Shown piece after piece: positions 1 to 64,000 of a DNA stretch of 64,000 nt. Every line of letters begins with the position of its first letter. Positions within the stretch are counted from its first letter, which is position 1. A program made the translations under genes and the position numbers. A model generated the notes under the pieces. That model searched no databases. It was not told where the DNA came from and worked only from the letters and a program-made list of their open reading frames with translations. The DNA is from Sphingobium sp. JS3065 (GTDB taxonomy: Bacteria; Pseudomonadota; Alphaproteobacteria; Sphingomonadales; Sphingomonadaceae), in contig NZ_CP102664.1 in the NCBI RefSeq assembly GCF_026427355.1, positions 2,979,501-3,043,500 on the forward strand, written 5' to 3'.

Positions 1-234
1 ACCGGGGAGGAATATTTCGCCTTTGGCGCGCGGATCGTGAACAGCGGGAAACAGACGCTGCCGGTGCCGCCCGTGCTGGTGCAACTGCGCGACCGGCAGA
101 ACCGGCTGGTGTTCAGTTGGACGACCAAGGCCGACCGGACCAGCCTGAAACCGGGCGAGGAAGCGTCGATCAATGAAAGCCGGATCGACATCCCGAAAAA
201 TGCGGAGAATCTGTCGCTGACTTTCGTGCAGTGA
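1..234 (+). CDS. C-terminal end of a MJ0042/DUF3426-like zinc-ribbon protein (partial)
   Basis: The reading frame is open from base 1 and stops at 232-234, so the gene begins before the window; the visible part is about 77 residues. It looks like an extracytoplasmic beta-sandwich tail (GARIVNSGKQ, then VPPVLVQLRD, then LKPGEEASI), resembling the C-terminal domain of alphaproteobacterial proteins with an N-terminal MJ0042 zinc ribbon, a membrane segment and a DUF3426/FxLYD-like domain. The N-terminal zinc ribbon and membrane helix are outside the window, so the family call is inference from the tail alone. The function of this family is not established. Confidence 0.55.
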   Translation, partial: TGEEYFAFGARIVNSGKQTLPVPPVLVQLRDRQNRLVFSWTTKADRTSLKPGEEASINESRIDIPKNAENLSLTFVQ

Positions 235-247
235 TGAATGACGGATT

Positions 248-1153
248 TCAGGGATAGCTCACCGTCTTCGGCCTCCCCAGGGGGATCGGGATGAATTCCT
301 GATCGTCGCCGGGAATCAGGGGAAAGCGCATGGCTTCCCAATCCTCGCGGGCCTGCATGAGGCGGTCGGTCGAGGATGAGACGAAATTCCACCAGACATG
401 ACGGTGGCTTTTGAACGCCTCGCCCCCGCAGAGTATCACGCGCCCGCCGTCCACGCTCATCAACGTCGCCCGAATGCCGGGACGCAGGACGTAGAGCGTC
501 TGCGGCTGGAGCATCGCCCCGTCCAGCGCCGCGTCGCCGCCGGAGACGTAGATCGCCCGCTCCTCCGCATCCGCATCGATGGGGACGGAACCGCCGGGGG
601 AAAGCTGGATGTCGGCATAGATGGTGTTGGCATAGGTGGTGACGGGCGATGTCTGACCCCAAAGGCTGCCCATGATCACGCGCGCCCTTGCATGGCCGCC
701 GTCGATGATCGGCAGCCCGCCCTCGCTGACATGTTCGAAGGCCGGGTCCATTTCCTCATGGCGGTCGGGCAGGGCCAGCCAGGTCTGGATGGCGGAGAGC
801 TTCGACAATTTCACGCGGTCCTCGTCCGGCGAACGCTCGCTATGGACGATGCCCTTGCCCGCCGTCATCAGGTTCACCGCGCCCGGTTCGATCAACTGCT
901 CCGTGCCCAGGGAATCGCGGTGGAGGAAACTGCCCTCATACATATAGGTGACGGTGGCGAGGTTGATGTGGGGGTGCGGGCGCACGTCCACCCCCTGTCC
1001 CGGCGCGATGCGGGCGGGTCCGGCCTGGTCGAAGAAGATGAAGGGGCCAACCATGGTCCGTTCCCTGGCCGGCAGCGAGCGATAGACCCGGAAATCGCCC
1101 AGATTATGGGTGGTCGGCGTGATGGTCTGGATGATCGGGTCGGTCGGAGTCAT
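248..1153 (-). CDS. Pirin family protein
   Basis: This 301-aa protein is a bicupin of the pirin family. The N-terminal cupin has the metal-ligand pattern HPHINLATVTYMYEG followed by HRDSLG and, further on, the HSERSP segment that normally completes the iron site; all His/Glu ligands appear present. The second cupin (about residues 170-290) is the usual degenerate one. Family members are Fe-binding proteins reported as redox sensors or quercetinase-like dioxygenases; which applies here cannot be told. The ATG overlaps the stop of the upstream GST gene by four bases (ATGA type), so the two are probably co-transcribed and translationally coupled. Confidence 0.9.
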   Translation of the reverse strand: MTPTDPIIQTITPTTHNLGDFRVYRSLPARERTMVGPFIFFDQAGPARIAPGQGVDVRPHPHINLATVTYMYEGSFLHRDSLGTEQLIEPGAVNLMTAGKGIVHSERSPDEDRVKLSKLSAIQTWLALPDRHEEMDPAFEHVSEGGLPIIDGGHARARVIMGSLWGQTSPVTTYANTIYADIQLSPGGSVPIDADAEERAIYVSGGDAALDGAMLQPQTLYVLRPGIRATLMSVDGGRVILCGGEAFKSHRHVWWNFVSSSTDRLMQAREDWEAMRFPLIPGDDQEFIPIPLGRPKTVSYP

Positions 1154-1857
1154 GCTGCGTCCAGTTCGGGATAGTGGCGGAATATGTCTTCGGCGGTGAA
1201 GGGCAGCCGCCGGTCGCTCGCCAGATAATCCTGCAATTCGGGCAGCGCCGCAACCCGGTCGTGCAGGTCGGCCAGCCGCGGGAAGGAAGGGGTCAGCGTC
1301 GCCATGCGCAGCGGAAAGGCATAGCGCAACCCGGCGATCAGGTGAAAGAGCGAGAGATCGGCATAGCTCCAGCTTCGGCCCGCCAGCCAGTCGTCCGTTT
1401 CCGCGCTCAGCGCATGTTCGAAATAGGTGAGGAATTTGGGGATGCGGCTGGCGCGAAAGCCCTGTGCGGCGCGCAGCGCCTCGGCCTTCTGATCCTCATA
1501 ATAGAGGTCTGGGCCGAGCGGATGGTGCACATCATGCGCCTCCGCCACCATGTCCATGACGGTGAGCTGGACCTGTGCCAGCCAATAGCGGGGTTTCATG
1601 CCCGTCGGCCCGCATTCATGCCGTTCGGCAAGGTAGAACAGGATATTGGCGGTCTGCGCCACGGTCCGGTCGTGCGTCACCAGATAGGGCGGGGCGAAGG
1701 CAGGGCCGCCGTCATGGCGTTCCATGTCCGCCATCAGCGCTTCGTCGCCGTCGGCGCGGGCACGGTCGCGATAGGCGATGCCGCATGCCTCCAGCGTCAG
1801 CCGGACGAATTCGCCCCGGCCGGGAATATTGGACCAGTACCAGAAATCATAGGCCAT
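1150..1857 (-). CDS. Glutathione S-transferase family protein
   Basis: This 235-aa protein has a thioredoxin-fold N-terminal domain (residues 1-85, with the YWSNIPGRGEFVRL start typical of GSTs and a PYLVTHDRTVAQTANI segment for the gamma-glutamyl contact) and an all-helical C-terminal domain. The tyrosine or serine near the N-terminus could act on glutathione, but the class cannot be assigned by eye. It is the first gene of a two-gene minus-strand unit with pirin. A role in detoxification or redox metabolism is inferred from the family only. Confidence 0.85.
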   Translation of the reverse strand: MAYDFWYWSNIPGRGEFVRLTLEACGIAYRDRARADGDEALMADMERHDGGPAFAPPYLVTHDRTVAQTANILFYLAERHECGPTGMKPRYWLAQVQLTVMDMVAEAHDVHHPLGPDLYYEDQKAEALRAAQGFRASRIPKFLTYFEHALSAETDDWLAGRSWSYADLSLFHLIAGLRYAFPLRMATLTPSFPRLADLHDRVAALPELQDYLASDRRLPFTAEDIFRHYPELDAA

Positions 1858-1908
1858 GGGTTGCGCCTCCTTGGACGGCGGGACAACGCATGGAAAGGCG
1901 CTATGGTG

Positions 1909-2208
1909 TCATGCTTCGCCGGGCGCGCGGGCCTTGATCGCCAGGGCGTGGACCTTGTCGCGCAGCAGGTCGGCCAGCGCGGCGTTGACCAGGCGCTGCC
2001 GGGCGACCCGGTTCTGGCCGGTGAACCGGTCGGAAACGATGTCCACGGTGAAGTGGCTTTCGCCCGAACCGTCATGCCCCGCATGGCCGCGATGCTTTTC
2101 GCTGTCGTCGATCACGGCGAGCCGTTCGGGGGTCAGGGCGGTGCGCAGCCGGGCTTCGATTTCGGTGGCGACTGGTCCTTGGAGGGGGGCTTTAAGAATC
2201 TCGGTCAT
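1909..2208 (-). CDS. BolA family protein
   Basis: This 99-aa protein matches the BolA fold: an N-terminal helix (PVATEIEARLRTAL), a loop with histidines (DDSEKHRGHAGH), then the FTGQNRVARQRLVNAALAD helix and an HALAIKA strand. BolA proteins bind 2Fe-2S clusters together with monothiol glutaredoxins and take part in Fe-S or iron homeostasis. It is divergent from the J-domain gene at 2253, with about 44 bp between them. BolA, J-domain protein and cobS/cobT are neighbours in many alphaproteobacteria, which supports the call. Confidence 0.9.
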   Translation of the reverse strand: MTEILKAPLQGPVATEIEARLRTALTPERLAVIDDSEKHRGHAGHDGSGESHFTVDIVSDRFTGQNRVARQRLVNAALADLLRDKVHALAIKARAPGEA

Positions 2209-2252
2209 CGCCCCTATATAGGCGCTTTGCCCGCAGTTGCATCAGGACAATC

Positions 2253-2870
2253 TTGGCCAGCGATCCCTTCTCGACACGCCGTTTCAACCGTTTCCATGGC
2301 CGGGTGGAAGGCGAACGCCCCTGCGCGGTTCCCGGCTGTCTGGAGTCGGGCGAATTCCGCGCGCCGCCACTGGATGAAAGCGGGTCCGGTCAGGAGGGGC
2401 CGCGCTGGCGCTGGCTGTGCCTGGACCATGTGCGGGAATTCAATCAGGGCTATAATTTCTTCACCGGCATGAGTCCGGAGGAAATCGCCGCCGCCCAGCG
2501 CCCCTATGCGGGATGGGAGCGGGAGACGCGGGCCTTTTCCTCCAACGCGGCCAGTCCGCCGCCCAAATGGTCGGATTTCCAGGACCCGCTGGACGCCATC
2601 GGCGCCAGGTTCAAGGAACGGGTGGCCAAGGCGCGGGCCGACAGCCAGATGCGGCAGGACGGCAAATTCCTGTCACGGGACGACCGCCGCGCGCTCGACG
2701 TGATGGGATTGTCCATCGACGCGGACCGCAAGGCGCTCAGGCAACGCTATACGGAGCTGTTGCGGCGTTTCCATCCTGACCATAATGGCGGCGACCGGAG
2801 CCATGAGAAATCGCTGCAAGGGGTGATCGAGGCCTATCAGCGTCTGCGCAAGGCGGAGGCTTTCGCCTGA
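2253..2870 (+). CDS. J-domain (DnaJ-like) protein
   Basis: This 205-aa protein starts with TTG (MASDPFSTRRFNRF). The C-terminal 65 residues form a J domain with the diagnostic HPD triad in RRFHPDHNGGDRSHE and the usual ALRQRYTELLRR helix II before it. The N-terminal region contains a CAVPGC and WLCLDH pair that could bind a metal ion. J domains stimulate the ATPase of Hsp70; an Hsp70-like protein lies 380 bp downstream on the same strand, so a functional pairing is possible but unproved. Confidence 0.88.
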   Translation: MASDPFSTRRFNRFHGRVEGERPCAVPGCLESGEFRAPPLDESGSGQEGPRWRWLCLDHVREFNQGYNFFTGMSPEEIAAAQRPYAGWERETRAFSSNAASPPPKWSDFQDPLDAIGARFKERVAKARADSQMRQDGKFLSRDDRRALDVMGLSIDADRKALRQRYTELLRRFHPDHNGGDRSHEKSLQGVIEAYQRLRKAEAFA

Positions 2871-2874
2871 TCGG

Positions 2875-3144
2875 TCAGATCAGGAACCAGCCGATGCCCA
2901 TCCCCATTTGCGTCACGGCGATGAGTTGCAACAGCGTGGAAAAGGGCTGCTTCCGCGTCTTGTGACGGAAGAGGTGGCGTGCCAGCAGGGCGCCGGGCGA
3001 TCCGCCGATCAGCGCCAGACCGAGCAGGTCTTTCTCTGGAATGCGGCGGCGACCGGCGATGGCGGCCCCCTTGTCCTGCCGGAAGCACAAGATCGTCCAG
3101 CCATTCAGAAAGAGGAGGAAAAGAGAGAGAACCGCCAATTTCAT
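2875..3144 (-). CDS. DUF1294 small membrane protein
   Basis: This 89-aa hydrophobic protein has an N-terminal membrane helix, a short basic cytoplasmic segment with RRRIPEKDLLGLALIGGSPGALLA, the HKTRKQPF box and a C-terminal membrane helix. That box and the order of segments are the hallmark of DUF1294. Its function is unknown. It converges with the J-domain gene (gap of 4 bp) and diverges from the Hsp70-like gene. Confidence 0.85.
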   Translation of the reverse strand: MKLAVLSLFLLFLNGWTILCFRQDKGAAIAGRRRIPEKDLLGLALIGGSPGALLARHLFRHKTRKQPFSTLLQLIAVTQMGMGIGWFLI

Positions 3145-3250
3145 GACGCTGTCGTAGCGAACGCACGCTTAATTTTCCATTGCCGACTGGGGGCTTGTCC
3201 CCGGCGGCGGTCGCTGCCATAGGCCCGGCCCCTTCCTCCCGGAGATATTT

Positions 3251-4537
3251 ATGACAAGCCGCGCCTTGGGCCTCGATTTCGGCACGACCAACAGCGTGGC
3301 TGCGCTCGCGGGCGAGGGCGGATCGGCACTGGTGGAATTTGCCGGCAGGGAAGCGACCGGCGCGGTGTTCCGGTCGGCGCTGTGCTTCTGGCACGACAGC
3401 GCGGCCAGGGGCGGCATGGCCCATGAGGCCGGACCCTGGGCCATCGCGGAATATCTGGAATTTCCCGAAGACAGCCGCTTCCTGCAAAGCTTCAAGTCGG
3501 TGGCGGCCAGCTCGATCTTCGAAAGCGCCAGCGTGTTCGAAAAGCGCTTCCACTTCGAGGAGTTGGGGCAGATATTCCTCTCGCGCATGATCGCCCATGC
3601 GGGCGGAAAGCTGGACCGGCGGCCGGAACGGATCGTGGTCGGGCGGCCCGTGGAATATGCGGGGGCGCGGCCCGACGAAGCGCTCGCCCGACGGCGTTAT
3701 GACGCCATGTTCGCGGGTTTCGGGGACGAGATTCACTATGTCTATGAACCGCTGGGGGCCGCGTTCAGCTATGCCAGCCGCCTGACTGGGGCGGCGACGA
3801 TCCTGGTGGCGGACTTTGGCGGCGGCACCAGCGACTTTTCCATCGTGCGGGTCGAAGCGCCCGGCGCCGCACGGCGCTGCGTGCCCCTTGGATCGGCGGG
3901 TATCGGCCTTGCGGGCGACCGGTTCGACTATCGGATCGTCGACCATCTGGTGCTGCCGATGCTGGGCAAGGGCGGCAGCTATCGAAGCTTCGACAAGGAA
4001 CTGGAGATCCCGCGCAGCTATTTCGCGGACTTTGCCGACTGGTCGCGGCTGGCGCTGATGCGGAACCGGCGGACCATGGACGAACTGGCGCGCTTGCGAA
4101 AGGCGGCCCATGATCCCGACGCCATCGGGCGGATGATCACGGTGATAGAGAAGGAATTGGGCTATCCGCTCTACGATGCGGTAGGATCGCTCAAGCGGCA
4201 ATTGTCGGAGGCGGAAAGTGCGACATTCCGTTTCGAAGGCGGCGGTCTCGCCATCGAAAAACAAGTGACGCGGGCCGATTTCGAAGGCTGGATCGCGCCC
4301 GACATCGCCCGGATCGAGGCGACGGTGGACAAGGCGCTCGCCAGGGCCGGGGTTGGACCCGACGCCATCGATCGGGTGTTCCTGACAGGCGGAACGTCGC
4401 TGATCCCGGCGATCCGGCGCATTTTCGACCGGCGCTTCGGGAAAGACCATATTGCGACCGGCGGCGAACTGACCTCCATCGCCCATGGGCTGGCGCTGAT
4501 CGGGCAGGAGGCCAATTTGGCCGAATGGGCTGCTTGA
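3251..4537 (+). CDS. Hsp70 family protein (YegD-like)
   Basis: This 428-aa protein is an actin/Hsp70-fold ATPase. Phosphate-1 motif LDFGTTNS lies at residues 8-15, phosphate-2 motif VADFGGGTSDFS near residue 190, and the adenosine motif LTGGTSLIPAIRR near residue 380. It is far shorter than DnaK (about 640 aa) and lacks the substrate-binding and lid domains, as in YegD-type chaperones. An RBS-like GGAG precedes the ATG. It sits upstream of the cobS-cobT run with a J-domain gene on its other side. Its clients are unknown. Confidence 0.9.
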   Translation: MTSRALGLDFGTTNSVAALAGEGGSALVEFAGREATGAVFRSALCFWHDSAARGGMAHEAGPWAIAEYLEFPEDSRFLQSFKSVAASSIFESASVFEKRFHFEELGQIFLSRMIAHAGGKLDRRPERIVVGRPVEYAGARPDEALARRRYDAMFAGFGDEIHYVYEPLGAAFSYASRLTGAATILVADFGGGTSDFSIVRVEAPGAARRCVPLGSAGIGLAGDRFDYRIVDHLVLPMLGKGGSYRSFDKELEIPRSYFADFADWSRLALMRNRRTMDELARLRKAAHDPDAIGRMITVIEKELGYPLYDAVGSLKRQLSEAESATFRFEGGGLAIEKQVTRADFEGWIAPDIARIEATVDKALARAGVGPDAIDRVFLTGGTSLIPAIRRIFDRRFGKDHIATGGELTSIAHGLALIGQEANLAEWAA

Positions 4538-4627
4538 TCCCGGCGCGTTAAGGCCCCACTCTATCGACATGCCTGTCCCTGATGGTTAGGGCAGTGCCGA
4601 CCAGACCGCTCAAAGAGACAAGAGAAA

Positions 4628-5635
4628 ATGACCGACATCCCGAACGTCCAGCCCGATACCCGCGCCGACACGCTGTTGGCGTCGCCCGACCGCGAGGTGG
4701 ATGCGCGCGATGTGTTCGGCATCGATGTCGACATGAAGATTCCGGCCTTTTCGGAAGCCGATGAGCGGGTGCCGGACCTTGACCCCGCCTATGTGTTCGA
4801 TCCGGACACCACCCTCGCGATCCTGGCGGGTTTCGCCTATAATCGCCGCGTGATGGTGCAGGGCTATCACGGCACCGGCAAGTCGAGCCATATCGAACAG
4901 GTCGCCGCCCGCCTGCGCTGGCCGTGCATCCGCATCAACCTGGACGCGCATATCAGCCGCATCGACCTGGTCGGGCGCGACGCAATCGTCCTGAAGGACG
5001 GGCAGCAGGTGACGGAATTCCGCGAAGGCCTGCTCCCCTGGGCGTTGCAGCGGCCGGTCGCGCTGGTGTTCGACGAATATGACGCGGGGCGCCCGGACGT
5101 GATGTTCGTGATCCAGCGCGTGCTGGAAACCGACGGCAAGATGACGCTGCTCGACCAGAACCGGGTCATCCGGCCCAATCCCTGGTTCCGCCTGTTCGCC
5201 ACCGCCAACACCGTGGGCCTGGGCGACACGACCGGCCTCTATCACGGCACGCAGCAGATCAACCAGGGCCAGATGGACCGCTGGAACCTGGTGGTGGCGC
5301 TGAATTACCTGCCCGCCGCGACCGAGGCGCAGGTGGTGCTGGCCAAGTCGGGCGAATATGATCATGAGGGCGGCCGCAAGGAAGTCGAGAATATGATCAA
5401 GGTGGCGGAACTGACCCGCCAGGGCTTCGTCAATGGCGACATCTCGACCGTCATGTCGCCGCGCACGGTGATAAGCTGGGCGCAGAACGCGCTGATCTTC
5501 AAGAATGTCGGCTTCGCCTTCCGCCTCAGCTTCCTCAACAAATGCGATGAGGCGGAGCGGCCGCTGGTGGCCGAATATTATCAGCGCGTCTTCGGCAAGG
5601 ACCTGCCCGAAAGCGTCGCGCACCGGGCTTCGTGA
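4628..5635 (+). CDS. cobS: Cobaltochelatase subunit CobS (AAA+ ATPase)
   Basis: This 335-aa MoxR/CobS-type AAA+ protein has Walker [10 protein letters not shown] at residues 79-86, Walker [12 protein letters not shown] near residue 145, and a sensor-like [15 protein letters not shown] segment. In aerobic cobalamin synthesis CobS with CobT forms the ATPase chaperone that drives cobalt insertion by CobN into hydrogenobyrinate diamide. No cobN lies in the window. It is followed after 2 bp by the OsmC-like gene and is in one + strand run with the phosphatase and cobT. Confidence 0.95.
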
Positions 5636-5636
5636 C

Positions 5637-6059
5637 ATGATCGTCGTCGAACGGATCGATTCGGAGGGCGGCACCGCCCACCGGATCAGCATAAGAGGGC
5701 ATGAACTGATCGCGGACATGTCCGCGCCGGACGGGCATGATGCCGGGCCGGACCCGCATGACCTGTATGATTCGGCTCTGGGCGCGTGCAAGGCGATGAC
5801 CATGCTCTGGTATGCGCAGCGCAACGGCATTCCGGTGGAGGGCATCCATGTCGGCGTGGTGCGCGATGCGAGCCGGGAGCGGCAGGGCGTCTATAAACTG
5901 ACCACCCACATCGCGCTCTCCGGCCCGCTGAGCGCGGAGCAGCATGACAAGCTGATCGCCGTCGCCGCGAAATGCCCGGTGCACAAGCTGATGAGCGAGG
6001 TCGAGACGCAGATCGAAACCATCGCCGTCCCCACTGTCGGTGAGGGGGAGCGGCCGTGA
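5637..6059 (+). CDS. OsmC family protein
   Basis: This 140-aa OsmC/Ohr-fold protein starts at the ATG two bases after the cobS stop. It has the family pattern LYDSALGACKAMTMLWYAQR with a first cysteine on the central helix, and a second cysteine in AAKCPVHKLM near the C-terminus; these two form the peroxidatic pair in the family. Members reduce organic hydroperoxides or carry out related thiol chemistry. It overlaps the next gene by four bases (GTGA), so it is translated from the cobS-cobT transcript. Confidence 0.88.
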   Translation: MIVVERIDSEGGTAHRISIRGHELIADMSAPDGHDAGPDPHDLYDSALGACKAMTMLWYAQRNGIPVEGIHVGVVRDASRERQGVYKLTTHIALSGPLSAEQHDKLIAVAAKCPVHKLMSEVETQIETIAVPTVGEGERP

Positions 6060-6841
6060 GCGAGACTGCCGCCCTGACGCCGGAAGACAGCCGCCTGCCG
6101 CTGGAAAGCGCGTTCAATCTGCGCGACTTCGGCGGCTATGCGACCGCGGACGGGCGCTGCGTGAGGCGCGGCATGCTCTATCGGTCGGGAACGATGGCGC
6201 TGCTGACGGAGGGGGATGCGGATCATCTCCGCTCGCTCGGCATCCGGGCGATCTGCGATTTTCGCCGGGGCAATGAGCGGACCGCCGAACCGACGCTCTG
6301 GCATGGGGCGGAGGTCGATTATTTCTGCCGCGACTATAGCGAAAGCAGCGGCCTGCTGGGCGAGATGCTGAAGCGCGACGGCGCGACGGCCGAAGACATG
6401 CGCCAGACGATGATCGCCCTCTATCGCGTCATTCCGGTCGATCATGCCGAATCCTACCGCGCCATGTTCGCGCGGATCGTGGACGGGCGCGTGCCGTTGC
6501 TGATCAACTGTTCGGCGGGCAAGGACCGCACCGGGGTCGGCGCGGCGCTGATCCTGGCGGCGCTGGGCGTGCCGCGCCAGACAATCGTTCAGGATTATCT
6601 GGCGACCAACGCCCATGCCGATTGGGACTGGCTGCTGGCGCAGCGCGACACGCTGGTGGCGCGGATGCGGTCGACGAATACCGACAGGCTCGAACCTTTG
6701 TTGAAGGCGGAAGCCGTCTATCTGGATGCCTTATTCTCCACGCTGGATGAAAAGCATGGCGGCGTGGACGGCTATCTGAACGACGTGCTGGGCGTGGACG
6801 CCGCGGCGCGGGATGCGATGCGCGGGATGTTGCTGGACTGA
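6056..6841 (+). CDS. Tyrosine/dual-specificity protein phosphatase family
   Basis: This 261-aa protein opens with a GTG overlapping the osmC-like stop. It has the N-terminal pattern [14 protein letters not shown] and RGMLYRSG typical of bacterial Y_phosphatase3 proteins. The P-loop [10 protein letters not shown], with the catalytic cysteine near residue 153 and the arginine, is intact. Substrates are unknown; this family includes phosphotyrosine and phosphoinositide phosphatases. The stop overlaps the cobT start by one base. Why a phosphatase sits between cobS and cobT is not clear. Confidence 0.9.
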
Positions 6842-8667
6842 TGGCCGACCGTTCGCCCCTGGATGCCTTCAAGGACGTGCTGTCCGGCGCGGCGCGATCG
6901 ATCGCGCGCGATGCGGAGGTGGAGGTGGGCTTCACCGCCGACACGCCGCATATGGCGGGCAAGGCGATCAAGGTGCCGACGCCGGGGCGCAACCTGCCTG
7001 CCGATCAGGTGGCGCTGGCGCGGGGCTTTGCCGATGCCAATGCGCTGCGGCTGCGGCACCATAATGCGAAGATCCACAACGCCGCCGCGCCCGCCGATGC
7101 GACGGCGCGGGCGGTCTATGACGCGGTGGAGCAGGCGCGGGTAGAGGCGATCGGGTCGCGGGCGATGGAGGGGGTTCGCGCGAACCTCAACCATGCGCTG
7201 GACCTGAAATTAAAGTCCGATCCCATCCGCCGGGCGCGTTCCGCCGATGAGGTGCCCTTGTCGACGGCGCTGGCGCTCAAGGTGCGCGAGCGGCTGACCG
7301 GGCAGGCCGCGCCCAGGGATGTCGCTTCGGGCCTGGCCAGGGTCGACCAGTGGATCGAGGACAAGGCCGGGGCCGATCTCGACGCCCTGGCCATGGCGAT
7401 CGACGACCAGCGCGCCTTCCAGAAGCTGACCTCCGCCATGCTGGAGCATCTCCAGTTGATCGACGCCGACATGCCGCCGGAAACCGATGACTCCGAACCG
7501 GAGGAAGAGGGCGAGGACGAGGAACAGCAACAGGAGGACGGCGACAGCGGCGAAGATCAAGCCGGCGACAGCGACGCCTTTGCCGAGGCGCGGGCCGAGG
7601 ATCAGGGCGGCGACACCGAGGACGGCGAAACCGAATATAGCGACGAATTCGACGCCGACAGCGAAGAAGGCGCGGAGGATATGGGCGAGGAAGGCATGAT
7701 GCCGGTCCGCCCGAACCGGCCGATGGGCGACGTGCCGCCCGGTTTCGATTACAAGCCCTATACGCTGCTGCATGATGAGATCGTGACGGCCGAAGATTTG
7801 TGCGACGAGGATGAGTTGCTGCGCCTGCGCGGCTTCCTCGACCAGCAGTTGGTAAGCTTGCAGGGCGCGGTGACGAAGCTTGCCAACCGACTCCAGCGGC
7901 GGCTGATGGCGCAGCAGTCGCGGTCGTGGGACTTCGACCAGGAAGAAGGGCTGCTGGACGCGGCGCGGCTGGCGCGGATCGTGATCGATCCGACGCGCTC
8001 GCTGTCCTACAAGATCGAGCGGGATACCGAATTCCGCGATACCGTCGTCACGCTGCTGATCGACAATTCAGGCTCGATGCGCGGGCGGCCCATCTCCATC
8101 GCGGCGATCAGCGCCGACATCATGGCGCGCACGCTGGAACGCTGCGGGGTGAAGACCGAGATATTGGGCTTCACCACCCGCGCATGGAAGGGCGGGCAGA
8201 GCCGCGAGGACTGGCTGGCCGCCGGGCGTCCGCCGATGCCGGGGCGTTTGAACGACCTGCGGCACATCGTCTACAAGAAGGCCGACGAACCCTGGCGCCG
8301 GGCGCGCAAGAATCTGGGCCTGATGATGCGCGAGGGGCTGCTCAAGGAGAATATCGACGGGGAGGCGCTGCTCTGGGCGCACAGCCGGCTGCTGGCGCGT
8401 AATGAAGAACGCCGCATCCTGATGGTGATCTCCGACGGCGCGCCGGTCGATGACAGCACCCTGTCGGTGAACAGCGGCACCTATCTGGAACGCCATTTGC
8501 GGCAGGTGATCGAGTGGATCGAGAATCGCTCGCCCGTGCAGCTTGTCGCCATCGGCATCGGCCATGACGTCACGCGCTATTATCGCCGCGCGGTGACCAT
8601 CATGGATGCCGAACAGCTCGGCGGAACCATGGTGGAGCAGCTAGCCGGGCTGTTCGACGAAGATTGA
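6841..8667 (+). CDS. cobT: Cobaltochelatase subunit CobT
   Basis: This 608-aa protein has an N-terminal domain (1-210), a very acidic linker (about 212-285, long runs of Glu/Asp), and a C-terminal von Willebrand A domain with the MIDAS motif DNSGSMRG and the later [10 protein letters not shown]. This is the layout of CobT, the partner of CobS in aerobic cobaltochelatase, analogous to BchD in magnesium chelatase. It is the last gene of the + strand run and is followed by the GreA/GreB-like gene after 77 bp. CobN is not seen here. Confidence 0.95.
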
Positions 8668-8744
8668 CGGCCTTCCCTTGAAAAAAAGCCCGGAAATTTC
8701 GACCTCAGTGTGAACGCAGACAGGCGTTTCGACAGGAGAGTGCA

Positions 8745-9215
8745 ATGAGTGTCGCCTTTCGTCGCGAGAGCGACGAGGAGCATCTGGAACCCACTTTCGA
8801 GATTCCGTTGCCGCCCGGCCCCAATTGGGTGACGGCACGCGGCCTGCGGCTGACGCGGGAGAAGGTGGAAGCGCTGGAGGCGGTCGAAACCGAAGCCATG
8901 GCCGAGGAGGAGGCCAAGAAGCTGAAGCGCGAATTGCGCTACTGGCGCACTCGTCTGGCGACGGCGGAATTGCGGCCCGTGCCGGATGCGGAGGCCGTGG
9001 CGTTCGGCAGCCGCGTAACCTACCGGCTGAACGGCAAGGAGAAGCGGATCGATCTCGTTGGAGATGACGAGGCTGAACCGGCGGAAGGACGCATCGCCTT
9101 TTCCGCGCCGCTGGCCCGCGCCATGATGGATGCGGAGCAGGGCGAAAGCGTGGATTTTGCGGGCAAGCCGGGCGTAGTCACGGTCGTCGCGATCGAGGCG
9201 ATCGTGGAACAGTAG
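8745..9215 (+). CDS. GreA/GreB family elongation factor
   Basis: This 156-aa protein has a charged N-terminal part predicted to form a coiled-coil hairpin (residues 40-75, EKVEALEAVETEAMAEEEAK) and a C-terminal FKBP-like GreA domain (FGSRVTYRLNGKEKRIDLVGDDEAEPAEG, then the APLARAMMDAEQGESVDF stretch). Gre factors stimulate transcript cleavage by backtracked RNA polymerase. It is not the canonical GreA: the N-terminal region is atypical, as in other alphaproteobacterial GreA/GreB paralogues. A CAGGAG ribosome binding site precedes the ATG. Confidence 0.85.
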   Translation: MSVAFRRESDEEHLEPTFEIPLPPGPNWVTARGLRLTREKVEALEAVETEAMAEEEAKKLKRELRYWRTRLATAELRPVPDAEAVAFGSRVTYRLNGKEKRIDLVGDDEAEPAEGRIAFSAPLARAMMDAEQGESVDFAGKPGVVTVVAIEAIVEQ

Positions 9216-9234
9216 ACCGTGCCCCAGTTGGATT

Positions 9235-9270
9235 GAGGAAGCCCTCCAGTTTCGACGGGAGGGCTTCCTC
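9235..9270. terminator. Bidirectional terminator between the gre-like gene and dps
   Basis: A perfect inverted repeat, GAGGAAGCCCTCC / GGGAGGGCTTCCTC with a short loop, lies between the converging stop codons at 9215 and 9274. The strong GC stem can end transcription from both sides. The T-rich tract is short, so efficiency is uncertain. Confidence 0.7.
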
Positions 9271-9273
9271 ATG

Positions 9274-9765
9274 TCAGCCGTTGCGACCGGCCTCGAAGAG
9301 GAACCATGCGCGCTCCTCGGCCTGGTCGGTCCAGTCGTCGATAATGCCTTCGGTCGCGTTGTCTCCTGCCTCGGTGGCGGCGGCCTTCGCGGCGCGCAGC
9401 GCTTCGACCAGCTTCAGATTATCCTCGCGCAGTTCGTTCAGCATGTCGCCGGGGCTGACATAGTCGGCATCATTGTCGACCACCGACTGATGGCGCGAAA
9501 TGTCGCCGATGGAACGCAGCGTGGTGTTGCCGGTCTTGCGCACCCGCTCCGCGATCAGGTCGGTGGTGGCCAGGATTTGCGTGGCCTGCTCGTCGAACAT
9601 CAGATGATAGTCGCGGAAATGCGGACCGGAAACGTGCCAGTGGAAATTCTTGGTCTTGAAATACAGCGCATAGCTGTCCGCGAGCACGCCGTTCAGCGCC
9701 TGCGCGACTGACTTGGTCGCATTGCTGCGCAGGTCCGTCGGGGTCTTGAGGTCGGGGGCGGTCAT
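9274..9765 (-). CDS. dps: Dps family DNA-protection/ferritin-like protein
   Basis: This 163-aa four-helix protein has the Dps ferroxidase signature: FKTKNFHWHVSGPHFRDYHLMFDEQ holds the first metal ligands (His, Asp, Glu) and matches the family pattern closely. Dps oxidises and stores iron as a dodecamer, limiting Fenton chemistry, and many members bind DNA; the short N-terminus here has only a few basic residues. An AGGAG ribosome binding site is seen upstream of the ATG. It converges with the gre-like gene across a strong hairpin. Confidence 0.93.
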   Translation of the reverse strand: MTAPDLKTPTDLRSNATKSVAQALNGVLADSYALYFKTKNFHWHVSGPHFRDYHLMFDEQATQILATTDLIAERVRKTGNTTLRSIGDISRHQSVVDNDADYVSPGDMLNELREDNLKLVEALRAAKAAATEAGDNATEGIIDDWTDQAEERAWFLFEAGRNG

Positions 9766-9881
9766 GCTTGGCTCCTGCTGCTATTTGGTTTCGCAGATAT
9801 AATGATCTGCCGCCGATAAGGTGCCATCCTAAATGATGAATCTTCCGCGAAAATTCCGGTCAGTCTGATGGATATGCTCGA

Positions 9882-10448
9882 TCAGGCGAGGTGCAGCGCC
9901 GAAGCCGCCGCGGCAAGACCGGCCAGCAGCACCAAAATGCCGCCCCCTCGGCGAATGGCCGCTAATGGGAGCGCCTTGAACAGATGATCGCGCCACAGAA
10001 CCACCGGCACCGTCGCGGCGACGATGCCGATGGCGCCGCCGGTCGCGGCCAGCAGAGGATCGGCGGTGCGGACGGCGGTGCCCAGGATCAGGAATTGCGC
10101 GCCATCGCCGAAACCCAGGATGAAAAGGCCGATCGCGGTGGTCAGAAACGGCCCCGTCCGCCAGCTTGCCAGCGGATCGGGCTGCCGGACCGGCCAGAAC
10201 ATGCCGATGGCCAGGAAGATCAGCGCCAGCGCCAGGAAGAGCAGCCGCGCATCGGACCCCAGCATCGGCGCCATAAACGCACCCGCCGCCGCGCCCACGG
10301 CGGCATTGGCGATGGCGGCCACCACGATTCCCGCGATCACCGCGCCGTCTTTCCGGAACCGCGCCGCCAGGGCAAGGGCCAGCCATTGCCCCTTGTCCCC
10401 CATCTCTCCCAACAGGCAGCCGAGCAGCGCGATCAGCAATGCGTCCAT
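9882..10448 (-). CDS. GDT1/TMEM165 (UPF0016) family membrane protein
   Basis: This 188-aa protein has about six membrane helices. It carries two related repeats with the family motif: GEMGDKGQ in the first helix and GFGDGAQF in the second half. Both fit the E-x-G-D-(K/R) box of cation/proton exchangers for Mn2+ or Ca2+. The second box has Phe instead of the usual Glu, a deviation seen in some bacterial members. It is followed at 24 bp spacing by an upstream small gene on the same strand. Confidence 0.85.
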   Translation of the reverse strand: MDALLIALLGCLLGEMGDKGQWLALALAARFRKDGAVIAGIVVAAIANAAVGAAAGAFMAPMLGSDARLLFLALALIFLAIGMFWPVRQPDPLASWRTGPFLTTAIGLFILGFGDGAQFLILGTAVRTADPLLAATGGAIGIVAATVPVVLWRDHLFKALPLAAIRRGGGILVLLAGLAAAASALHLA

Positions 10449-10472
10449 TCAGCGGCCGTCTTTCAATGCGAT

Positions 10473-10805
10473 TCAGGCGGTCAGATGCGCGCCGGTTCCG
10501 GTCGCGGGCGTGGCGGCCATGGGCATCGGGATGACGTCCGCCTCCGGCATTTCCACAGCGATCGCATCGCGCATCAGGTCGAGATAGGACATCACCACCG
10601 GTCCTGCCCCCTGCAGCGACAGCGCCGATTGCAGCGTGCTGGCCAGACATTCCACCGTGTCCAGGTGAAAGGCCCGCGCGATATGGCGGATCTGGTCGAT
10701 CTCGTCGCGCAGGCGCGCCACGGACACATGGCCGCGTTCGCCCGCCAGCCCGTCGACCCGGCGCAGCAGGTCGGAAAGAATGACCAACTTCGGATCATGT
10801 CGCAT
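10473..10805 (-). CDS. Conserved-looking hypothetical protein
   Basis: This 110-aa protein is of unknown family. It has helical segments (LSDLLRRVDGLAGERG, RLRDEIDQIRHIARAF) and a Pro/Ala-rich tail. No signal peptide or membrane segment is seen. A GGGGGAAG stretch eight bases before the ATG serves as ribosome binding site. It is 24 bp upstream of the GDT1-like gene on the same strand and may be co-transcribed with it. I do not recognise the function. Confidence 0.6.
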   Translation of the reverse strand: MRHDPKLVILSDLLRRVDGLAGERGHVSVARLRDEIDQIRHIARAFHLDTVECLASTLQSALSLQGAGPVVMSYLDLMRDAIAVEMPEADVIPMPMAATPATGTGAHLTA

Positions 10806-11021
10806 GATGTGCTTCCCCCGTCCTTTGGCTCCGACTCCACTATAAGGCTGGCCGGTTAAGGCCGCGTAAAGTGTAGCATGGCCCTCCCCTTTCGGTCACG
10901 AGCCTTGACATCGAACCGAATCTCCATCATGAGCCGCCGCTGAAACGGGGCGGTCCCTTCCTCGCAAGAGATTTGGGGCCGCTCTTCTTTTTCACGATAT
11001 TCACGACCAGGGACTAAGGCC

Positions 11022-11189
11022 ATGGCCAAGCCAGCAACCGTCAAGATTCGCCTCGTCAGCTCGGCTGACACCGGCTTCTTCTACGTCACCAAGAAGAATC
11101 CGCGCACCAAGACCGAGAAGCTGAGCTTCCGGAAGTACGACCCCGTCGTGCGCAAGCATGTCGAGTTCAAGGAAGCCAAGATCAAGTGA
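11022..11189 (+). CDS. rpmG: 50S ribosomal protein L33
   Basis: This 55-aa gene starts [16 protein letters not shown], continues with the conserved FYVTKKNPR, and ends in [11 protein letters not shown], all classic for bacterial L33. This copy has no zinc-ribbon cysteines, as is usual for the Cys-free L33 type of proteobacteria. It is a structural protein of the 50S subunit near the E site. It is monocistronic, with a terminator about 60 bp downstream. Confidence 0.96.
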
Positions 11190-11250
11190 CCTGAGGGCGG
11201 CTGCGGCCGCCTGACGACATTTGGGTTCGCGGCGTCATGCCCGAACGAAG

Positions 11251-11284
11251 AGGCCCGTCCCCCTGGGGGAACGGGCCTTTCCTT
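11251..11284 (+). terminator. Rho-independent terminator of rpmG
   Basis: A stem AGGCCCGT(T/C)CCCC / GGGGGAACGGGCCT is followed by TTCCTT. It lies 60 bp after the rpmG stop. Confidence 0.75.
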
Positions 11285-11344
11285 GTTGGCGCGACAGATT
11301 GCCAGTCATGGCGGCTTTGGGTGGAGAGCGGACGTTCAGTTTTC

Positions 11345-11493
11345 CGTTCGCCCTGAGCCCTTCGTCTACCTGCCAGGGCAGGCGCTCAGGATAAACTTGC
11401 CTTCCGCAAGTCGAAGCCTTCAGCCGAGCGGAGCGAGGCTTCCATGCTTCGCCTCCGCTCAGCAGAGCCCTTCGACTTCGCTCAGGGCGAACG
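11345..11493. repeat. REP-like palindromic intergenic element with 14-bp inverted ends
   Basis: The element begins CGTTCGCCCTGAGC and ends with the exact reverse complement GCTCAGGGCGAACG. Its interior shares a long near-identical block (CGAGCGGAGCGAGG, TTCCATGCTTCGC, CCTTCGACTTCGCTCAGGGC) with the copy at 17073-17174. Such elements are common between genes in sphingomonads. The rest of the 11190-11552 gap holds the rpmG terminator and no gene that I can support. Confidence 0.75.
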
Positions 11494-11552
11494 GATATCT
11501 AATGTCCGCCATTGGCCAAACCCTGCCACAGTCCTGATCCCGGCGCCCTGTC

Positions 11553-11975
11553 TCAGGCGCTGAATTTCTCCCGCAGGGCGAGCATGGCGATGGCCGCCTT
11601 GGCCGCTTCGCCGCCCTTGTCCTTCTCGTCCTTCTTGGCGCGGGTCAGCGCCTGGGCCTCATTCTCGACGGTCAGGATGCCGTTGCCGATGGGGATGCCG
11701 TCCATGCTGAGCGCCATCAGGCCGCGCGCGCTTTCGTTCGACACCACTTCGAAATGATAGGTTTCGCCGCGGATCACCACGCCGATGGCGATGAAGCCGT
11801 CATAGCGGCCGGATTCCGCCGCCAGAGCTACCGCGCCGGGGATTTCCAGCGCGCCGGGCACCGTCACCACCTCATATTTATGCCCCTCATCCTCCAGCGC
11901 GGCGACCGCGCCTTCGATCAGCAGGTCGTTCAGATGCTCGTAGAAGCGCGCTTCGACGATCAGGAATTTTGCCAT
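11553..11975 (-). CDS. ribH: 6,7-dimethyl-8-ribityllumazine synthase
   Basis: This 140-aa protein starts at [17 protein letters not shown]; the frame stays open upstream but that ATG is where the family begins. It shows the conserved [18 protein letters not shown] segment and [20 protein letters not shown] with the catalytic His of the RGETYHF motif. The enzyme condenses 5-amino-6-ribitylamino-uracil with dihydroxybutanone phosphate, the penultimate step of riboflavin synthesis. It lies 10 bp after ribB on the minus strand, in a ribE-ribB-ribH arrangement. Confidence 0.95.
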
Positions 11976-11985
11976 GGATAGTTCC

Positions 11986-13269
11986 TTAAAGCTCGATCGA
12001 CCGCTGCCCAACCACGGCCAGGTCATAGCCGTCAAGCGCGATCAGGCTGTGATGGCTGTTGCTGATCAGGATCATGTCGTGCACGCCCAGTTCGGCCAGG
12101 ATTTGCGCGCCCACGCCATAATCGCGCAATTCGTCCATACCCGCGTCGATCTGGCCCGCATGATGGCGCAGGACGCGGCTCACGAAATCGCCCGGCGTCT
12201 GGGAAACGAGCACGACGATGATGCCCGCCCCTTCCTGGGCGATGCTCTGCATCGACTTGGCGAGCAGGCCGTTGCGCGGCCCGGTCGCCCCATAGATGTC
12301 GTCCAGCGGCGAAAGCTGATGCATGCGGACCAGCGTCGGTTCGTCGGGGCAGACATGGCCCTTTTGCAGCACGAGCTGTTCGGTCTGGGTCGCCTTGTTG
12401 AAGAAGCTGATCGCCTTCCAGTCGCCGCCCCACTGGCTGTTGAAGCTGGTCTCGGCGCGGCGTTCGACCATATGGTCATGGCGGCGGCGATAGGCGATGA
12501 GGTCGCGGATCGTGCCGATCTTCATCTTGTGCTTCTGGGCGAAGGGGATCAGGTCGTCCAGCCGCGCCATGGTGCCGTCATCCTTCATCACCTCGCAGAT
12601 GACGCCGGAGGGGTTGAGACCGGCCAGGCGGGCGACGTCCACCGCCGCCTCCGTATGACCGGTGCGGACCAGTACGCCGCCGTCCTTTGCCACCAGCGGA
12701 AAGACATGGCCCGGCGTTACGATGTCGTCCCGGCCCTTCGATCCGTCGATCGCGACGGAAATGGTGCGGGCGCGGTCGGCGGCGCTGATGCCGGTGGTGA
12801 CGCCTTCGCGCGCCTCGATCGACACGGTGAAGGCGGTTTCGTGCCGGGTGCCGTTGTTGCGGCTCATCAGGTCCAGGCCCAGATAATCGATCCGCTCCTT
12901 GCTGAGCGCCAGGCAGATGAGGCCGCGGCCATGGGTCGCCATGAAATTGATCGCGTCGGGCGTCGCCATCTGCGCGGGGATCACCAGATCGCCCTCATTT
13001 TCCCGGTCCTCGTCATCCACCAGGATGAACATGCGGCCGTTGCGCGCCTCGTTGATGATCTCCTCCGGAGAGGCGAGGGCGGTGCCGCCTTCACGCTTGG
13101 CGAGATAGCTTTCCAGCTTGCCCAGCGTTTCGGCGGTGGGGTTCCAGTCCGCTTCGCCCAGCTTGCGCAGGGAATTGGCGTGAAGACCCGCCGCGCGGGC
13201 AAGGCCGGACCGGGACATGCCGCCGCCGGTGACGAGCGAACGGACGGTATCGATAAGGGCTGACGACAT
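11986..13269 (-). CDS. ribB: 3,4-dihydroxy-2-butanone-4-phosphate synthase with N-terminal HTH and degenerate GTP cyclohydrolase II-like domain
   Basis: This 427-aa protein starts at the ATG at 13269, which has an AGGAG site 8 bases upstream. Residues 18-55 form a Cro/CI-like helix-turn-helix ([20 protein letters not shown]). Residues 65-265 are RibB, with [21 protein letters not shown] and [17 protein letters not shown]. The remainder looks like GTP cyclohydrolase II, but where RibA carries the Cys-x10-Cys-x-Cys zinc site this protein has [19 protein letters not shown] with no cysteine, so that activity is probably lost. A palindrome 40 bp upstream could be an operator. Confidence 0.92.
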
Positions 13270-13307
13270 GAGAACGACTCCTTCCCCGAAACGGGACGGC
13301 ATGGCAT

Positions 13308-13346
13308 ATCACATCAGCATGTGATCATGGCAAGCGATAATCACAT
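13308..13346. promoter_or_regulatory. Candidate operator: three ATCACAT half-sites upstream of ribB
   Basis: The palindrome ATCACAT-CAGC-ATGTGAT occupies 13308-13325, and a further ATCACAT lies at 13340-13346. Read on the minus strand, a weak promoter (TTGAAC then TGATTAT, spacing 18-19) would place these sites over the -10 box and start point of ribB. A repressor-type operator is plausible, and the HTH domain fused to RibB is an obvious candidate to bind it, but that is inference. Confidence 0.45.
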
Positions 13347-13374
13347 TCGCCTTATTGATTCGTTCAATCCCGGA

Positions 13375-13989
13375 TCAAGGCGCGCTCATGCGAAGGCTCT
13401 GCATGCGGTCCAGATAGCGGGCCAGCACGTCGATCTCCAGGTTGAAGGCGCGGCCCGGCGTCAAGCTGTCCAACGTAGTCGCGGCGGCGGTATGCGGGAT
13501 GATGTTCAGGCCGAAATGGACGGAGCCGTCCGCCTGATCCTCCACCGTGTTGACGGTCAGTGAGATGCCGTCGACCGTGATCGAACCCTTGGCCGCCAGC
13601 GCAGGGGCGAGCGCCGCCGGGGCGGCGATGAGCAGGCGGGTCGAATCGCCTTCGCTGGTGGCGGACACCAAAGTGCCGATGCCGTCGACATGGCCGGTGA
13701 CGATATGGCCGCCCAGTTCGTCCCCGACCTTGAGCGCGCGTTCCAGGTTGAGGCGCGCGCCCAGTTCCCACAGCCCTTGCGCGGTGCGGGCGAGGGTTTC
13801 GGCCGACAGGTCGACCGCGAACCAGTCCGCGCCCTTTTCCACCACCGTCAGGCAGGCGCCGGAACAGGCGATGGACGCCCCGATGGCGACCGTTTCCATG
13901 TCGTAGGAACAGCCGATCACCAGGCGCAGGTCGCCGCGCTGTTCATGGGTGCGGATGGTGCCGATGTCGGTGATGATGCCGGTGAACAT
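13375..13989 (-). CDS. ribE: Riboflavin synthase, alpha subunit type
   Basis: This 204-aa protein begins with the family start MFTGIITDIGTI. It contains two homologous lumazine-binding barrels (1-88 and 89-190), seen as ACSGACLTVVEKG in the first and GSITVDGISLTVN in the second, plus GHIVTGHVDGIG. It dismutates two 6,7-dimethyl-8-ribityllumazine molecules into riboflavin. It lies downstream of ribD and 105 bp upstream of the ribB start on the minus strand. Confidence 0.95.
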   Translation of the reverse strand: MFTGIITDIGTIRTHEQRGDLRLVIGCSYDMETVAIGASIACSGACLTVVEKGADWFAVDLSAETLARTAQGLWELGARLNLERALKVGDELGGHIVTGHVDGIGTLVSATSEGDSTRLLIAAPAALAPALAAKGSITVDGISLTVNTVEDQADGSVHFGLNIIPHTAAATTLDSLTPGRAFNLEIDVLARYLDRMQSLRMSAP

Positions 13990-14019
13990 GATGCTGGAAA
14001 TCCTCTTTCGCGGCTTGTC

Positions 14020-14973
14020 CTAGGCGTTGCGGTTGCGGAGGTAAACCTCCAGCCGATCATTGCCCAGCCGCCGTTCGTCGTCGATCCGCCACCGGCCATG
14101 CGCGTCGGCAAGGTCGGTCAGGCCGATATCGCCTATGCCCGCCAGCCCGTCCCCGATCAGGATCGGCGCCCGATAGAGCAGCAGCCGGTCGACCAGATCG
14201 CCGCGCAGGAAAGCGGCGGCGGTTTGCGCGCCGCCCTCTACCAGCAGATGATCGACTTGCGGCAGGGCGGCGATGTCCTCCGGCGCGGCGATGCTTTCCC
14301 AGCCGTCGGGCGCATCGCCATGGCTGAGCAGCACGCGCCGGGGGGACCGGTCCTCCAGACCCGGCAGGCGCACGTCCAGCCGGGGCGCATCGGCGCGCAG
14401 CGTGCCGCCGCCCACCAATATGGCGTCATGCCGCGCGCGTTCCATATGCGCGTGGGCGCGGGCTTCCGGGCCGGTGATCCAGCGGCTGGACCCGTCGCCC
14501 AGCGCGATCCGGCCGTCCAGCGACAGGCCGAGCTTCAGCGTCACGGCGGGGCGGCCCAGCGTCTGGCGCAGCACGAAACCGCGCATCGCGGCGGCGGCTT
14601 CCTGCGCCATCACCCCCATTTCGATGGCGATGCCGCGTTTGCGCAGCCAGGCGGCGCCCTGCCCATCGGTGCGCGGATCGGGATCGCGCAGGGCGATCAC
14701 CACACGCTGTACCCCGGCGCGGGCCATCAGGTCGGCGCAGCGCGGGCCACGTGGGGAAAGGTGGAAACATGGCTCCAGCGTCACATAGGCGGTGGCGCCG
14801 CGGGCGCGCTCCATCGCCTCGTCCAGCGCCCGCGCTTCCGCATGGGGGCGGCCGCCCCTCTGCGTCCAGCCGCGTCCCACGACATGGCCGTCGCGCACGA
14901 TCAGGCAGCCGACATTGGGGTTGGGCGTGGAAAGCCCGCGCCCGCGTTCCGACAGGGCGATGGCGGCCGCCAT
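14020..14973 (-). CDS. ribD: Bifunctional pyrimidine deaminase/reductase RibD
   Basis: The visible product has 317 aa from the first in-frame ATG (MAAAIALSERGRG). The usual N-terminus is about ten residues longer, so translation may begin upstream at a non-ATG codon between 14976 and 15033. The deaminase domain has TPNPNVGC, the zinc-binding HAEARAL motif and an LEPC...GPRC pair with nine residues between the cysteines. The reductase domain follows (KLGLSLDGRIA, ILVGGGTLRADAP). RibD performs the second and third steps from GTP to riboflavin. It lies 30 bp before ribE on the same strand. Confidence 0.92.
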   Translation of the reverse strand: MAAAIALSERGRGLSTPNPNVGCLIVRDGHVVGRGWTQRGGRPHAEARALDEAMERARGATAYVTLEPCFHLSPRGPRCADLMARAGVQRVVIALRDPDPRTDGQGAAWLRKRGIAIEMGVMAQEAAAAMRGFVLRQTLGRPAVTLKLGLSLDGRIALGDGSSRWITGPEARAHAHMERARHDAILVGGGTLRADAPRLDVRLPGLEDRSPRRVLLSHGDAPDGWESIAAPEDIAALPQVDHLLVEGGAQTAAAFLRGDLVDRLLLYRAPILIGDGLAGIGDIGLTDLADAHGRWRIDDERRLGNDRLEVYLRNRNA

Positions 14974-15029
14974 GAACCGCCGGTCCTGCGCGGGATCGAC
15001 GGGAGGCAGAATGGGTTTGGATCGGACGC

Positions 15030-15455
15030 TCAGGGCTGGGCCGCTCCGCTCTGGGTGGGGGCGGATTTTTCCGTGGCTTCGGCCTTGGCCAGGCGCTGGT
15101 CGAGCTGCGCGTTGATCTGCTTCAGCGCTTCCTTGCGGCGGGCGGTGTTGCGGGCTTCGTCTTTCTTCCAGTCGATGCCGAAAATATCGGCCACGCCCTG
15201 CATTTCCCTCTGCCTCTTCTGGATCGCCGCCTCGCGCTTGGCCAGGTCGATCTTCTGCTGGAGGATGATCGCCGCGTCGGTCCGGTTGGTGTCCCAGCTC
15301 TGCACATAGAAGATCTGGTTGCGCGTCGGCATGGTGTTGGTGTTGGCGTCGACGATGAAGGTCCAGATGATGACCCAGGTAATCGCGACGGACAGGCCGA
15401 GCAACGGCCATTTATGAGGCCGGTTCTCACGAAAATAGCTCCACAGGTCGCTCAT
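15030..15455 (-). CDS. Hypothetical single-pass membrane protein
   Basis: This 141-aa protein starts at MSDLWSYFREN; an in-frame ATG 39 bases further upstream is the alternative. It has one membrane helix (KWPLLGLSVAITWVIIWTFIV, about residues 14-34), then a charged helical region with coiled-coil character (residues 65-130, KIDLAKREAAIQKRQREMQG) and a Ser/Gln-rich tail. It is upstream of ribD on the same strand. Nothing in it identifies a function. Confidence 0.7.
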   Translation of the reverse strand: MSDLWSYFRENRPHKWPLLGLSVAITWVIIWTFIVDANTNTMPTRNQIFYVQSWDTNRTDAAIILQQKIDLAKREAAIQKRQREMQGVADIFGIDWKKDEARNTARRKEALKQINAQLDQRLAKAEATEKSAPTQSGAAQP

Positions 15456-15715
15456 CGCGCTCTTGGGAGACACCGGACGGGGTAAGATCGCCATGGCGCC
15501 GATATAGGGGAAGGCGGGGCCGGATGCAAAAGCGCTGTTGCCCGATGCGATGGCTTCCGGTCCCTTTTCTTTGATTTCAGACGTCTGCCAGGCGGAAATG
15601 GACGGTCAGCAGCTTGGTCGAGCTGATCGCGACGCCATCGCGAGTCGCCGGACGGAACGCCTTTTGCGAAGGGCGTGGCGCTGGGTGGCGATCCGGAAGG
15701 CTTCGTCGCTACAAT

Positions 15716-16981
15716 TTACAACAGCGTGTCGAAGGCGTGGATGGCGAGGCCGACCAGCCCGCCCACCAGCGTGCCGTTGACCCGGATATATTGCAGGTCG
15801 CGCCCGACCGCATGTTCCAGCCGGCTGGTGACGGTGCCTGCGTCCCAGCCGCGCACGGTTTCGCTGACCAGCTTCACGATGGAATCGCCATAGGCCGCCG
15901 TCGCGCCCACCGCCGCCCGGCGCATGAAGCGGTTGATCAGCAGGCGCAGCCGGGCGTCCTGCTGCAAGGTGGTGCCAAGCTGATGGAGCGCTTCGCCCAG
16001 GCGCCCCGCCATCGCCTTGCCGGGATCGCGCACGGCGCGCAGCAGGCCGCCGCGCGCCTGCTCCCACAGGCCGTCGATCCAGCGCTGCATCGCCGGATTG
16101 TCGACGATCTCGTCGCGGATGCGCGCGACGCGGGCCTGCATCTCCAGGTCGAATTGCAGGTCGGCGGCCAGCGTGGTCAGGCCTTCCTCCGCCTTCAGGC
16201 GCAGGCTGTGGCCGGGGTCATGCGCCATGTCGGCCAGCAGCTTGCGCAGGCCGTCGATGATCGCGTTGGACAGATTTTCATCAAGGCCCGTCCACCGCAA
16301 TATCTTGCCCGACCGGTCGTGCACCATCTGCCGGATCAGATGGTCGTTCGCCTCCAGAGTGCGGTCCGCCCACAGGATGATGCCGTCCATCACCGGAGCA
16401 TGGCGGCCGTCGCGCATCGCCGCCTCCAGCGCCTGGCCGATCAGCGGAGCCAGGTTCATGGCGCGCAGCCGCTGGGCGATGGCGCCCTTCACCATGCCGC
16501 CCAGCCGTTCCTGGTCCAGCGCCTCCAATATGTCGGCGGCCAGGCGGGACGCCCCCTCGCGCAACCGTCCGTCGCCGCTGGACGGGCTGGCGAGGAAGCG
16601 TCCCGCCGCACCCGCCATGTCCAGCCGCTGCATCCGCCGCGCCACCACGGCGGGGGTCAGGAAATTGTCGCGCAGGAACAGGGCGAGCGTGTCCCCGATC
16701 CGATCCTTGTTGCGCGGGATGATCGCGGTGTGGGGGATGGGCAGGCCCAGCGGATGGCGGAACAGGGCGGTGACCGCGAACCAGTCGGCCAGGCCGCCGA
16801 CCATCGCCGCCTCGGCAAAGGCCTGGACGAAGCCTATGGCGGGGTGAAGGTGGACCGTCGCCCGCGCCGCCAGGAACAGTGCCGCCATGAAGAGCAGCAT
16901 GCCCGTCGCCACCAGCCGCATGCGCCGCGCCGGATGAACAGGGCTGGCGACGATAGGGCGGGGCGGGGCGAGCATCTTCAT
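15716..16981 (-). CDS. DUF445 family membrane protein
   Basis: This 421-aa protein has an N-terminal membrane helix (residues 20-42) followed by the DUF445 signature FAEAAMVGGLADWFAVTALF with the HPLGLPIPHTAIIPRNKDRIG segment. Long amphipathic helices follow, and a hydrophobic C-terminal stretch (VNGTLVGGLVGLAIHAF) ends the protein. The family is widespread and of unknown function; some members associate with the membrane. The 260 bp between this gene and the preceding small membrane protein hold nothing that I can support. Confidence 0.9.
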   Translation of the reverse strand: MKMLAPPRPIVASPVHPARRMRLVATGMLLFMAALFLAARATVHLHPAIGFVQAFAEAAMVGGLADWFAVTALFRHPLGLPIPHTAIIPRNKDRIGDTLALFLRDNFLTPAVVARRMQRLDMAGAAGRFLASPSSGDGRLREGASRLAADILEALDQERLGGMVKGAIAQRLRAMNLAPLIGQALEAAMRDGRHAPVMDGIILWADRTLEANDHLIRQMVHDRSGKILRWTGLDENLSNAIIDGLRKLLADMAHDPGHSLRLKAEEGLTTLAADLQFDLEMQARVARIRDEIVDNPAMQRWIDGLWEQARGGLLRAVRDPGKAMAGRLGEALHQLGTTLQQDARLRLLINRFMRRAAVGATAAYGDSIVKLVSETVRGWDAGTVTSRLEHAVGRDLQYIRVNGTLVGGLVGLAIHAFDTLL

Positions 16982-17072
16982 GGCCAGCTAACGGTTACGC
17001 CGCCGTTTCGTTCAGGCAAGCGCTTCTTTTCCGGGGAGGAGGGGAGCGGGACGGCGGCAGGGGGCCAGGAAT

Positions 17073-17174
17073 GGGTTCGGGTCGAGCTTGTCGAAGCCTT
17101 CTCCCGAGCGGAGCGAGGTTTCCATGCTTCGCTCCGCTCAGCAGAACCCTTCGACTTCGCTCAGGGCAAACGGC
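17073..17174. repeat. REP-like palindromic intergenic element
   Basis: This element is closely related to the one at 11345-11493. Both carry CGAGCGGAGCGAGG, then TTCCATGCTTCGC and CCTTCGACTTCGCTCAGGGC. The left arm is GGGTTCGGGTCGAGCTTGTC. It fills most of the gap between the DUF445 start and the stop of the RND pump gene. Confidence 0.75.
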
Positions 17175-17194
17175 GATTATATCCGCCTTCCACT

Positions 17195-20100
17195 CTACTC
17201 CGCCGGTTGCGCCGCCCCTGCGCGGTCATCCCCCGGCTTGTAGGTCAGCAGGCGGCGGCCCAGGCGCGGGCCGACCCATTCCTCTATCCCCAGCGCCAGG
17301 CTGAAGGTCGCGGGCACGATCACCAGCGTCAGCGCGGTCGACAGGATCAGGCCGCCGATCACGGTGATGCCCATCGGGGCGCGCCACGCGCCGTCGCCGC
17401 CCAGCGACAGGGCGGTCGGCACCATGCCGGCCACCATCGCCACCGTGGTCATGACGATGGGCTGGGCGCGCTTGTGACCGGCGTCGATGATCGCCTCCCG
17501 CTTGGGCACGCCCTTGCCCATCTCCTCCAGCGCGAAGTCGATGACCAGGATCGAATTCTTGGCGACGATGCCCAGCAGCATCAGCAGCCCGATCAGCACC
17601 GGCATGGACACCGGATTGCCGGTCAGGTGCAGCGCCAGCGCCCCGCCCAGCGGCGCCAGCAGCAGCGACCCCAGATTGACGAAGGGCGGCATCAGCCGCT
17701 TGTACAGCAGCGTCAGCACCGCCAGCACCAGCAGGATGCCGGAAATGACGGCGATGACGAAATTCTGGATCAGTTCGGCCTGCCACTTGCTGTCGCCGAT
17801 GTTCAGCTTCTGCACGCCCCGGATCTTGCCGTCGGTGATCGCCTTCATGGTCGGCAGGGCATCGATCTTTTCCATGGCCCGGCTGATGACGACGCCCGGC
17901 GCCAGGTCGGCGCCCACGACGATGCGGCGAATCTGGTTGTAGCGGCGAATCTGCGTCGGACCCGCGCCGAATTCTACGTCGGCCACGACCTTCAGCGGCA
18001 CGGAACCGCCGCTGACCGTCGGCACCGGCATATTCTCTATCGTCGCGAGGTCGCGCCGGCTGTTTTCCGCGACCGCCACGCGGATCGGGATCTGCCGGTC
18101 GGACAGGGAGAATTTGGCGCTGTTCTGATCGATGTCGCCGATCGTCGCGACGCGGATCGTCTGGCTGAGGGCGGCGGTGGTCACGCCCAGGCTGGCGGCC
18201 AGGTCGAAGCGCGGCTTGATGACGATTTCGGGCCGGTTCATGTCGCCCGCCACCCGTGGCGCGCGGATTTCATGGATGCCCGCCATTTCCGCCACCAGCT
18301 TGTTGGCGGTCTGCTCCAGCTTCGCCGGATCGTCGCTGCCGAACATGATGACGACGTCCCGGCCGAAGCCGCCGCCCGATTGCGACTGGAAATTGACGCG
18401 GGCGTCGGCGACCTGCTGGAATGCGGGTGCGGCCTTGCGTTCCCATTCGACCGAGGACATCGGCCGGTCCTTCCTGAGCGTTAGATAGATGTCGGCCCCG
18501 GTCGTCTGGATATCGGCGAAGGCGGCCTCGACCATGTCCTTGTCGGCGGCCAGCATGTCCGCCACTTTGCGGGTGATCGCCGTGGTCTGTTGCAGTGTGC
18601 TGCCGGGCACGGTTTCGATCTTCACCTGACTGAAATCCGTGTCGATCGTCGGTTGGAACGACATGGGCAGCGTGCCGAAGGCCGCGATGGTCGCGACGAA
18701 CGACAGAAAGCCGAGGCCCATCGTCCAGATGCGATGGTCGCGAATCCAGGCGGTGAAGCGCGCCGCGCCGCCGCGGGCGCGGTGGGCGATGGCCCGCCGT
18801 TCGTCCAGCGACCAGCGCAGCACCGCCATATAGGCGTCCATCATCCAGCCTTCGCCATGGCTTTCCTGGCCGTGGGCCTTCAGGAAATAGGCGGCGATCA
18901 TCGGCGTGATCAGGCGCGCGACCGCCAGGCTGAGCAGCACGGCGACCACAACGGTCATGCCGAACTGGATGAAGAACTGGCCGGAAACGCCGGGCATCAA
19001 CGCCACAGGCAGGAACACCGCGACGATCGCCATGGTCGTCGCCAGCACCGCCAGGCCGATTTCGTCGGCGGCGTCGATGGAGGCCTGATAGGCGCTTTTG
19101 CCCATGCGCATGTGGCGCACGATATTCTCGATCTCCACGATGGCGTCGTCCACCAGCACGCCCGCGACCAGGCTCAACGCCAGCAGCGAAATGCCGTTCA
19201 GGGTGAATCCCATCATGTCCATGAACCAGAAGGCCGGAATCGCGGACAGCGGAATGGCCAGAGCGGATATCATGGTGGCGCGCCAGTCGCGCAGGAACAG
19301 GAAGACGATGACCACGGCCAGCACCGCGCCCTCGATCATCGCCTGCATGGCGCTGTGATACTGGCCCTTGGTATATTCGACGCTGGTGTAAAGCTGCTTG
19401 TACTGGACCTTGGGATTTTCCTCTTTCAGTTGGTCCAGCACCTTCATCGCTTCATCGAACACGGTGACGTCGGACGACCCCTTGGCCTTTTCCATCCTGA
19501 AGCTGGTGACCTGCCGCCCGTTCATCAGGGACAGCGACCGCTGTTCGGCATACATGTCGCGCACGTCCGCCAGGTCCGCCAGCTTGACCGTGCGCCCGCC
19601 GGAAATGGCGATCTGGGTCTGGCCCAGCGCATAGGCGTCGCGGGCGTTGCCCAACACGCGGATCGCCTGTTCGGCGCCCGCGATTTCGGTGCGGCCGCCC
19701 GCCGCGTTCATATTCACCTGCTGAAGCTGCTGGTTGACCTGACTGGCGGTGATGCCGTGCGATTGCAGCTTGGCGGGGTCCAGGATGACGCGGATTTCGC
19801 GGGACACGCCGCCGCCGCGCGTGACCGCGGCCATGCCGGGCACCGCCAGCAGCCGCTTGGCCACGGTGTTGTCGACATACCAGGACAGTTCCTCCAGCGT
19901 CATGTCGGTCGCTTCGGCGCTGAAATAGGCGATCGGGCCGCCATCGATGTCGACGCGGCTGACCTGCGGTTCCAAAATCCCTTCGGGCAGGTCGCTGCGG
20001 ATCTGGTCGACGGCATTCTTCACATCGTTGACGGCGCGGTCGACCGGCGTGCCGATCTGGAACTGCACATTGGTCTGCGACCGGCCTTCGGACACGAAGG

Positions 20101-20353
20101 ATGTGATTTCATCGACGCCGCTGATGCCGCGCGCGGCGGCCTCGATCCGCTGCGTCACCTGCGTTTCCAGTTCGGTCGGCGCGGCGCCCGGCTGCGACAC
20201 GACGACCTGCGCCATCGGGAAGCTGATGTCCGGATTCTGGTTGACGTCCATCCGGCTGAAGCTGACCAGGCCCGCCAGCAGCAGCGCCGCGAACAGCACC
20301 AGCGGCGACACCGGGTTGCGAATGGCCCAGGCGGAAATATTGCGAAAACTCAT
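17195..20353 (-). CDS. RND family efflux transporter permease (HAE1/AcrB-like)
   Basis: This 1052-aa inner-membrane pump has the usual layout: one helix, a large periplasmic loop, six helices, a second loop, and six helices. In helix 4, the [12 protein letters not shown] motif holds the paired aspartates of proton translocation; in helix 10, [13 protein letters not shown] supplies the lysine. It exchanges drug or solvent for protons across the inner membrane as part of a trimeric complex with an adaptor and outer-membrane channel. The adaptor gene lies 22 bp upstream; no TolC-like gene is in the window. Substrates are unknown. Confidence 0.94.
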
Positions 20354-20375
20354 GACGGTTTCCTCGCCTGCCGCG

Positions 20376-21548
20376 TCATTTGGACTTGCCGGCTTCCGGC
20401 TTCACCTTCTGCCCCGGCGTCAGGAAGGCGCCGGCCGAAGCCACGATGCGTTCGTCGCCGTTCAGGCCGTTCAGGATCGACACGCCCGCATCCGTCACCT
20501 GGCCGATCTTGACGTCGCGCCGCTGCACTTCGTCGCGGCCGTTGACGACATAGACATAATTGCCCTTTTCATCGCTCTGCACTGCCGATTCCGGCAGCAT
20601 CGGCGCGGATCCGGTGCCGCTGACGATCGCGGCGGAGGCGAAGCCGCCCGGGCGGATCGCCGGATTATAGGCGATGGCGATGCGGGCGATGCCCTGGCGG
20701 TTCTGATTGTCGACCACCGGCGACACCTGCCAGACCCGCCCGGCGAATTGCGCCGTGCCGCCGACCGGGGTGACGGTGGCGCTGTTGCCGGTGCGCAGCG
20801 CGGCCAGATCGCCCTCGCTGACCTGGGCCAGCATTTCCATCTCCCCGCCCTTCGCCATGCGGAACAGCACGGCGCTGCCCGATCCGACGATCTGGCCGGG
20901 TTCCACCGCACGGGTCAGCACCAGCCCGGCGGCAGGAGCGCGGATGTCCAGGCGGCCGGTGCGGGCGCGCTGTTCGGCCAGTTGCGCGATGGCCACATTG
21001 ACGCGGGCATTGGCGGCGTCGCGGGTCGCGGTCCGCTGGTCGATGTCGGCCTGGCTGATGAAGCCGCGGGAAACGAGCGCCTTGGCGCGGTCGAGCTGCG
21101 CCTGCGCCAGCTTGGCGTCGGCACGGGCAACCTCCACCTGCGCGGCCAGCGAGCGGATCTGCTCGGTCTGGACGGAGCGTTCGACGGTCGCCAGCACCTG
21201 ACCGGCGCGCACCCAGTCGCCCGGTTGCACCAGCACCCGCGTCACTGCGCCGCCTTCGCCCACCACGCCGACCGGCATTTCCACCCGCGCCGCGAGCGAT
21301 CCCGTGGCGCTGATGGTGTGCGACACCGTGGACATGCCGGGGCTGATGACCGTCACGACCGGGGCCTGCGCCGCGCCGGCGGGGACTTCCGCGCCCTTGC
21401 GATGCATGCTGATCCAGGTGGCGACGGCGATCAGGATGATCGCGACGACCGCGCCGATCACCAGCCTGCGGCGCCAGATGGAGCGCTCGTCCTGATCGTC
21501 AAGGACATTTACCGGCGCATCGCCGACCAACGGGGTTTCGTAATTCAT
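20376..21548 (-). CDS. RND efflux periplasmic adaptor (membrane fusion protein)
   Basis: This protein of about 390 aa starts at MNYETPLVGDAP (an ATG 21 bases upstream is possible). It has one N-terminal membrane anchor (residues 25-45), the barrel-sandwich half with GEGGAVTRVLVQPGDWVRAGQVL, an alpha-hairpin coiled coil (residues 110-180) and a second lipoyl half, DIRAPAAGLVLTRAVEPGQIV. It bridges the pump at 17195-20353 and an outer-membrane channel. It is the first gene of the two-gene operon. No regulator is seen next to it. Confidence 0.93.
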   Translation of the reverse strand: MNYETPLVGDAPVNVLDDQDERSIWRRRLVIGAVVAIILIAVATWISMHRKGAEVPAGAAQAPVVTVISPGMSTVSHTISATGSLAARVEMPVGVVGEGGAVTRVLVQPGDWVRAGQVLATVERSVQTEQIRSLAAQVEVARADAKLAQAQLDRAKALVSRGFISQADIDQRTATRDAANARVNVAIAQLAEQRARTGRLDIRAPAAGLVLTRAVEPGQIVGSGSAVLFRMAKGGEMEMLAQVSEGDLAALRTGNSATVTPVGGTAQFAGRVWQVSPVVDNQNRQGIARIAIAYNPAIRPGGFASAAIVSGTGSAPMLPESAVQSDEKGNYVYVVNGRDEVQRRDVKIGQVTDAGVSILNGLNGDERIVASAGAFLTPGQKVKPEAGKSK

Positions 21549-21723
21549 CCTGAATCCATCTTTCGGCATGGCACGCCGTTCGGGTTGCTGTATTATATGA
21601 ATAAATCACCCGGCTCAAGCCCCCATATTATGGGTGCGGGGCGGACCGCAAAGCCATTTGGCGGGCCTTGCCAAGGGCGCCTGACTATGGCGCTATAGGC
21701 CGCATCGCGGCGGGAGAATGACG

Positions 21724-21972
21724 ATGGAATTGCTGGGGTGGATCATTGTCGGGCTGTTCGCGGGCGCCATCGCCCGGCTGGTCATGCCCGGCCGCCAGCC
21801 GGGTGGCTGCATCCTCACCATATTGCTGGGCATCGCGGGCGCGCTGCTGGCGGCCTATGTCGGGCGCCTGCTGGGCGTATACCAACCCGGCGAGCAGGCG
21901 AGCTTCATCGCGGCGGTGCTGGGGGCGATCGGCGTGCTGGCCCTCTACCGTTTCTTCTCCGGACGGGATTGA
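21724..21972 (+). CDS. GlsB/YeaQ/YmgE family membrane protein
   Basis: This 82-aa protein starts at MELLGWIIVGLFAG, with the GGGAG site 8 bases upstream favouring this ATG over the one six bases before it. It has three membrane helices with glycine-rich faces (ARLVMPGRQPGG, ILLGIAGALLA, AAVLGAIGVLALY), the GlsB/YeaQ transglycosylase-associated pattern. It is divergent from the efflux adaptor and converges on a second family member. Stress-linked expression is known for the family; the function is not. Confidence 0.88.
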   Translation: MELLGWIIVGLFAGAIARLVMPGRQPGGCILTILLGIAGALLAAYVGRLLGVYQPGEQASFIAAVLGAIGVLALYRFFSGRD

Positions 21973-21984
21973 GGCGCAAGGAAA

Positions 21985-22011
21985 GAGGCCGCGCCATCCG
22001 GGCACGGCCTC
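21985..22011. terminator. Hairpin between the two converging GlsB/YeaQ genes
   Basis: The stem GAGGCCG / CGGCCTC with an inner GCC/GGC pairing sits midway between stops at 21972 and 22032. There is no clear T tract, so it may act as a weak bidirectional terminator. Confidence 0.4.
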
Positions 22012-22031
22012 CTCGATCCTGTACGAAAATT

Positions 22032-22286
22032 TTAGCGGACGGAGCCGCGCCGTACCAGATTGACGATGGCTAGCAGGACGATGGCGCCGACCAGCGACAC
22101 GAGGAAGCTGTAGAGCGTCAAGCCGTCGTTGATGGAACCGCCGCTGAAGATCAGGCCGCCGATGAACGCGCCGACGATGCCGACCACGATGTTCAGAAGG
22201 ATGCCCTGTTGCGCGTCGGTCCGCATGACCATGCTGGCAAGCCAGCCGATGACGCCGCCGACGACCAGCCATAAGATGATGCCCAT
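22032..22286 (-). CDS. GlsB/YeaQ/YmgE family membrane protein
   Basis: This 84-aa protein is a second, more canonical member of the family, with three helices and the characteristic GVIGWLASMVMRTDAQQG start and VVGIVGAFIGGLI second helix. It converges with the divergent homologue at 21724-21972. Two paralogues facing each other suggest an old duplication, though the two are not close in sequence. Confidence 0.9.
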   Translation of the reverse strand: MGIILWLVVGGVIGWLASMVMRTDAQQGILLNIVVGIVGAFIGGLIFSGGSINDGLTLYSFLVSLVGAIVLLAIVNLVRRGSVR

Positions 22287-22378
22287 TTCTCACTCTCCTT
22301 GGTCCACAGCCCCTTTCGGGTGGCTGATCTGTTCAACGGAGAAGTCGGCTTTACGTTCCATTTCACGATTGCAAAGCA

Positions 22379-22411
22379 GAAGGCCGCCGGATGCCAGATC
22401 CGGCGGCCTTC
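22379..22411 (-). terminator. Strong hairpin downstream of the SciP gene
   Basis: The inverted repeat GAAGGCCGCCGGAT / ATCCGGCGGCCTTC has 14 perfect base pairs with a 5-base loop. It lies 31 bp after the SciP stop on the minus strand and continues into CTGCTTTGC. It is a likely terminator, and it also separates SciP from the downstream GlsB/YeaQ gene. Confidence 0.7.
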
Positions 22412-22442
22412 CATGCGACCCTATATCTATGGGAACAGAAAA

Positions 22443-22742
22443 TCAGTATTTCTGCTGCCGTTCGTAGAGGGACTTGTAATATTGGATGCGCGTCACGCGC
22501 AGGCCATGCATGCCCGAACGGTCGACGGCGCGCTGCCAGCTCGCAAATTCCTCCAGCGTCAGCGAATAGCGGGCGCAGGCTTCATCCACGGTCAGCAGGC
22601 CGCCATTGACGGCGGCGACGACCTCAGCCTTGCGGCGCACGACCCAGCGAGTCGTGTCGACGGGAGGCAGGCTTTCCAGAGTCAGGGGTTCTCCGAGCGG
22701 CCCGACGACCTGGGCAGGTCTGATTTTCTGGTTTTCGATCAT
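22443..22742 (-). CDS. sciP: SciP-like CtrA inhibitor (DUF1153)
   Basis: This 99-aa protein starts at MIENQKIRPAQ, preceded by GAGGTGAT. It has the DUF1153 core GPLGEPLTLESLPPVDTTRW, the helix-turn-helix VRRKAEVVAAVNGGLLTVDEAC, and ARYSLTLEEFASWQ. The Caulobacter homologue SciP binds DNA and the response regulator CtrA, repressing CtrA-driven genes early in the cell cycle. The similarity is strong over the full length, so the same regulatory role is likely. No CtrA gene is in this window. Confidence 0.88.
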   Translation of the reverse strand: MIENQKIRPAQVVGPLGEPLTLESLPPVDTTRWVVRRKAEVVAAVNGGLLTVDEACARYSLTLEEFASWQRAVDRSGMHGLRVTRIQYYKSLYERQQKY

Positions 22743-22849
22743 TATCACCTCAATAAGCGGCACTGGCGTTGCCGATTTCAGCAGTGCTTGCCTTTTTGCG
22801 CCTCAAGCCCTGAACAGGCCCTAAAGCGCCACGGTAAACGCCCCCTTCA

Positions 22850-23146
22850 TCATCCTTGCCCCACCCTTAATCGGTTCGCGATCAACGGGTTAAAGCTGCC
22901 CGCGAGTCCTACGGCCTCGATGTTGCCGTCGGAACGTGGCGCGAGGATATCGGCCAGTTCCTGGACCCAGTCCCCTTCGATATCCTGCCCCCGCAGGACG
23001 CCTGCGACCGCCTGCGCTGTCGGGCTGGCCGCCTGCTCCGCCGCCGAAGCGGCTCGCAAGGACGGCCAGACCGGCACGCGCCGTCGGCCCGAAGGCTTGA
23101 CGAAGCTGGGCTTAAGCCCGCCTGTCCGAAGGAATCCCAAATCCAT
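22850..23146 (-). CDS. Possible hypothetical protein
   Basis: A 98-aa frame lies in an otherwise gene-free 540-bp stretch. It has an Ala-rich middle (LRAASAAEQAASPTAQAVAG) and a plausible C-terminus (GLAGSFNPLIANRLRVG). No family is recognised, no strong ribosome binding site was seen, and the opposite strand is open too over part of it. It may be a real small gene or chance open frame in GC-rich DNA. Confidence 0.3.
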   Translation of the reverse strand: MDLGFLRTGGLKPSFVKPSGRRRVPVWPSLRAASAAEQAASPTAQAVAGVLRGQDIEGDWVQELADILAPRSDGNIEAVGLAGSFNPLIANRLRVGQG

Positions 23147-23281
23147 GGGAGAGCGGTTTACGGAGCAAAGGATAAGGTCCGGTAAATGTGACCCCCGAAA
23201 TGGGGCATGGAATGCGACTGGATGCGACGAAGCGTTGAATCGGTCTGGCAGGCCGCGATGAGGACGACTATATGCGCGCCC

Positions 23282-24388
23282 ATGCAGCCCGAGTTCCAGC
23301 TAAGCGAGCCGCTGAATGCGCGGCGGATCGTCGTCGCGATGTCAGGCGGCGTGGATTCCAGCGTCGTCGCCGCGCTGGCGGCGCGCACGGGGGCGGAAAC
23401 CATCGGCGTCACGCTCCAGCTTTACGATCATGGCGCGGCGGTGGGCCGCACCGGCAGTTGCTGCGCCGGGCAGGACATACGTGACGCCCGCGCCGTCGCC
23501 GACCGCATCGGCATCGCCCATTATGTCTTTGATTATGAAAGCCGGTTCCGGGATTCGGTGATCGCCGACTTTGCCGATGAATATATGGCCGGTCGCACCC
23601 CCATCCCCTGCGTGAAATGCAATATGGGGGTGAAGTTCACCGACTTGTTCCAGATCGCCCGCGACCTGGGCGCCGACTGCCTGGCCACCGGCCATTATGT
23701 CCGCCGGGTGGAAGGGCCGCAGGGCGCGGAACTGCACCGCGCCGCCGATCCGGCGCGGGACCAGAGCTATTTCCTCTTCGCCACGACTCAGGCGCAGCTC
23801 GATTATCTGCGCTTCCCCCTGGGCGGCCTGCCCAAGCCGCAGGTGCGCGAAATCGCGGCGGAACTCGGCCTGTCGGTGGCGATGAAGCCCGACAGCCAGG
23901 ACATCTGCTTCGTCCCCGACGGCGATTATGCGAAGATCGTGCGCAAGTTGCGGCCCGACGCCGATGAAGGCGGCGACATCGTCCATATCGACGGCCGCCT
24001 GATGGGCACGCACAAGGGGATGATCCACTACACAGTGGGCCAGCGCAAAGGACTGGAGATCGGCGGCCAGGCCGAACCTCTCTATGTCGTGCGGCTGGAT
24101 GCGGAAGGGCGGCGCGTGATCGTCGGCCCGAAGGCGGCGCTGGCGGTGTCGGCGGCGCGGCTGAGCGACATCAACTGGCTGGGCGGCGATTTTTCCGGAC
24201 CTTTGACCGCCAAGGTACGCTCCATGGCGAAGCCGGTTCCGGCCCGGCTGGAGGGCGACCGGCTGGTCTTCGACGCGCCCGAATATGGCGTGGCGCCGGG
24301 ACAGGCGGCGGTTCTCTATGCAGGCGACCGGGTGCTGGGCGGCGGCTGGATCGCGGCGACCGAGGCGGCTTTGGCCGAAGCAGCTTAA
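23282..24388 (+). CDS. mnmA: tRNA-specific 2-thiouridylase MnmA
   Basis: This 368-aa protein starts at [11 protein letters not shown]; the frame is open further upstream but those residues are not of the family. It has the PP-loop [12 protein letters not shown] near residue 20, the catalytic CVKCN motif and the second cysteine in [10 protein letters not shown], followed by the central and beta-barrel domains ([19 protein letters not shown]). MnmA places sulphur at position 2 of the wobble uridine in tRNAs for Lys, Glu and Gln. It appears monocistronic. Confidence 0.96.
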
Positions 24389-24393
24389 ATACT

Positions 24394-24415
24394 CCCCTCC
24401 CTTTCAAGGGAGGGG
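24394..24415. repeat. Short palindromic repeat after mnmA
   Basis: CCCCTCCCTT TCAAGGGAGGGG forms a near-perfect hairpin, followed by GCCGGGGGTGGGG. It sits right after the mnmA stop. The same family of CT-rich intergenic repeat is seen near 31186 and 57798. It could also act in transcription termination. Confidence 0.5.
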
Positions 24416-24513
24416 CCGGGGGTGGGGGCGGGCGAAGCGAGCCTCCCCGAAAGCCAAGCCAGAAAACGGCCGACCTTGCCCTTTCCCGCCCCTCAAAGTA
24501 AGGCGCGCGGGTC

Positions 24514-25176
24514 ATGACTCGTCCGCTCACCTTCGCCATCCCCAAGGGGCGCATCCTCGATGAGGCGCTGCCCCTGCTCGCCCAGGCCGGAATAGAGCCG
24601 GAGGCGGAGTTTCATGACAAGAAGAGCCGCGCCCTTCGCTTCGCCACCAACCGGCCGGATGTTTCGATCATCCGCGTGCGCGCCTTCGACGTGGCGACCT
24701 TTGTGGCGCATGGCGCGGCGCAGATCGGCATCGTCGGGTCGGACGTGCTGGAAGAATTCGACTATTCGGAAATCTACGCGCCCGTCGACCTCGACATGGG
24801 CCATTGCCGCCTGTCGGTGGCGGAACCCGAAGGCCTGTCGCAGGAGGATGAGGCGGCGATGAGCCATGTCCGCGTCGCGACCAAATATCCTTATCTCACC
24901 CGCAAATATTATGAGGCGCGGGGCATCCAGGCCGAATGCGTCAAGCTGAACGGCGCGATGGAGCTGGCGCCGTCGCTGGGTCTGTCGCGGCGGATCGTGG
25001 ATCTGGTTTCATCGGGTGCGACGCTGAAGGCCAACGGGCTGGTCGAAACCAACGTCATCATGCAGGTGTCGGCGCGGCTCATCGTCAATCGCGCCGCTTA
25101 CAAGATGCGCTCGGCCGAACTGGTGCCGCTGGTGGAGGCTTTCCGCAAGGCCGTGGGGGCGAAGGATGCCGCTTAG
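24514..25176 (+). CDS. hisG: ATP phosphoribosyltransferase, short form
   Basis: This 220-aa protein lacks the C-terminal regulatory domain of long HisG (about 300 aa), so it is the HisG-S form. It has [16 protein letters not shown], the PRPP-binding region [18 protein letters not shown] and the [12 protein letters not shown] segment. It catalyses the first step of histidine synthesis from PRPP and ATP. The short form normally needs HisZ as a regulatory partner; no hisZ is in this window. It overlaps hisD by 11 bp. Confidence 0.95.
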
Positions 25177-26455
25177 GCTGGACAGCAGCGGGGCGGATTT
25201 CGCCGCCGCCTTCACCGCCCTGGTCGACGCCCGGCGCGAAGCCGATGAGGATGTGTCCCGCGACGTCATCGCCATCCTCAAGCGCGTGCGCGCAGAGGGC
25301 GATGCCGCGCTGGCCGACTATACCAGCCGCTTCGACCGGCACGACCTGAACGTCAGCGGCTGGGCGGTGGAGCCTGCCGAATGCCGCAAGGCGCTGGACG
25401 GACTTTCGACCGAATTGCGCGACGCGCTCGAACTCGCGGCGGCGCGGATCGCGGCCTATCATGAAAAGCAGAAGCCGCAGGACAGCGACAGCGTCGACGC
25501 GGCGGGCGTGCGTCTGGGCGCGCGCTGGAACGCGGTCGACGCGGCGGGGCTTTACGTGCCCGGCGGGCGCGCCGCCTATCCCAGTTCGCTGCTGATGAAC
25601 GTCATCCCGGCCAAGGTGGCGGGCGTCCGGCGCATCGCCATGGTCACGCCGACCCCCAATGGAGAGATCAACCCGCTGGTCCTCGCCGCCGCCGCAATCG
25701 CGGGGATCGAGGAAATCTGGCGTGTCGGCGGGGCGCAGGCGGTGGCCGCGCTCGCCTATGGCACGGACCGGATCAGGCCGGTCGACGTCATCACTGGCCC
25801 CGGCAACGCCTGGGTGGCGGAGGCGAAGCGCCAGCTTTACGGCGTGGTGGGCATCGACATGGTCGCCGGACCTTCCGAAATCGTCGTGGTCGCGGATGGG
25901 AAGAACGATCCCGACTGGATCGCCGCCGACCTGCTCAGCCAGTCGGAACATGACCCGACCAGCCAGTCCATCCTCTTCACCGACGATGCGGCTTTCGCCG
26001 ATGCGGTGGCGGCGGCGGTGGACAAGCGCCTGCCGCTGCTGTCGACGCAGGCGGTGGCGACCGCCAGTTGGAACGCCAATGGGGCGATCATCGTCGTGCG
26101 CGACCTTGAGGAAGCCATGCCGCTGGTCGACCGGCTCGCCGCCGAGCATCTGGAACTTGCCGTCGACGACCCCGACGCCCTTTTCGCGAAAGTGCGCCAT
26201 GCCGGGTCGGTCTTCCTTGGCCGGATGACGCCGGAGGCCGTGGGCGATTATGTCGCCGGGCCGAACCACGTCCTGCCGACCGGCCGCCGGGCGCGCTTTT
26301 CTTCGGGACTGTCGGTGCTGGACTTCATGAAGCGCACCAGCTTCCTCAGCCTCGACCAGCGCGGCATCGACGCCATCGGCCCCGCCGCCGTCGCTCTTGC
26401 GCAGGCGGAGGGGCTTCCGGCGCATGCGGCTTCGGTGGCCTTGAGATTGAAATAA
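25166..26455 (+). CDS. hisD: Histidinol dehydrogenase
   Basis: This 429-aa protein shows the NAD-binding and catalytic features of HisD: the [14 protein letters not shown] segment, [26 protein letters not shown], and the zinc/base region with AAEHLEL and GNHVLPT-type [13 protein letters not shown]. It oxidises L-histidinol to histidine in two steps. Translation is coupled to hisG by an 11-bp overlap. The remaining his genes are elsewhere. Confidence 0.96.
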
Positions 26456-26497
26456 GCTTCCCTTCGCCCGGCGCTTTGGCGAAGGCTTCACCTCACT

Positions 26498-26536
26498 GCG
26501 TTCGGCAAAGGGCTTCGACAGGCTCGGCCCGAACGG
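26498..26536. repeat. REP-like half element between hisD and nusB
   Basis: GTTCGGCAAAGGGCTTCGAC followed by AGGCTCGGCCCGAACGG is an imperfect palindrome of the same family as the elements at 11345, 17073 and 33106. It lies just before the nusB start. Confidence 0.55.
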
Positions 26537-26549
26537 TTATGGAAAGACT

Positions 26550-26996
26550 ATGAACGACCGCTCCAAATCCCGCTCCGCCGCGCGCCTTGCCGCGGTCCAG
26601 GCGCTGTACCAGCTTGAGATGGAGGGCACGCCCATCCACGTGCTGCTGCATGAATTCCACCAGCACCGCCTGGGCGCGACCATAGAGGATGTGACCTATG
26701 CGCAGGCGGAAGAAAGCTTCTTCGACGATGTCGTGCAGGGCGTCGACCGCCGTCGCGAGGAAATTGACGGCCTGATCGTGGCGCGCCTTTCCAAGGGCTG
26801 GAGCCTGGAGCGGCTCGACAAGCCGATGCGGCAGATTTTGCGCGCAGGCGCCTATGAACTGCTCGCCCGGCAGGATGTCGCGACCGCCACGGCGATCAGC
26901 GAATATGTCGATGTGGCGCACGCCTTCTACGACAAGCGCGAGGCGGGTTTCGTGAACGGCCTGCTCGATGCGGTGGCCAAGGATGTGCGGAAGTAA
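26550..26996 (+). CDS. nusB: Transcription antitermination factor NusB
   Basis: This 148-aa all-helical protein starts MNDRSKSRSAARLAAVQALYQLEM, the RNA-binding N-terminal helix typical of NusB. It ends with EYVDVAHAFYDKREAGFVNGLLDAVA. NusB with NusE (S10) binds boxA in rRNA leaders to support antitermination. It is followed after 56 bp by thiL, a gene pair that is frequent in bacteria. Confidence 0.95.
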   Translation: MNDRSKSRSAARLAAVQALYQLEMEGTPIHVLLHEFHQHRLGATIEDVTYAQAEESFFDDVVQGVDRRREEIDGLIVARLSKGWSLERLDKPMRQILRAGAYELLARQDVATATAISEYVDVAHAFYDKREAGFVNGLLDAVAKDVRK

Positions 26997-27052
26997 GTCT
27001 GTTCGATCCTTGCCTCGACAGAATAGCACGGCGCGCCAGAAGGTTCGGGTCC

Positions 27053-27967
27053 ATGTCCGCTGAATCCCGCTTCCTGACCCTGCTCCGCCTGCTGGCGAAC
27101 GACCCCGCCGCCCAGGGCCTTCAGGACGATGTGGCGATCCTGGAAATCGGCGGCGCCCGCCTGATCCTCACCAGCGATACGATGGTGGAGGGGGTGCATT
27201 ACCTCCCCGCCGATCCGCCCGCCGACATCGGCTGGAAACTCGCCGCCGTGAACCTCTCCGACCTCGCCGCCAAGGGCGCGAGGCCGCTCGGCTGCCTGCT
27301 CAACTATGCGCTGTCGGGCGACGATGCATGGGACGCCGCCTTCCTTGAGGGACTGGGCGAGGCGCTGGCGCGTCACGCCATGCCGCTGCTGGGCGGAGAC
27401 ACGGTGCGGATGCCCAACGGCGCGCCGCGCAGCTACAGCCTGACCGCGCTGGGCGAAGCGACTGGCCGCGTCCCCCTGCGCGGCGGCGCGAAGGCAGGGG
27501 ACAGGCTGTATCTCACCGGCCCGGTGGGGGATGCGGGCATCGGCCTTGAACTGCTGCGAACCATGCCCGGCGCGTCCGGCCCACTGGTCGACGCCTATCG
27601 CCGTCCACGTCCGCGCCTGGCCGAAGGAGCGCTGCTGGCGCCCCATGTCCACGCCATGATGGATGTGTCCGACGGCCTGCTGATCGACGCTTCGCGCATG
27701 GCGGCGGCCAGCGGCCTTGCCGTCGCCATCGATCATATTCCCCTGTCGCCCGCGCTTGAAAGCACAAGGGGCGCCAGCAATGCGGTGCAGATCGCCGCCG
27801 CGCGCGCCGGGGACGATTATGAGCTGCTCTTCGCCTTGCCCGCCGCAATGAAGCCGCCCGTGCGCGCCATTCCGGTCGGACGCTTTTCACGCGGAGCCGG
27901 GCTGACGCTGATGATCGACGGGGTGGCCATGCCGTTGCCCGACCGGCTCGGCTGGGAACATGGCTGA
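27053..27967 (+). CDS. thiL: Thiamine-monophosphate kinase
   Basis: This 304-aa PurM/AIR-synthase-like protein has the ATP/metal motif DDVAILEIG, then TSDTMVEGVHY, VNLSDLAAKGARPL, GGDTVR and DVSDGLLIDASRMAAAS, ending GDDYELLFAL. These aspartates bind Mg and nucleotides in ThiL. It phosphorylates thiamine phosphate to thiamine diphosphate. It is likely co-transcribed with nusB. Confidence 0.95.
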   Translation: MSAESRFLTLLRLLANDPAAQGLQDDVAILEIGGARLILTSDTMVEGVHYLPADPPADIGWKLAAVNLSDLAAKGARPLGCLLNYALSGDDAWDAAFLEGLGEALARHAMPLLGGDTVRMPNGAPRSYSLTALGEATGRVPLRGGAKAGDRLYLTGPVGDAGIGLELLRTMPGASGPLVDAYRRPRPRLAEGALLAPHVHAMMDVSDGLLIDASRMAAASGLAVAIDHIPLSPALESTRGASNAVQIAAARAGDDYELLFALPAAMKPPVRAIPVGRFSRGAGLTLMIDGVAMPLPDRLGWEHG

Positions 27968-28092
27968 TTTGCCTTAATATCGTAACGGGTTGACGCACGC
28001 CGTCGGCCCTGTAGCTTCACCGCCGACCTTTCTCAGCCCGGTAGGACCGCATGATGTGCGTGAGCCTGTTGCTGATTGACGCGGTGCCCGAT

Positions 28093-28113
28093 GCCGGAAG
28101 CGCATGTTCCGGC
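28093..28113. promoter_or_regulatory. Hairpin in the long leader of the pyrophosphatase gene
   Basis: GCCGGAA-(7 bases)-TTCCGGC is a perfect 7-bp stem 83 bp before the hppA ATG. The gap from thiL to hppA is 228 bp and contains no gene. The hairpin could be a terminator remnant for thiL or part of a leader; no U tract follows. Confidence 0.35.
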
Positions 28114-28195
28114 GGCCCGCCTTTACGCCCTTCGCCCGCCCGTCATTCCCTGCGGAGCGGCCGATGACAGCCATAACAGGGGGAGAGGAACATCC

Positions 28196-30319
28196 ATGCA
28201 GATTGTCACGATTGCCATAGGGTGCGGCCTGCTGGCCGTGCTCTACGGCCTGTTCACCAGTCGACAGGTGCTGGCGGCCCCCGCCGGCAATGAAACCATG
28301 CAACAGATTGCGGGCGCGATTCAGGAAGGGGCGAAGGCCTATCTCGGCCGCCAATATACGACCATCGGCATGGTCGGCATCGTCGTCGCGGCGCTGGTCT
28401 TCTTCTTCCTTGGCGCGACGTCGACCATCGGGTTCCTGATCGGGGCCATCCTGTCGGGCGCGGCGGGCTTCATCGGCATGAACATCTCGGTGCGCGCCAA
28501 TGTCCGCACCGCCGAGGCCGCGCGGAATAGCTTGCAGAGCGGCCTCACCGTCGCTTTCCGGGCGGGCGCCATCACCGGCATGCTGGTGGCGGGGCTGGCC
28601 CTGCTCGCGATCAGCGTCTTCTTCTGGTATCTGACCGGACCGGCGGGCCACGCGCCCGATGATCGGCTGGTGATCGATTCCCTGGTGGCCCTGGCCTTCG
28701 GCGCCAGCCTCATCTCCATCTTCGCGCGCCTGGGCGGCGGCATCTTCACCAAGGCGGCGGACGTCGGCGCGGACCTGGTCGGCAAGGTCGAGGCAGGCAT
28801 TCCGGAGGACGATCCGCGCAACCCCGCCGTGATCGCGGACAATGTCGGCGACAATGTCGGCGACTGCGCGGGCATGGCCGCCGACCTGTTCGAAACCTAT
28901 GTGGTGACGGTCGGCGCGACCATGGTGCTGACCGCTTTGCTGGTGAAGGGCGTCGACAACGCCTTCCTGATGCAGCTCATGTCGCTGCCGCTGATTGTCG
29001 GCGGCGTGTGCATCATCACCTCCATCATCGGCACCTATATGGTGCGGCTGGGGTCGAGCCAGTCGATCATGGGCGCGCTCTACAAGGGTTTCTGGACGAC
29101 AGCGATCCTGTCGATCCCGGCGCTCTACGCGGTCACCCATTATACGCTGGGCGGCCTCGATGCCCGCTTCGGCACCGATCTGGACGGGGCGGGCGGCTAT
29201 ACCGGCATGGCGTTGTTCTGGTCGATGATGGTCGGGCTGGTCGTGACGGGGCTGATCGTCTGGATCACCGAATATTATACCGGAACCAACTACCGCCCGG
29301 TGCGCAGCATCGCCCGCGCTTCGGAAACCGGCCATGGCACCAATGTCATCCAGGGGCTGGCCGTCAGCCTGGAGGCGACCGCCCTGCCGACGCTGGTGAT
29401 CGTGGCGGGCATCATCGTCGCCCATCAACTGGCGGGCCTGATCGGCATCGCCTTCGCCGCGACCGCCATGCTGGCGCTGGCGGGCATGGTCGTGGCGCTG
29501 GACGCCTATGGCCCCGTGACCGACAATGCGGGCGGCATCGCGGAAATGGCGCATATGGAGGATAGCGTCCGCGTCAGGACCGACGCGCTCGACGCGGTGG
29601 GCAACACCACCAAGGCGGTGACGAAGGGCTATGCCATCGGTTCGGCGGGCCTTGCCGCGCTGGTGCTGTTCGGCGCCTATACGGAGGATCTGAAATTCTA
29701 CAACAGCGCGCTCGGCCTTACCGAGCCTGTCGATTTCAGCCTCTCCAACCCCTATGTCATCGTCGGCCTGCTGCTGGGCGCGCTGCTGCCCTATCTGTTC
29801 GGGGCCATGGGCATGACCGCCGTGGGCCGCGCAGCCGGTGACGTGGTCAAGGACGTGCGCGACCAGTTCGCCACCAACAAGGGCATCATGGAGGGCACGT
29901 CGCGGCCCAACTATGCCCGCACGGTGGACCTTGTCACCCGCGCCGCGATCAAGGAGATGATCGTGCCCAGCCTGCTTCCGGTGCTGGCGCCGATCGTCGT
30001 CTATTTCGCGATCTCGGCGGTGGCGGGGACGCCCAACGGCTTCGCCGCGCTTGGCGCGTTGCTGCTGGGCGTGATCGTCTCCGGCCTGTTCGTGGCGCTT
30101 TCCATGACGTCGGGCGGCGGGGCGTGGGACAATGCCAAGAAATATATCGAGGATGGCCATCATGGCGGCAAGGGCAGCGAAGCCCACAAGGCCGCGGTGA
30201 CCGGCGACACGGTAGGCGATCCTTACAAGGACACGGCTGGCCCGGCGGTGAATCCGATGATCAAGATCACCAATATCGTCGCGCTGCTGCTGCTGGCCGC
30301 GCTAGCGCACGGCGCGTAA
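28196..30319 (+). CDS. hppA: Membrane-bound K+-independent proton-translocating pyrophosphatase
   Basis: This 707-aa protein has about 16 membrane helices. The start at MQIVTIAIG is set by a GGGGGAGAGGAAC ribosome binding region. It carries the pyrophosphate-binding signature [20 protein letters not shown] and then [19 protein letters not shown]. At residues 469-473 the sequence is GNTTK: lysine at this place, instead of alanine, marks the K+-insensitive H+-pumping class. It hydrolyses PPi and pumps protons outward, saving energy from biosynthetic PPi. A strong terminator follows. Confidence 0.95.
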
Positions 30320-30350
30320 ATTCCCGATCGAAAGGGAATGACAGGGAAAT

Positions 30351-30381
30351 GGCTCCGCCCGCAGCCGGGCGGAGCCTTTTT
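30351..30381 (+). terminator. Rho-independent terminator of hppA
   Basis: GGCTCCGCCCG-CAG-CCGGGCGGAGCC is followed directly by TTTTTT. It starts 31 bp after the hppA stop. Confidence 0.9.
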
Positions 30382-30496
30382 TACGGACGGGCCGCGATCG
30401 TCGTCACAAATCGGAAACGCACCAGTCACATTATTGTAACGAAAAAGTCATAGTGGGCCAGCCGTTCGCCAGGATGGGCGAGGGGAGAATATCACC

Positions 30497-31177
30497 ATGC
30501 GACTGACCTCTAAGCTGCTGCCCATACTTGCCCTGTTGGCCGTTCCGGCCGTGGCCCATGCCAGCGAGGACGAACAGCTTTGGACCACCGCCAGCGCAAC
30601 GGTGAAGCTGAGCGATCATTGGCGCTTCTCGCAGGAGGTCGTCGCCCGCTTCAGCGACGATCGCGATGGGCTGTACGAGGTCGAGATGAATTCGTTGATC
30701 GGCTACAAGGTCAGCAAGAAAATCACCGTCTGGGCGGGCTATACCCATGACCCCAATTACAATGCTGGTCATTTCGCGGTGATGGAGCATCGCGGCCGCC
30801 AGCAGGTGACCTTCGACAATATCGTGAAGATCGGTCCCGGCCAGCTCAGCGCCCGCCTGCGGCTGGAGGAGCGCTGGCGCGAAGGGGTGGACGGCACCGC
30901 CTGGCGCCTGCGCCCCTATGTCAAATATGTGCTGCCGTTCAGGGAAGGCGGCAAGACCGCGCTGCTGCTGAGCCATGAAAGCTTCATCGATTTCAACACC
31001 ACCAATTTCCAGCGCGTCCAGGGCGAGGAGCGGATGCGCAACCTGATCGCCATCACCACCCCGCTCGCGAAGAATGTGAATGCGGAGATCGGCTATCTGC
31101 ACCAGCATGGCTTCCGGCCGAATGCCGACGACAGCAACGACAATGTGGCGTCCTTTTCCCTGGGATTCAGTTTCTGA
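30497..31177 (+). CDS. DUF2490 family outer-membrane protein
   Basis: This 226-aa protein has a signal peptide (MRLTSKLLPILALLAVPAVAHA, cleavage near residue 22) and then alternating amphipathic strands with many aromatic residues, ending in SFSLGFSF with a terminal Phe, typical of outer-membrane beta-barrels. The WTTASATVKLSDHWRFSQE and YEVEMNSLIGYKVSKK patterns fit DUF2490. The function is unknown. It sits alone after the hppA terminator. Confidence 0.85.
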   Translation: MRLTSKLLPILALLAVPAVAHASEDEQLWTTASATVKLSDHWRFSQEVVARFSDDRDGLYEVEMNSLIGYKVSKKITVWAGYTHDPNYNAGHFAVMEHRGRQQVTFDNIVKIGPGQLSARLRLEERWREGVDGTAWRLRPYVKYVLPFREGGKTALLLSHESFIDFNTTNFQRVQGEERMRNLIAITTPLAKNVNAEIGYLHQHGFRPNADDSNDNVASFSLGFSF

Positions 31178-31184
31178 ATAAACA

Positions 31185-31246
31185 TGAAATCCTCCCTGCG
31201 CGAAGCGTGGGGAGGGGGACCATGCGCAGCATGGTGGAGGGGAAGT
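31185..31246. repeat. CT/GA-rich palindromic intergenic repeat
   Basis: TCCTCCCTGCGCGAAGCG, then GGGGAGGGGGACC, ATGCGCAGCATGG and GGAGGGG form nested small palindromes. This looks like a sphingomonad dispersed repeat related to the element after mnmA. Confidence 0.45.
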
Positions 31247-31339
31247 TTCGAAGGTCGCGCCCCTATCCACGCCACCGGCCCGATGAAGCGGGGCATCCAC
31301 ACTTGCCCGCTCCCACCCCACACCCCTATATGCCGCGCC

Positions 31340-32476
31340 ATGACCAGCGAACCCTTCCGCTCGCAACTGGCCGCGCTTGAAAGGCGCGGCCGCCTGCGTC
31401 GTCTGATCCCCCGTTCCGGCCGGGATTTCGCCTCCAACGACTATCTCGGCCTCGCCTCCGACCCCATCGTCGCGCAGGCCGTGGCCGATGCGGTGGCGCG
31501 GGGCGTGCCGGTGGGGTCGGGCGGTTCGCGGCTGCTGCGCGGCAACGCCCCCGAACATGAAGGGCTGGAGGCGAAGGCCGCCGATTTCTTCAAGACCCAG
31601 GGCGCGCTGTTCATGGCGAACGGCTTCGCCGCCAATCTGGCGCTGTTTTCCACCTTGCCCCAGCGGGGCGACCTGATCGTCGCGGACGAGCTGATCCACG
31701 CCAGCGTCCATGACGGCATCCGCATGTCGAAGGGGACGACGGTCTTCGCCCGCCATAACGATGTGCAGAGCTTCGCCGACCTGATCGCCGCCTGGCGGCA
31801 GGAAGGCGGCAAGGGCAGGGTCTGGATCGCGGTGGAGACGCTCTATTCCATGGATGGCGACATGGCGCCGCTCAGCGACCTCGCGACATTGGCGGCCCGG
31901 CATGAGGCGATGCTGATTCTGGACGAAGCCCATGGTACGGGCGTTTTCGGTCCATCGGGACGCGGCCTCTCGGCGGGGCTGGACGGGCTGCACAATGTCG
32001 TGACGCTGCACACCTGCGGCAAGGCGATGGGGGTGGAGGGCGCGCTGATCTGCGGGCCGCGCCTGCTGATCGACTATCTGATCAACCGGGCGCGGGCCTT
32101 CATCTTCTCCACCGCGCCCTCGCCGCTGATGGCGGTCGCGGTATCGGCGGCGCTCGACCGGATCGAACAGGCGAGCGACCTGCGCGACCGGTTGAAAACG
32201 CTGCGGGTCGATGCGGGCGAAGCGATTTGCGCGCCGCTCGGCCTGCCCGCCCCGCGCAGCCAGATCATCCCGGTCATATTGGGCGAGGACCGCCGCGCCA
32301 TGGCCGCCGCCGCCGCCTTGCAGGAGGCGGGGTTCGATGTGCGCGGCATCCGTCCCCCAACCGTGCCGCCGGGCACCAGCCGCCTGCGGATTTCGCTGAC
32401 CCTGAATGTCGGCCGCGCCGACATCGCCGCGCTGGGCGAGGAACTCGTCCGGATAGTGGGCCGGGCGGCGGCGTGA
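31340..32476 (+). CDS. bioF: 8-amino-7-oxononanoate synthase
   Basis: This 378-aa PLP enzyme starts at MTSEPFRSQLAAL, where the family begins. It has DFASNDYLGLASDP, the GGSRLLRGN segment, DEAHGTGVFGPSGRG, and HTCGKAMGVEGA with the PLP-binding lysine. It condenses pimeloyl-thioester with alanine, the first step of the biotin ring assembly. The GTG of bioD overlaps its stop by four bases. Confidence 0.95.
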   Translation: MTSEPFRSQLAALERRGRLRRLIPRSGRDFASNDYLGLASDPIVAQAVADAVARGVPVGSGGSRLLRGNAPEHEGLEAKAADFFKTQGALFMANGFAANLALFSTLPQRGDLIVADELIHASVHDGIRMSKGTTVFARHNDVQSFADLIAAWRQEGGKGRVWIAVETLYSMDGDMAPLSDLATLAARHEAMLILDEAHGTGVFGPSGRGLSAGLDGLHNVVTLHTCGKAMGVEGALICGPRLLIDYLINRARAFIFSTAPSPLMAVAVSAALDRIEQASDLRDRLKTLRVDAGEAICAPLGLPAPRSQIIPVILGEDRRAMAAAAALQEAGFDVRGIRPPTVPPGTSRLRISLTLNVGRADIAALGEELVRIVGRAAA

Positions 32477-33087
32477 GCGTCTTCGTCGTCACCGGCACGG
32501 ATACCGACATCGGCAAGACGGTGTTCGCGGCGGGCCTCGCCGGAGCGCTGGGCGCTTATTATTGGAAGCCGGTGCAGGCGGGCGTCGATCCGCAGGGCGA
32601 CAAGGAACGGGTGGCGGCGCTGTCGGGCCTGCCCGCCTCGCACATCCTGCCCGAAGCCTATCGCCTGACCACGCCCGCCTCGCCCCATCTGGCGGCGCGG
32701 ATCGACGGGGTGGAGATCGCCCTCGACCGGCTGGCCCTGCCGCAGGTCGACGGCCCGCTGGTGGTGGAGGGCGCGGGCGGCCTGATGGTCCCGGTCAGCG
32801 AGACGCTGCTGATGATCGACCTGTTCGCTTATTGGGGCGCGCCTGTCATCCTCTGCGCCCGGACGGGGCTGGGTACGATCAACCATAGCCTGCTCAGCAT
32901 AGAGGCGCTGCGGGCGCGGAATATTCCCATCGCGGGGATCGCCTTCATCGGCGAACCGCATGAGGAGAATGAGCGGATCATTCCGAAGCTGGGCAAGGTC
33001 CGCAGCCTTGGGCGGTTGCCCTATCTCGATCCGCTGGATGCGCAGACATTGGGTGCGGCCTTCACCGCATCGATCTACCTGTCCTGA
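32473..33087 (+). CDS. bioD: Dethiobiotin synthetase
   Basis: This 204-aa P-loop protein starts at GTG 32473 (MSVFVVTGTDTDIGKT), where TGTDTDIGKT is the Walker A motif. YYWKPVQAG and VVEGAGGLMVPVSE match the family. It forms the ureido ring of dethiobiotin from 7,8-diaminopelargonate, CO2 and ATP. It is coupled to bioF by a GTGA overlap. bioA is 3 kb downstream, separated by two unrelated genes; bioB is not in the window. Confidence 0.95.
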   Translation: MSVFVVTGTDTDIGKTVFAAGLAGALGAYYWKPVQAGVDPQGDKERVAALSGLPASHILPEAYRLTTPASPHLAARIDGVEIALDRLALPQVDGPLVVEGAGGLMVPVSETLLMIDLFAYWGAPVILCARTGLGTINHSLLSIEALRARNIPIAGIAFIGEPHEENERIIPKLGKVRSLGRLPYLDPLDAQTLGAAFTASIYLS

Positions 33088-33105
33088 CCGTTCATTCCCT
33101 CTCCC

Positions 33106-33180
33106 CGTTCGGGCTGAGCGAAGTCGAAGCCTCTCCTTCTTCAAAAAAGAACAGCATTTCGACAAGCTCAGTGCGAACGG
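33106..33180. repeat. REP-like palindromic intergenic element
   Basis: CGTTCGGGCTGAGCGAAGTC at the left and TTCGACAAGCTCAGTGCGAA at the right are inverted arms separated by CTCTCCTTCTTCAAAAAAG. It belongs to the family at 11345 and 17073 and fills much of the 250-bp gap after bioD. Confidence 0.65.
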
Positions 33181-33338
33181 AGTCGGATGATTTGGGCGCG
33201 TTCATTCTCCTCCCCAAAGCCGCAAGCGTCGCCCATTTTTCGACCAACGACATGGACATCGCTGCCGCGGGACGCTCAACTCCCGGCCATCATGGGTGCG
33301 TCCGCGTGCCCTGACCAGATGAAGCAAGGGAAGCTTTG

Positions 33339-35366
33339 ATGAAATATCTCCTCCTCGGCGCGGCGGCAGTTGCGCTGGCCACCGGCGCGTCCGTCGCCCA
33401 AACCAGTCCGGCAAAATCCGATCCGGCGAAACCCACTTACGGCAGCTATGGCTTCGACAGCGCCGGCATGGACAAGTCGGTCAAGCCCGGCGACGATTTC
33501 TACGATCATGCCAATGGCACATGGGCGAAAAACACGCCGATTCCGGCCGACAAATCCAGTTATGGCGCCTTCAACACGCTGGACGACCTGTCCCGCGAGC
33601 GGACCAAGGCCATTCTCGACGCCGCGCAGGGCGACCCGAACAGCAAGATCGGCAACGCTTATGCCAGCTATCTCGACGCCGCCACGGTGGAGAAGCAGGG
33701 CCTGACCCCCGCCAAACCGTGGCTCGCGAAGATCGCGGCGGTGAAGGACAAGGCCGCCTATGCCAAACTCGCCGCCGAAGCCGCCCGCGCCGGAATCGAC
33801 GGCCCCTTCGGTTTCTACGTCAATCAGGACGACAAAGACCCGGAAACCTACATACTGGTCCTGCACCAGTCCGGCCTGGGCCTGCCCGACCGCGATTTCT
33901 ACCTGGAACCCGACGCGAAGATGGCGGCGATCCGCACCGCCTATGTCGCGCATCTGGAAAAGATGCTGACGCTCGCCGGGGAACCCGACGCCAAGGCCCG
34001 CGCCGCCGCGCTGATGGCGTTCGAAACGGAAGTGGCCAAGGTCCACTGGACCCAGGTCGACAGTCGCGACGCCGACAAGACCTATAACAAGATGACGCTG
34101 GCCGACCTGCAAAAGGCCGCGCCGGGCTTCGACTTCACCGCTTATTTCGCCGCCAACAAGCTCGCCCCCAAGGATCTGCTGGTGTCGCAGCCGAGCGCCG
34201 TCAGCGGAGAAGCCGCGCTGATCGCCAAGGCTCCTGTCGGCGTGCTGAAGGATGCGCTGCTGCTGCGCACGCTGCACAGCTTTGCCGACCAGTTGCCGGA
34301 CGCGGTGGCCAATGAGAATTTCGCCTTTTACGGCACCACCCTGTCAGGCACGCCGGAACGCGAAGCCCGCTGGAAACGGGCGGTGGACTTCCTGAAATCC
34401 TCCATGGGCGAGGAAGTGGGCAAGGCCTATGTCGCCCAATATTTCCCGCCCGAAACCAAGGCGGCGATGGACCAGCTCGTCAGGAATGTGATCGCCGCCA
34501 TGGGCCGCCGCATCGACGGCCTCCCATGGATGAGCGACGCCGCCAAGGCCCGCGCCCACAAGAAGCTGGCCGCCTTCACGCCCAAGATCGGCTATCCCGA
34601 CAAGTGGCGCGACTATACCGGCCTGACGATGAAGCGCGACGACCTGTTCGGCAATGCGCTGCGGTCGAACCAGTATGAATTCGACTATCAGGTCGGCAAG
34701 CTCGGCAAGCCCATCTACCGCTGGGAATGGGGCATGACCCCGATGGAGATCAACGCCTACGCCAATTTCGGCATGGTGGAGATCGTCTTCCCCGCCGCCA
34801 TCCTGCAACCGCCCTTCTTCGATCCCCATGCCGATCCGGCGGTCAATTATGGCGGCATTGGCGCGGTGATCGGCCATGAACTCAGCCATCATTTCGACGA
34901 TCAGGGCGCGAAATATGACGAGACGGGCAAGCTCAACCAATGGTGGAGCGACCGGGACGTCGCCAATTTCAAGGCGCTGACCGATAAACTGGTCAAGCAA
35001 TATGACGCCTATGAACCCTTCCCCGGCGCGCATGTGAAGGGCGCCTTCACCCTGGGCGAGAATATCGGCGACCTGGCCGGAGTCGCGGTGGCGCTGGACG
35101 CCTATCACGCCTCGCTGGGCGGCAAGCCCGCCCCGGTGATCGACGGCACGACCGGCGACGAACGCTTCTTCCTGGGCTGGGCGCAGGTGTGGCGGCGCAA
35201 CTATCGCGAACCCAATCTGCGCCAGCGGCTCGTCACCGATCCGCATTCCCCGTCGCAATATCGCGCCGACACCGTGCGCAATTTCGACCAATGGTATTCG
35301 GCGTTCAAGCCGGAGGCGGGCGGCAAGATATATCTGGCACCGCAGGATCGCGTGAAGATCTGGTAA
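33339..35366 (+). CDS. M13 family zinc metallopeptidase (PepO-like)
   Basis: This 675-aa protein starts at ATG 33339 with a signal peptide (MKYLLLGAAAVALATGASVAQ). It is full length for neprilysin-type M13 peptidases. The zinc site GAVIGHELSHHFDDQG has the HExxH motif and GENIGDLAGVAVALDAY gives the third ligand; NAYAN of the substrate-binding strand is present. It is a secreted or periplasmic oligopeptidase. It interrupts the biotin gene cluster. Confidence 0.94.
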   Translation: MKYLLLGAAAVALATGASVAQTSPAKSDPAKPTYGSYGFDSAGMDKSVKPGDDFYDHANGTWAKNTPIPADKSSYGAFNTLDDLSRERTKAILDAAQGDPNSKIGNAYASYLDAATVEKQGLTPAKPWLAKIAAVKDKAAYAKLAAEAARAGIDGPFGFYVNQDDKDPETYILVLHQSGLGLPDRDFYLEPDAKMAAIRTAYVAHLEKMLTLAGEPDAKARAAALMAFETEVAKVHWTQVDSRDADKTYNKMTLADLQKAAPGFDFTAYFAANKLAPKDLLVSQPSAVSGEAALIAKAPVGVLKDALLLRTLHSFADQLPDAVANENFAFYGTTLSGTPEREARWKRAVDFLKSSMGEEVGKAYVAQYFPPETKAAMDQLVRNVIAAMGRRIDGLPWMSDAAKARAHKKLAAFTPKIGYPDKWRDYTGLTMKRDDLFGNALRSNQYEFDYQVGKLGKPIYRWEWGMTPMEINAYANFGMVEIVFPAAILQPPFFDPHADPAVNYGGIGAVIGHELSHHFDDQGAKYDETGKLNQWWSDRDVANFKALTDKLVKQYDAYEPFPGAHVKGAFTLGENIGDLAGVAVALDAYHASLGGKPAPVIDGTTGDERFFLGWAQVWRRNYREPNLRQRLVTDPHSPSQYRADTVRNFDQWYSAFKPEAGGKIYLAPQDRVKIW

Positions 35367-35375
35367 GAATCGAAG

Positions 35376-35407
35376 GGGGCCGGATCAGCGCGAATCCGGC
35401 CCCTTTT
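35376..35407 (+). terminator. Rho-independent terminator of the M13 peptidase gene
   Basis: GGGGCCGGAT-(8 bases)-ATCCGGCCCC followed by TTTT; it starts 10 bp after the stop codon. Confidence 0.88.
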
Positions 35408-35584
35408 CCGTTCCGGCAAAGCAACGATATTCCGCAACGGCGAAACGTTTTGGTCACGCGATAAACTGCATTTTCCTTGTTGACCGTCTCTTAAATGCAA
35501 CATTTTATCGGATCGCCCTTTTATCCCGACAACCTCTTCCACAGCTTGGCGTTCAAACATTGGTTAAAGTTGAGGAGAAGCAAT

Positions 35585-36022
35585 TTGTCGGGTTTGAATA
35601 ACATTCTTCTGAAGGCCGGTGTCGCATCGATCGCACTGGCCGCCGCCGCTCCGGTTCTGGCCCAGGATGCTGCCGCCCCGGCCGCGCCAGCGCAGGCTGC
35701 GCCCGCCGCCCCGGCCGCAGGCGCCAGCACTTTTTCGGACGCCGATATCAAGCAGTTCGCCGCGGCCGCCGTCGAGGTGACGAAGATCCAGCAGGACAGC
35801 TCGATCGCCGCCGCCGACAAGCAGCCCAAGATGCTCGCGGCGCTCCAGGCGTCGGGCATCCCGCCGGAAAAGTTCAACCAGATCGGTCAGGCCGCCGCCG
35901 CTGATCCTGCGCTCCAGCAGAAGATCCAGGCAGCCGCTCCGGCGTCGGCCGCCCCGGCGGCTCCGGATGCTGGCGCTGCTCCGGCCGCCCCCGCGTCACC
36001 GGCCACCCCGCCCGCGCAGTAA
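35585..36022 (+). CDS. DUF4168-like secreted protein
   Basis: This 145-aa protein probably starts with TTG at 35585, because GAGGAG lies 7 bases before it and a signal peptide (LLKAGVASIALAAAAPVLAQ) then follows at once. The core TFSDADIKQFAAAAVEVTKIQ and MLAALQASGIPPEKFNQIGQ fits DUF4168. Ala/Pro-rich low-complexity stretches flank the core on both sides. It is predicted periplasmic. The function of the family is unknown. Confidence 0.78.
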   Translation: MSGLNNILLKAGVASIALAAAAPVLAQDAAAPAAPAQAAPAAPAAGASTFSDADIKQFAAAAVEVTKIQQDSSIAAADKQPKMLAALQASGIPPEKFNQIGQAAAADPALQQKIQAAAPASAAPAAPDAGAAPAAPASPATPPAQ

Positions 36023-36066
36023 GCGCGGCATTGCACAGAGGGAGGTCATGGGCCTAAGCAGCGGCC

Positions 36067-37356
36067 ATGACCTCCCCTGTCTGGCATCCTTTTTTCCAGC
36101 ACGGCCTGAATGAGCCGATCCCCCACGTCGAACGGGCGGAGGGGGCCTTGCTGCATCTGGCCGATGGCGGCACGCTGATCGACGCCATTTCAAGCTGGTG
36201 GGTGGCGACCCACGGCCATTGCCATCCCCGGATCGCGGCGGCCATCGCCGATCAGGCGGGCAAGCTGGATCAACTCATCTTCGCCGGCTACACCCACGGC
36301 CCGGCGGAGGAAGTGGCGCGCGGGCTGGTCGATATCGCGCCCCGGGCTGCGGGCCGCGATTCGCTCGCCCATGTCTTTTTCTCCGACAGCGGCTCCACCG
36401 CGGTCGAGGTCGCGCTCAAAATGGCGCTCGGCTATTGGCACAATCTGGCGCTGGATGGCCTGTCCGAACCGCGCCACCGCATCCTCGTGCTCCAGCACAG
36501 CTATCATGGCGACACCATCGGCACCATGTCGGTGGGCGAGCGCGGCGTTTACAACGCCGCCTGGTCGCCGTTGCTGTTCGATGTGGAGACCATCCCCTTT
36601 CCTGCCCCCGGCGCGGAACAGGCGACCCTGGACGCCCTTGAAGCGGCCTGCGCGCAAAGGCCCGCCGCCTTCATCGTCGAGCCGCTGATCCTGGGGGCAG
36701 GGGGAATGCTGATCTACCCGCCCTCCGTCCTGCGCGACATGGCCGCGATCTGCGCCCGTCACGACGTCCTCTTCATCGCGGACGAGGTGATGACCGGCTG
36801 GGGCCGCACCGGCACGCTCTTCGCCTGCGAGCAGGCGGGCGTCGTCCCGGATATCATGGCGGTGGCCAAGGGCATCACCGGCGGCGCCATCCCTCTCGCC
36901 GCCACGCTCGCCACGCCCCGCATCTTCGAGGCGCACAGATCCAGCGACCGCGCCCGCCTTTTCTATCATTCCAGCAGCTACACCGCGAACGCCATCGCCT
37001 GCGCCGCCGCTGCCGCCAATCTCGCCATCTGGCGGGAAGAGGATGTGCTGGGCCGCATCGCGATTCTGGGCAAAGCCATGGCGGAGCGACTCGAAAAGCT
37101 CAGCGCGCATCCTGCCTTTGCCAACCCCCGCCAACTGGGTGTGATAGCCGCCATCGACCTGATTGCCCCCGATGCGGGCTATCTCTCCGACCTCGCCCCG
37201 CGCCTCCGCGCTTTCGCCGGAGAACAGGGCCTCTTGCTGCGCCCGCTCGGCAACACCATCTATCTCATGCCGCCCTATTGCCTTGACGCGGATCAGCTCG
37301 ATCACGTCTTTGCGGTGCTCCAAAAAGCCGGCGATGCATTTGGCGCTTCAGCCTGA
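36067..37356 (+). CDS. bioA: Adenosylmethionine-8-amino-7-oxononanoate aminotransferase
   Basis: This 429-aa class III aminotransferase starts [17 protein letters not shown], a typical BioA opening. It contains [46 protein letters not shown] and the PLP lysine in [13 protein letters not shown]. It makes 7,8-diaminopelargonate using S-adenosylmethionine as amino donor. Together with bioF-bioD 3 kb upstream it gives three of the four late biotin steps. Confidence 0.94.
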
Positions 37357-37414
37357 CTTTCTTTTTCAGCATTTTGGCGCTATGGCGGCGCGATTTTTCG
37401 ACTTCCAGGATATT

Positions 37415-37633
37415 ATGGCAAAAGAAGAACTGCTTGAAATGCGCGGACAGGTTGTGGAGCTTCTCCCCAACGCCATGTTCCGCGTTCGGCTTGAAAATGA
37501 TCACGAGATCCTCGGCCACACCGCCGGCAAGATGCGCAAGAACCGCATCCGCGTGCTGGTGGGCGACGAAGTGCTGGTCGAACTGACCCCCTACGACCTG
37601 ACCAAGGGTCGGATCACTTACCGCTTCAAATAA
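37415..37633 (+). CDS. infA: Translation initiation factor IF-1
   Basis: This 72-aa protein has the exact length and sequence style of IF-1: [19 protein letters not shown], then [20 protein letters not shown] and [12 protein letters not shown]. It is a single OB fold occupying the A site of the 30S subunit during initiation. It is followed after 12 bp by maf, then RNase E/G-like and yacG, a common alphaproteobacterial order. Confidence 0.97.
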
Positions 37634-37645
37634 GCCGCTTTTTCG

Positions 37646-38218
37646 ATGCGGCTCATCCTTGCTTCGGCTTCTCCCAGACGGTGTGAACTTCTGGGTCAGA
37701 TCGGCGCGTCTCCGGACGCGGTGGACCCGGCTGACCTCGACGAAACACCCCTGAAGGGCGAACTTCCCGCCGCCTACGCGGCCCGCGTCGCTGCCGAAAA
37801 GGGCGCGTTGGTCGCAGCTCGCCACCCCGGCGCGCTGGTCCTCTCCGGCGACACGGTGGTCGCGGCAGGCCGCCGCATCCTGCCCAAGGCGGAGAGCGAG
37901 GCCGAAGCGCGCAAATGCCTCGAACTCCTGTCAGGCCGCCGCCACCGCGTCCTGAGCGCGATCACCCTGATCGATGCGGAGGGCAAGGCGCGCCATCGCC
38001 TCTCGACCAATATCGTCATCTTCAAACGCCTCGATCGCACCGAAATCGAAGCCTATATCGCGTCGGAGGAATGGCACGGCAAGGCAGGAGGCTATGCGAT
38101 CCAGGGCCGCGCCGCGGGCCTGATCCGCGCCATCCAGGGCAGCCATAGCGCGATCATGGGCCTGCCCCTTTACGAAACCCGCGCGCTGCTGAAGGCAGCG
38201 GGCTACCCATTGGACTAG
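37646..38218 (+). CDS. maf: Maf family nucleoside triphosphate pyrophosphatase
   Basis: This 190-aa protein has the N-terminal LASASPRRCELL motif of Maf proteins, VLSGDTVVAAGRRILPK and the C-terminal AGGYAIQGRAAGLI (with the usual KAGGYAIQG). Maf enzymes hydrolyse non-canonical or methylated nucleotides and canonical dTTP/UTP. Which subfamily this is cannot be decided by eye. It is probably co-transcribed with infA. Confidence 0.93.
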   Translation: MRLILASASPRRCELLGQIGASPDAVDPADLDETPLKGELPAAYAARVAAEKGALVAARHPGALVLSGDTVVAAGRRILPKAESEAEARKCLELLSGRRHRVLSAITLIDAEGKARHRLSTNIVIFKRLDRTEIEAYIASEEWHGKAGGYAIQGRAAGLIRAIQGSHSAIMGLPLYETRALLKAAGYPLD

Positions 38219-38283
38219 AGTGATTGCAAGGGGAATGGCACATTTCCCGGCTCGGCAATCGCGACCAACAGGACTGAACAGCT

Positions 38284-39273
38284 ATGGCCGAATGGCTCTA
38301 TGAAGAAGGCATTGGCGAGGCCCGCGCCGCGCTGATCGAAAAGGGCCGCCTGGTCGAAGCGCAGGTCGAACGGGAAAGCGACGCCGCCCGCGCAGGCGCG
38401 GTCGTGCAGGGCAAGCTGATCCGCACCGTCATCCCGAAAAAGCGCGGCATCGCCCGCCTGACTTCCGGCGAGGAAGCGCTGGTCGAACCGATCCCGCCGA
38501 AAATCGCGGAGGGCGCCACCGTCCTCCTCGAAATCCTGCGCGAAGCCATAGCGGAGGAAGGCCGCGCCAAGCTCGCCAAGGCGCGCATCGCCCAGCCCGG
38601 CTCGAAAGCGCATCCCGCCCCCAGCCTGCTTCAGCGCATCCGCGCCACCGGCATCCCCGTCGTGCCTTGCCCCGCGCATGAGGAAGACCGCTTCGAGGCC
38701 CATGGCTGGAGCGAATTGATGGAAGAGGCGATCTCCGGCGAGATCGGCACCGAGGAAGCGGCGCTACGCATCTTCCCGACGCCCGCGATGATCCTGATCG
38801 ATGTCGACGGCTCGCTCCCGCCCGCCAAGCTTGGCCCCAAGGGCGCGAAACTGGCGGCGCAGGCGATCCGCCGCATGAGCCTGACCGGATCGATCGGCAT
38901 CGACTTGCCGACGATGAACAACAAGGACGAGCGCGCCGTCGCTTCGGCCCAGATCGACAAATATCTGCCTCTCCCGTTCGAGCGCACGGCGGTCAACGGC
39001 TTCGGCTTCGTCCAGGTCATCCGCCGCCGGGAACGGATGAACCTTATGGAACTGCTCCGCGCCGATCCGGTCGAGACGGCTGCCCTGGCCCTCCTCCGCC
39101 GTGCCGAACGCCACGGCAATGGCGGTCCCGCGACGATCACCGCAGCCCCTGCGATCATCGACCGCCTGCACAAGGCGACGGACTGGATCGAACAACTCGC
39201 CCGCCGCCGCGGCGGCGCGATCAGCTTGAAGGCGGACGCGGCATTGACCATATCGGCGGGCCATGTCGCCTAA
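38284..39273 (+). CDS. Compact ribonuclease E/G family protein
   Basis: This 329-aa protein resembles the catalytic core of RNase G. An S1-like N-terminal segment (LIRTVIPKKRGIARL) precedes the catalytic part, in which the aspartates of MILIDVDGS and GSIGIDLPTM correspond to the two Mg-binding aspartates of RNase E/G. It is much shorter than E. coli RNase G (489 aa), and the zinc-link CPxC motif that joins dimers is missing. It overlaps yacG by 11 bp. A role in rRNA or mRNA processing is inferred. Confidence 0.85.
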   Translation: MAEWLYEEGIGEARAALIEKGRLVEAQVERESDAARAGAVVQGKLIRTVIPKKRGIARLTSGEEALVEPIPPKIAEGATVLLEILREAIAEEGRAKLAKARIAQPGSKAHPAPSLLQRIRATGIPVVPCPAHEEDRFEAHGWSELMEEAISGEIGTEEAALRIFPTPAMILIDVDGSLPPAKLGPKGAKLAAQAIRRMSLTGSIGIDLPTMNNKDERAVASAQIDKYLPLPFERTAVNGFGFVQVIRRRERMNLMELLRADPVETAALALLRRAERHGNGGPATITAAPAIIDRLHKATDWIEQLARRRGGAISLKADAALTISAGHVA

Positions 39274-39457
39274 AGCCTCCTCCTGCCCGGTCTGCGGCCA
39301 GCCGTCACACCCCGAAACCCGCCCTTTCTGCGGAAAGGCCTGCCGCGACCGCGACCTGCTGCAATGGCTGGGCGAGGGCTATCGCGTCCCTGGCGCACCC
39401 GCTTCGGACGAGATGAAAAAAAGTGACGATGATGGGGTAGACAGCACCCGGGACTGA
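39263..39457 (+). CDS. yacG: DNA gyrase inhibitor YacG
   Basis: This 64-aa zinc-finger protein has CPVCGQPSHPETRPFCGKAC with the four zinc-binding cysteines and RDRDLLQWLGEGYRVPG of the YacG family. YacG binds GyrB and inhibits supercoiling in E. coli. Its start lies inside the end of the RNase E/G-like gene, so it is translationally coupled. Confidence 0.92.
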   Translation: MSPKASSCPVCGQPSHPETRPFCGKACRDRDLLQWLGEGYRVPGAPASDEMKKSDDDGVDSTRD

Positions 39458-39508
39458 TGCCTATAGGCACGCCTCACCAAACGACAGGTGGTCCTCACCG
39501 TCGCCCGT

Positions 39509-39584
39509 GCCCGGGTAGCTCAGTTGGTAGAGCATGCGACTGAAAATCGCAGTGTCGGCGGTTCGACTCCGTCCCCGGGCACCA
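39509..39584 (+). tRNA. tRNA-Phe (GAA)
   Basis: The 76-base gene folds with acceptor GCCCGGG / CCCGGGC, D arm AGCTCAGTTGGTAGAGC, anticodon arm TGCGA-CTGAAAA-TCGCA (anticodon GAA) and T arm GGCGGTTCGACTCC, ending in an encoded ACCA. It is the probable insertion target for the element whose integrase remnant lies directly downstream on the opposite strand. Confidence 0.96.
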
Positions 39585-39589
39585 TTAAC

Positions 39590-39996
39590 ATACTGAAAAA
39601 TAACGATTTTATATTCGCCGAGTGAGTGGTGTTCATTCCCGTATGTAATTTTTTGCGCTGGGCGCGGTAAACAGCAAGGTCCGATGAAGTGATTTTGGAC
39701 AGGGGCTTGTTGCCGAGCGCGGGCGTAAGATAGAGTTCCAGCATTCGCTCTTTGCGGTCGATTGTTTTCCCGCCTTCTTCCTTGAGGCGCTTGATGTAGC
39801 CGTCCGCAGCTTCCTTGAACGCCATGGCTATCTTACGGCCTTTGGGCAGGTCCAGCCGTTCTTCCCTAGCCCTCGTCCTGAGGGTGGCAATCATGTCTTC
39901 TGCTTGCTGGCGGGTCACGCCGTCGCTTTCACGACCGACGACTCTGTGAATGCGGTTTTTTTTAGTCCCCTCGATGGAAGAGGTAGATTCCTCCAT
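39590..39996 (-). pseudogene. Truncated tyrosine integrase remnant next to tRNA-Phe
   Basis: The frame runs toward the tRNA and encodes about 135 residues of an integrase N-terminal part: AMAFKEAADGYIKRLKEEGG, then ERMLELYLTPALGNKPLSKI and TSSDLAVYRAQRKK are the SAM-like core-binding domain. After that the homology stops, and the open frame continues as antisense of tRNA-Phe to 39520. The catalytic domain with Arg, His and Tyr is gone. This is the scar of an older element at tRNA-Phe. Confidence 0.7.
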
Positions 39997-40201
39997 TCCG
40001 AAAAGACTTTGATTCTAGGATGTTATTTCCCTGACGACCTTTGCGACCAGTGTGATCGTTTGCGTCCGATGCAGAATCGTTAAGACCCGATTTTTCCAAA
40101 ATTCCGTCCCCAAATCCGGATATCCGTATGCGATCCGTATATCGGGATTTTTGGTATTCGGGAAAACCGAAGATTTGGAAAATCGCAGATTTCTGCGATT
40201 T

Positions 40202-40250
40202 TTGGAGCGGGCGAAGGGATTCGAACCCTCGACCCCAACCTTGGCAAGGT
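40202..40250 (-). repeat. attL: duplicated 3' part of tRNA-Gly
   Basis: This 49-bp stretch (from TTGGAGCGGGCG to GGCAAGGT) is identical to 53648-53696, where it is the 3' half of an intact tRNA-Gly gene, from the CCA end back into the anticodon arm. Here the rest of the tRNA is missing, so this is the displaced copy at the far end of the island. Confidence 0.9.
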
Positions 40251-40367
40251 AGGCAGCTGATGTTACCTACGATCATTGGCGTTATTGCTGTTACCGGAAA
40301 CGGGATGTTTATAAAACCACGTTGTTTCTGGTGTTATATGGCAACCTAGCTATTTAACAGCGTTCCG

Positions 40368-40440
40368 GGTGGGGATCGAGTGGGGTAACAAATCTCTCGA
40401 TCTGGCTAGCATTTTGCGATCACCCCACTAAATTCCCCAC
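40368..40440. promoter_or_regulatory. Cluster of GTGGGG motifs, candidate integrase arm sites (left)
   Basis: GTGGGGA at 40369-40375, CGAGTGGGG at 40377-40385, and two inverted copies (CCCCAC at 40423-40428 and 40435-40440) lie between attL and the integrase gene. The same motif recurs four times near the right end. The 40251-40475 gap has no gene that I can support. Confidence 0.45.
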
Positions 40441-40475
40441 TAGCTATCTTGCGCCAGCAGGGGAAGGGAATTGCA

Positions 40476-41765
40476 ATGACGAGAGATGTTAAGCGTCCTG
40501 TTGGCCGTCCCAGCCGGTTCGCCAAGTTTGAGCAGTTTGAGGCTGGGCTTCCTCCGAAAATGGCGAAACGCCCCAGCTACTGCGACGGTATCGGCATATT
40601 CAAGGGAGCCAATGGCGCTACCGTCTGGGTCAAAATCAGGATGCCGCGTGGGGGCTTCTATAACGGAAGAACAATCACGGCTCGCGGCGCTGTCGAGCAT
40701 AAGCTGGGCAAGCGGTCATCGTGGGACTGGCAGCAACTCGTGATTGAGCGTGATCGCCTGCAAGGCTTGGCTGACCGTGGCGAGCCATTGGAAGCGGTAG
40801 AGGTCGACACTTTTGCGAAATATGCCTCAGAATGGCTTGAGCGGAAGAAGCCAACCATGAAGGGCTATGGGGTCACGAACGGGCATATCAAATCGGCCCT
40901 CGGCCCAGCTTTTGGCAAAAAGGCATTGAACGCCATTACCGTATCGGACGTCAATCGTTGGATAGGGAAGCAGAGTGCAAACCTGAAACCGGCCACCGTC
41001 CAGCGGCAATTAGCAACATTCAACGCCATCATGAACGACGCGGTTCGTAGCGGGATCATTGAGAAGAACCCCACGGATCGGACCGACCGGATTAAGGGAA
41101 TCGAGCCAAGGCAGCGTTTCGTGACCGATGACGAATGGGAAGGAATATTGAAAGCTGCGGACAAGATTGAGGCGGAGCAGGAGGAAAAGAAGGAGCAGAC
41201 GCCCCAGCAAATCCGGGGTTGGCTACGGCACTATGTCGCATGGGCATACAACTCAGGAATGCGGCGGGCCGAAATTCTCTGTCTGACTTGGGATCAGGTG
41301 AGGAAGGTGGATGAGGAGATCATCGTTATCGAGGTCAAGAATACCAAGACGAACAAACCACGGTTTGTGACATGCACGCAGGAGATGTTGGAGATTCTTG
41401 CCGCTCTCGAGAAACTGGAGCGGGCTGAGGGTGATAAGCGGCTGTTTCCCATTTCGATGACGACCTTGAAGCGATCTCTCACGCGCCTATGGAAGGAATC
41501 TGGCTTGGAAGACGTGCGATTGCATGATTTGCGCCGGAGCCACGCAACTATCCTCATGAAAAGGAACATAGACGCGCGAACGATTGCGGGACGGCTCGGA
41601 CATTCAGGCACCGCGATGCTGGCGAGGCATTATGCCGTCAACCTGGGGGATATTGAGGCAGCCCGAATTTTCGGAACTCCTCGCAGTCAGAATGGGAACA
41701 AGTCAGCGGATTCAGATGACTTAGGAGTGGACGGCGGCGCTTCTGAAGTTGCTGGTTTTGACTAG
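40476..41765 (+). CDS. int: Tyrosine-type site-specific integrase
   Basis: This 429-aa protein starts at MTRDVKRPVGRPS, preceded by GGGAAGGGA. It has an arm-binding N-terminal part, a SAM-like core-binding domain (residues 105-200), and the catalytic domain with the Arg of SGMRRAEIL near residue 263, Lys in the NTKT beta-hairpin, LHDLRRSHAT (His-x-x-Arg, near 350), LGHSG and the nucleophile Tyr in ARHYAV near 386. All catalytic residues are present. It most likely integrated this island into tRNA-Gly. Its position next to attL, distal to the tRNA, is somewhat unusual. Confidence 0.95.
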   Translation: MTRDVKRPVGRPSRFAKFEQFEAGLPPKMAKRPSYCDGIGIFKGANGATVWVKIRMPRGGFYNGRTITARGAVEHKLGKRSSWDWQQLVIERDRLQGLADRGEPLEAVEVDTFAKYASEWLERKKPTMKGYGVTNGHIKSALGPAFGKKALNAITVSDVNRWIGKQSANLKPATVQRQLATFNAIMNDAVRSGIIEKNPTDRTDRIKGIEPRQRFVTDDEWEGILKAADKIEAEQEEKKEQTPQQIRGWLRHYVAWAYNSGMRRAEILCLTWDQVRKVDEEIIVIEVKNTKTNKPRFVTCTQEMLEILAALEKLERAEGDKRLFPISMTTLKRSLTRLWKESGLEDVRLHDLRRSHATILMKRNIDARTIAGRLGHSGTAMLARHYAVNLGDIEAARIFGTPRSQNGNKSADSDDLGVDGGASEVAGFD

Positions 41766-41824
41766 TCTGGCAGAGGGGCGAGCGGAGGTGAAAAAGAAGA
41801 TATTGCCACCTGTGCAGCCGCCTA

Positions 41825-41853
41825 TTGATTTTTTGCGATTTTCGATGTATAAT
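41825..41853 (+). promoter_or_regulatory. Sigma-70-type promoter for the excisionase/polymerase-like genes
   Basis: TTGATT at 41825-41830 and a perfect TATAAT at 41848-41853 are spaced by 17 bases. The start point would lie near 41860, about 110 bases before the excisionase-like ATG. The leader contains the small hairpin CGAGA-AATTAA-TCTCG at 41921-41936. Confidence 0.65.
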
Positions 41854-41971
41854 GTTGGCATAGGAAGACAATCCTCAACCGTCTTCTTTATCAAGGACGT
41901 CTGAATCCCAAGGCCCGATACGAGAAATTAATCTCGGTCGGTGTTTCCTTGCTTTCAGCGTGATCATATCG

Positions 41972-42166
41972 ATGAATCCTGCTTTCTACAGCGATAAAGA
42001 TGTCGCTCGTCGCCTAAACCTGTCGCCCTCTTGGGTCCGTGGCCAGCGCTACAAGCGCAAACACAATCTCCCCCATATTTTCGATTTGGAGCCTCGCTAC
42101 ATAGGGTCGTGTGCCCGCTATGTCGCAGACGAGGTGGAGACCTTTATTGCTGCTCTGGTCGCTTGA
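41972..42166 (+). CDS. Excisionase/AlpA-like helix-turn-helix protein
   Basis: This 64-aa protein starts at MNPAFYSDKDVARRLNLSPS (a GTG 12 bases upstream is the alternative). The SDKDVARRLNLSPSWVRGQR helix-turn-helix and the ARYVADEVETFIAAL end match the MerR-like winged-helix fold of excisionases and AlpA regulators. It may direct excision of the island with the integrase. It ends 8 bp before the polymerase-like gene, so both are probably in one transcript. Confidence 0.75.
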   Translation: MNPAFYSDKDVARRLNLSPSWVRGQRYKRKHNLPHIFDLEPRYIGSCARYVADEVETFIAALVA

Positions 42167-42174
42167 GGCCAGCC

Positions 42175-43662
42175 ATGAAATTTAACCACGAACTACCTCA
42201 ACCGGGGTCGGGTTCTCTTGCCCGGCCAACCCTTGGCGAAATCGCTCAGGAATATTCCGTCGATCGTGCAAGCCTAGTGGACCAAATGATGCCCATCGCT
42301 TCCGGCACGGGCACCTTCTTTGATGAAAACATAGACCTGCGCGATCCCGAAGGCTCCGCCTTAACGGCTCGCATTCTCGAAATTTACGACGCGGTACGGC
42401 CAAGGCGACGGAAACGGGGACGTAAGGCACTGGCGGTTCGTATCCGAAAGCTTGTGGCAAATGGATTACGGGGCCACTTCTTTCGCCTTCCCCCTGCGGT
42501 CCTCTATTTCACCAAGGCCGATGCTGAACAGTATAAAGACAAACCGACTTGGATGAAGCATGGAGCGCTTGGCGATGTCGTAAAGGCCCTGTCCGATGCG
42601 GGATTGGTTAGGGCTATCAAGGGCAAAAAGATGCCTTGGAATTCGGATAAGAAGTCGTGGGCATCATCCTATTGGATCACCGATGATTTCATCCATATGG
42701 CATTGGATTACGGCATATCAACTGATTCAATCGAACGACGAATGCCAGTTAATGGGCTCGTTCAGCTTTTTGCTCCAAAGCCAGGACCCGAATTCAAGTG
42801 GTACAAAGGTGGATTGGTCTATGTCCGCAAAGGCGAGCGGATCAATTTTTCTCCAACCGCGGAAACGCAGGAATGGACCGACACATTGGAGGCGATCAAC
42901 GCCTTCTATCGACAGCAGGAAATTGCGCTTGGTTTGTCTGCCGCCGAGTTGGAGTTGTGGCTAGCTGATCGCAATGCGGAATCTGGAATGAAAGGAGCAC
43001 CTTACCGCCTGCCGGAGTTGTTTTCGACGGACATCTACAGAGTTTTCAACAATGGCGATGCGGACCATCCTAAATTCGATGAAGGAGGAAGGCTATTTGG
43101 CGGCTGGTGGATGAACATTCCCGAAAGTTTGCGACAAGCGATCACGATAAATGGGGAGCCAACGGTCGAAGTAGACTACAAGAATTGTCACCCACGCATG
43201 TTGTACCATGAAAGGGGGCTAGACGGTGACGGCGAACTCTATTCGATTTCCGAAATCTCGACCTATGAAGCGGCGACAGGAGTAAGGGCCGCTACATACC
43301 GTCCTTGCATCAAATGGCTGATGCAAATCTTGATAAACGGTAGAGGTAGACCGGAAGCTGTTGAACGGCCTGCGGATATGGTCTTTCCCCCGGATATCTC
43401 GATTACTAAGCTTGTAGCCTTGATCGAGGCACGGCACGAGCCGATTGCCAGTTCTTTCAGGACGGGGGCGGGCCTTCGATTGATGCGGTTGGAATCCGAT
43501 ATTGCCTTGGAGATAATATCAAGCGCGATGCATGAAGGCTTTATGGTTCTTTCGGTCCATGATTCCTTCATCACAACAAACGACAAACGAGATCGATTAA
43601 AAACGATGATGATTGATGCCTATGTCCGGAGATTGGAGAAGGAGCCAGCATTGAAAGGTTAA
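42175..43662 (+). CDS. Protein with family-A/T7-like polymerase palm motifs
   Basis: This 495-aa protein starts at MKFNHELPQPGS. I recognise no named family, but the C-terminal half carries three motifs in the order seen in family-A DNA polymerases and single-subunit RNA polymerases: motif A VEVDYKNCHPRML with Asp334, motif B R376-x3-K380-x7-N388-G, and motif C SVHDSF with His462-Asp463. The N-terminal half (1-190) is basic and may bind DNA (RPRRRKRGRKALAVRIRKL). No 3'-5' exonuclease motif is evident. It may be a replication, repair or priming polymerase of the island; template and product are unknown. Confidence 0.6.
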   Translation: MKFNHELPQPGSGSLARPTLGEIAQEYSVDRASLVDQMMPIASGTGTFFDENIDLRDPEGSALTARILEIYDAVRPRRRKRGRKALAVRIRKLVANGLRGHFFRLPPAVLYFTKADAEQYKDKPTWMKHGALGDVVKALSDAGLVRAIKGKKMPWNSDKKSWASSYWITDDFIHMALDYGISTDSIERRMPVNGLVQLFAPKPGPEFKWYKGGLVYVRKGERINFSPTAETQEWTDTLEAINAFYRQQEIALGLSAAELELWLADRNAESGMKGAPYRLPELFSTDIYRVFNNGDADHPKFDEGGRLFGGWWMNIPESLRQAITINGEPTVEVDYKNCHPRMLYHERGLDGDGELYSISEISTYEAATGVRAATYRPCIKWLMQILINGRGRPEAVERPADMVFPPDISITKLVALIEARHEPIASSFRTGAGLRLMRLESDIALEIISSAMHEGFMVLSVHDSFITTNDKRDRLKTMMIDAYVRRLEKEPALKG

Positions 43663-43785
43663 TGAAGGGAGAAGAGTAAGGAATATTAAACAATAACGAA
43701 CCTCTCGGGGAGGCCCCTATTCCATTTATAGGAACTCATAAGAACCGGAAGATCGGCCTCCCTCTTAACCTGTCAGGGATGATGG

Positions 43786-43806
43786 GCAAAACCGATAGAA
43801 ATCGGT
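43786..43806 (-). terminator. Hairpin terminator of the small membrane protein gene
   Basis: On the minus strand ACCGAT-TTCT-ATCGGT is followed by TTTTG, six bases after the stop codon of the gene at 43812-44099. On the + strand it also lies downstream of the polymerase-like gene. Confidence 0.55.
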
Positions 43807-43811
43807 GAAAC

Positions 43812-44099
43812 TCATCTTCTTGGGTCATGATCTTCCGTACGCGCCTCGTCGCGCTTTTCCTCCTTCAACGCTGCGATCGTTTCCTTGACGCAATCCGTGA
43901 CGTTATCGAATTCCTCCGCTTTATACGAACTCTCACAATCGGCCGTTGTTCGGACAGTCCAGTTGAGGGCGGCTTGCTCTTTTCGATCCCCTTCGATCAA
44001 ACCGCCAATCAGGTAGCCTAACCCAAGGAAGAGAAGAGAAATCCACATTATCGATTTGGAATTGTTCGAGGAAGCCTCGTGGATATCGCCTTCGTCCAT
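43812..44099 (-). CDS. Small single-pass membrane protein
   Basis: This 95-aa protein has an acidic N-terminus, one membrane helix (IMWISLLFLGLGYLIGGLI, residues 17-36) and a charged C-terminal part with two cysteines (DCESSYKAEEFDNVTDCV) that could form a disulphide if exported. No family is recognised. It is island cargo on the strand opposite to the integrase. Confidence 0.65.
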   Translation of the reverse strand: MDEGDIHEASSNNSKSIMWISLLFLGLGYLIGGLIEGDRKEQAALNWTVRTTADCESSYKAEEFDNVTDCVKETIAALKEEKRDEARTEDHDPRR

Positions 44100-44291
44100 G
44101 CCGTAGGAGCCTTTTCAACCTCAATCCTCAGAACGTTGGCTCAATGTGGCGCAGAAGCGCCTCAGAAGGCCGCTCAGCGTTAGTTTTGACTGATCGGACG
44201 TTTCCCCCGCCTGCCAGCCGCACATTGCACCTCCTGCGCCTCTAAACGGGCAAAGGGCAGCCTTCTGAAATTTGATTTGTGCAGAAAAATT

Positions 44292-45074
44292 TCACCGGAT
44301 GGGAAAAATGCCGGCGGGGATTTTGTGTTCATCAGTTCCAACTTGGACGATGATGCTCACAGGCACTTCTGCCGGTTTTTTGATCGAAGCAGGAATCTCA
44401 TAAGCGACGGTGCCACCAAAGCCTTCACCGGGCCTAACTGTGCTCTTCCGTATGAGGCCAGCTAAAGCAGCGCCCCCGGAGGCATCACGAGCACGGATTG
44501 CGGCATCGGTGGAGTTCTGTTGGCGTTGTGCGGCTTGCCGCTGCTGTTGAGCGAGCGCCGGATCATAGCCGGAGTACATGCCAGTGCCGTTATACTGCGT
44601 CCCGGTGCTGGTCGTGCCGCTGTACCCGAATGTTCCTGATGTATATCCGTTAGCCCCGCCAGCCGACAAGGCGCCGCCCATCGCTGCAAGAAAGCTTCTG
44701 CGTTTAATGTCCCTTCTCAGCCGCCCCTCTAACTCTTCATAAGGTATCATCGAAATCTGACTTCCACCGGAAAATGAAATCTTGATATCGTCAGGACCAA
44801 AGATCACATTATCCGCGAAGGTATGTTTGATATAGACGCGGAATGTGGATTGCTTATCAGGAAGGGTGTCTCTGATACTGACTATTCTGACTATGGAATT
44901 GGGCATAACATCATCAACATATTGATTGCCGTTCAGCCATTTCTCAGAATCTTTTTGCGTCGGCTTAGCTTGTATTTGATAGAAGGTTTTGGCCTCGCCA
45001 TTCCCAATAGGAAACAGTGCAACAGCAAGCAGAGCAGCGCTGATTGCGCACTTCGAGCCCATTTGCAAAAGCAT
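44292..45074 (-). CDS. Exported protein of unknown function
   Basis: This 260-aa protein starts at the ATG at 45074, which has AGGAGG 7 bases upstream. A signal peptide (CAISAALLAVALFPIGNGEA) leads. The middle is rich in Gly, Ser, Thr and Tyr (residues 135-180), then Gln-rich (AQQQRQAAQRQQN). The C-terminal part (GGTVAYEIPASIKKPAEVPV, SIIVQVGTDEHKIPAGIF) looks like a beta-sandwich domain. Probably periplasmic or surface-attached. The 44100-44291 gap downstream holds no gene that I can support. Confidence 0.7.
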   Translation of the reverse strand: MLLQMGSKCAISAALLAVALFPIGNGEAKTFYQIQAKPTQKDSEKWLNGNQYVDDVMPNSIVRIVSIRDTLPDKQSTFRVYIKHTFADNVIFGPDDIKISFSGGSQISMIPYEELEGRLRRDIKRRSFLAAMGGALSAGGANGYTSGTFGYSGTTSTGTQYNGTGMYSGYDPALAQQQRQAAQRQQNSTDAAIRARDASGGAALAGLIRKSTVRPGEGFGGTVAYEIPASIKKPAEVPVSIIVQVGTDEHKIPAGIFPIR

Positions 45075-45188
45075 GCCATTTCCTCCTATGTTACGGCTCC
45101 GTAAGATTGCTTGGAAAGGCCAAAAGGTCAAGAATGATATACAATAGACCGTGGACCAATAGTCCCCATTTGTCGCCTATGCTGCCGG

Positions 45189-45419
45189 ATGAACGAGAAG
45201 GCGATCCTTCACGAACTGGGCAACAGGATCAGGGCGCAACGAAAGAGCATCGGCCTGACGCAGGAGGCTCTTGCATTGGTGGCGGACGTTGATCGTTCCT
45301 ATTACGGCGCGGTTGAACGTGGCGAACGCAACGTGACTTTCACCGTTCTTTGCCGTTTATGCACAGCGCTCCGATGCGATGTAGCCCTGCTAACCAAAGG
45401 GCTTCCGCCAAGCGAATAA
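45189..45419 (+). CDS. XRE family transcriptional regulator
   Basis: This 76-aa protein is a stand-alone Cro/CI-type helix-turn-helix: LGNRIRAQRKSIGLTQEALA, then ADVDRSYYGAVERGERNVTF and LCRLCTALRCDVALL. Such small regulators often control defence or restriction genes; here it lies 91 bp upstream of the large TPR/PIN-like gene on the same strand and divergent from the exported protein gene. Regulation of the operon is inferred from position. Confidence 0.85.
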   Translation: MNEKAILHELGNRIRAQRKSIGLTQEALALVADVDRSYYGAVERGERNVTFTVLCRLCTALRCDVALLTKGLPPSE

Positions 45420-45510
45420 TTGCTTGTTCAACAACATGTCAGTCGCTGCTAATCGCAAAGGCATCGGCAAAACTTGAGCCGACCTACTAGATTAGCTTGA
45501 GAGGTGCTGT

Positions 45511-48500
45511 TTGGACCCTGTGTCAACTGGGGTAGCTGTAGCGAAGGCGGGAGTTTCAGCGGGCATAAAGCCTACGCTGGAGTTTTTCCGCACCCAATGG
45601 GTAAGACGCGGGGCGGCCTGTGCCGATCTAAGCACATTGGGCACCGCAGACAGAGAAATGGATGAAGCTCTTGCTGTCTTGAAGGGCGATGCGGAAAAGC
45701 TGCCTCAAACGATTTGGGTTAAGCTGAAAGGGTATTTCTCGGATCGCCCAGCGAGCTTTGACACAGAAAACGCCAGTCATTTCATTTCAGATGATCGCGT
45801 AGTTGAACTCGTCAAAGGCGCAACCCGCAAGACATTTGCGAACGAAGACATCTCGGAAGAATGCCAATCGGCACGCGTGCTTTATGCAAGTCTGTTTGAC
45901 GATGCAGAGCTTTATGAAGGCACAGCACCTTTTGGTGAGAGATTGCTGGAAGATGCGGTTGCCTTCACGTTCGCAACTCTGGTGGCCTATCTCACCCCCG
46001 GCGACAGAATTCTGCTTGAGACGCTGACTAGCCAGATTTCAGATGCCAAGACTGAGTTAGTGCAGAACATATCTGCCGGTTTTGCAGACTTAAGCAGCAA
46101 GATTGCGGAGATTTCCCAGAAAGGATTTGCATCCGATAGCCTAGACATACGCAGTCAGGTTGATGAAGTCGCTATCGACAATGCGATATTGGAGGAAACC
46201 AAGCGCTTCAAACGACGCCGATTCATTCAAGATGATAAGCTGATAGATGATGGGCGATCATTTGCAGGCCGCCTTCGGAAAGGCCTTAGCTTCGGCACGC
46301 CCACAATTAGGGCGGAAGCCTTCAGGGAACTGGCAATCATATTCGCCAGAGATGAATTGATTGATGAAGCTAGCGCTGCACTTGAAAGTGCCACTTCGAT
46401 TTGCGACATCGACGTGACGGCTGAGCGTGCCCGGCTGCTTATGTTGCAGAAGGACTTCGACTCAGCCCTAAAGCTGTTGCGCGGTAGAGTCGATCCCGCG
46501 TCGATCAGCATGTTCATCCAAGCTATATGTCTGCGCGATGGCAGCGAAAAGGCAATTGCATACTATACTGAGCATCATAGCGCGAACGAACTGACCGGAC
46601 ATGCTCTGCTTTGGCTTTCAATGCGAATGTCTGAGTTAGCGCAGCATACCGAAGCCAAAGACCTTCTGCATAGTGCCACTCCCGATCAGATAGATGAAAA
46701 TCCCCTTATCCTGTTCGAGCACGGGCGGCTCTGCATGGCGTTGGCGATGGCTCCCGATGTAGCTGCTCGTTTTCTAAAGACACACGGTTTAATCCCCCGA
46801 CCCGATGATTATCGAAATGATCAAACTGGCCAACAACTCCTTTCAGAAGCAATCTCAAATTTTCAAGAGTTGTTGAGATTATGTATCGATCTCAACGCAG
46901 ACGATTTGTTGGCGATTCTCGATCAGCAGATATTAGGCCTAAGACTCTCCCTTCGGGATGCCCCTGAGCGACAAAGTGCTGAGGCAGATTTGAGAGCTAG
47001 ACTTTCTGATCCCAATAGGGCCGTCGACATCGCCCCCCTAGCCCTACTTTACAATATCGATTTCGATTGGTCTGACCTCAAGGCGCAGCTCGCTCATGCT
47101 GAGAGTTTCGGTGGGCTGGATACAAGGCAACTTCGAACGGCCTTTGCATTCGTTATGCGAAGCAATGACCCTGCAAAGGTGGCGGAATTTGTCGGACGAC
47201 ATGAAGTTGGCCTCACTGCCTTCATGAAGACCGAGGAGGTTATCGGAATTCGGATCGAGGCACTGGCAAAATCCGATCGTGTCAATGAGGCTCTTGAGCT
47301 TTTGGAGCAAAGCCAGTCATCTGTTGAACCCGATTTTTATGACTTTTTGAAAGCGACGATAGACGAGCATCAAGGTGCTAATTCGATCTCTGCCAGACTG
47401 ACTCTCTTTGAACAAAGTGACAAAACGCATGATCTGGAAATCCTGATATCTTCCCTCTCCGCGAAGAAGGACTCGCGATTAGGGCACTTTCTTGCGTTGC
47501 TTTGGCAGAGGAAGCACCAGCTGGGCGATGCGGCGAAGGCTTGCGATGCTTTCCTGTGGAATGGCCAAACCGAGGAGCTAGATGAGTTTCTGGATACGTT
47601 GGCTGATTACATTCCCCAGCATCATCACCTAGGCATTCATCAGGCTTGGAAATTTCAAAGGCAGGGCGAATTGTCGAAAGCCTTGGCCGTATTGGACAGG
47701 CTTAACGCTGAAGGAGCCGACAATCACAACATCCGACAGCTTCGAGTGAGCATATTGCTCGAACTCGGGCGATGGAGCGAGCTTGAGCCGTTTTTACAAT
47801 CAGAGCTTTCCGCGAGAGAGAATCGCAGTTCAAGGACGTTGATGAGCGCGGCTCAGCTTGCAACCGCGTTGGAAAGCCCATCGGCGCTTCCGCTGGTAAG
47901 GGCAGCGCTGGATAAAGAGGATCATAGCCCGCAGCTATTCCTGGCTGCATATCATGCTGCACTAAACATGGGTGCTGAGGGCAATGCTGAGGTAAGCGGC
48001 TGGCTCAAGGCCGCCATTGACGGGTCCGAAGAAGATGGACCTGTTTGGACGAAGGATATCGACGACGCCGTTGAGCTAATGCGTGAAAGCCAAGAACGCG
48101 GTGAAAAGCTAAGCGCTATGATCATGGCGGCTGAGCTTCCACTTTCCTTAGCTGCGAAGCCTTTGAACGTGACATTGAGTTCGATTTATCTCGGGCAGTC
48201 TTGGGAAAATCGCCAGAATACAGACCCACGAAAACACAACCTCATTCCTGCCTATGCAGGAAATCGGCTTTTCTGGAAACTGCCCGATGATCCGGTCATT
48301 TCGTTTGATGTCACCTCATTGCTCACCCTTCAATCAATCGGGATTCTAGACAAGACACTCAGCGCGATTAGTCAGGTTGTTCTCCCCGCAGGCACGATGT
48401 CTCAGATTTTTCAGGACTACTCAGAGGCGCGACATACCCAGCCAAGCAGAGTCCAGCAGGCGCAAGAGATCAAAAGGCTTATTGCAGCACAAACACTAAC

Positions 48501-49833
48501 CATCGAAAAATGCGACCATGCGGGCGAGGAGTTGGAAGGTGAAGTCGGAGCAGAGTTTGCAAGGCTCTATCAGACTGCAATGAGAACAGATGGTTATGTA
48601 ATTGATACGGCCCCTCTACACCCGCCCGGCAAGCTCAAAGAAACCATCGATCCTAGTCGGTTTGCAGACAGGCTAGTGAGTCCCAAAGGGCTAATTGCGA
48701 AGCTGAATGAGACCGGCGATCTGAGCGACGCAGTGGCCAACGAGGCTTTAGCGGCGATCTTTGGCAGTGGTGAGGAATGGCCTAGCGAACCAAGTTTGGC
48801 ACCCGGTAAGCCTTTATATTTGTCCATGACCGCTTCGCATTATCTGGCGGATGCTGAAATCTTGCCCCGACTGAAGAGCGCGTTTGGGCAACTGGTTATC
48901 CTTCCTGACGTTGAGGAGTTGGCGAACCGTGAAATTGCAAACAGCACACGGGCTGCGGCGGTTCGAGATCAAATTGAGCAGCTAAGGGCTTCAGTGGCGG
49001 CGGCCATAGAAAATGGCACGATTAGGATCGGAAAACTTACTTCTGAGGATACTACGCAATCCGAGGACGAAGACACCCGGCGCGAGATAGGGCCGCTTTT
49101 CAATGCGCTCCAAGATATCAGCGGAGCAACCCTTTTTGTCTGCGACGACCGAGCACTGAACAAGAACGGCACATTCACTGACAGAGCGGAAACCTCTGTA
49201 AACACAGCTATTTCCCTTGACGTTTTGAGACACCTGGAGGCGAAAGGTGCGATCACTAACGCCGAGTTTCAACGCGCGATTGAGAAGTTATATGAGGGCG
49301 GCTTCGCGCTGGTGCCAGTGGACTTTCAAGAGTTGGTAAAGGCTGCTTGCGCCAGCAACTGGAATGTCGGTCCGAACGCAAAATTGCGCCAAATTCGAAA
49401 TTCGATCCACCTCCCGCTTATAAGAGGGCTGATAAAGCTGCCCGAAGAAAGGCACTGGTTTCGATCTTCCGTGCTTTCTATCGCTATCGCTATTCGCCAC
49501 GTGTGGTCGGAGATTGGGGAAGTCGATCATGCGATGCGGGCCGCGACTTATCTCTATGACATGATCCCCGATGTTCGCGCTTGGTCAGCTAAGGACAACT
49601 CCACTGATCGAGATGTGTGGGTGCAGGAAGTCACGCGCAGTTCGGTTTATATGTTCGGAAGTGCGTTCATGCTGCCCGAAAGCCATGTCGAGAAGTATCA
49701 AAACTGGTTCGATAATTACGTTGGCCCAAGAGAGGAAAGGCGTGATCCTGGAGTGATGGAGGCTGTAGCAAAGGCATTGTTCGAAAGCCTTTCCAAGCCC
49801 GTCGATTTGAGCGAGGTGGAAGCCGATGGGTAG
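45511..49833 (+). CDS. Large TPR-like protein with PIN-nuclease-like C-terminal region
   Basis: This 1440-aa protein starts with TTG (GAGAGGTG 7 bases upstream). Residues 1-220 are helical, with a possible coiled coil near 170-200. Residues 230-900 are an array of TPR-like helical hairpins (EAFRELAIIFARDELIDEAS, then ALKLLRGRVDPASI). From about 927 a PIN-like region appears: PVISFDVTSLLTLQ with Asp933, LGILDK-type GILDKTL, then a second similar stretch from 1100 (PLYLSMTASHYLADAEILPR) and VCDDRAL with Asp1212-Asp1213. The C-terminus is helical. It overlaps the next gene by 8 bp. A toxin or RNase effector role in defence is inference. Confidence 0.6.
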   Translation: MDPVSTGVAVAKAGVSAGIKPTLEFFRTQWVRRGAACADLSTLGTADREMDEALAVLKGDAEKLPQTIWVKLKGYFSDRPASFDTENASHFISDDRVVELVKGATRKTFANEDISEECQSARVLYASLFDDAELYEGTAPFGERLLEDAVAFTFATLVAYLTPGDRILLETLTSQISDAKTELVQNISAGFADLSSKIAEISQKGFASDSLDIRSQVDEVAIDNAILEETKRFKRRRFIQDDKLIDDGRSFAGRLRKGLSFGTPTIRAEAFRELAIIFARDELIDEASAALESATSICDIDVTAERARLLMLQKDFDSALKLLRGRVDPASISMFIQAICLRDGSEKAIAYYTEHHSANELTGHALLWLSMRMSELAQHTEAKDLLHSATPDQIDENPLILFEHGRLCMALAMAPDVAARFLKTHGLIPRPDDYRNDQTGQQLLSEAISNFQELLRLCIDLNADDLLAILDQQILGLRLSLRDAPERQSAEADLRARLSDPNRAVDIAPLALLYNIDFDWSDLKAQLAHAESFGGLDTRQLRTAFAFVMRSNDPAKVAEFVGRHEVGLTAFMKTEEVIGIRIEALAKSDRVNEALELLEQSQSSVEPDFYDFLKATIDEHQGANSISARLTLFEQSDKTHDLEILISSLSAKKDSRLGHFLALLWQRKHQLGDAAKACDAFLWNGQTEELDEFLDTLADYIPQHHHLGIHQAWKFQRQGELSKALAVLDRLNAEGADNHNIRQLRVSILLELGRWSELEPFLQSELSARENRSSRTLMSAAQLATALESPSALPLVRAALDKEDHSPQLFLAAYHAALNMGAEGNAEVSGWLKAAIDGSEEDGPVWTKDIDDAVELMRESQERGEKLSAMIMAAELPLSLAAKPLNVTLSSIYLGQSWENRQNTDPRKHNLIPAYAGNRLFWKLPDDPVISFDVTSLLTLQSIGILDKTLSAISQVVLPAGTMSQIFQDYSEARHTQPSRVQQAQEIKRLIAAQTLTIEKCDHAGEELEGEVGAEFARLYQTAMRTDGYVIDTAPLHPPGKLKETIDPSRFADRLVSPKGLIAKLNETGDLSDAVANEALAAIFGSGEEWPSEPSLAPGKPLYLSMTASHYLADAEILPRLKSAFGQLVILPDVEELANREIANSTRAAAVRDQIEQLRASVAAAIENGTIRIGKLTSEDTTQSEDEDTRREIGPLFNALQDISGATLFVCDDRALNKNGTFTDRAETSVNTAISLDVLRHLEAKGAITNAEFQRAIEKLYEGGFALVPVDFQELVKAACASNWNVGPNAKLRQIRNSIHLPLIRGLIKLPEERHWFRSSVLSIAIAIRHVWSEIGEVDHAMRAATYLYDMIPDVRAWSAKDNSTDRDVWVQEVTRSSVYMFGSAFMLPESHVEKYQNWFDNYVGPREERRDPGVMEAVAKALFESLSKPVDLSEVEADG

Positions 49834-50692
49834 CTCAATCGAACCTACCCAAGAGGAGATCACACGATACTTCCTCACGGAAACGCTTCAAAAGTTGCCG
49901 CAAAGCCTGTCCCAGCCGCTCCTCAGAATTCCCGATTTGCTAAACAAGATCGGCCTAGCGACGGACGACACTGTCCGCATATTCGACACCCGCGTTTTGC
50001 GGGATCACTTGCTTGAGACGCTTCAGGCAATCGCAGACGGCGAAACGCCAGACCTTTCCTCACATAAGGGGTTGAAGGTCAGTGATGCTGTCAGACTAAA
50101 TTCAGATGGCTCTGCGGAAATCATCAAAGGTAACAAGGGAGCGAGATTCTCAAACGTCGCATTGCTTGGGAAGGATAAGCCCGCACGGCAAAAGTGCCTA
50201 ACTCAGCTTTTCGCGGACGGAAGATTTGAAGCGCACCGAGAGGCCCACTGGCGAAGGATCATTAATAAAAGGCCAGTGACCCAAGCCGAGTATCTGGCCT
50301 TGGAAACGGAGCTTCAGAATCACGCTGAAGTCGATCTATCAGAAATCTCAAACGATCTTGTTGAGGAAAGCGCAACGATTGACATTCTGGCGCGGGCAAC
50401 GCCCGCTTACCTGATGGATTTAGTTGGCTTAACCAAACTTCCCGACAGCCTTCCCAATTTTCAAAAATCATGGCTGGATGAGGCCAAACAGCTTAAGGGG
50501 CGGCACCTTGCTCGCCGTTTGAGGCTGGCAGCGCCAATCGCCATTTTGGGAGGTAACCTTATCGGTGAGGCTGCACTAGCCTCTCTTATTCACGACGCTC
50601 GGTTTCGGGCCCGCTCTGGGCATTTGCTGCGGCTGGCTGTATTGCGCGGACGACCGGCATCGCTGGCGTTTGTTTCACCGCATTCGGATTGA
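49826..50692 (+). pseudogene. 5' fragment of the partner gene, cut near the IS1380 copy
   Basis: The frame starts at ATG 49826 inside the end of the 1440-aa gene and runs 288 residues. The sequence is mainly helical and charged (EAHREAHWRRIINKRPVTQAEYL is a striking block). It stops at TGA just 14 bp before the inverted repeat of the IS1380 element, and another long frame of similar style resumes beyond the IS. I take it as the N-terminal part of a broken gene; it could also be a complete short gene. No family is recognised. Confidence 0.5.
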
Positions 50693-50706
50693 TGGGCTTT
50701 TCGGGT

Positions 50707-52200
50707 TGAAGGGCTGGGCTCGGAGTTCTGCGGCGCTGCCGCATGGGCTACGTCGGCGCAGGCTTCAGCCGGAGAACGAGGGCGCGGAACAGGTCGGCAT
50801 CCGGACAGGCGGAAGCGAAGGCAATGCGGATGCGGCTAGCACTTTCTACGACGCGCGCAGCGACCTTGAGCAGCCGCAGGCGCAAGGTGGTAAACTCCGC
50901 GCTTGCCAGAGCAGCGGTCCTGGGCATCGCCTGCTGGATGCGCCATAGCAGCCAGTATGCGGCAGTGTGCAGTATCAGGCGCATCTGATTGGCATTGGCC
51001 GAGCGGCACGAGGTTCGGTCGCTGGCGAGCTGGGACTTGTGGCGCTTGATCAGGTTCTCGGCCTGACCACGCGCGCAGTAGAGCGTGTCGTAGATGTGCT
51101 CGGCCGATCCTGTTGCCAACGAGGTGACGACATAGCGGATGTCCATGCCCAGCGTGCTGGCCTCGATCCGTGCAACGACGCGACGCTGGCACTTCCAGGT
51201 CTTTGCCCCATAGCGGGTCTCGGCATAGTTGCGCAGGACGGGACACTGACGCTGGGCGCGCTTGACCGCGCAGGCATCGGCGACCGCAACAATGGCGGGA
51301 TCGGCGCGCAGCGCTGAATTGGTGGGCAGGCCGAACACGTAATCGACGCGGGCCGCATCGCAGTAGGCCATGACCTCGGGTCGACCATAGTGCCCGTCGC
51401 CGCGGATAGTGATGTGGGTATCGGGCCAATTACGGCGCAGGTGACGCACCAGGCGTCGGATGTGCCCCGCCGCCTCCTTTCCAGAAGGCGTCTTGCCTGT
51501 GCGCAGCAGCATGGCCACCGGCCTGCCGGTCGCGGTGTCGTAGATATGGATCGGTAGGAAGCAGCGCTCCCCATGATGCCCGTTCCAGAACGAGAGCTGT
51601 TGATAGCCATGCACGACGTCGCACGTGTCGTCGATATCCAGCGTGACCGCTGTCGGAGGGGCGGGATAGCTGGCGCAGTAGATGTCGATCATCGCGGCCA
51701 TCATGCTGGCCAGTTCGCGCGTAGTCGGTGCATTTTCCCACCGGCTCATCGTCGGTTGGCTGGCCAGCCCCGCGCCCGATTCCGGCAGCTTGCCGAGCGC
51801 CAGGCGGAAGCCTGGATCGTCGCGCAGAGCATCGAGATCATCGGCATCCTCATAGCCGCACGCAATCGCGAACACACGGGCACGCAGAATGTCATCCAGG
51901 CGATGGATCACCCGCGCTGGATCGCGCGGATCGGCAATACAAGCCGCCAGGCGCTGGCAAATCCCCATCGCGCGCTCGGCCTGTGCAAGCAGTAGAACAC
52001 CGCCATCCGAGGTAAGCCGGCCACCGTCGAACGCAGCTGTGATTTTCTTGCGGCCGACTGCTGGGAATCCAAATGAGCTTGCGATATCATCGTTCATGGC
52101 GGGTGTGGCCCGTGGCATTTTCTGCCCTGCGGCAGGTTCGGCTTAGACACCCAGTTCCTAATTCAGATCAGAGGCTTACGCCACTCCCGCCAACCCTTCA
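50707..52200. mobile_element. IS1380-family insertion sequence
   Basis: The element of about 1.5 kb holds one transposase gene. Candidate terminal inverted repeats are TGAAGGGCTGG at 50707-50717 and its counterpart CCAACCCTTCA at 52190-52200 (10 of 11 match). The true ends may lie a few bases outside. CTTT occurs at both outer flanks (50697-50700 and 52206-52209) and could be a target duplication. It splits the operon downstream of the TPR/PIN-like gene. Confidence 0.8.
50748..52118 (-). CDS. IS1380 family transposase
   Basis: This 456-aa DDE transposase has TLDIDDTCDVVHGYQQLSFWN (first Asp region with the IS1380-type HGxQxLSFWN block), IRGDGHYGRPEVMAYC (second Asp) and ARGQAENLIKRHK (Glu with the family spacing). 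The N-terminal FGFPAVGRKKITAAFDGG and SDGGVLLLAQAE are typical too. An alternative start is seven residues in (MNDDIASSFGF). It appears intact, so the copy may still be mobile. Its G+C is higher than that of the island around it. Confidence 0.93.
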   Translation of the reverse strand: MPRATPAMNDDIASSFGFPAVGRKKITAAFDGGRLTSDGGVLLLAQAERAMGICQRLAACIADPRDPARVIHRLDDILRARVFAIACGYEDADDLDALRDDPGFRLALGKLPESGAGLASQPTMSRWENAPTTRELASMMAAMIDIYCASYPAPPTAVTLDIDDTCDVVHGYQQLSFWNGHHGERCFLPIHIYDTATGRPVAMLLRTGKTPSGKEAAGHIRRLVRHLRRNWPDTHITIRGDGHYGRPEVMAYCDAARVDYVFGLPTNSALRADPAIVAVADACAVKRAQRQCPVLRNYAETRYGAKTWKCQRRVVARIEASTLGMDIRYVVTSLATGSAEHIYDTLYCARGQAENLIKRHKSQLASDRTSCRSANANQMRLILHTAAYWLLWRIQQAMPRTAALASAEFTTLRLRLLKVAARVVESASRIRIAFASACPDADLFRALVLRLKPAPT

Positions 52201-52219
52201 GGACACTTTTGGTGAATAA

Positions 52220-53392
52220 GGCGGGCTAGGCCTGCCTGCCAAAGAACGTTGGGCGCTGTTTGAATATCTAGTTTCCTCGCCTGACCCGCTCTCAGTTTTG
52301 GCAGCACTTGAAATTGCTTGTTGCAGCCATGCAAATGGCAAGGCCATCACCAGAGCCACAAAGGCCTTGTCGCTTCTTTGGAAGCCAGACAGCAAAATCT
52401 TCAGGCAAGGGGTCGGCGATGTTCACATCACCTATGTAGCTGCGACAGCTTGTTGGAGCAAAGAGCGCACCTTGCATGACTGGCCATTATATGCCCAGCG
52501 GTTAGCGAAGCTCCTTCACGCGGCCCACATTGCCCGCATTCTAGATCAGCACAATGTTCAGCGCCCGGACCTCCATGATAGGGTCTTAGGGGCATTTCAA
52601 TATCGAGCTAGGTTGTCGGACTATCGAGATTTGCAAATCGAGCCATACTGGCAAGCAATTTATCTCCAGGCGTCGACGCTCACTGCCGAAATTTTTCGGC
52701 GCTCGGTTGAGGCTGTGCAATCAATTCCAGACGACCTTAGACCCTCAAATTGGACCGATTTAGGGACGGGAATGATGAAATATCTGGATGAGAGGCAAGC
52801 CAATCTGATGCTTTGGGCGGCCACTCAGTTTTCGCCATTTCTAGAGAGCTGGAACGGCCTGACCGAACTCGACGAGGAGAATGTTGATAACCTATTTGAA
52901 ATGCTGAACGGTAGTGACCCCGCCGCCTGGTTAGACCGTATGTTGAAGCTGCAAGTTTCTTTCGAAATCCCGGAGTCGAGGCGCTGCGACTATCGCAACA
53001 GGGTAGCTGAGATTGTCGAATCTCTAAACGGAGAACAGTTCATCCATGCAGTCGAGATGAATTTGCACATTGCCGCAAGATGGCGCGACTCAGGCCTGTC
53101 AGATGATCTAATCAACATCGTTTTCAGGCGCTTCAAAGATAACGATATTGATTCCAAAAGCTCTCTTACCCGTCAAATCTTGTTGGCTTGCGCCTGCGAG
53201 GATTCGGAGGAAAAATGGCTAGAGAAGTTGCGTGTGATAACGACATCGTTTGCTAGAATTTATCCTGAAAGACAGAGGGTTGACGCCTATCGGGACTCAC
53301 TGATGATCATTGCGGGAATGTCCGAGAAATTAGCGCAAGCAGTTGCTCCCGCTTTGTCTATGGCAAGCCTGATCGACAATGAGGTGGGTTAA
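52220..53392 (+). pseudogene. 3' fragment of the partner gene beyond the IS1380 copy
   Basis: The frame is open from 52220, right after an in-frame TAA, and gives about 390 residues without a good start codon (the first usable one is a TTG at 52298). The product is helical (YAQRLAKLLHAAHIARILDQ, LDERQANLMLWAATQFSPF) and resembles the preceding fragment in base and codon style. Joining it to the left fragment does not restore one open frame, so some decay or deletion at the junction must be assumed. It may instead be the rest of a third gene. No family is recognised. Confidence 0.5.
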
Positions 53393-53547
53393 ATCTGAAT
53401 TTTTTAGCTAGCGCGAGAGGCGGATTTCGAAGCCAGAATGAAAGTGGGGAATTTACCCCTCCCCCCCACGGGGGGGCACCCCCTGCAACTGATCAACGAA
53501 AAATGGGCAGGCACCCCCACCCCGAAGGCAGCAGGCTACAAATCGCG

Positions 53548-53601
53548 CGAGTGGGGAAACTCGTGGGGATTTCAAAGCTGTCGAGTGGGGATATGGTGGG
53601 G
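53548..53601. promoter_or_regulatory. Cluster of GTGGGG motifs, candidate integrase arm sites (right)
   Basis: CGAGTGGGG at 53548-53556, CGTGGGGA at 53562-53569, TCGAGTGGGG at 53581-53590 and GTGGGG at 53596-53601 lie just inside the right att site. The same motif is clustered inside the left end, as expected for arm-type sites of a tyrosine integrase. The region 53393-53547 holds poly-C/poly-G runs and no gene. Confidence 0.45.
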
Positions 53602-53647
53602 CGTTTTCCGGAAGGGTGGCCTAATTGCCTCTAAACCCTTGAAAAAC

Positions 53648-53696
53648 TTGGAGCGGGCGAAGGGATTCGAACCCTCGACCCCAACCTTGGCAAGGT
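53648..53696 (-). repeat. attR: 3' part of the intact tRNA-Gly
   Basis: These 49 bases are identical to attL at 40202-40250. Here they are continuous with the rest of the tRNA-Gly gene. Confidence 0.9.
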
Positions 53697-53723
53697 TGTG
53701 CTCTACCCCTGAGCTACGCCCGC
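53649..53723 (-). tRNA. tRNA-Gly (GCC)
   Basis: Read on the minus strand the 75-base gene has acceptor GCGGGCG / CGCCCGC, D arm AGCTCAGGGGTAGAGC, anticodon stem around CCTTGCCAAGG (anticodon GCC), T arm GAGGGTTCGAATCCCTT and an encoded CCA. It remains whole because the incoming island supplied the 3' part. Confidence 0.96.
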
Positions 53724-53972
53724 TCTGGCGGCCGGAGGAAGTGTCCTCTCGGCGGGTGGGGGGCAACTAGCAGCGGCTTCCTACCTCGGCAAGGGAGAAT
53801 CTGCACAAAATCATTTTTTTCCCGACCGAACCCTTTTGCACAAAAGACGGGGCGCAATCTTGCATCTTGGCGTGGCGTGGCCATCTGCTACTCTTTCGCC
53901 AACCTGATCAATGCAACGACGGATAGGATCGCCCCACGCTTCGTTCGGAGGGGTAGAGGAGTAGAGCATCGC

Positions 53973-54611
53973 ATGCCGGAACCGTTGACCCGTCGCGGCC
54001 TTTTGCAGGCCGGCGGCGCCGCCGCCGCCGTCCTTCCCCTGCTGGATGAAGCGCAGGCCGCCCCCCCCGGCCGGCCGCAACGCCGGAAGGACAAAGCCCC
54101 GATAAGTGCCGTGGGATTGAGCGTGAACGGCCGGGAAGTGCATCTTCAGCTCGATCCGCGCACGACCCTGCTCGATGCGTTGCGGGAACATCTGCACCTG
54201 ACCGGCACGAAGAAGGGCTGCGATCATGGCCAGTGCGGCGCCTGCACCGTGATCGTCGAAGGGCGGCGGATCAATAGCTGCCTTACCCTCGCCGTCATGC
54301 ATGAGGGCGATCATGTGACGACCATCGAAGGGCTTGGCACGCCCGAAAAGCTCCACCCGATGCAGCGCGCCTTCATCACCCATGACGGCTATCAATGCGG
54401 CTATTGCACGCCCGGCCAGATCTGCTCGGCGGTGGCGGTGCTGGAGGAGATCGAGGCGGGCATCCCCAGCCACGCCACCGAAGATCTCGACCGCGTCGCC
54501 TTTTCCGACAGCGAAGTGCGCGAGCGGATGAGCGGCAATATCTGCCGCTGCGCCGCCTATCCCAACATCGTCGCGGCAATCCGCGACGTCGCCGGGGAGG
54601 AAAAGGCATGA
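53973..54611 (+). CDS. paoA: Periplasmic aldehyde oxidoreductase, 2Fe-2S subunit PaoA
   Basis: This 212-aa protein starts at [15 protein letters not shown], where TRRGLLQ followed by an Ala-rich hydrophobic stretch is a Tat signal. It carries two 2Fe-2S clusters: [10 protein letters not shown] with a later Cys (plant-ferredoxin type) and CGYCTPGQ with CRCAAY. It is the small electron-transfer subunit of a PaoABC/YagTSR-type molybdoenzyme that oxidises aromatic and other aldehydes in the periplasm. The stop overlaps the paoB ATG (ATGA). Confidence 0.93.
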
Positions 54612-55558
54612 GGCCCTTCACCTACAGCCGCGCCGCCACCGTCGAGGAAGCGGCGAAGGCAGCCGCCAGCACCCAGGGCGCGCGTTTCATCGCGGGCGGC
54701 ACCAATCTGCTCGACCTGATGAAGCTCCAGATCGAGACGCCGACCCATCTGATCGACGTCAATCATCTCGGCCTCGACCGGATCGAGCCGACGGCGGAGG
54801 GTGGCCTGCGGATCGGGGCGATGGTCCGCAATACCGATCTGGCCGCCGACAAACTGGTCCGCCGCGATTATGCGGTGTTGAGCCGCGCCCTGCTGGCGGG
54901 CGCTTCGGGGCAGCTCCGCAACAAGGCGACGACGGGCGGCAACCTGCTCCAGCGCACCCGCTGTCCCTATTTCTACGACACGCATATGCCCTGCAACAAG
55001 CGCCAGCCCGGCAGCGGCTGCGGCGCGCTCAAGGGCATGAGCCGCAGTCTGGCGATCCTGGGCACCAGCGAAGCCTGCATCGCGCAGCACCCGTCGGACA
55101 TGGCGGTGGCGCTTCGCCTGCTGGACGCGCAGGTCGACACGGTGGGCGCCGATGGCGGTCGCCGGTCCATCCCGATGGCCGATTTCCACCTGCTGCCCGG
55201 CGAGACGCCGCATATCGAAAATGCCCTGAGGCCCGGCGAACTCATCACCTCCGTCACCCTGCCCAAGCCGTTGGGCGGCACCCATGTCTATCGCAAGGTG
55301 CGCGACCGCGCTTCCTATGCCTTCGCGCTGGTGTCCGTCGCGGCGGTGTTCGGGAAGGATGGCCGGGCGCGCTTCGCTTTCGGCGGCATAGGGGCCAAGC
55401 CCTGGCGCACCGACGCCGCCGACGCCGCGGCACCCTCCGGCGCGGCAGCCGTCTCCGAGGCTGCGCTCAGCGGCGCACGCCCCACCGCGCACAATGCGTT
55501 CAAGCAGCAACTGACCGCCCGCGCCCTTGCCTCGCTCTACCGTCAGAAGGGGGCCTGA
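54608..55558 (+). CDS. paoB: Aldehyde oxidoreductase FAD-binding subunit PaoB
   Basis: This 316-aa protein starts [35 protein letters not shown] binds FAD, and [14 protein letters not shown] with [14 protein letters not shown] supplies the cysteines of the extra 4Fe-4S cluster that is special to PaoB. It passes electrons from PaoA towards the acceptor. It lies between paoA (4-bp overlap) and paoC (3-bp gap), so the three subunits are made together and exported on the Tat signal of PaoA. Confidence 0.93.
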
Positions 55559-55561
55559 GCC

Positions 55562-57778
55562 ATGAAGTTCGACACGCCAGCCACCACCAACCCGATCGAC
55601 CGGGGCCGCGTCATCGGCAAACCCCATGACCGGATAGACGGCGCCGCGAAGGTCACCGGCACCGCGCCCTATGCCTATGAACGGCACGATGCCGCGCCCA
55701 ACGCCGCCTATGGCTGGATCGTCGGTTCGGCCATCGCCAAGGGGCGGATCAACGCCATCGACCTGCGCGCCGCCGAAACCGCCCCCGGCGTGCTGGGCAT
55801 CGTCACGCACCAGAATGCGGGACCGCTCGGCAAGGGCAATTTCAACACCGCCCATCTGCTCGGCGGGCCGCAGGTCGAACATTATGAGCAGGCGGTGGCG
55901 CTGGTGATCGCCGACACGCTGGAAAATGCGCGGGACGCCGCCCGGCTGGTCCGCATCGACTATGCGCCGGAACAGGGCCGGTTCGACCTGGCGGCGGAGC
56001 GCGACAAGGGGGTTGCGCCCAAGCCCGGCTTCGGCGGACCGGCGGATACCAAGGCGGGCGATTTCGACGCCGGCTTCGCAAAAGCGGCGGTGAAGATCGA
56101 CCGGAGCTATACCACCCCCGACCAGAGCCATGCGATGATGGAGCCGCATGCGACCACCGCCGCCTGGAACGGCGACAAGCTCACGCTCTGGACCGCGAAC
56201 CAGATGATCGCCTGGAGCGTGGGCGAAATGGCGCAGACGCTGAAGATCCCGCAGGCGAATATCCGCCTCGTCTCGCCCTATATCGGCGGCGGCTTCGGCG
56301 CGAAGTTGTTCCTGCGGGCGGATGCGCTGTTGGCGGCGCTCGGCGCACGCATGGTCGGCCGTCCGGTCAAGGTCGCGATCGCCCGGCCGCAAATCCCCAA
56401 CAACACCACCCATCGCCCCGCCACCATTCAGCGCATACGCATCGGCGCCGACAAGCATGGCGTGATCGACGCCATCGCCCATGAGGTCTGGTCCGGCGAC
56501 CTGCCCGGCGGCGACGCGGAGACGGCGGCACAGCAGACGCGCCTGCTCTATCGCGGCGCCAACCGGTTGACGACGCATCGCCTGTCGACGCTGGACCTGC
56601 CGGAGGGCAACGCCATGCGCGCCCCTGGCGAGGCTGTGGGCCTGCTCGCGCTGGAAGTCGCGATGGACGAACTGGCGGAGGCCTGCGGGGTCGATCCGGT
56701 GGAACTGCGCATCCGCAACGATGTGCAATATGATCCCGAAGCCGGACCGCAACGCCCCTTTTCCAGCCGCAAGCTGGTCGAATGCCTCCGCCAGGGCGCG
56801 GAACGCTTCGGCTGGAACCGCCGCAACCCCAGGCCGGGGCAGGTGCGCGACGGGCGCTGGATGGTCGGCATGGGCGTCGCCTCCGCCTTCCGCAACAATC
56901 TGGTCGGCAAATCGGGCGCGCGCATCGGCGTCGACGCCAAGGGGCATGTCGTCGTCGAAACCGACATGACCGACATCGGCACCGGCAGCTACACCATCAT
57001 CGCCCAGACGGCGGCGGAAATGCTGGGCGTGCCGCTGGAGGCGGTGACGGTGCGGCTGGGCGACAGCCGCTTTCCCGTCTCGGCCGGGTCGGGCGGGCAA
57101 TGGGGCGCCAACAGCGCCACGGCGGGCGTCTATGCCGCCGCCATGGCCCTGCGCGCGAAGCTGGCGGAAAAGGCGGGCTTCCCGGCGGACAAGGCGCAGT
57201 TCGAGGATGGGTTGGTGCGCCTGGGCAACCAGTCCCAGCCGCTGGGCACGCTGGCGGGGCGCGAAGGGCTGTGGGCGGAAGACAGCATGGAATATGGCGA
57301 TCTCGACAAGCGCTATGCGCAGGCCACTTTCGGCGCGCATTTCTGCGAGGTGGGGGTCGACATCGACACTGCCGAGGTTCGCGTCCGCCGCATGGGCGGG
57401 GCCTTTGCCGCCGGGCGCATCCTCAACCCCAAATCGGCGCGCAGCCAGGTGATCGGCGCGATGACCATGGGCGTCGGCGCGGCGATCATGGAGGAACTGA
57501 GCGTCGACACCCGTTTCGGCTTTTTCGTCAATCACGACATGGCCGAATATCTGGTGCCGGTGCATGCCGACATCCCGGATCAGGACGTGCTGTTCATCGA
57601 TGAACTGGACGACAAAAGCTCGCCCATGAAGGCGAAGGGCGTCGGCGAACTGGGCATTTGCGGGGCAGGGGCGGCGGTCGCCAACGCGATCTACAACGCC
57701 ACGGGCGTCCGCCTGCGCGACTATCCGCTGACCATCGACAAGATATTGGCCGCATCCTCCGGCCAAAGGGTTGCTTGA
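55562..57778 (+). CDS. paoC: Aldehyde oxidoreductase molybdenum-binding subunit PaoC
   Basis: This 738-aa xanthine-oxidase family subunit starts MKFDTPATTNPIDRGRVIG. It has GGGFGAKLFLRADALL, the molybdopterin-contact region AGSGGQWGANSAT and the base glutamate in KGVGELGICGAGAAVANAIY. Length agrees with E. coli PaoC (732 aa). It holds the molybdenum cofactor and oxidises the aldehyde. The maturation factor PaoD (XdhC family) is not in the window. Confidence 0.94.
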   Translation: MKFDTPATTNPIDRGRVIGKPHDRIDGAAKVTGTAPYAYERHDAAPNAAYGWIVGSAIAKGRINAIDLRAAETAPGVLGIVTHQNAGPLGKGNFNTAHLLGGPQVEHYEQAVALVIADTLENARDAARLVRIDYAPEQGRFDLAAERDKGVAPKPGFGGPADTKAGDFDAGFAKAAVKIDRSYTTPDQSHAMMEPHATTAAWNGDKLTLWTANQMIAWSVGEMAQTLKIPQANIRLVSPYIGGGFGAKLFLRADALLAALGARMVGRPVKVAIARPQIPNNTTHRPATIQRIRIGADKHGVIDAIAHEVWSGDLPGGDAETAAQQTRLLYRGANRLTTHRLSTLDLPEGNAMRAPGEAVGLLALEVAMDELAEACGVDPVELRIRNDVQYDPEAGPQRPFSSRKLVECLRQGAERFGWNRRNPRPGQVRDGRWMVGMGVASAFRNNLVGKSGARIGVDAKGHVVVETDMTDIGTGSYTIIAQTAAEMLGVPLEAVTVRLGDSRFPVSAGSGGQWGANSATAGVYAAAMALRAKLAEKAGFPADKAQFEDGLVRLGNQSQPLGTLAGREGLWAEDSMEYGDLDKRYAQATFGAHFCEVGVDIDTAEVRVRRMGGAFAAGRILNPKSARSQVIGAMTMGVGAAIMEELSVDTRFGFFVNHDMAEYLVPVHADIPDQDVLFIDELDDKSSPMKAKGVGELGICGAGAAVANAIYNATGVRLRDYPLTIDKILAASSGQRVA

Positions 57779-57829
57779 ACTTCCACGGCGGCGCCCCTAG
57801 TCCCTCTCCCAAAGAGGGGAAAGGCCGCC

Positions 57830-59863
57830 ATGAAATATCTTCCGCTGTCGCTGGCTCTGGCCGCGCTGCCCACGGTCGCCGCCGCAGAGGCGGAAGCGCC
57901 CGATCCGGCCCGCATCGTCGTGACGGGGGAGGGGCTTTCCCTGCCGCCGGGGACGCCGGCCTATGGATCGGTGATCATCGACCGGGATCGCCTGACCAAC
58001 AGCGCTTCCGGCCGGATCGAAAGCACGCTGGGCGATGTCGCCGGTTTCCAGCAGTTCCGCCGTTCCGACAGCCGTTCGGCCAATCCTTCCGCGCAGGGGG
58101 CGACATTGCGCGCCCTGGGCGGCAATGCGTCCAGCCGGACGCTGGTGCTGCTGGACGGCGTGCCCATGGCCGATCCCTTTTTCGGCTATATCCCGTTCAG
58201 CGCGCTGGTGCCCGACCGCCTGTCGGTGGTGCGGGTGACGCGCGGCGGCGGGATAGGGGCGTTCGGCGCGGGCGCGGTGGCCGGGACCATCGAACTCGCC
58301 AGCGCCACCCGTGACCAGCTTCCCACCTTCGCGGCCAGCGCCTTCTACGGCAGCAGGGACGCGACCGAACTGTCCGTTGGCCTGACCCCGGACCTGGGCC
58401 ATGGCCATGTCTCGCTTTCGGGCCGGTGGGACCGGGGCGACGGTTTCCAGACCACGCCGAAGGACCAGCGCGTCGCCGCCACCGCACCCGCCGCCTATGA
58501 CGGCTGGTCGACCAATGTGCGCGCCGTCGCGCCGCTGTCCGCCACATCGGAAATCCAGTTTCGCGGCACCATCTTTCACGATGAGCGCACCCTGCGCTTC
58601 AAGGGCGCGGACAGCATGAGCGAGGGACAGGACGCCAGCATCCGCTTCATTTCCCGCGGGGCGTGGCAGGTCGATGCGCTGGCCTATATCCAGGCGCGCA
58701 ACTTCGCCAACATCGTGGTTTCGTCCGCCACCTTCCGCAAGTCGCTCGACCAGCGGAACACGCCCTCGACCGGCATCGGCGGCAAGATCGAGCTGCGCCC
58801 GCCGGTCGGCCCCGATCATGTGCTGCGCATCGGCGCCGACACCCGCTTCGCCACCGGCGACATGTTCGAGGACGCCTATAGCGCGGCTGGCGCGGTGACC
58901 GCTCGCCGCCATGCGGGCGGCGATCAGATGACGACCGGCCTCTTTGCCGAGGATGACTGGACCATCGGATCGCTGGTGCTGACCGGCGGGGTGCGGGCGG
59001 ACCGTTGGACCATCGACAACGGCTTCTTCCGGCAGGCCAATGGCGCGGGCGTGTCGACGCTGGCCGCTGCCTTCGCTGACCGTTCCGACTGGCAATTTTC
59101 GGGGCGGGGCGGGGTGCTCTATCGCATCGGCGACGGTTTTGCCCTGCGTGGCGCGGCCTATAGCGGCTTCCGCCTGCCAACGCTCAACGAGCTTTACCGG
59201 CCGTTCCGGGTAGGAGCCGACGCGACCGGTCCCAATGCGGCGCTGCGCCCGGAAAAGCTGAAAGGCTATGAAAGCGGGGTCGATATGACGCTGGGGCCGG
59301 TCCATCTCGGCGTGACGCTGTTCCGCAACATGCTGGACAATGCCGTCGCCAACGTCACCATCTCCCGGACCGGCGGCACTTTCCCGCTGGTGGGCGCCGT
59401 GGCGGGCATTTACCGCGAACGGCAGAATGTCGACCGCATCACCGCCAAGGGCGTCGAACTGACCGCCAACGGCCGCGCCGGGAATGTCCTGCTCTCGGCC
59501 TCCTATGCGTACAGCCGCAGCCGGGTCCGTGCGCCAGGCCGGGACTTTGACGGCCTTCGCCCTGCGCAGACCCCCGCCCATTCCGCCAGCGCCACTCTGG
59601 CCTGGGAACCGAAGCAAGGCCCCGCTGTCTCCGCCACGCTGCGCTATGTCAGCAAGCAATATGAGGACGACCAGCAGCTTGACGTGCTGCCCCATGCATT
59701 GACGGTCGATGCGGTGGCGCGCCTGCCCCTCGGCCATGGCGTGACCCTGATCGCGCGCGGCGAAAATCTCTTCGATGAAGAGGTGACCACGCGCAATGCC
59801 GGGGGATCGATCGACCTCGGCACGCCCCGGACATTGTGGATCGGCCTGCGTTTCGCGGGTTAA
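57830..59863 (+). CDS. TonB-dependent outer-membrane receptor
   Basis: This 677-aa protein has a signal peptide (MKYLPLSLALAALPTVAAA), a TonB-box-like RIVVTG, a plug domain (SSRTLVLLDGVPMADPFFGY, then RLSVVRVTRGGGIGAFG) and a 22-strand barrel region ending LWIGLRFAG with a near-terminal aromatic. It imports an iron chelate, cobalamin or a sugar-like ligand using TonB energy; the substrate is unknown. It follows paoC after 51 bp. Confidence 0.93.
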   Translation: MKYLPLSLALAALPTVAAAEAEAPDPARIVVTGEGLSLPPGTPAYGSVIIDRDRLTNSASGRIESTLGDVAGFQQFRRSDSRSANPSAQGATLRALGGNASSRTLVLLDGVPMADPFFGYIPFSALVPDRLSVVRVTRGGGIGAFGAGAVAGTIELASATRDQLPTFAASAFYGSRDATELSVGLTPDLGHGHVSLSGRWDRGDGFQTTPKDQRVAATAPAAYDGWSTNVRAVAPLSATSEIQFRGTIFHDERTLRFKGADSMSEGQDASIRFISRGAWQVDALAYIQARNFANIVVSSATFRKSLDQRNTPSTGIGGKIELRPPVGPDHVLRIGADTRFATGDMFEDAYSAAGAVTARRHAGGDQMTTGLFAEDDWTIGSLVLTGGVRADRWTIDNGFFRQANGAGVSTLAAAFADRSDWQFSGRGGVLYRIGDGFALRGAAYSGFRLPTLNELYRPFRVGADATGPNAALRPEKLKGYESGVDMTLGPVHLGVTLFRNMLDNAVANVTISRTGGTFPLVGAVAGIYRERQNVDRITAKGVELTANGRAGNVLLSASYAYSRSRVRAPGRDFDGLRPAQTPAHSASATLAWEPKQGPAVSATLRYVSKQYEDDQQLDVLPHALTVDAVARLPLGHGVTLIARGENLFDEEVTTRNAGGSIDLGTPRTLWIGLRFAG

Positions 59864-59922
59864 CCCCGGCGTCCCGCAAAAGCGCACTGGTTGAGGCAGG
59901 GCAAAGCTGCGATGAAGACGCC

Positions 59923-60720
59923 ATGCGCTTCTCATTGCTGTTCGCCCTGCCGCTCCTTGCCGCCACGCCCGCCAATGCCTGGGGGCCTGTCGGCCACCGG
60001 ATCACCGGCGCCATAGCCGACCGGAATCTGAGCGGCGCGGCGCGTGCGCAGGTTCATCTGCTACTGGGCGTCGAGGATCTGGCGGAGGCGGCGACCTGGC
60101 CGGACGACATGAAGTCCGACCCCGCCGACTTCTGGCGCAAGACCGCCAGCCCCTGGCATTATGTCACGGTCAGGGAAGGGGACCGTTACAGCCCGGCCGA
60201 CGCCCCGAAGGAGGGCGATGCGATCACCGCGCTCAAGCGCTTCACCGCCACGTTGCGCGACGCCAAAGCATCGCTGGAGGACCGCCGCCTGGCGCTGCGT
60301 TTCATCGTCCACATAATGGGCGACCTGCATCAGCCGCTGCACGCGGGCGGCGGCGGCGATCGCGGCGGCAACGATGTGAAAGTGACCTTCTTCGGGGAGG
60401 CGACCAACCTGCATTCCGTCTGGGATTCCGGCCTGATCGGACAGCGCGCCCTGTCCTATTCCGAATATGCGGACTGGCTGTCGCGCTCCATCACCCCGAA
60501 CCAGACGATCGACTGGAGCGCCAGCGGCCCGGCGACATGGGTTCGCGAAAGCATCGCCCTGCGCAAGACGATCTATCCGGCGGACCCCAACCTGTCCTGG
60601 GACTATGTCTATCGGCATCGTGCCGAACTGGACGACCGGCTGCGGCGCGGCGGCGTGCGCATCGCCGCCTATCTGAACGCCATTTTCGATTCAGCGGTGC
60701 CCGCCAGCGACATGCCATGA
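59923..60720 (+). CDS. S1/P1 nuclease family protein
   Basis: This 265-aa protein starts MRFSLLFALPLLAATPANA, a signal peptide. The mature chain would begin with Trp (WGPVGHR), whose amino group and side chain bind zinc in this family. Other zinc ligands are seen in FIVHIMGDLHQPLHAGGGG, GGNDVKVTF and LHSVWDSGL. Such enzymes cut single-stranded RNA and DNA and 3'-nucleotides in the periplasm or outside. It lies 59 bp after the receptor gene. Confidence 0.92.
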   Translation: MRFSLLFALPLLAATPANAWGPVGHRITGAIADRNLSGAARAQVHLLLGVEDLAEAATWPDDMKSDPADFWRKTASPWHYVTVREGDRYSPADAPKEGDAITALKRFTATLRDAKASLEDRRLALRFIVHIMGDLHQPLHAGGGGDRGGNDVKVTFFGEATNLHSVWDSGLIGQRALSYSEYADWLSRSITPNQTIDWSASGPATWVRESIALRKTIYPADPNLSWDYVYRHRAELDDRLRRGGVRIAAYLNAIFDSAVPASDMP

Positions 60721-60781
60721 GCGCTGTCCGAAGAAGCAAGCTATTGGAAAATCAGGCGCCTATCCGGTCGCGGGAGGAAAA

Positions 60782-60856
<75 letters not shown>

Positions 60857-60971
60857 ACTATTTTCAGCTCCATCCGGCGTCTCGCGCCAGCGGAGCCGGG
60901 CCTATGGCCGCCTCCTCGCCCCATGTCAAGGCGGCTTGCGGCAGAAGATGTAAATTGCTTATGGGGTGGCC

Positions 60972-61106
60972 ATGGCAAATGGTCAGGACGAACGGAAAGA
61001 GCGTTTGGCGCAGGCGTTGCGGGACAATCTGCGCCGCCGCAAGGCGCAGTCGCGCGAATCGCGGGATGGGGACACGCCTCTATCACCGGAGGGTTCGAAG
61101 GGCTGA
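60972..61106 (+). CDS. Small basic conserved-type hypothetical protein
   Basis: This 44-aa gene starts MANGQDERKERLAQALRDNL and continues RRRKAQSRES. Small proteins of this form (LAxALRxNLxRRKAQ) are often found in sphingomonads. It is highly charged, helical and probably nucleic-acid or ribosome associated, but this is only inference. It sits between tRNA-Thr and the dioxygenase-like gene. Confidence 0.6.
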   Translation: MANGQDERKERLAQALRDNLRRRKAQSRESRDGDTPLSPEGSKG

Positions 61107-61186
61107 CAACGGGCATTCCCATTCGAAACAATCCGTTTCCTCCGGCCCGCTTGCACAGGGTTTCCATGCCCCCGATCTAATCCCGC

Positions 61187-61996
61187 ATGAGACAAGCGAC
61201 CTTCTTCATTCCGCATGGCGGCGGTCCATGCTTTTTCATGGACCCCAGCGACCCGGACCGCCCGCATAGCGACCCGATATGGCATGCCATGCAGGCCCAT
61301 CTGGCGAACCTCATCGCCGCCCTGCCCGAACGGCCGAAGGCGATCCTGCTGGTTTCCGGCCATTGGGAGGAAAGCCGCTTCACCGTCCACACCGGCGAAC
61401 GTCCCGGCCTGTTGTTCGACTATTACGGCTTCCCGCCGCACAGCTACACGCTCCGCTGGGACGCGCCCGGCGCTCCCGCACTTGCCCGCCGGGCTGCCGG
61501 TTTGCTGGAACAGGCCGGATTTCCCGCTGGCACGGAGGAGGATCGGGGCTGGGACCATGGCGTCTTCATTCCTATGAAGGTGGCGCTGCCGCAGGCCGAC
61601 ATCCCGCTGGCCCAACTCTCGCTCCGCCACGATCTGGACCCAGAGGCGCACATCGCCGCCGGCCGGGCGCTGGCGCCGCTGCGCGATGAAGGCGTGCTGA
61701 TCGTCGGTTCGGGCATGAGCTTCCATAATTTGCGTGTCCGCGGCTTTCAGGCCACCGCCCCGTCAAAGCTGTGGGACGACGCCCTGAACGCCGCCGTCAC
61801 CGAACCCGACCCGGCCATCCGCGCCGGGCGCGTCGCAGCCTGGGCCGATCTTCCCCACGCCCGTTTCGCCCATCCGCGCGAAGAGCATCTCCTGCCGCTC
61901 ATGGTCGCATTGGGCGCAGGGGGTGAGGATGCGGCGGTGCGCGACCATGCCAGCACCGTGCTGGGCTGGACCGTGTCCGGCTATCGCTTCGGCTGA
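61187..61996 (+). CDS. LigB/DODA-type extradiol dioxygenase family protein
   Basis: This 269-aa protein is of the class III extradiol ring-cleavage family. Metal ligands and catalytic residues are visible: IPHGGGPCFF (first His), LVSGHWEE (second His-Glu), DHGVFIPM, GSGMSFHNL and HPREEHLLPL. This set is typical of YgiD/DODA proteins acting on catecholic substrates such as DOPA. The real substrate is unknown. It stands alone. Confidence 0.9.
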   Translation: MRQATFFIPHGGGPCFFMDPSDPDRPHSDPIWHAMQAHLANLIAALPERPKAILLVSGHWEESRFTVHTGERPGLLFDYYGFPPHSYTLRWDAPGAPALARRAAGLLEQAGFPAGTEEDRGWDHGVFIPMKVALPQADIPLAQLSLRHDLDPEAHIAAGRALAPLRDEGVLIVGSGMSFHNLRVRGFQATAPSKLWDDALNAAVTEPDPAIRAGRVAAWADLPHARFAHPREEHLLPLMVALGAGGEDAAVRDHASTVLGWTVSGYRFG

Positions 61997-61999
61997 ATC

Positions 62000-62104
62000 T
62001 AGAGCGGTTTTCGATCTGATTGAATCAGATCGACCGCTCTATTCCTTTGTTTTACCGCGATTTCTTAAACGTCAGATGATGCCATCTGACTGGAAATCGC
62101 TCTA
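62000..62104. repeat. Compound palindromic intergenic repeat
   Basis: TAGAGCGGTTTTCGATCTGA, TTGA and TCAGATCGACCGCTCTA form one large imperfect palindrome; a second follows, GCGATTTC...GTCAGATG / CATCTGAC...GAAATCGC. The whole begins right after the dioxygenase stop and reaches the stop of the converging 2Fe-2S gene. It may serve as a bidirectional terminator. Confidence 0.65.
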
Positions 62105-62638
62105 GGGTCTCCGCAACGCCGGAACCGCCTTGGCCGCTTCATCGGGCGGGATCCCGGAAGGCGGCACGGCGTCCACCACCTCCTCGCCGCGCATCACGCG
62201 CCCGGCATGCTGGATCGCTCCCCGCAACCGGGGATAGATGCCGCAGCGGCAGATATTGGTGAGCGCGGCGTCGATTTCCTCATCGCTGGGATCGCTGGTC
62301 CGCCGCAGCAGCGCGGAAGCCGTCATGATGACGCCGGGGATGCAATAGCCGCATTGGGAGACATTGTCGGCCGCGAACACCTGTTGCAGCGGATGGCCGC
62401 GATCGGGCGACAGCCCCTCTATGGTGGTGACGAACTTTCCCTCGGTGGCGGCGATGGTCACCTGGCAGGATCGCACCGCTTCCCCGTCGATATCGACCGT
62501 GCAGGCGCCGCAATCCCCCGTTCCGCAGCCATATTTGGTCCCGGTCAGGTTGGACGCATCCCGCAAGGCCCACAGCAGCGGCGTCGCCGGGTCCATGCGA
62601 TATTGGACGGGCCGGTCGTTGACCGTGAATTTCGTCAT
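62102..62638 (-). CDS. Orphan (2Fe-2S)-binding subunit of an isoquinoline/aldehyde-type oxidoreductase
   Basis: This 178-aa protein starts MTKFTVNDRPVQYRMDP. It has the two cluster motifs of molybdenum hydroxylase small subunits: YGCGTGDCGACT with a later Cys, and QCGYCIPG with ICRCGIYPR. It lacks a Tat signal. It is coupled to the DUF2721 gene by a 4-bp overlap. The large molybdenum subunit that normally follows is absent; the next gene downstream is on the other strand. Confidence 0.9.
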   Translation of the reverse strand: MTKFTVNDRPVQYRMDPATPLLWALRDASNLTGTKYGCGTGDCGACTVDIDGEAVRSCQVTIAATEGKFVTTIEGLSPDRGHPLQQVFAADNVSQCGYCIPGVIMTASALLRRTSDPSDEEIDAALTNICRCGIYPRLRGAIQHAGRVMRGEEVVDAVPPSGIPPDEAAKAVPALRRP

Positions 62639-63111
62639 TCCGCGCTCTCTTCCTCGACCTTGTGATAGAGGACTTCGTTGCGGATGTGGATGGTGCGCGA
62701 CGCCAGCCGGATTTCCTGGATGAAGGTGGCGAAGCCCGCCGCCTGCAACGTCATGGCCAGGCTGAACAGGATCGCGATGGGGGTGCCCAGATGCGAACCC
62801 AGCAGGTTCGCCGCGAACAGCAGGATGACCACCAGACAGATCGCGCACGCCGACGCCACCGTCAGGAAGATCGCGCCGTTGACCACGCTCATCCGCCGGT
62901 CCAGCATGCGGATCTCGCTGACCATGCGGTCATGTTCCTTGCCGCGGGAGGCGAGGATCTTCTCCTCCACCTTCCGCGCCCGGTCGATGATGCGCGCCAG
63001 CCGCCCGACGCAGACGTTCAGGAACGCGCCGATGCCCGCCAGCAGGAACACGGGGGCCAATGCAAGCTGGATGGTCTGCGCGACCTGGGAGACCTGGGGA
63101 AGTGGGATCAT
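62635..63111 (-). CDS. DUF2721 family membrane protein
   Basis: This 158-aa protein starts at MIPLPQVSQVAQTIQ, with AGCGGAA upstream favouring this ATG over one 69 bases earlier. It has a first membrane helix (LALAPVFLLAGIGAFLNVC), the conserved RLARIIDRAR box, a charged helical loop and two further membrane helices (residues 80-135). The family is of unknown function. It overlaps the 2Fe-2S gene by four bases. Confidence 0.88.
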   Translation of the reverse strand: MIPLPQVSQVAQTIQLALAPVFLLAGIGAFLNVCVGRLARIIDRARKVEEKILASRGKEHDRMVSEIRMLDRRMSVVNGAIFLTVASACAICLVVILLFAANLLGSHLGTPIAILFSLAMTLQAAGFATFIQEIRLASRTIHIRNEVLYHKVEEESAE

Positions 63112-63148
63112 TTCCGCTGATATCGGGCCGATAGCCGCCAATCGCCGT

Positions 63149-64000
63149 TCAGGCCGCGCCCTTGGCGGGCGTGTTGACACCCATCGACTTCAGATATTGA
63201 CGGATGTTGCGCGCCGCCTGACGCAGACGCTGCTCATTTTCCACCATGGCGATGCGGACATAGCCCTCGCCATCCTCGCCATAGCCGACACCGGGCGCGA
63301 CCGCGACCTTGGCATGGGTCAGCAACTGCTTGGAAAATTCCAGGCTCCCCATATCCTTGAGGGCAGGGGGCAGCGGCGCCCATGCGAACATCGACGCCCT
63401 GGGCGCGGGAATGTCCCATCCCGCCCGGCCAAAGGCCTCCACCATCACGTCGCGGCGCTTGTGATAAAGCTCGCGGTTCTTCTGTACGATGTCCTGCGGG
63501 CCGTTGAGCGCCGCACAGGCCGCCGCCTGGATCGGCGTGAACGCGCCATAGTCCAGATAGGATTTCACCCGCTTCAACGCCGCGATCAACTGCGTGTTGC
63601 CCACCGCGAAGCCGATGCGCCAGCCCGCCATGGAATAGGTCTTGGACAGGGAGGTGAACTCCACCGCCACATCCTTGGCACCCGGCACCTGAAGGATGGA
63701 GGGCGTCGGATTGCCGTCATAATAAAGCTCTGAATAGGCGAGGTCGGACAGCACCCAGACCTTGTTCTCCTTCGCCCAGGCGACCAGCCGCTCGTAAAAG
63801 GCGAGGTCGACCGTCTCCGCCGTCGGGTTGCTGGGATAACCGACCACCAGGATCGATGGACGCGGCACGGTGAAGGCCATCGCCCGGTCCAGCGCCTGCC
63901 AATAATGCTCGTCCGGCGTGGTCGGCACGGACCGGATGGTCGCGCCCGCGATGATGAAGCCGAACATGTGGATCGGGTAGCTGGGGTTGGGCGCCAGCAC
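63149..64000 (-). CDS. Class I/II PLP-dependent aminotransferase (partial, N-terminus beyond the window)
   Basis: The last 283 residues are visible; the start lies past base 64000. The PLP lysine is in FTSLSKTYSMAGWRIGFAVG, the aspartate/tyrosine pair in VLSDLAYSELYYDG, and GYPSNPTAE binds the phosphate region. The C-terminal RIAMVENEQRLRQAARNIR arginine binds carboxylate. It is close to the alanine/diaminopimelate aminotransferase group; the exact substrate is not certain. Confidence 0.9.
   Translation of the reverse strand: MLAPNPSYPIHMFGFIIAGATIRSVPTTPDEHYWQALDRAMAFTVPRPSILVVGYPSNPTAETVDLAFYERLVAWAKENKVWVLSDLAYSELYYDGNPTPSILQVPGAKDVAVEFTSLSKTYSMAGWRIGFAVGNTQLIAALKRVKSYLDYGAFTPIQAAACAALNGPQDIVQKNRELYHKRRDVMVEAFGRAGWDIPAPRASMFAWAPLPPALKDMGSLEFSKQLLTHAKVAVAPGVGYGEDGEGYVRIAMVENEQRLRQAARNIRQYLKSMGVNTPAKGAA

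Follow-up and report, generated by a model that had tools for sequence, protein, structure and literature searches.

A probable two-gene variant of the predicted TPR-GreA/B-C-PIN conflict system, broken by an IS1380-family insertion, in a tRNA-Gly element of Sphingobium sp. JS3065

The closest described counterpart of the locus analyzed here is the TPR-GreA/B-C-PIN system, predicted in 2021 in eLife, reportedly by Kaur et al. In its available parts, that article outlines a predicted conflict system of TPR, GreA/B-C and PIN domains that acts on RNA polymerase (PMC8195603). Members carry an N-terminal EAD10 domain, replaced in others by one of 13 effectors, and are mostly standalone genes with few conserved neighbors and a C-terminal PIN, the order TPR, GreAB-C, PIN being usual and not defining. 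TPR-GreA/B-PIN systems are also named among anti-phage systems with sirtuins, in one mention within the accessible text of PMC9503650. No experiment on the TPR-GreA/B-C-PIN system was found in the literature searched, where it is a published prediction. By description, DS-3 and DS-5 of DefensePredictor are similar in being anti-phage PIN RNase systems that need their PIN residues; the two ends of DS-3 each hold part of its PIN, DS-5 depends on a second protein, and the word GreA is absent from the main text of that source as far as it was available (PMC13092281). The Pfam families PF24407 (HTH_upst_double_PIN) and PF24388 (Permuted_GreAB-C) model parts of the gene family treated here, and it is clear from their names that curators were already aware of the HTH, double PIN and permuted GreAB-C. 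Neither these two families nor PF20698 (PIN-TPR-GreABC) were found in the literature searched, most subscription journals lying outside it, and the same search yielded no statement that the operon is split or the active site shared.

The window, i.e., the whole stretch of 64,000 nucleotides that was analyzed, holds two overlapping genes which we propose, with a probability of about 0.72, to be a two-gene variant of this predicted conflict system that travels as the cargo of a tRNA-Gly integrative element (Table 1). Like the system in the available parts of PMC8195603, the pair and its relatives have GreAB-C and PIN in their constant core, with a match to the Pfam family PIN-TPR-GreABC; TPR-like helices are a probable third part of that core, and the N-terminus may be a variable effector, REase and PNPase domains occurring among the relatives found here too. 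Unlike that system, the pair consists of two overlapping genes, places the PIN before GreAB-C and includes an HTH plus a degenerate second PIN; because of the two overlapping genes and the PIN ahead of GreAB-C, we class it as a variant. The PIN is of the expected type (PF20698 at residues 1107-1218 of gene 1, 28.2 bits against a cut-off of 27.8, a margin of 0.4 bits) and GreA/B-C is present by homology only, while the gene is not standalone and the usual domain order is absent. A sequence-only reading of this DNA had suggested an undescribed immune module; the immune part is supported by genomic context, and the word undescribed has to be dropped, as the core is that of the TPR-GreA/B-C-PIN prediction.

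Table 1. Features of the tRNA-Gly element and its cargo, in window coordinates (acid counts come from 24 aligned rows, several of them closely related to one another)
Feature	Coordinates	Strand	Description
attL	40202..40250		49-bp copy of the 3' part of tRNA-Gly; perfect direct repeat
Tyrosine integrase	40449..41765	+	PF00589, 3e-22; phrog_1, 4e-54
Excisionase-like HTH protein	41960..42166	+	68 aa; phrog_66, 9.5e-4; 66% identity in L014, 61% in L040
Element gene with polymerase-palm-like motifs	42031..43662	+	phrog_4756, 2.2e-34 (a phrog without assigned function)
XRE-type regulator	45189..45419	+	HTH_3, 2.2e-13; PADLOC 'Control_protein', 4.3e-15; 82% identity in L014, 86% in L040
Gene 1	45511..49833	+	1440-aa ORF, TTG start; PF24407 and PF20698 matches
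D933	48307..48309	+	presumed PIN motif-1 acid; D or E in 24/24 rows
D1212-D1213	49144..49149	+	presumed PIN motif-3 acids; D or E in 23/24 (D1212) and 24/24 (D1213) rows
D1237	49219..49221	+	presumed PIN motif-4 acid; D or E in 24/24 rows
Gene 2, 5' piece	49826..50579	+	some 251 residues lie ahead of the IS; 74% identity to residues 1-252 of the L007 partner
IS1380-family insertion in gene 2	50580..52225	-	transposase 50748-52118; NF033539, 430.7 bits, 4.6e-129
Gene 2, 3' piece	52226..53392	+	helical solenoid; from 52298 on, 73% identity over 363 residues to the L007 partner
attR	53648..53696		3' part of tRNA-Gly (gcc); tRNA gene 53649-53723, minus strand

Gene 1 is, as had been read from the sequence, a TTG-started frame of 1440 aa whose end overlaps the start of gene 2 by 8 bp. 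Among the best 7994 candidates scored it has at least 26 homologs, its own protein included, of which 23 cover at least 93% of the query, so that it is no chance ORF; the closest named homologs belong to sphingomonads. The protein comprises an N-terminal domain without assigned kind, TPR/PPR-like helices, an HTH (residues 850-919, PF24407 at 68 bits against a Pfam cut-off of 27), a double-PIN region (about 927-1265) and a helical C-terminus. Among the aligned homologs, HTH_upst_double_PIN was matched at E ≤ 0.01 in 19 of 19 and PIN-TPR-GreABC in 17 of 19. The TPR-like helices that had been proposed for gene 1 correspond in the window protein to sub-threshold Pfam matches (TPR_7, 0.096; TPR_14, 0.10), and TPR_2 exceeds the cut-off in the relative L022 (3.7e-7). 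Residues 581-636 match designed PPR proteins in a search of PDB chain sequences (6een, 1.3e-7). As PPR proteins bind RNA, these helices could by analogy provide an RNA-sensing surface.

No Pfam family matched residues 1-250 of gene 1. The N-termini of relatives differ and include Mrr_cat_2 (P0026), PNP_UDP_1 (L022) and DUF676 (L025), which agrees with the effector swapping that the available parts of PMC8195603 describe. In Rhodopseudomonas (L012, 8590-12946) the relative lies in two overlapping ORFs, an N-terminal one that resembles the Mrr-bearing P0026 and another that is the PIN part; it is perhaps another broken copy. In L023 (561-1706) an ORF that by eye is PNPase-like stands directly upstream of the fused gene, and in L022 the PNPase is itself fused.

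Asp933 and Asp1212-Asp1213, previously put forward as PIN acids, are D or E in 23 to 24 of the 24 aligned rows, several of which are closely related, and D1237, which had not been named, is equally conserved. We take these residues to occupy PIN motif positions 1, 3 and 4. A model of residues 840-1440 (m7ddb34fd3b6f, pLDDT 86.6) contains twice a strand-and-helix order that we equate with that of PIN, with strands near 929, 955, 996 and 1029 and again near 1102, 1128, 1171 and 1208; D933 follows the first strand and D1212-D1213 follow strand 1208-1210. Comparison of this model with PDB structures, the check suggested for the PIN fold, gave nothing below E 0.13 in Foldseek and mostly helical rows in VIA-align, with 1w8i at rank 20, and no Foldseek match to the PDB reached E ≤ 0.001 for either the gene 1 model or the partner model. 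Sequence searches against PDB chains matched no GreA chain and no PIN chain. The part in between is absent from two natural relatives, L022 and L023, which keep all four acids, and these single-PIN proteins suggest that a degenerate PIN interrupts a single active site.

Gene 2 is broken, as had been claimed. The IS1380-family element lies between its N and C pieces, which remain as ORFs at 49826-50692 and 52298-53392, and its ends at 50580 and 52225 carry imperfect terminal repeats with CTAG at each side, as read from the sequence. The interruption has probably disabled this copy as a system. The 5' piece contains the alpha/beta domain, by homology a permuted GreAB-C, together with the beginning of the helical solenoid. 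In relatives the intact second gene encodes about 640 aa; the L007 partner is a helical protein of 638 aa, modeled (pLDDT 85.1) with an alpha/beta domain at 49-108 and helices from there to the end. PF24388 exceeds its cut-off of 27 in the partners of L024 (39.6 bits, residues 49-99) and L025 (31.7 bits, residues 46-98), about where the L007 model has its alpha/beta domain, and is weak in those of L009 (0.054) and L013 (0.005). It matched neither partner piece in the window, nor the partners of L007, L008, L011 and L012. A search of the own genome with PF24388 gave no match, and neither did its control; among 385 class genomes there was one match, below the cut-off. The GreAB-C assignment of the window partner therefore comes from homology to the L024 and L025 partners, which a sphingomonad partner profile matches at 3.2e-12 and 4.6e-30, respectively, the GreA-type fold of PF24388 being Pfam's naming. 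Helical solenoids fill the Foldseek and VIA-align lists for the partner model, so that the alpha/beta domain at 49-108 was barely probed by structure search.

A partner homolog stands directly downstream of gene 1 in all nine split loci examined (L007-L013 and the plasmids L024 and L025), among which L010 and L011 are near-copies and L013 is ended by a contig end. In seven further loci (L014, L015, L016, L021, L022, L023 and L026) the longest ORF, of 1928-2155 aa, spans the whole length as a fused form. A partner profile built without the fused proteins matches the C-terminal part of L014 (2.8e-56), L021 (6.2e-24) and L015 (6.4e-24) and gave no match in the other four, three of which have PF24388 below the cut-off (L016, 0.0019; L022, 0.17; L026, 0.0015). 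The partner profile was built without L012 and L013, and the PIN profile without L016, L022 and L023, to keep these as test cases; L014, L015 and L021 are inside the PIN profile, and their own PIN scores there are thus not independent. A 21-row tree, in which P0012, P0017, P0024 and P0026 are labeled split by length alone, needs three changes between split and fused forms, two of them forced by well-supported branches; its long branches leave the placing of L021, L016 and L022 unsure. Entry H3 was left out because it shares organism, record length and coordinates with H2, and L046 (H5), viewed through its gene table, enters no count.

If the pair is indeed a two-gene variant of the TPR-GreA/B-C-PIN system, gene 1 would supply the nuclease and the sensor arm, formed by the variable N-terminal domain, the TPR/PPR-like helices, the HTH and the PIN region, and gene 2 would supply a GreAB-C subunit in which a small alpha/beta domain sits upon a long helical solenoid. 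The two proteins may form one complex, with the GreAB-C subunit docking on RNA polymerase, as predicted in the available text of PMC8195603. Judging by domains and context, infection would then lead the PIN to cut RNA, and either phage growth or the cell would be stopped. More tentatively, and with somewhat less than even confidence, we speculate that the "double PIN" amounts to a single catalytic PIN in two halves (about 927-969 with D933, and 1150-1265 with D1212, D1213 and D1237) that enclose a degenerate PIN of about 180 residues, that this nuclease is licensed by a separately encoded GreAB-C subunit which ties it to RNA polymerase, and that a giant immune machine made of one protein has here become a pair of subunits, the tree containing at least two switches between the fused and the split state. 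PADLOC-DB 2.0.0 matched none of its families to gene 1 or to either partner piece.

The pair was also said to be borne on an island, which is confirmed by a 13.5-kb element (40202-53696) bounded by perfect 49-bp direct repeats in tRNA-Gly, with a GC content of 0.532 within against 0.656 and 0.666 outside; it begins well before position 45511, where the sequence-only reading had started. The core of the element consists of the integrase, the excisionase, the palm-like gene and the XRE regulator. The same core occurs in L014, where the fused PIN gene has the opposite orientation, the cargo adjoins tRNA-Val, and none of the tried 25-base pieces of the window tRNA-Gly was found, and in the sister element L040, which has a 48-bp repeat at the same tRNA-Gly. 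The integrase of L040 is 71% identical over 396 aa; that of L014, truncated where its contig stops, is 68% identical over 174 aa. The XRE gene does lie directly upstream of gene 1, as had been noted, and it belongs to the element: it follows the core both in L014, with inverted cargo, and in L040, with other cargo. As operon regulator of the pair it was accordingly rejected. Its likeness to R-M controller proteins (PADLOC 'Control_protein') still stands.

Relatives of gene 1, which is single copy in its own genome, occur in 6 of 298 family genomes and 4 of 398 in a phylum draw (own genome included in both) and in five plasmid records, among them Methylophaga (L024) and Agrobacterium (L025). 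None was found in phage records or among the 52 and 9 pattern stretches of viral contigs. A tblastn search of plasmids with the partner gave no match, though L024 and L025 have divergent partners. Enrichment of such pairs next to known defense genes had been proposed as a check; the pairing held at every split locus examined, and, as a plain count of neighbors picked by eye, restriction, Hma or HsdR-like genes adjoin 4 of the 11 loci scanned. These neighbors are a type I MTase, a specificity subunit and PDC-S15 (L015), HmaB and HmaC (L021), type I specificity and restriction subunits (L022) and an HSDR_N_2 protein (L025). A clear defense system was not seen beside the other seven: one of two tested neighbors in L016 has a weak PDC-S09 match, and those of L007, L008, L010, L011, L014 and L024 are recombinases, a ThiF protein, an ArdC-like protein or proteins without clear match. 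Near intact pairs, an integrase stands beside tRNA-Lys in L008 (18695-20137) and a serine recombinase beside tRNA-Thr in L007 (18521-20455). It seems that elements of more than one kind carry the pair, and one attachment site for all relatives is ruled out by the differing tRNAs beside cargo or recombinases (Val in L014, Lys in L008, Thr in L007).

Being cargo of an integrative element, the pair might instead serve that element, through exclusion of rivals or stabilization, and not the host. This overlaps with the defense claim, as defense carried by elements often protects the host too, and we consider it improbable, given that homologs occur in unrelated contexts (R-M genes, conjugative and other plasmids, other integrases, tRNAs) and that the sister element L040 has a different operon in the cargo slot. 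A toxin-antitoxin module, in which a PIN RNase toxin under control of the upstream XRE is neutralized by its partner, would account for the conserved PIN acids, for an XRE directly upstream that resembles R-M controller proteins, and for the overlap of the two genes, such coupling being typical of toxin-antitoxin pairs. VapBC in particular has its PIN acids at the same motif positions (1, 3 and 4). Here, however, in place of a small toxin/antitoxin pair there is a putative nuclease of 1440 aa that has a helical scaffold, the XRE goes with the element core and not with the pair, and the intact partner is a helical protein of 638 aa that is elsewhere part of one fused ORF. A strict toxin should also not tolerate a broken partner, and gene 1 is still open. 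We consider a toxin-antitoxin module quite unlikely, and the pair falls outside the VapBC-like type II class.

GreAB-C and PIN domains occur in housekeeping proteins too, and the pair could on that ground be a cellular factor for RNA processing or transcription quality with no role in defense. Such a role is very unlikely for genes found in just 6 of 298 family genomes, with varying effector-type N-terminal domains and with a partner whose disruption here the host has survived. The two-gene variant of the TPR-GreA/B-C-PIN system, our preferred reading, would if true represent a bacterial immune nuclease acting at the transcribing polymerase. In its split form each half could be removed alone, and the GreAB-C subunit could be used as bait for RNA polymerase.

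With its fixed core and its exchangeable cargo, the element also offers a lead toward more defense genes. The cargo slot of L040 (5763-11772) holds a five-gene operon encoding an AAA protein (weak match), a PLD-like protein, an unmatched protein, a HerA-like protein and an ABC-ATPase, and is a candidate defense operon. The palm-like gene travels with the integrase and excisionase in L014 and L040 and has relatives in 13 of 298 family genomes, its own included. Its motifs, which resemble those of single-subunit polymerase palms, were read by eye (Pfam RNA_pol reaches only 0.12), and its true start is probably later than 42031. Six of its loci were fetched, with L044 and L045 left out of the protein scan: one protein of L041 gave no match, type I methyltransferase genes lie nearby in L042 and L043, and L043 also has an ATPase of a PADLOC candidate family. 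Within the element, a 279-aa ORF at 44292-45131 (minus strand) runs opposite to its neighbors and has no clear family match in Pfam, PADLOC or PHROG. Just outside, an integrase N-terminal fragment at 39520-39996 (minus strand) overlaps tRNA-Phe (39509-39584) and is perhaps the remnant of another, neighboring element.
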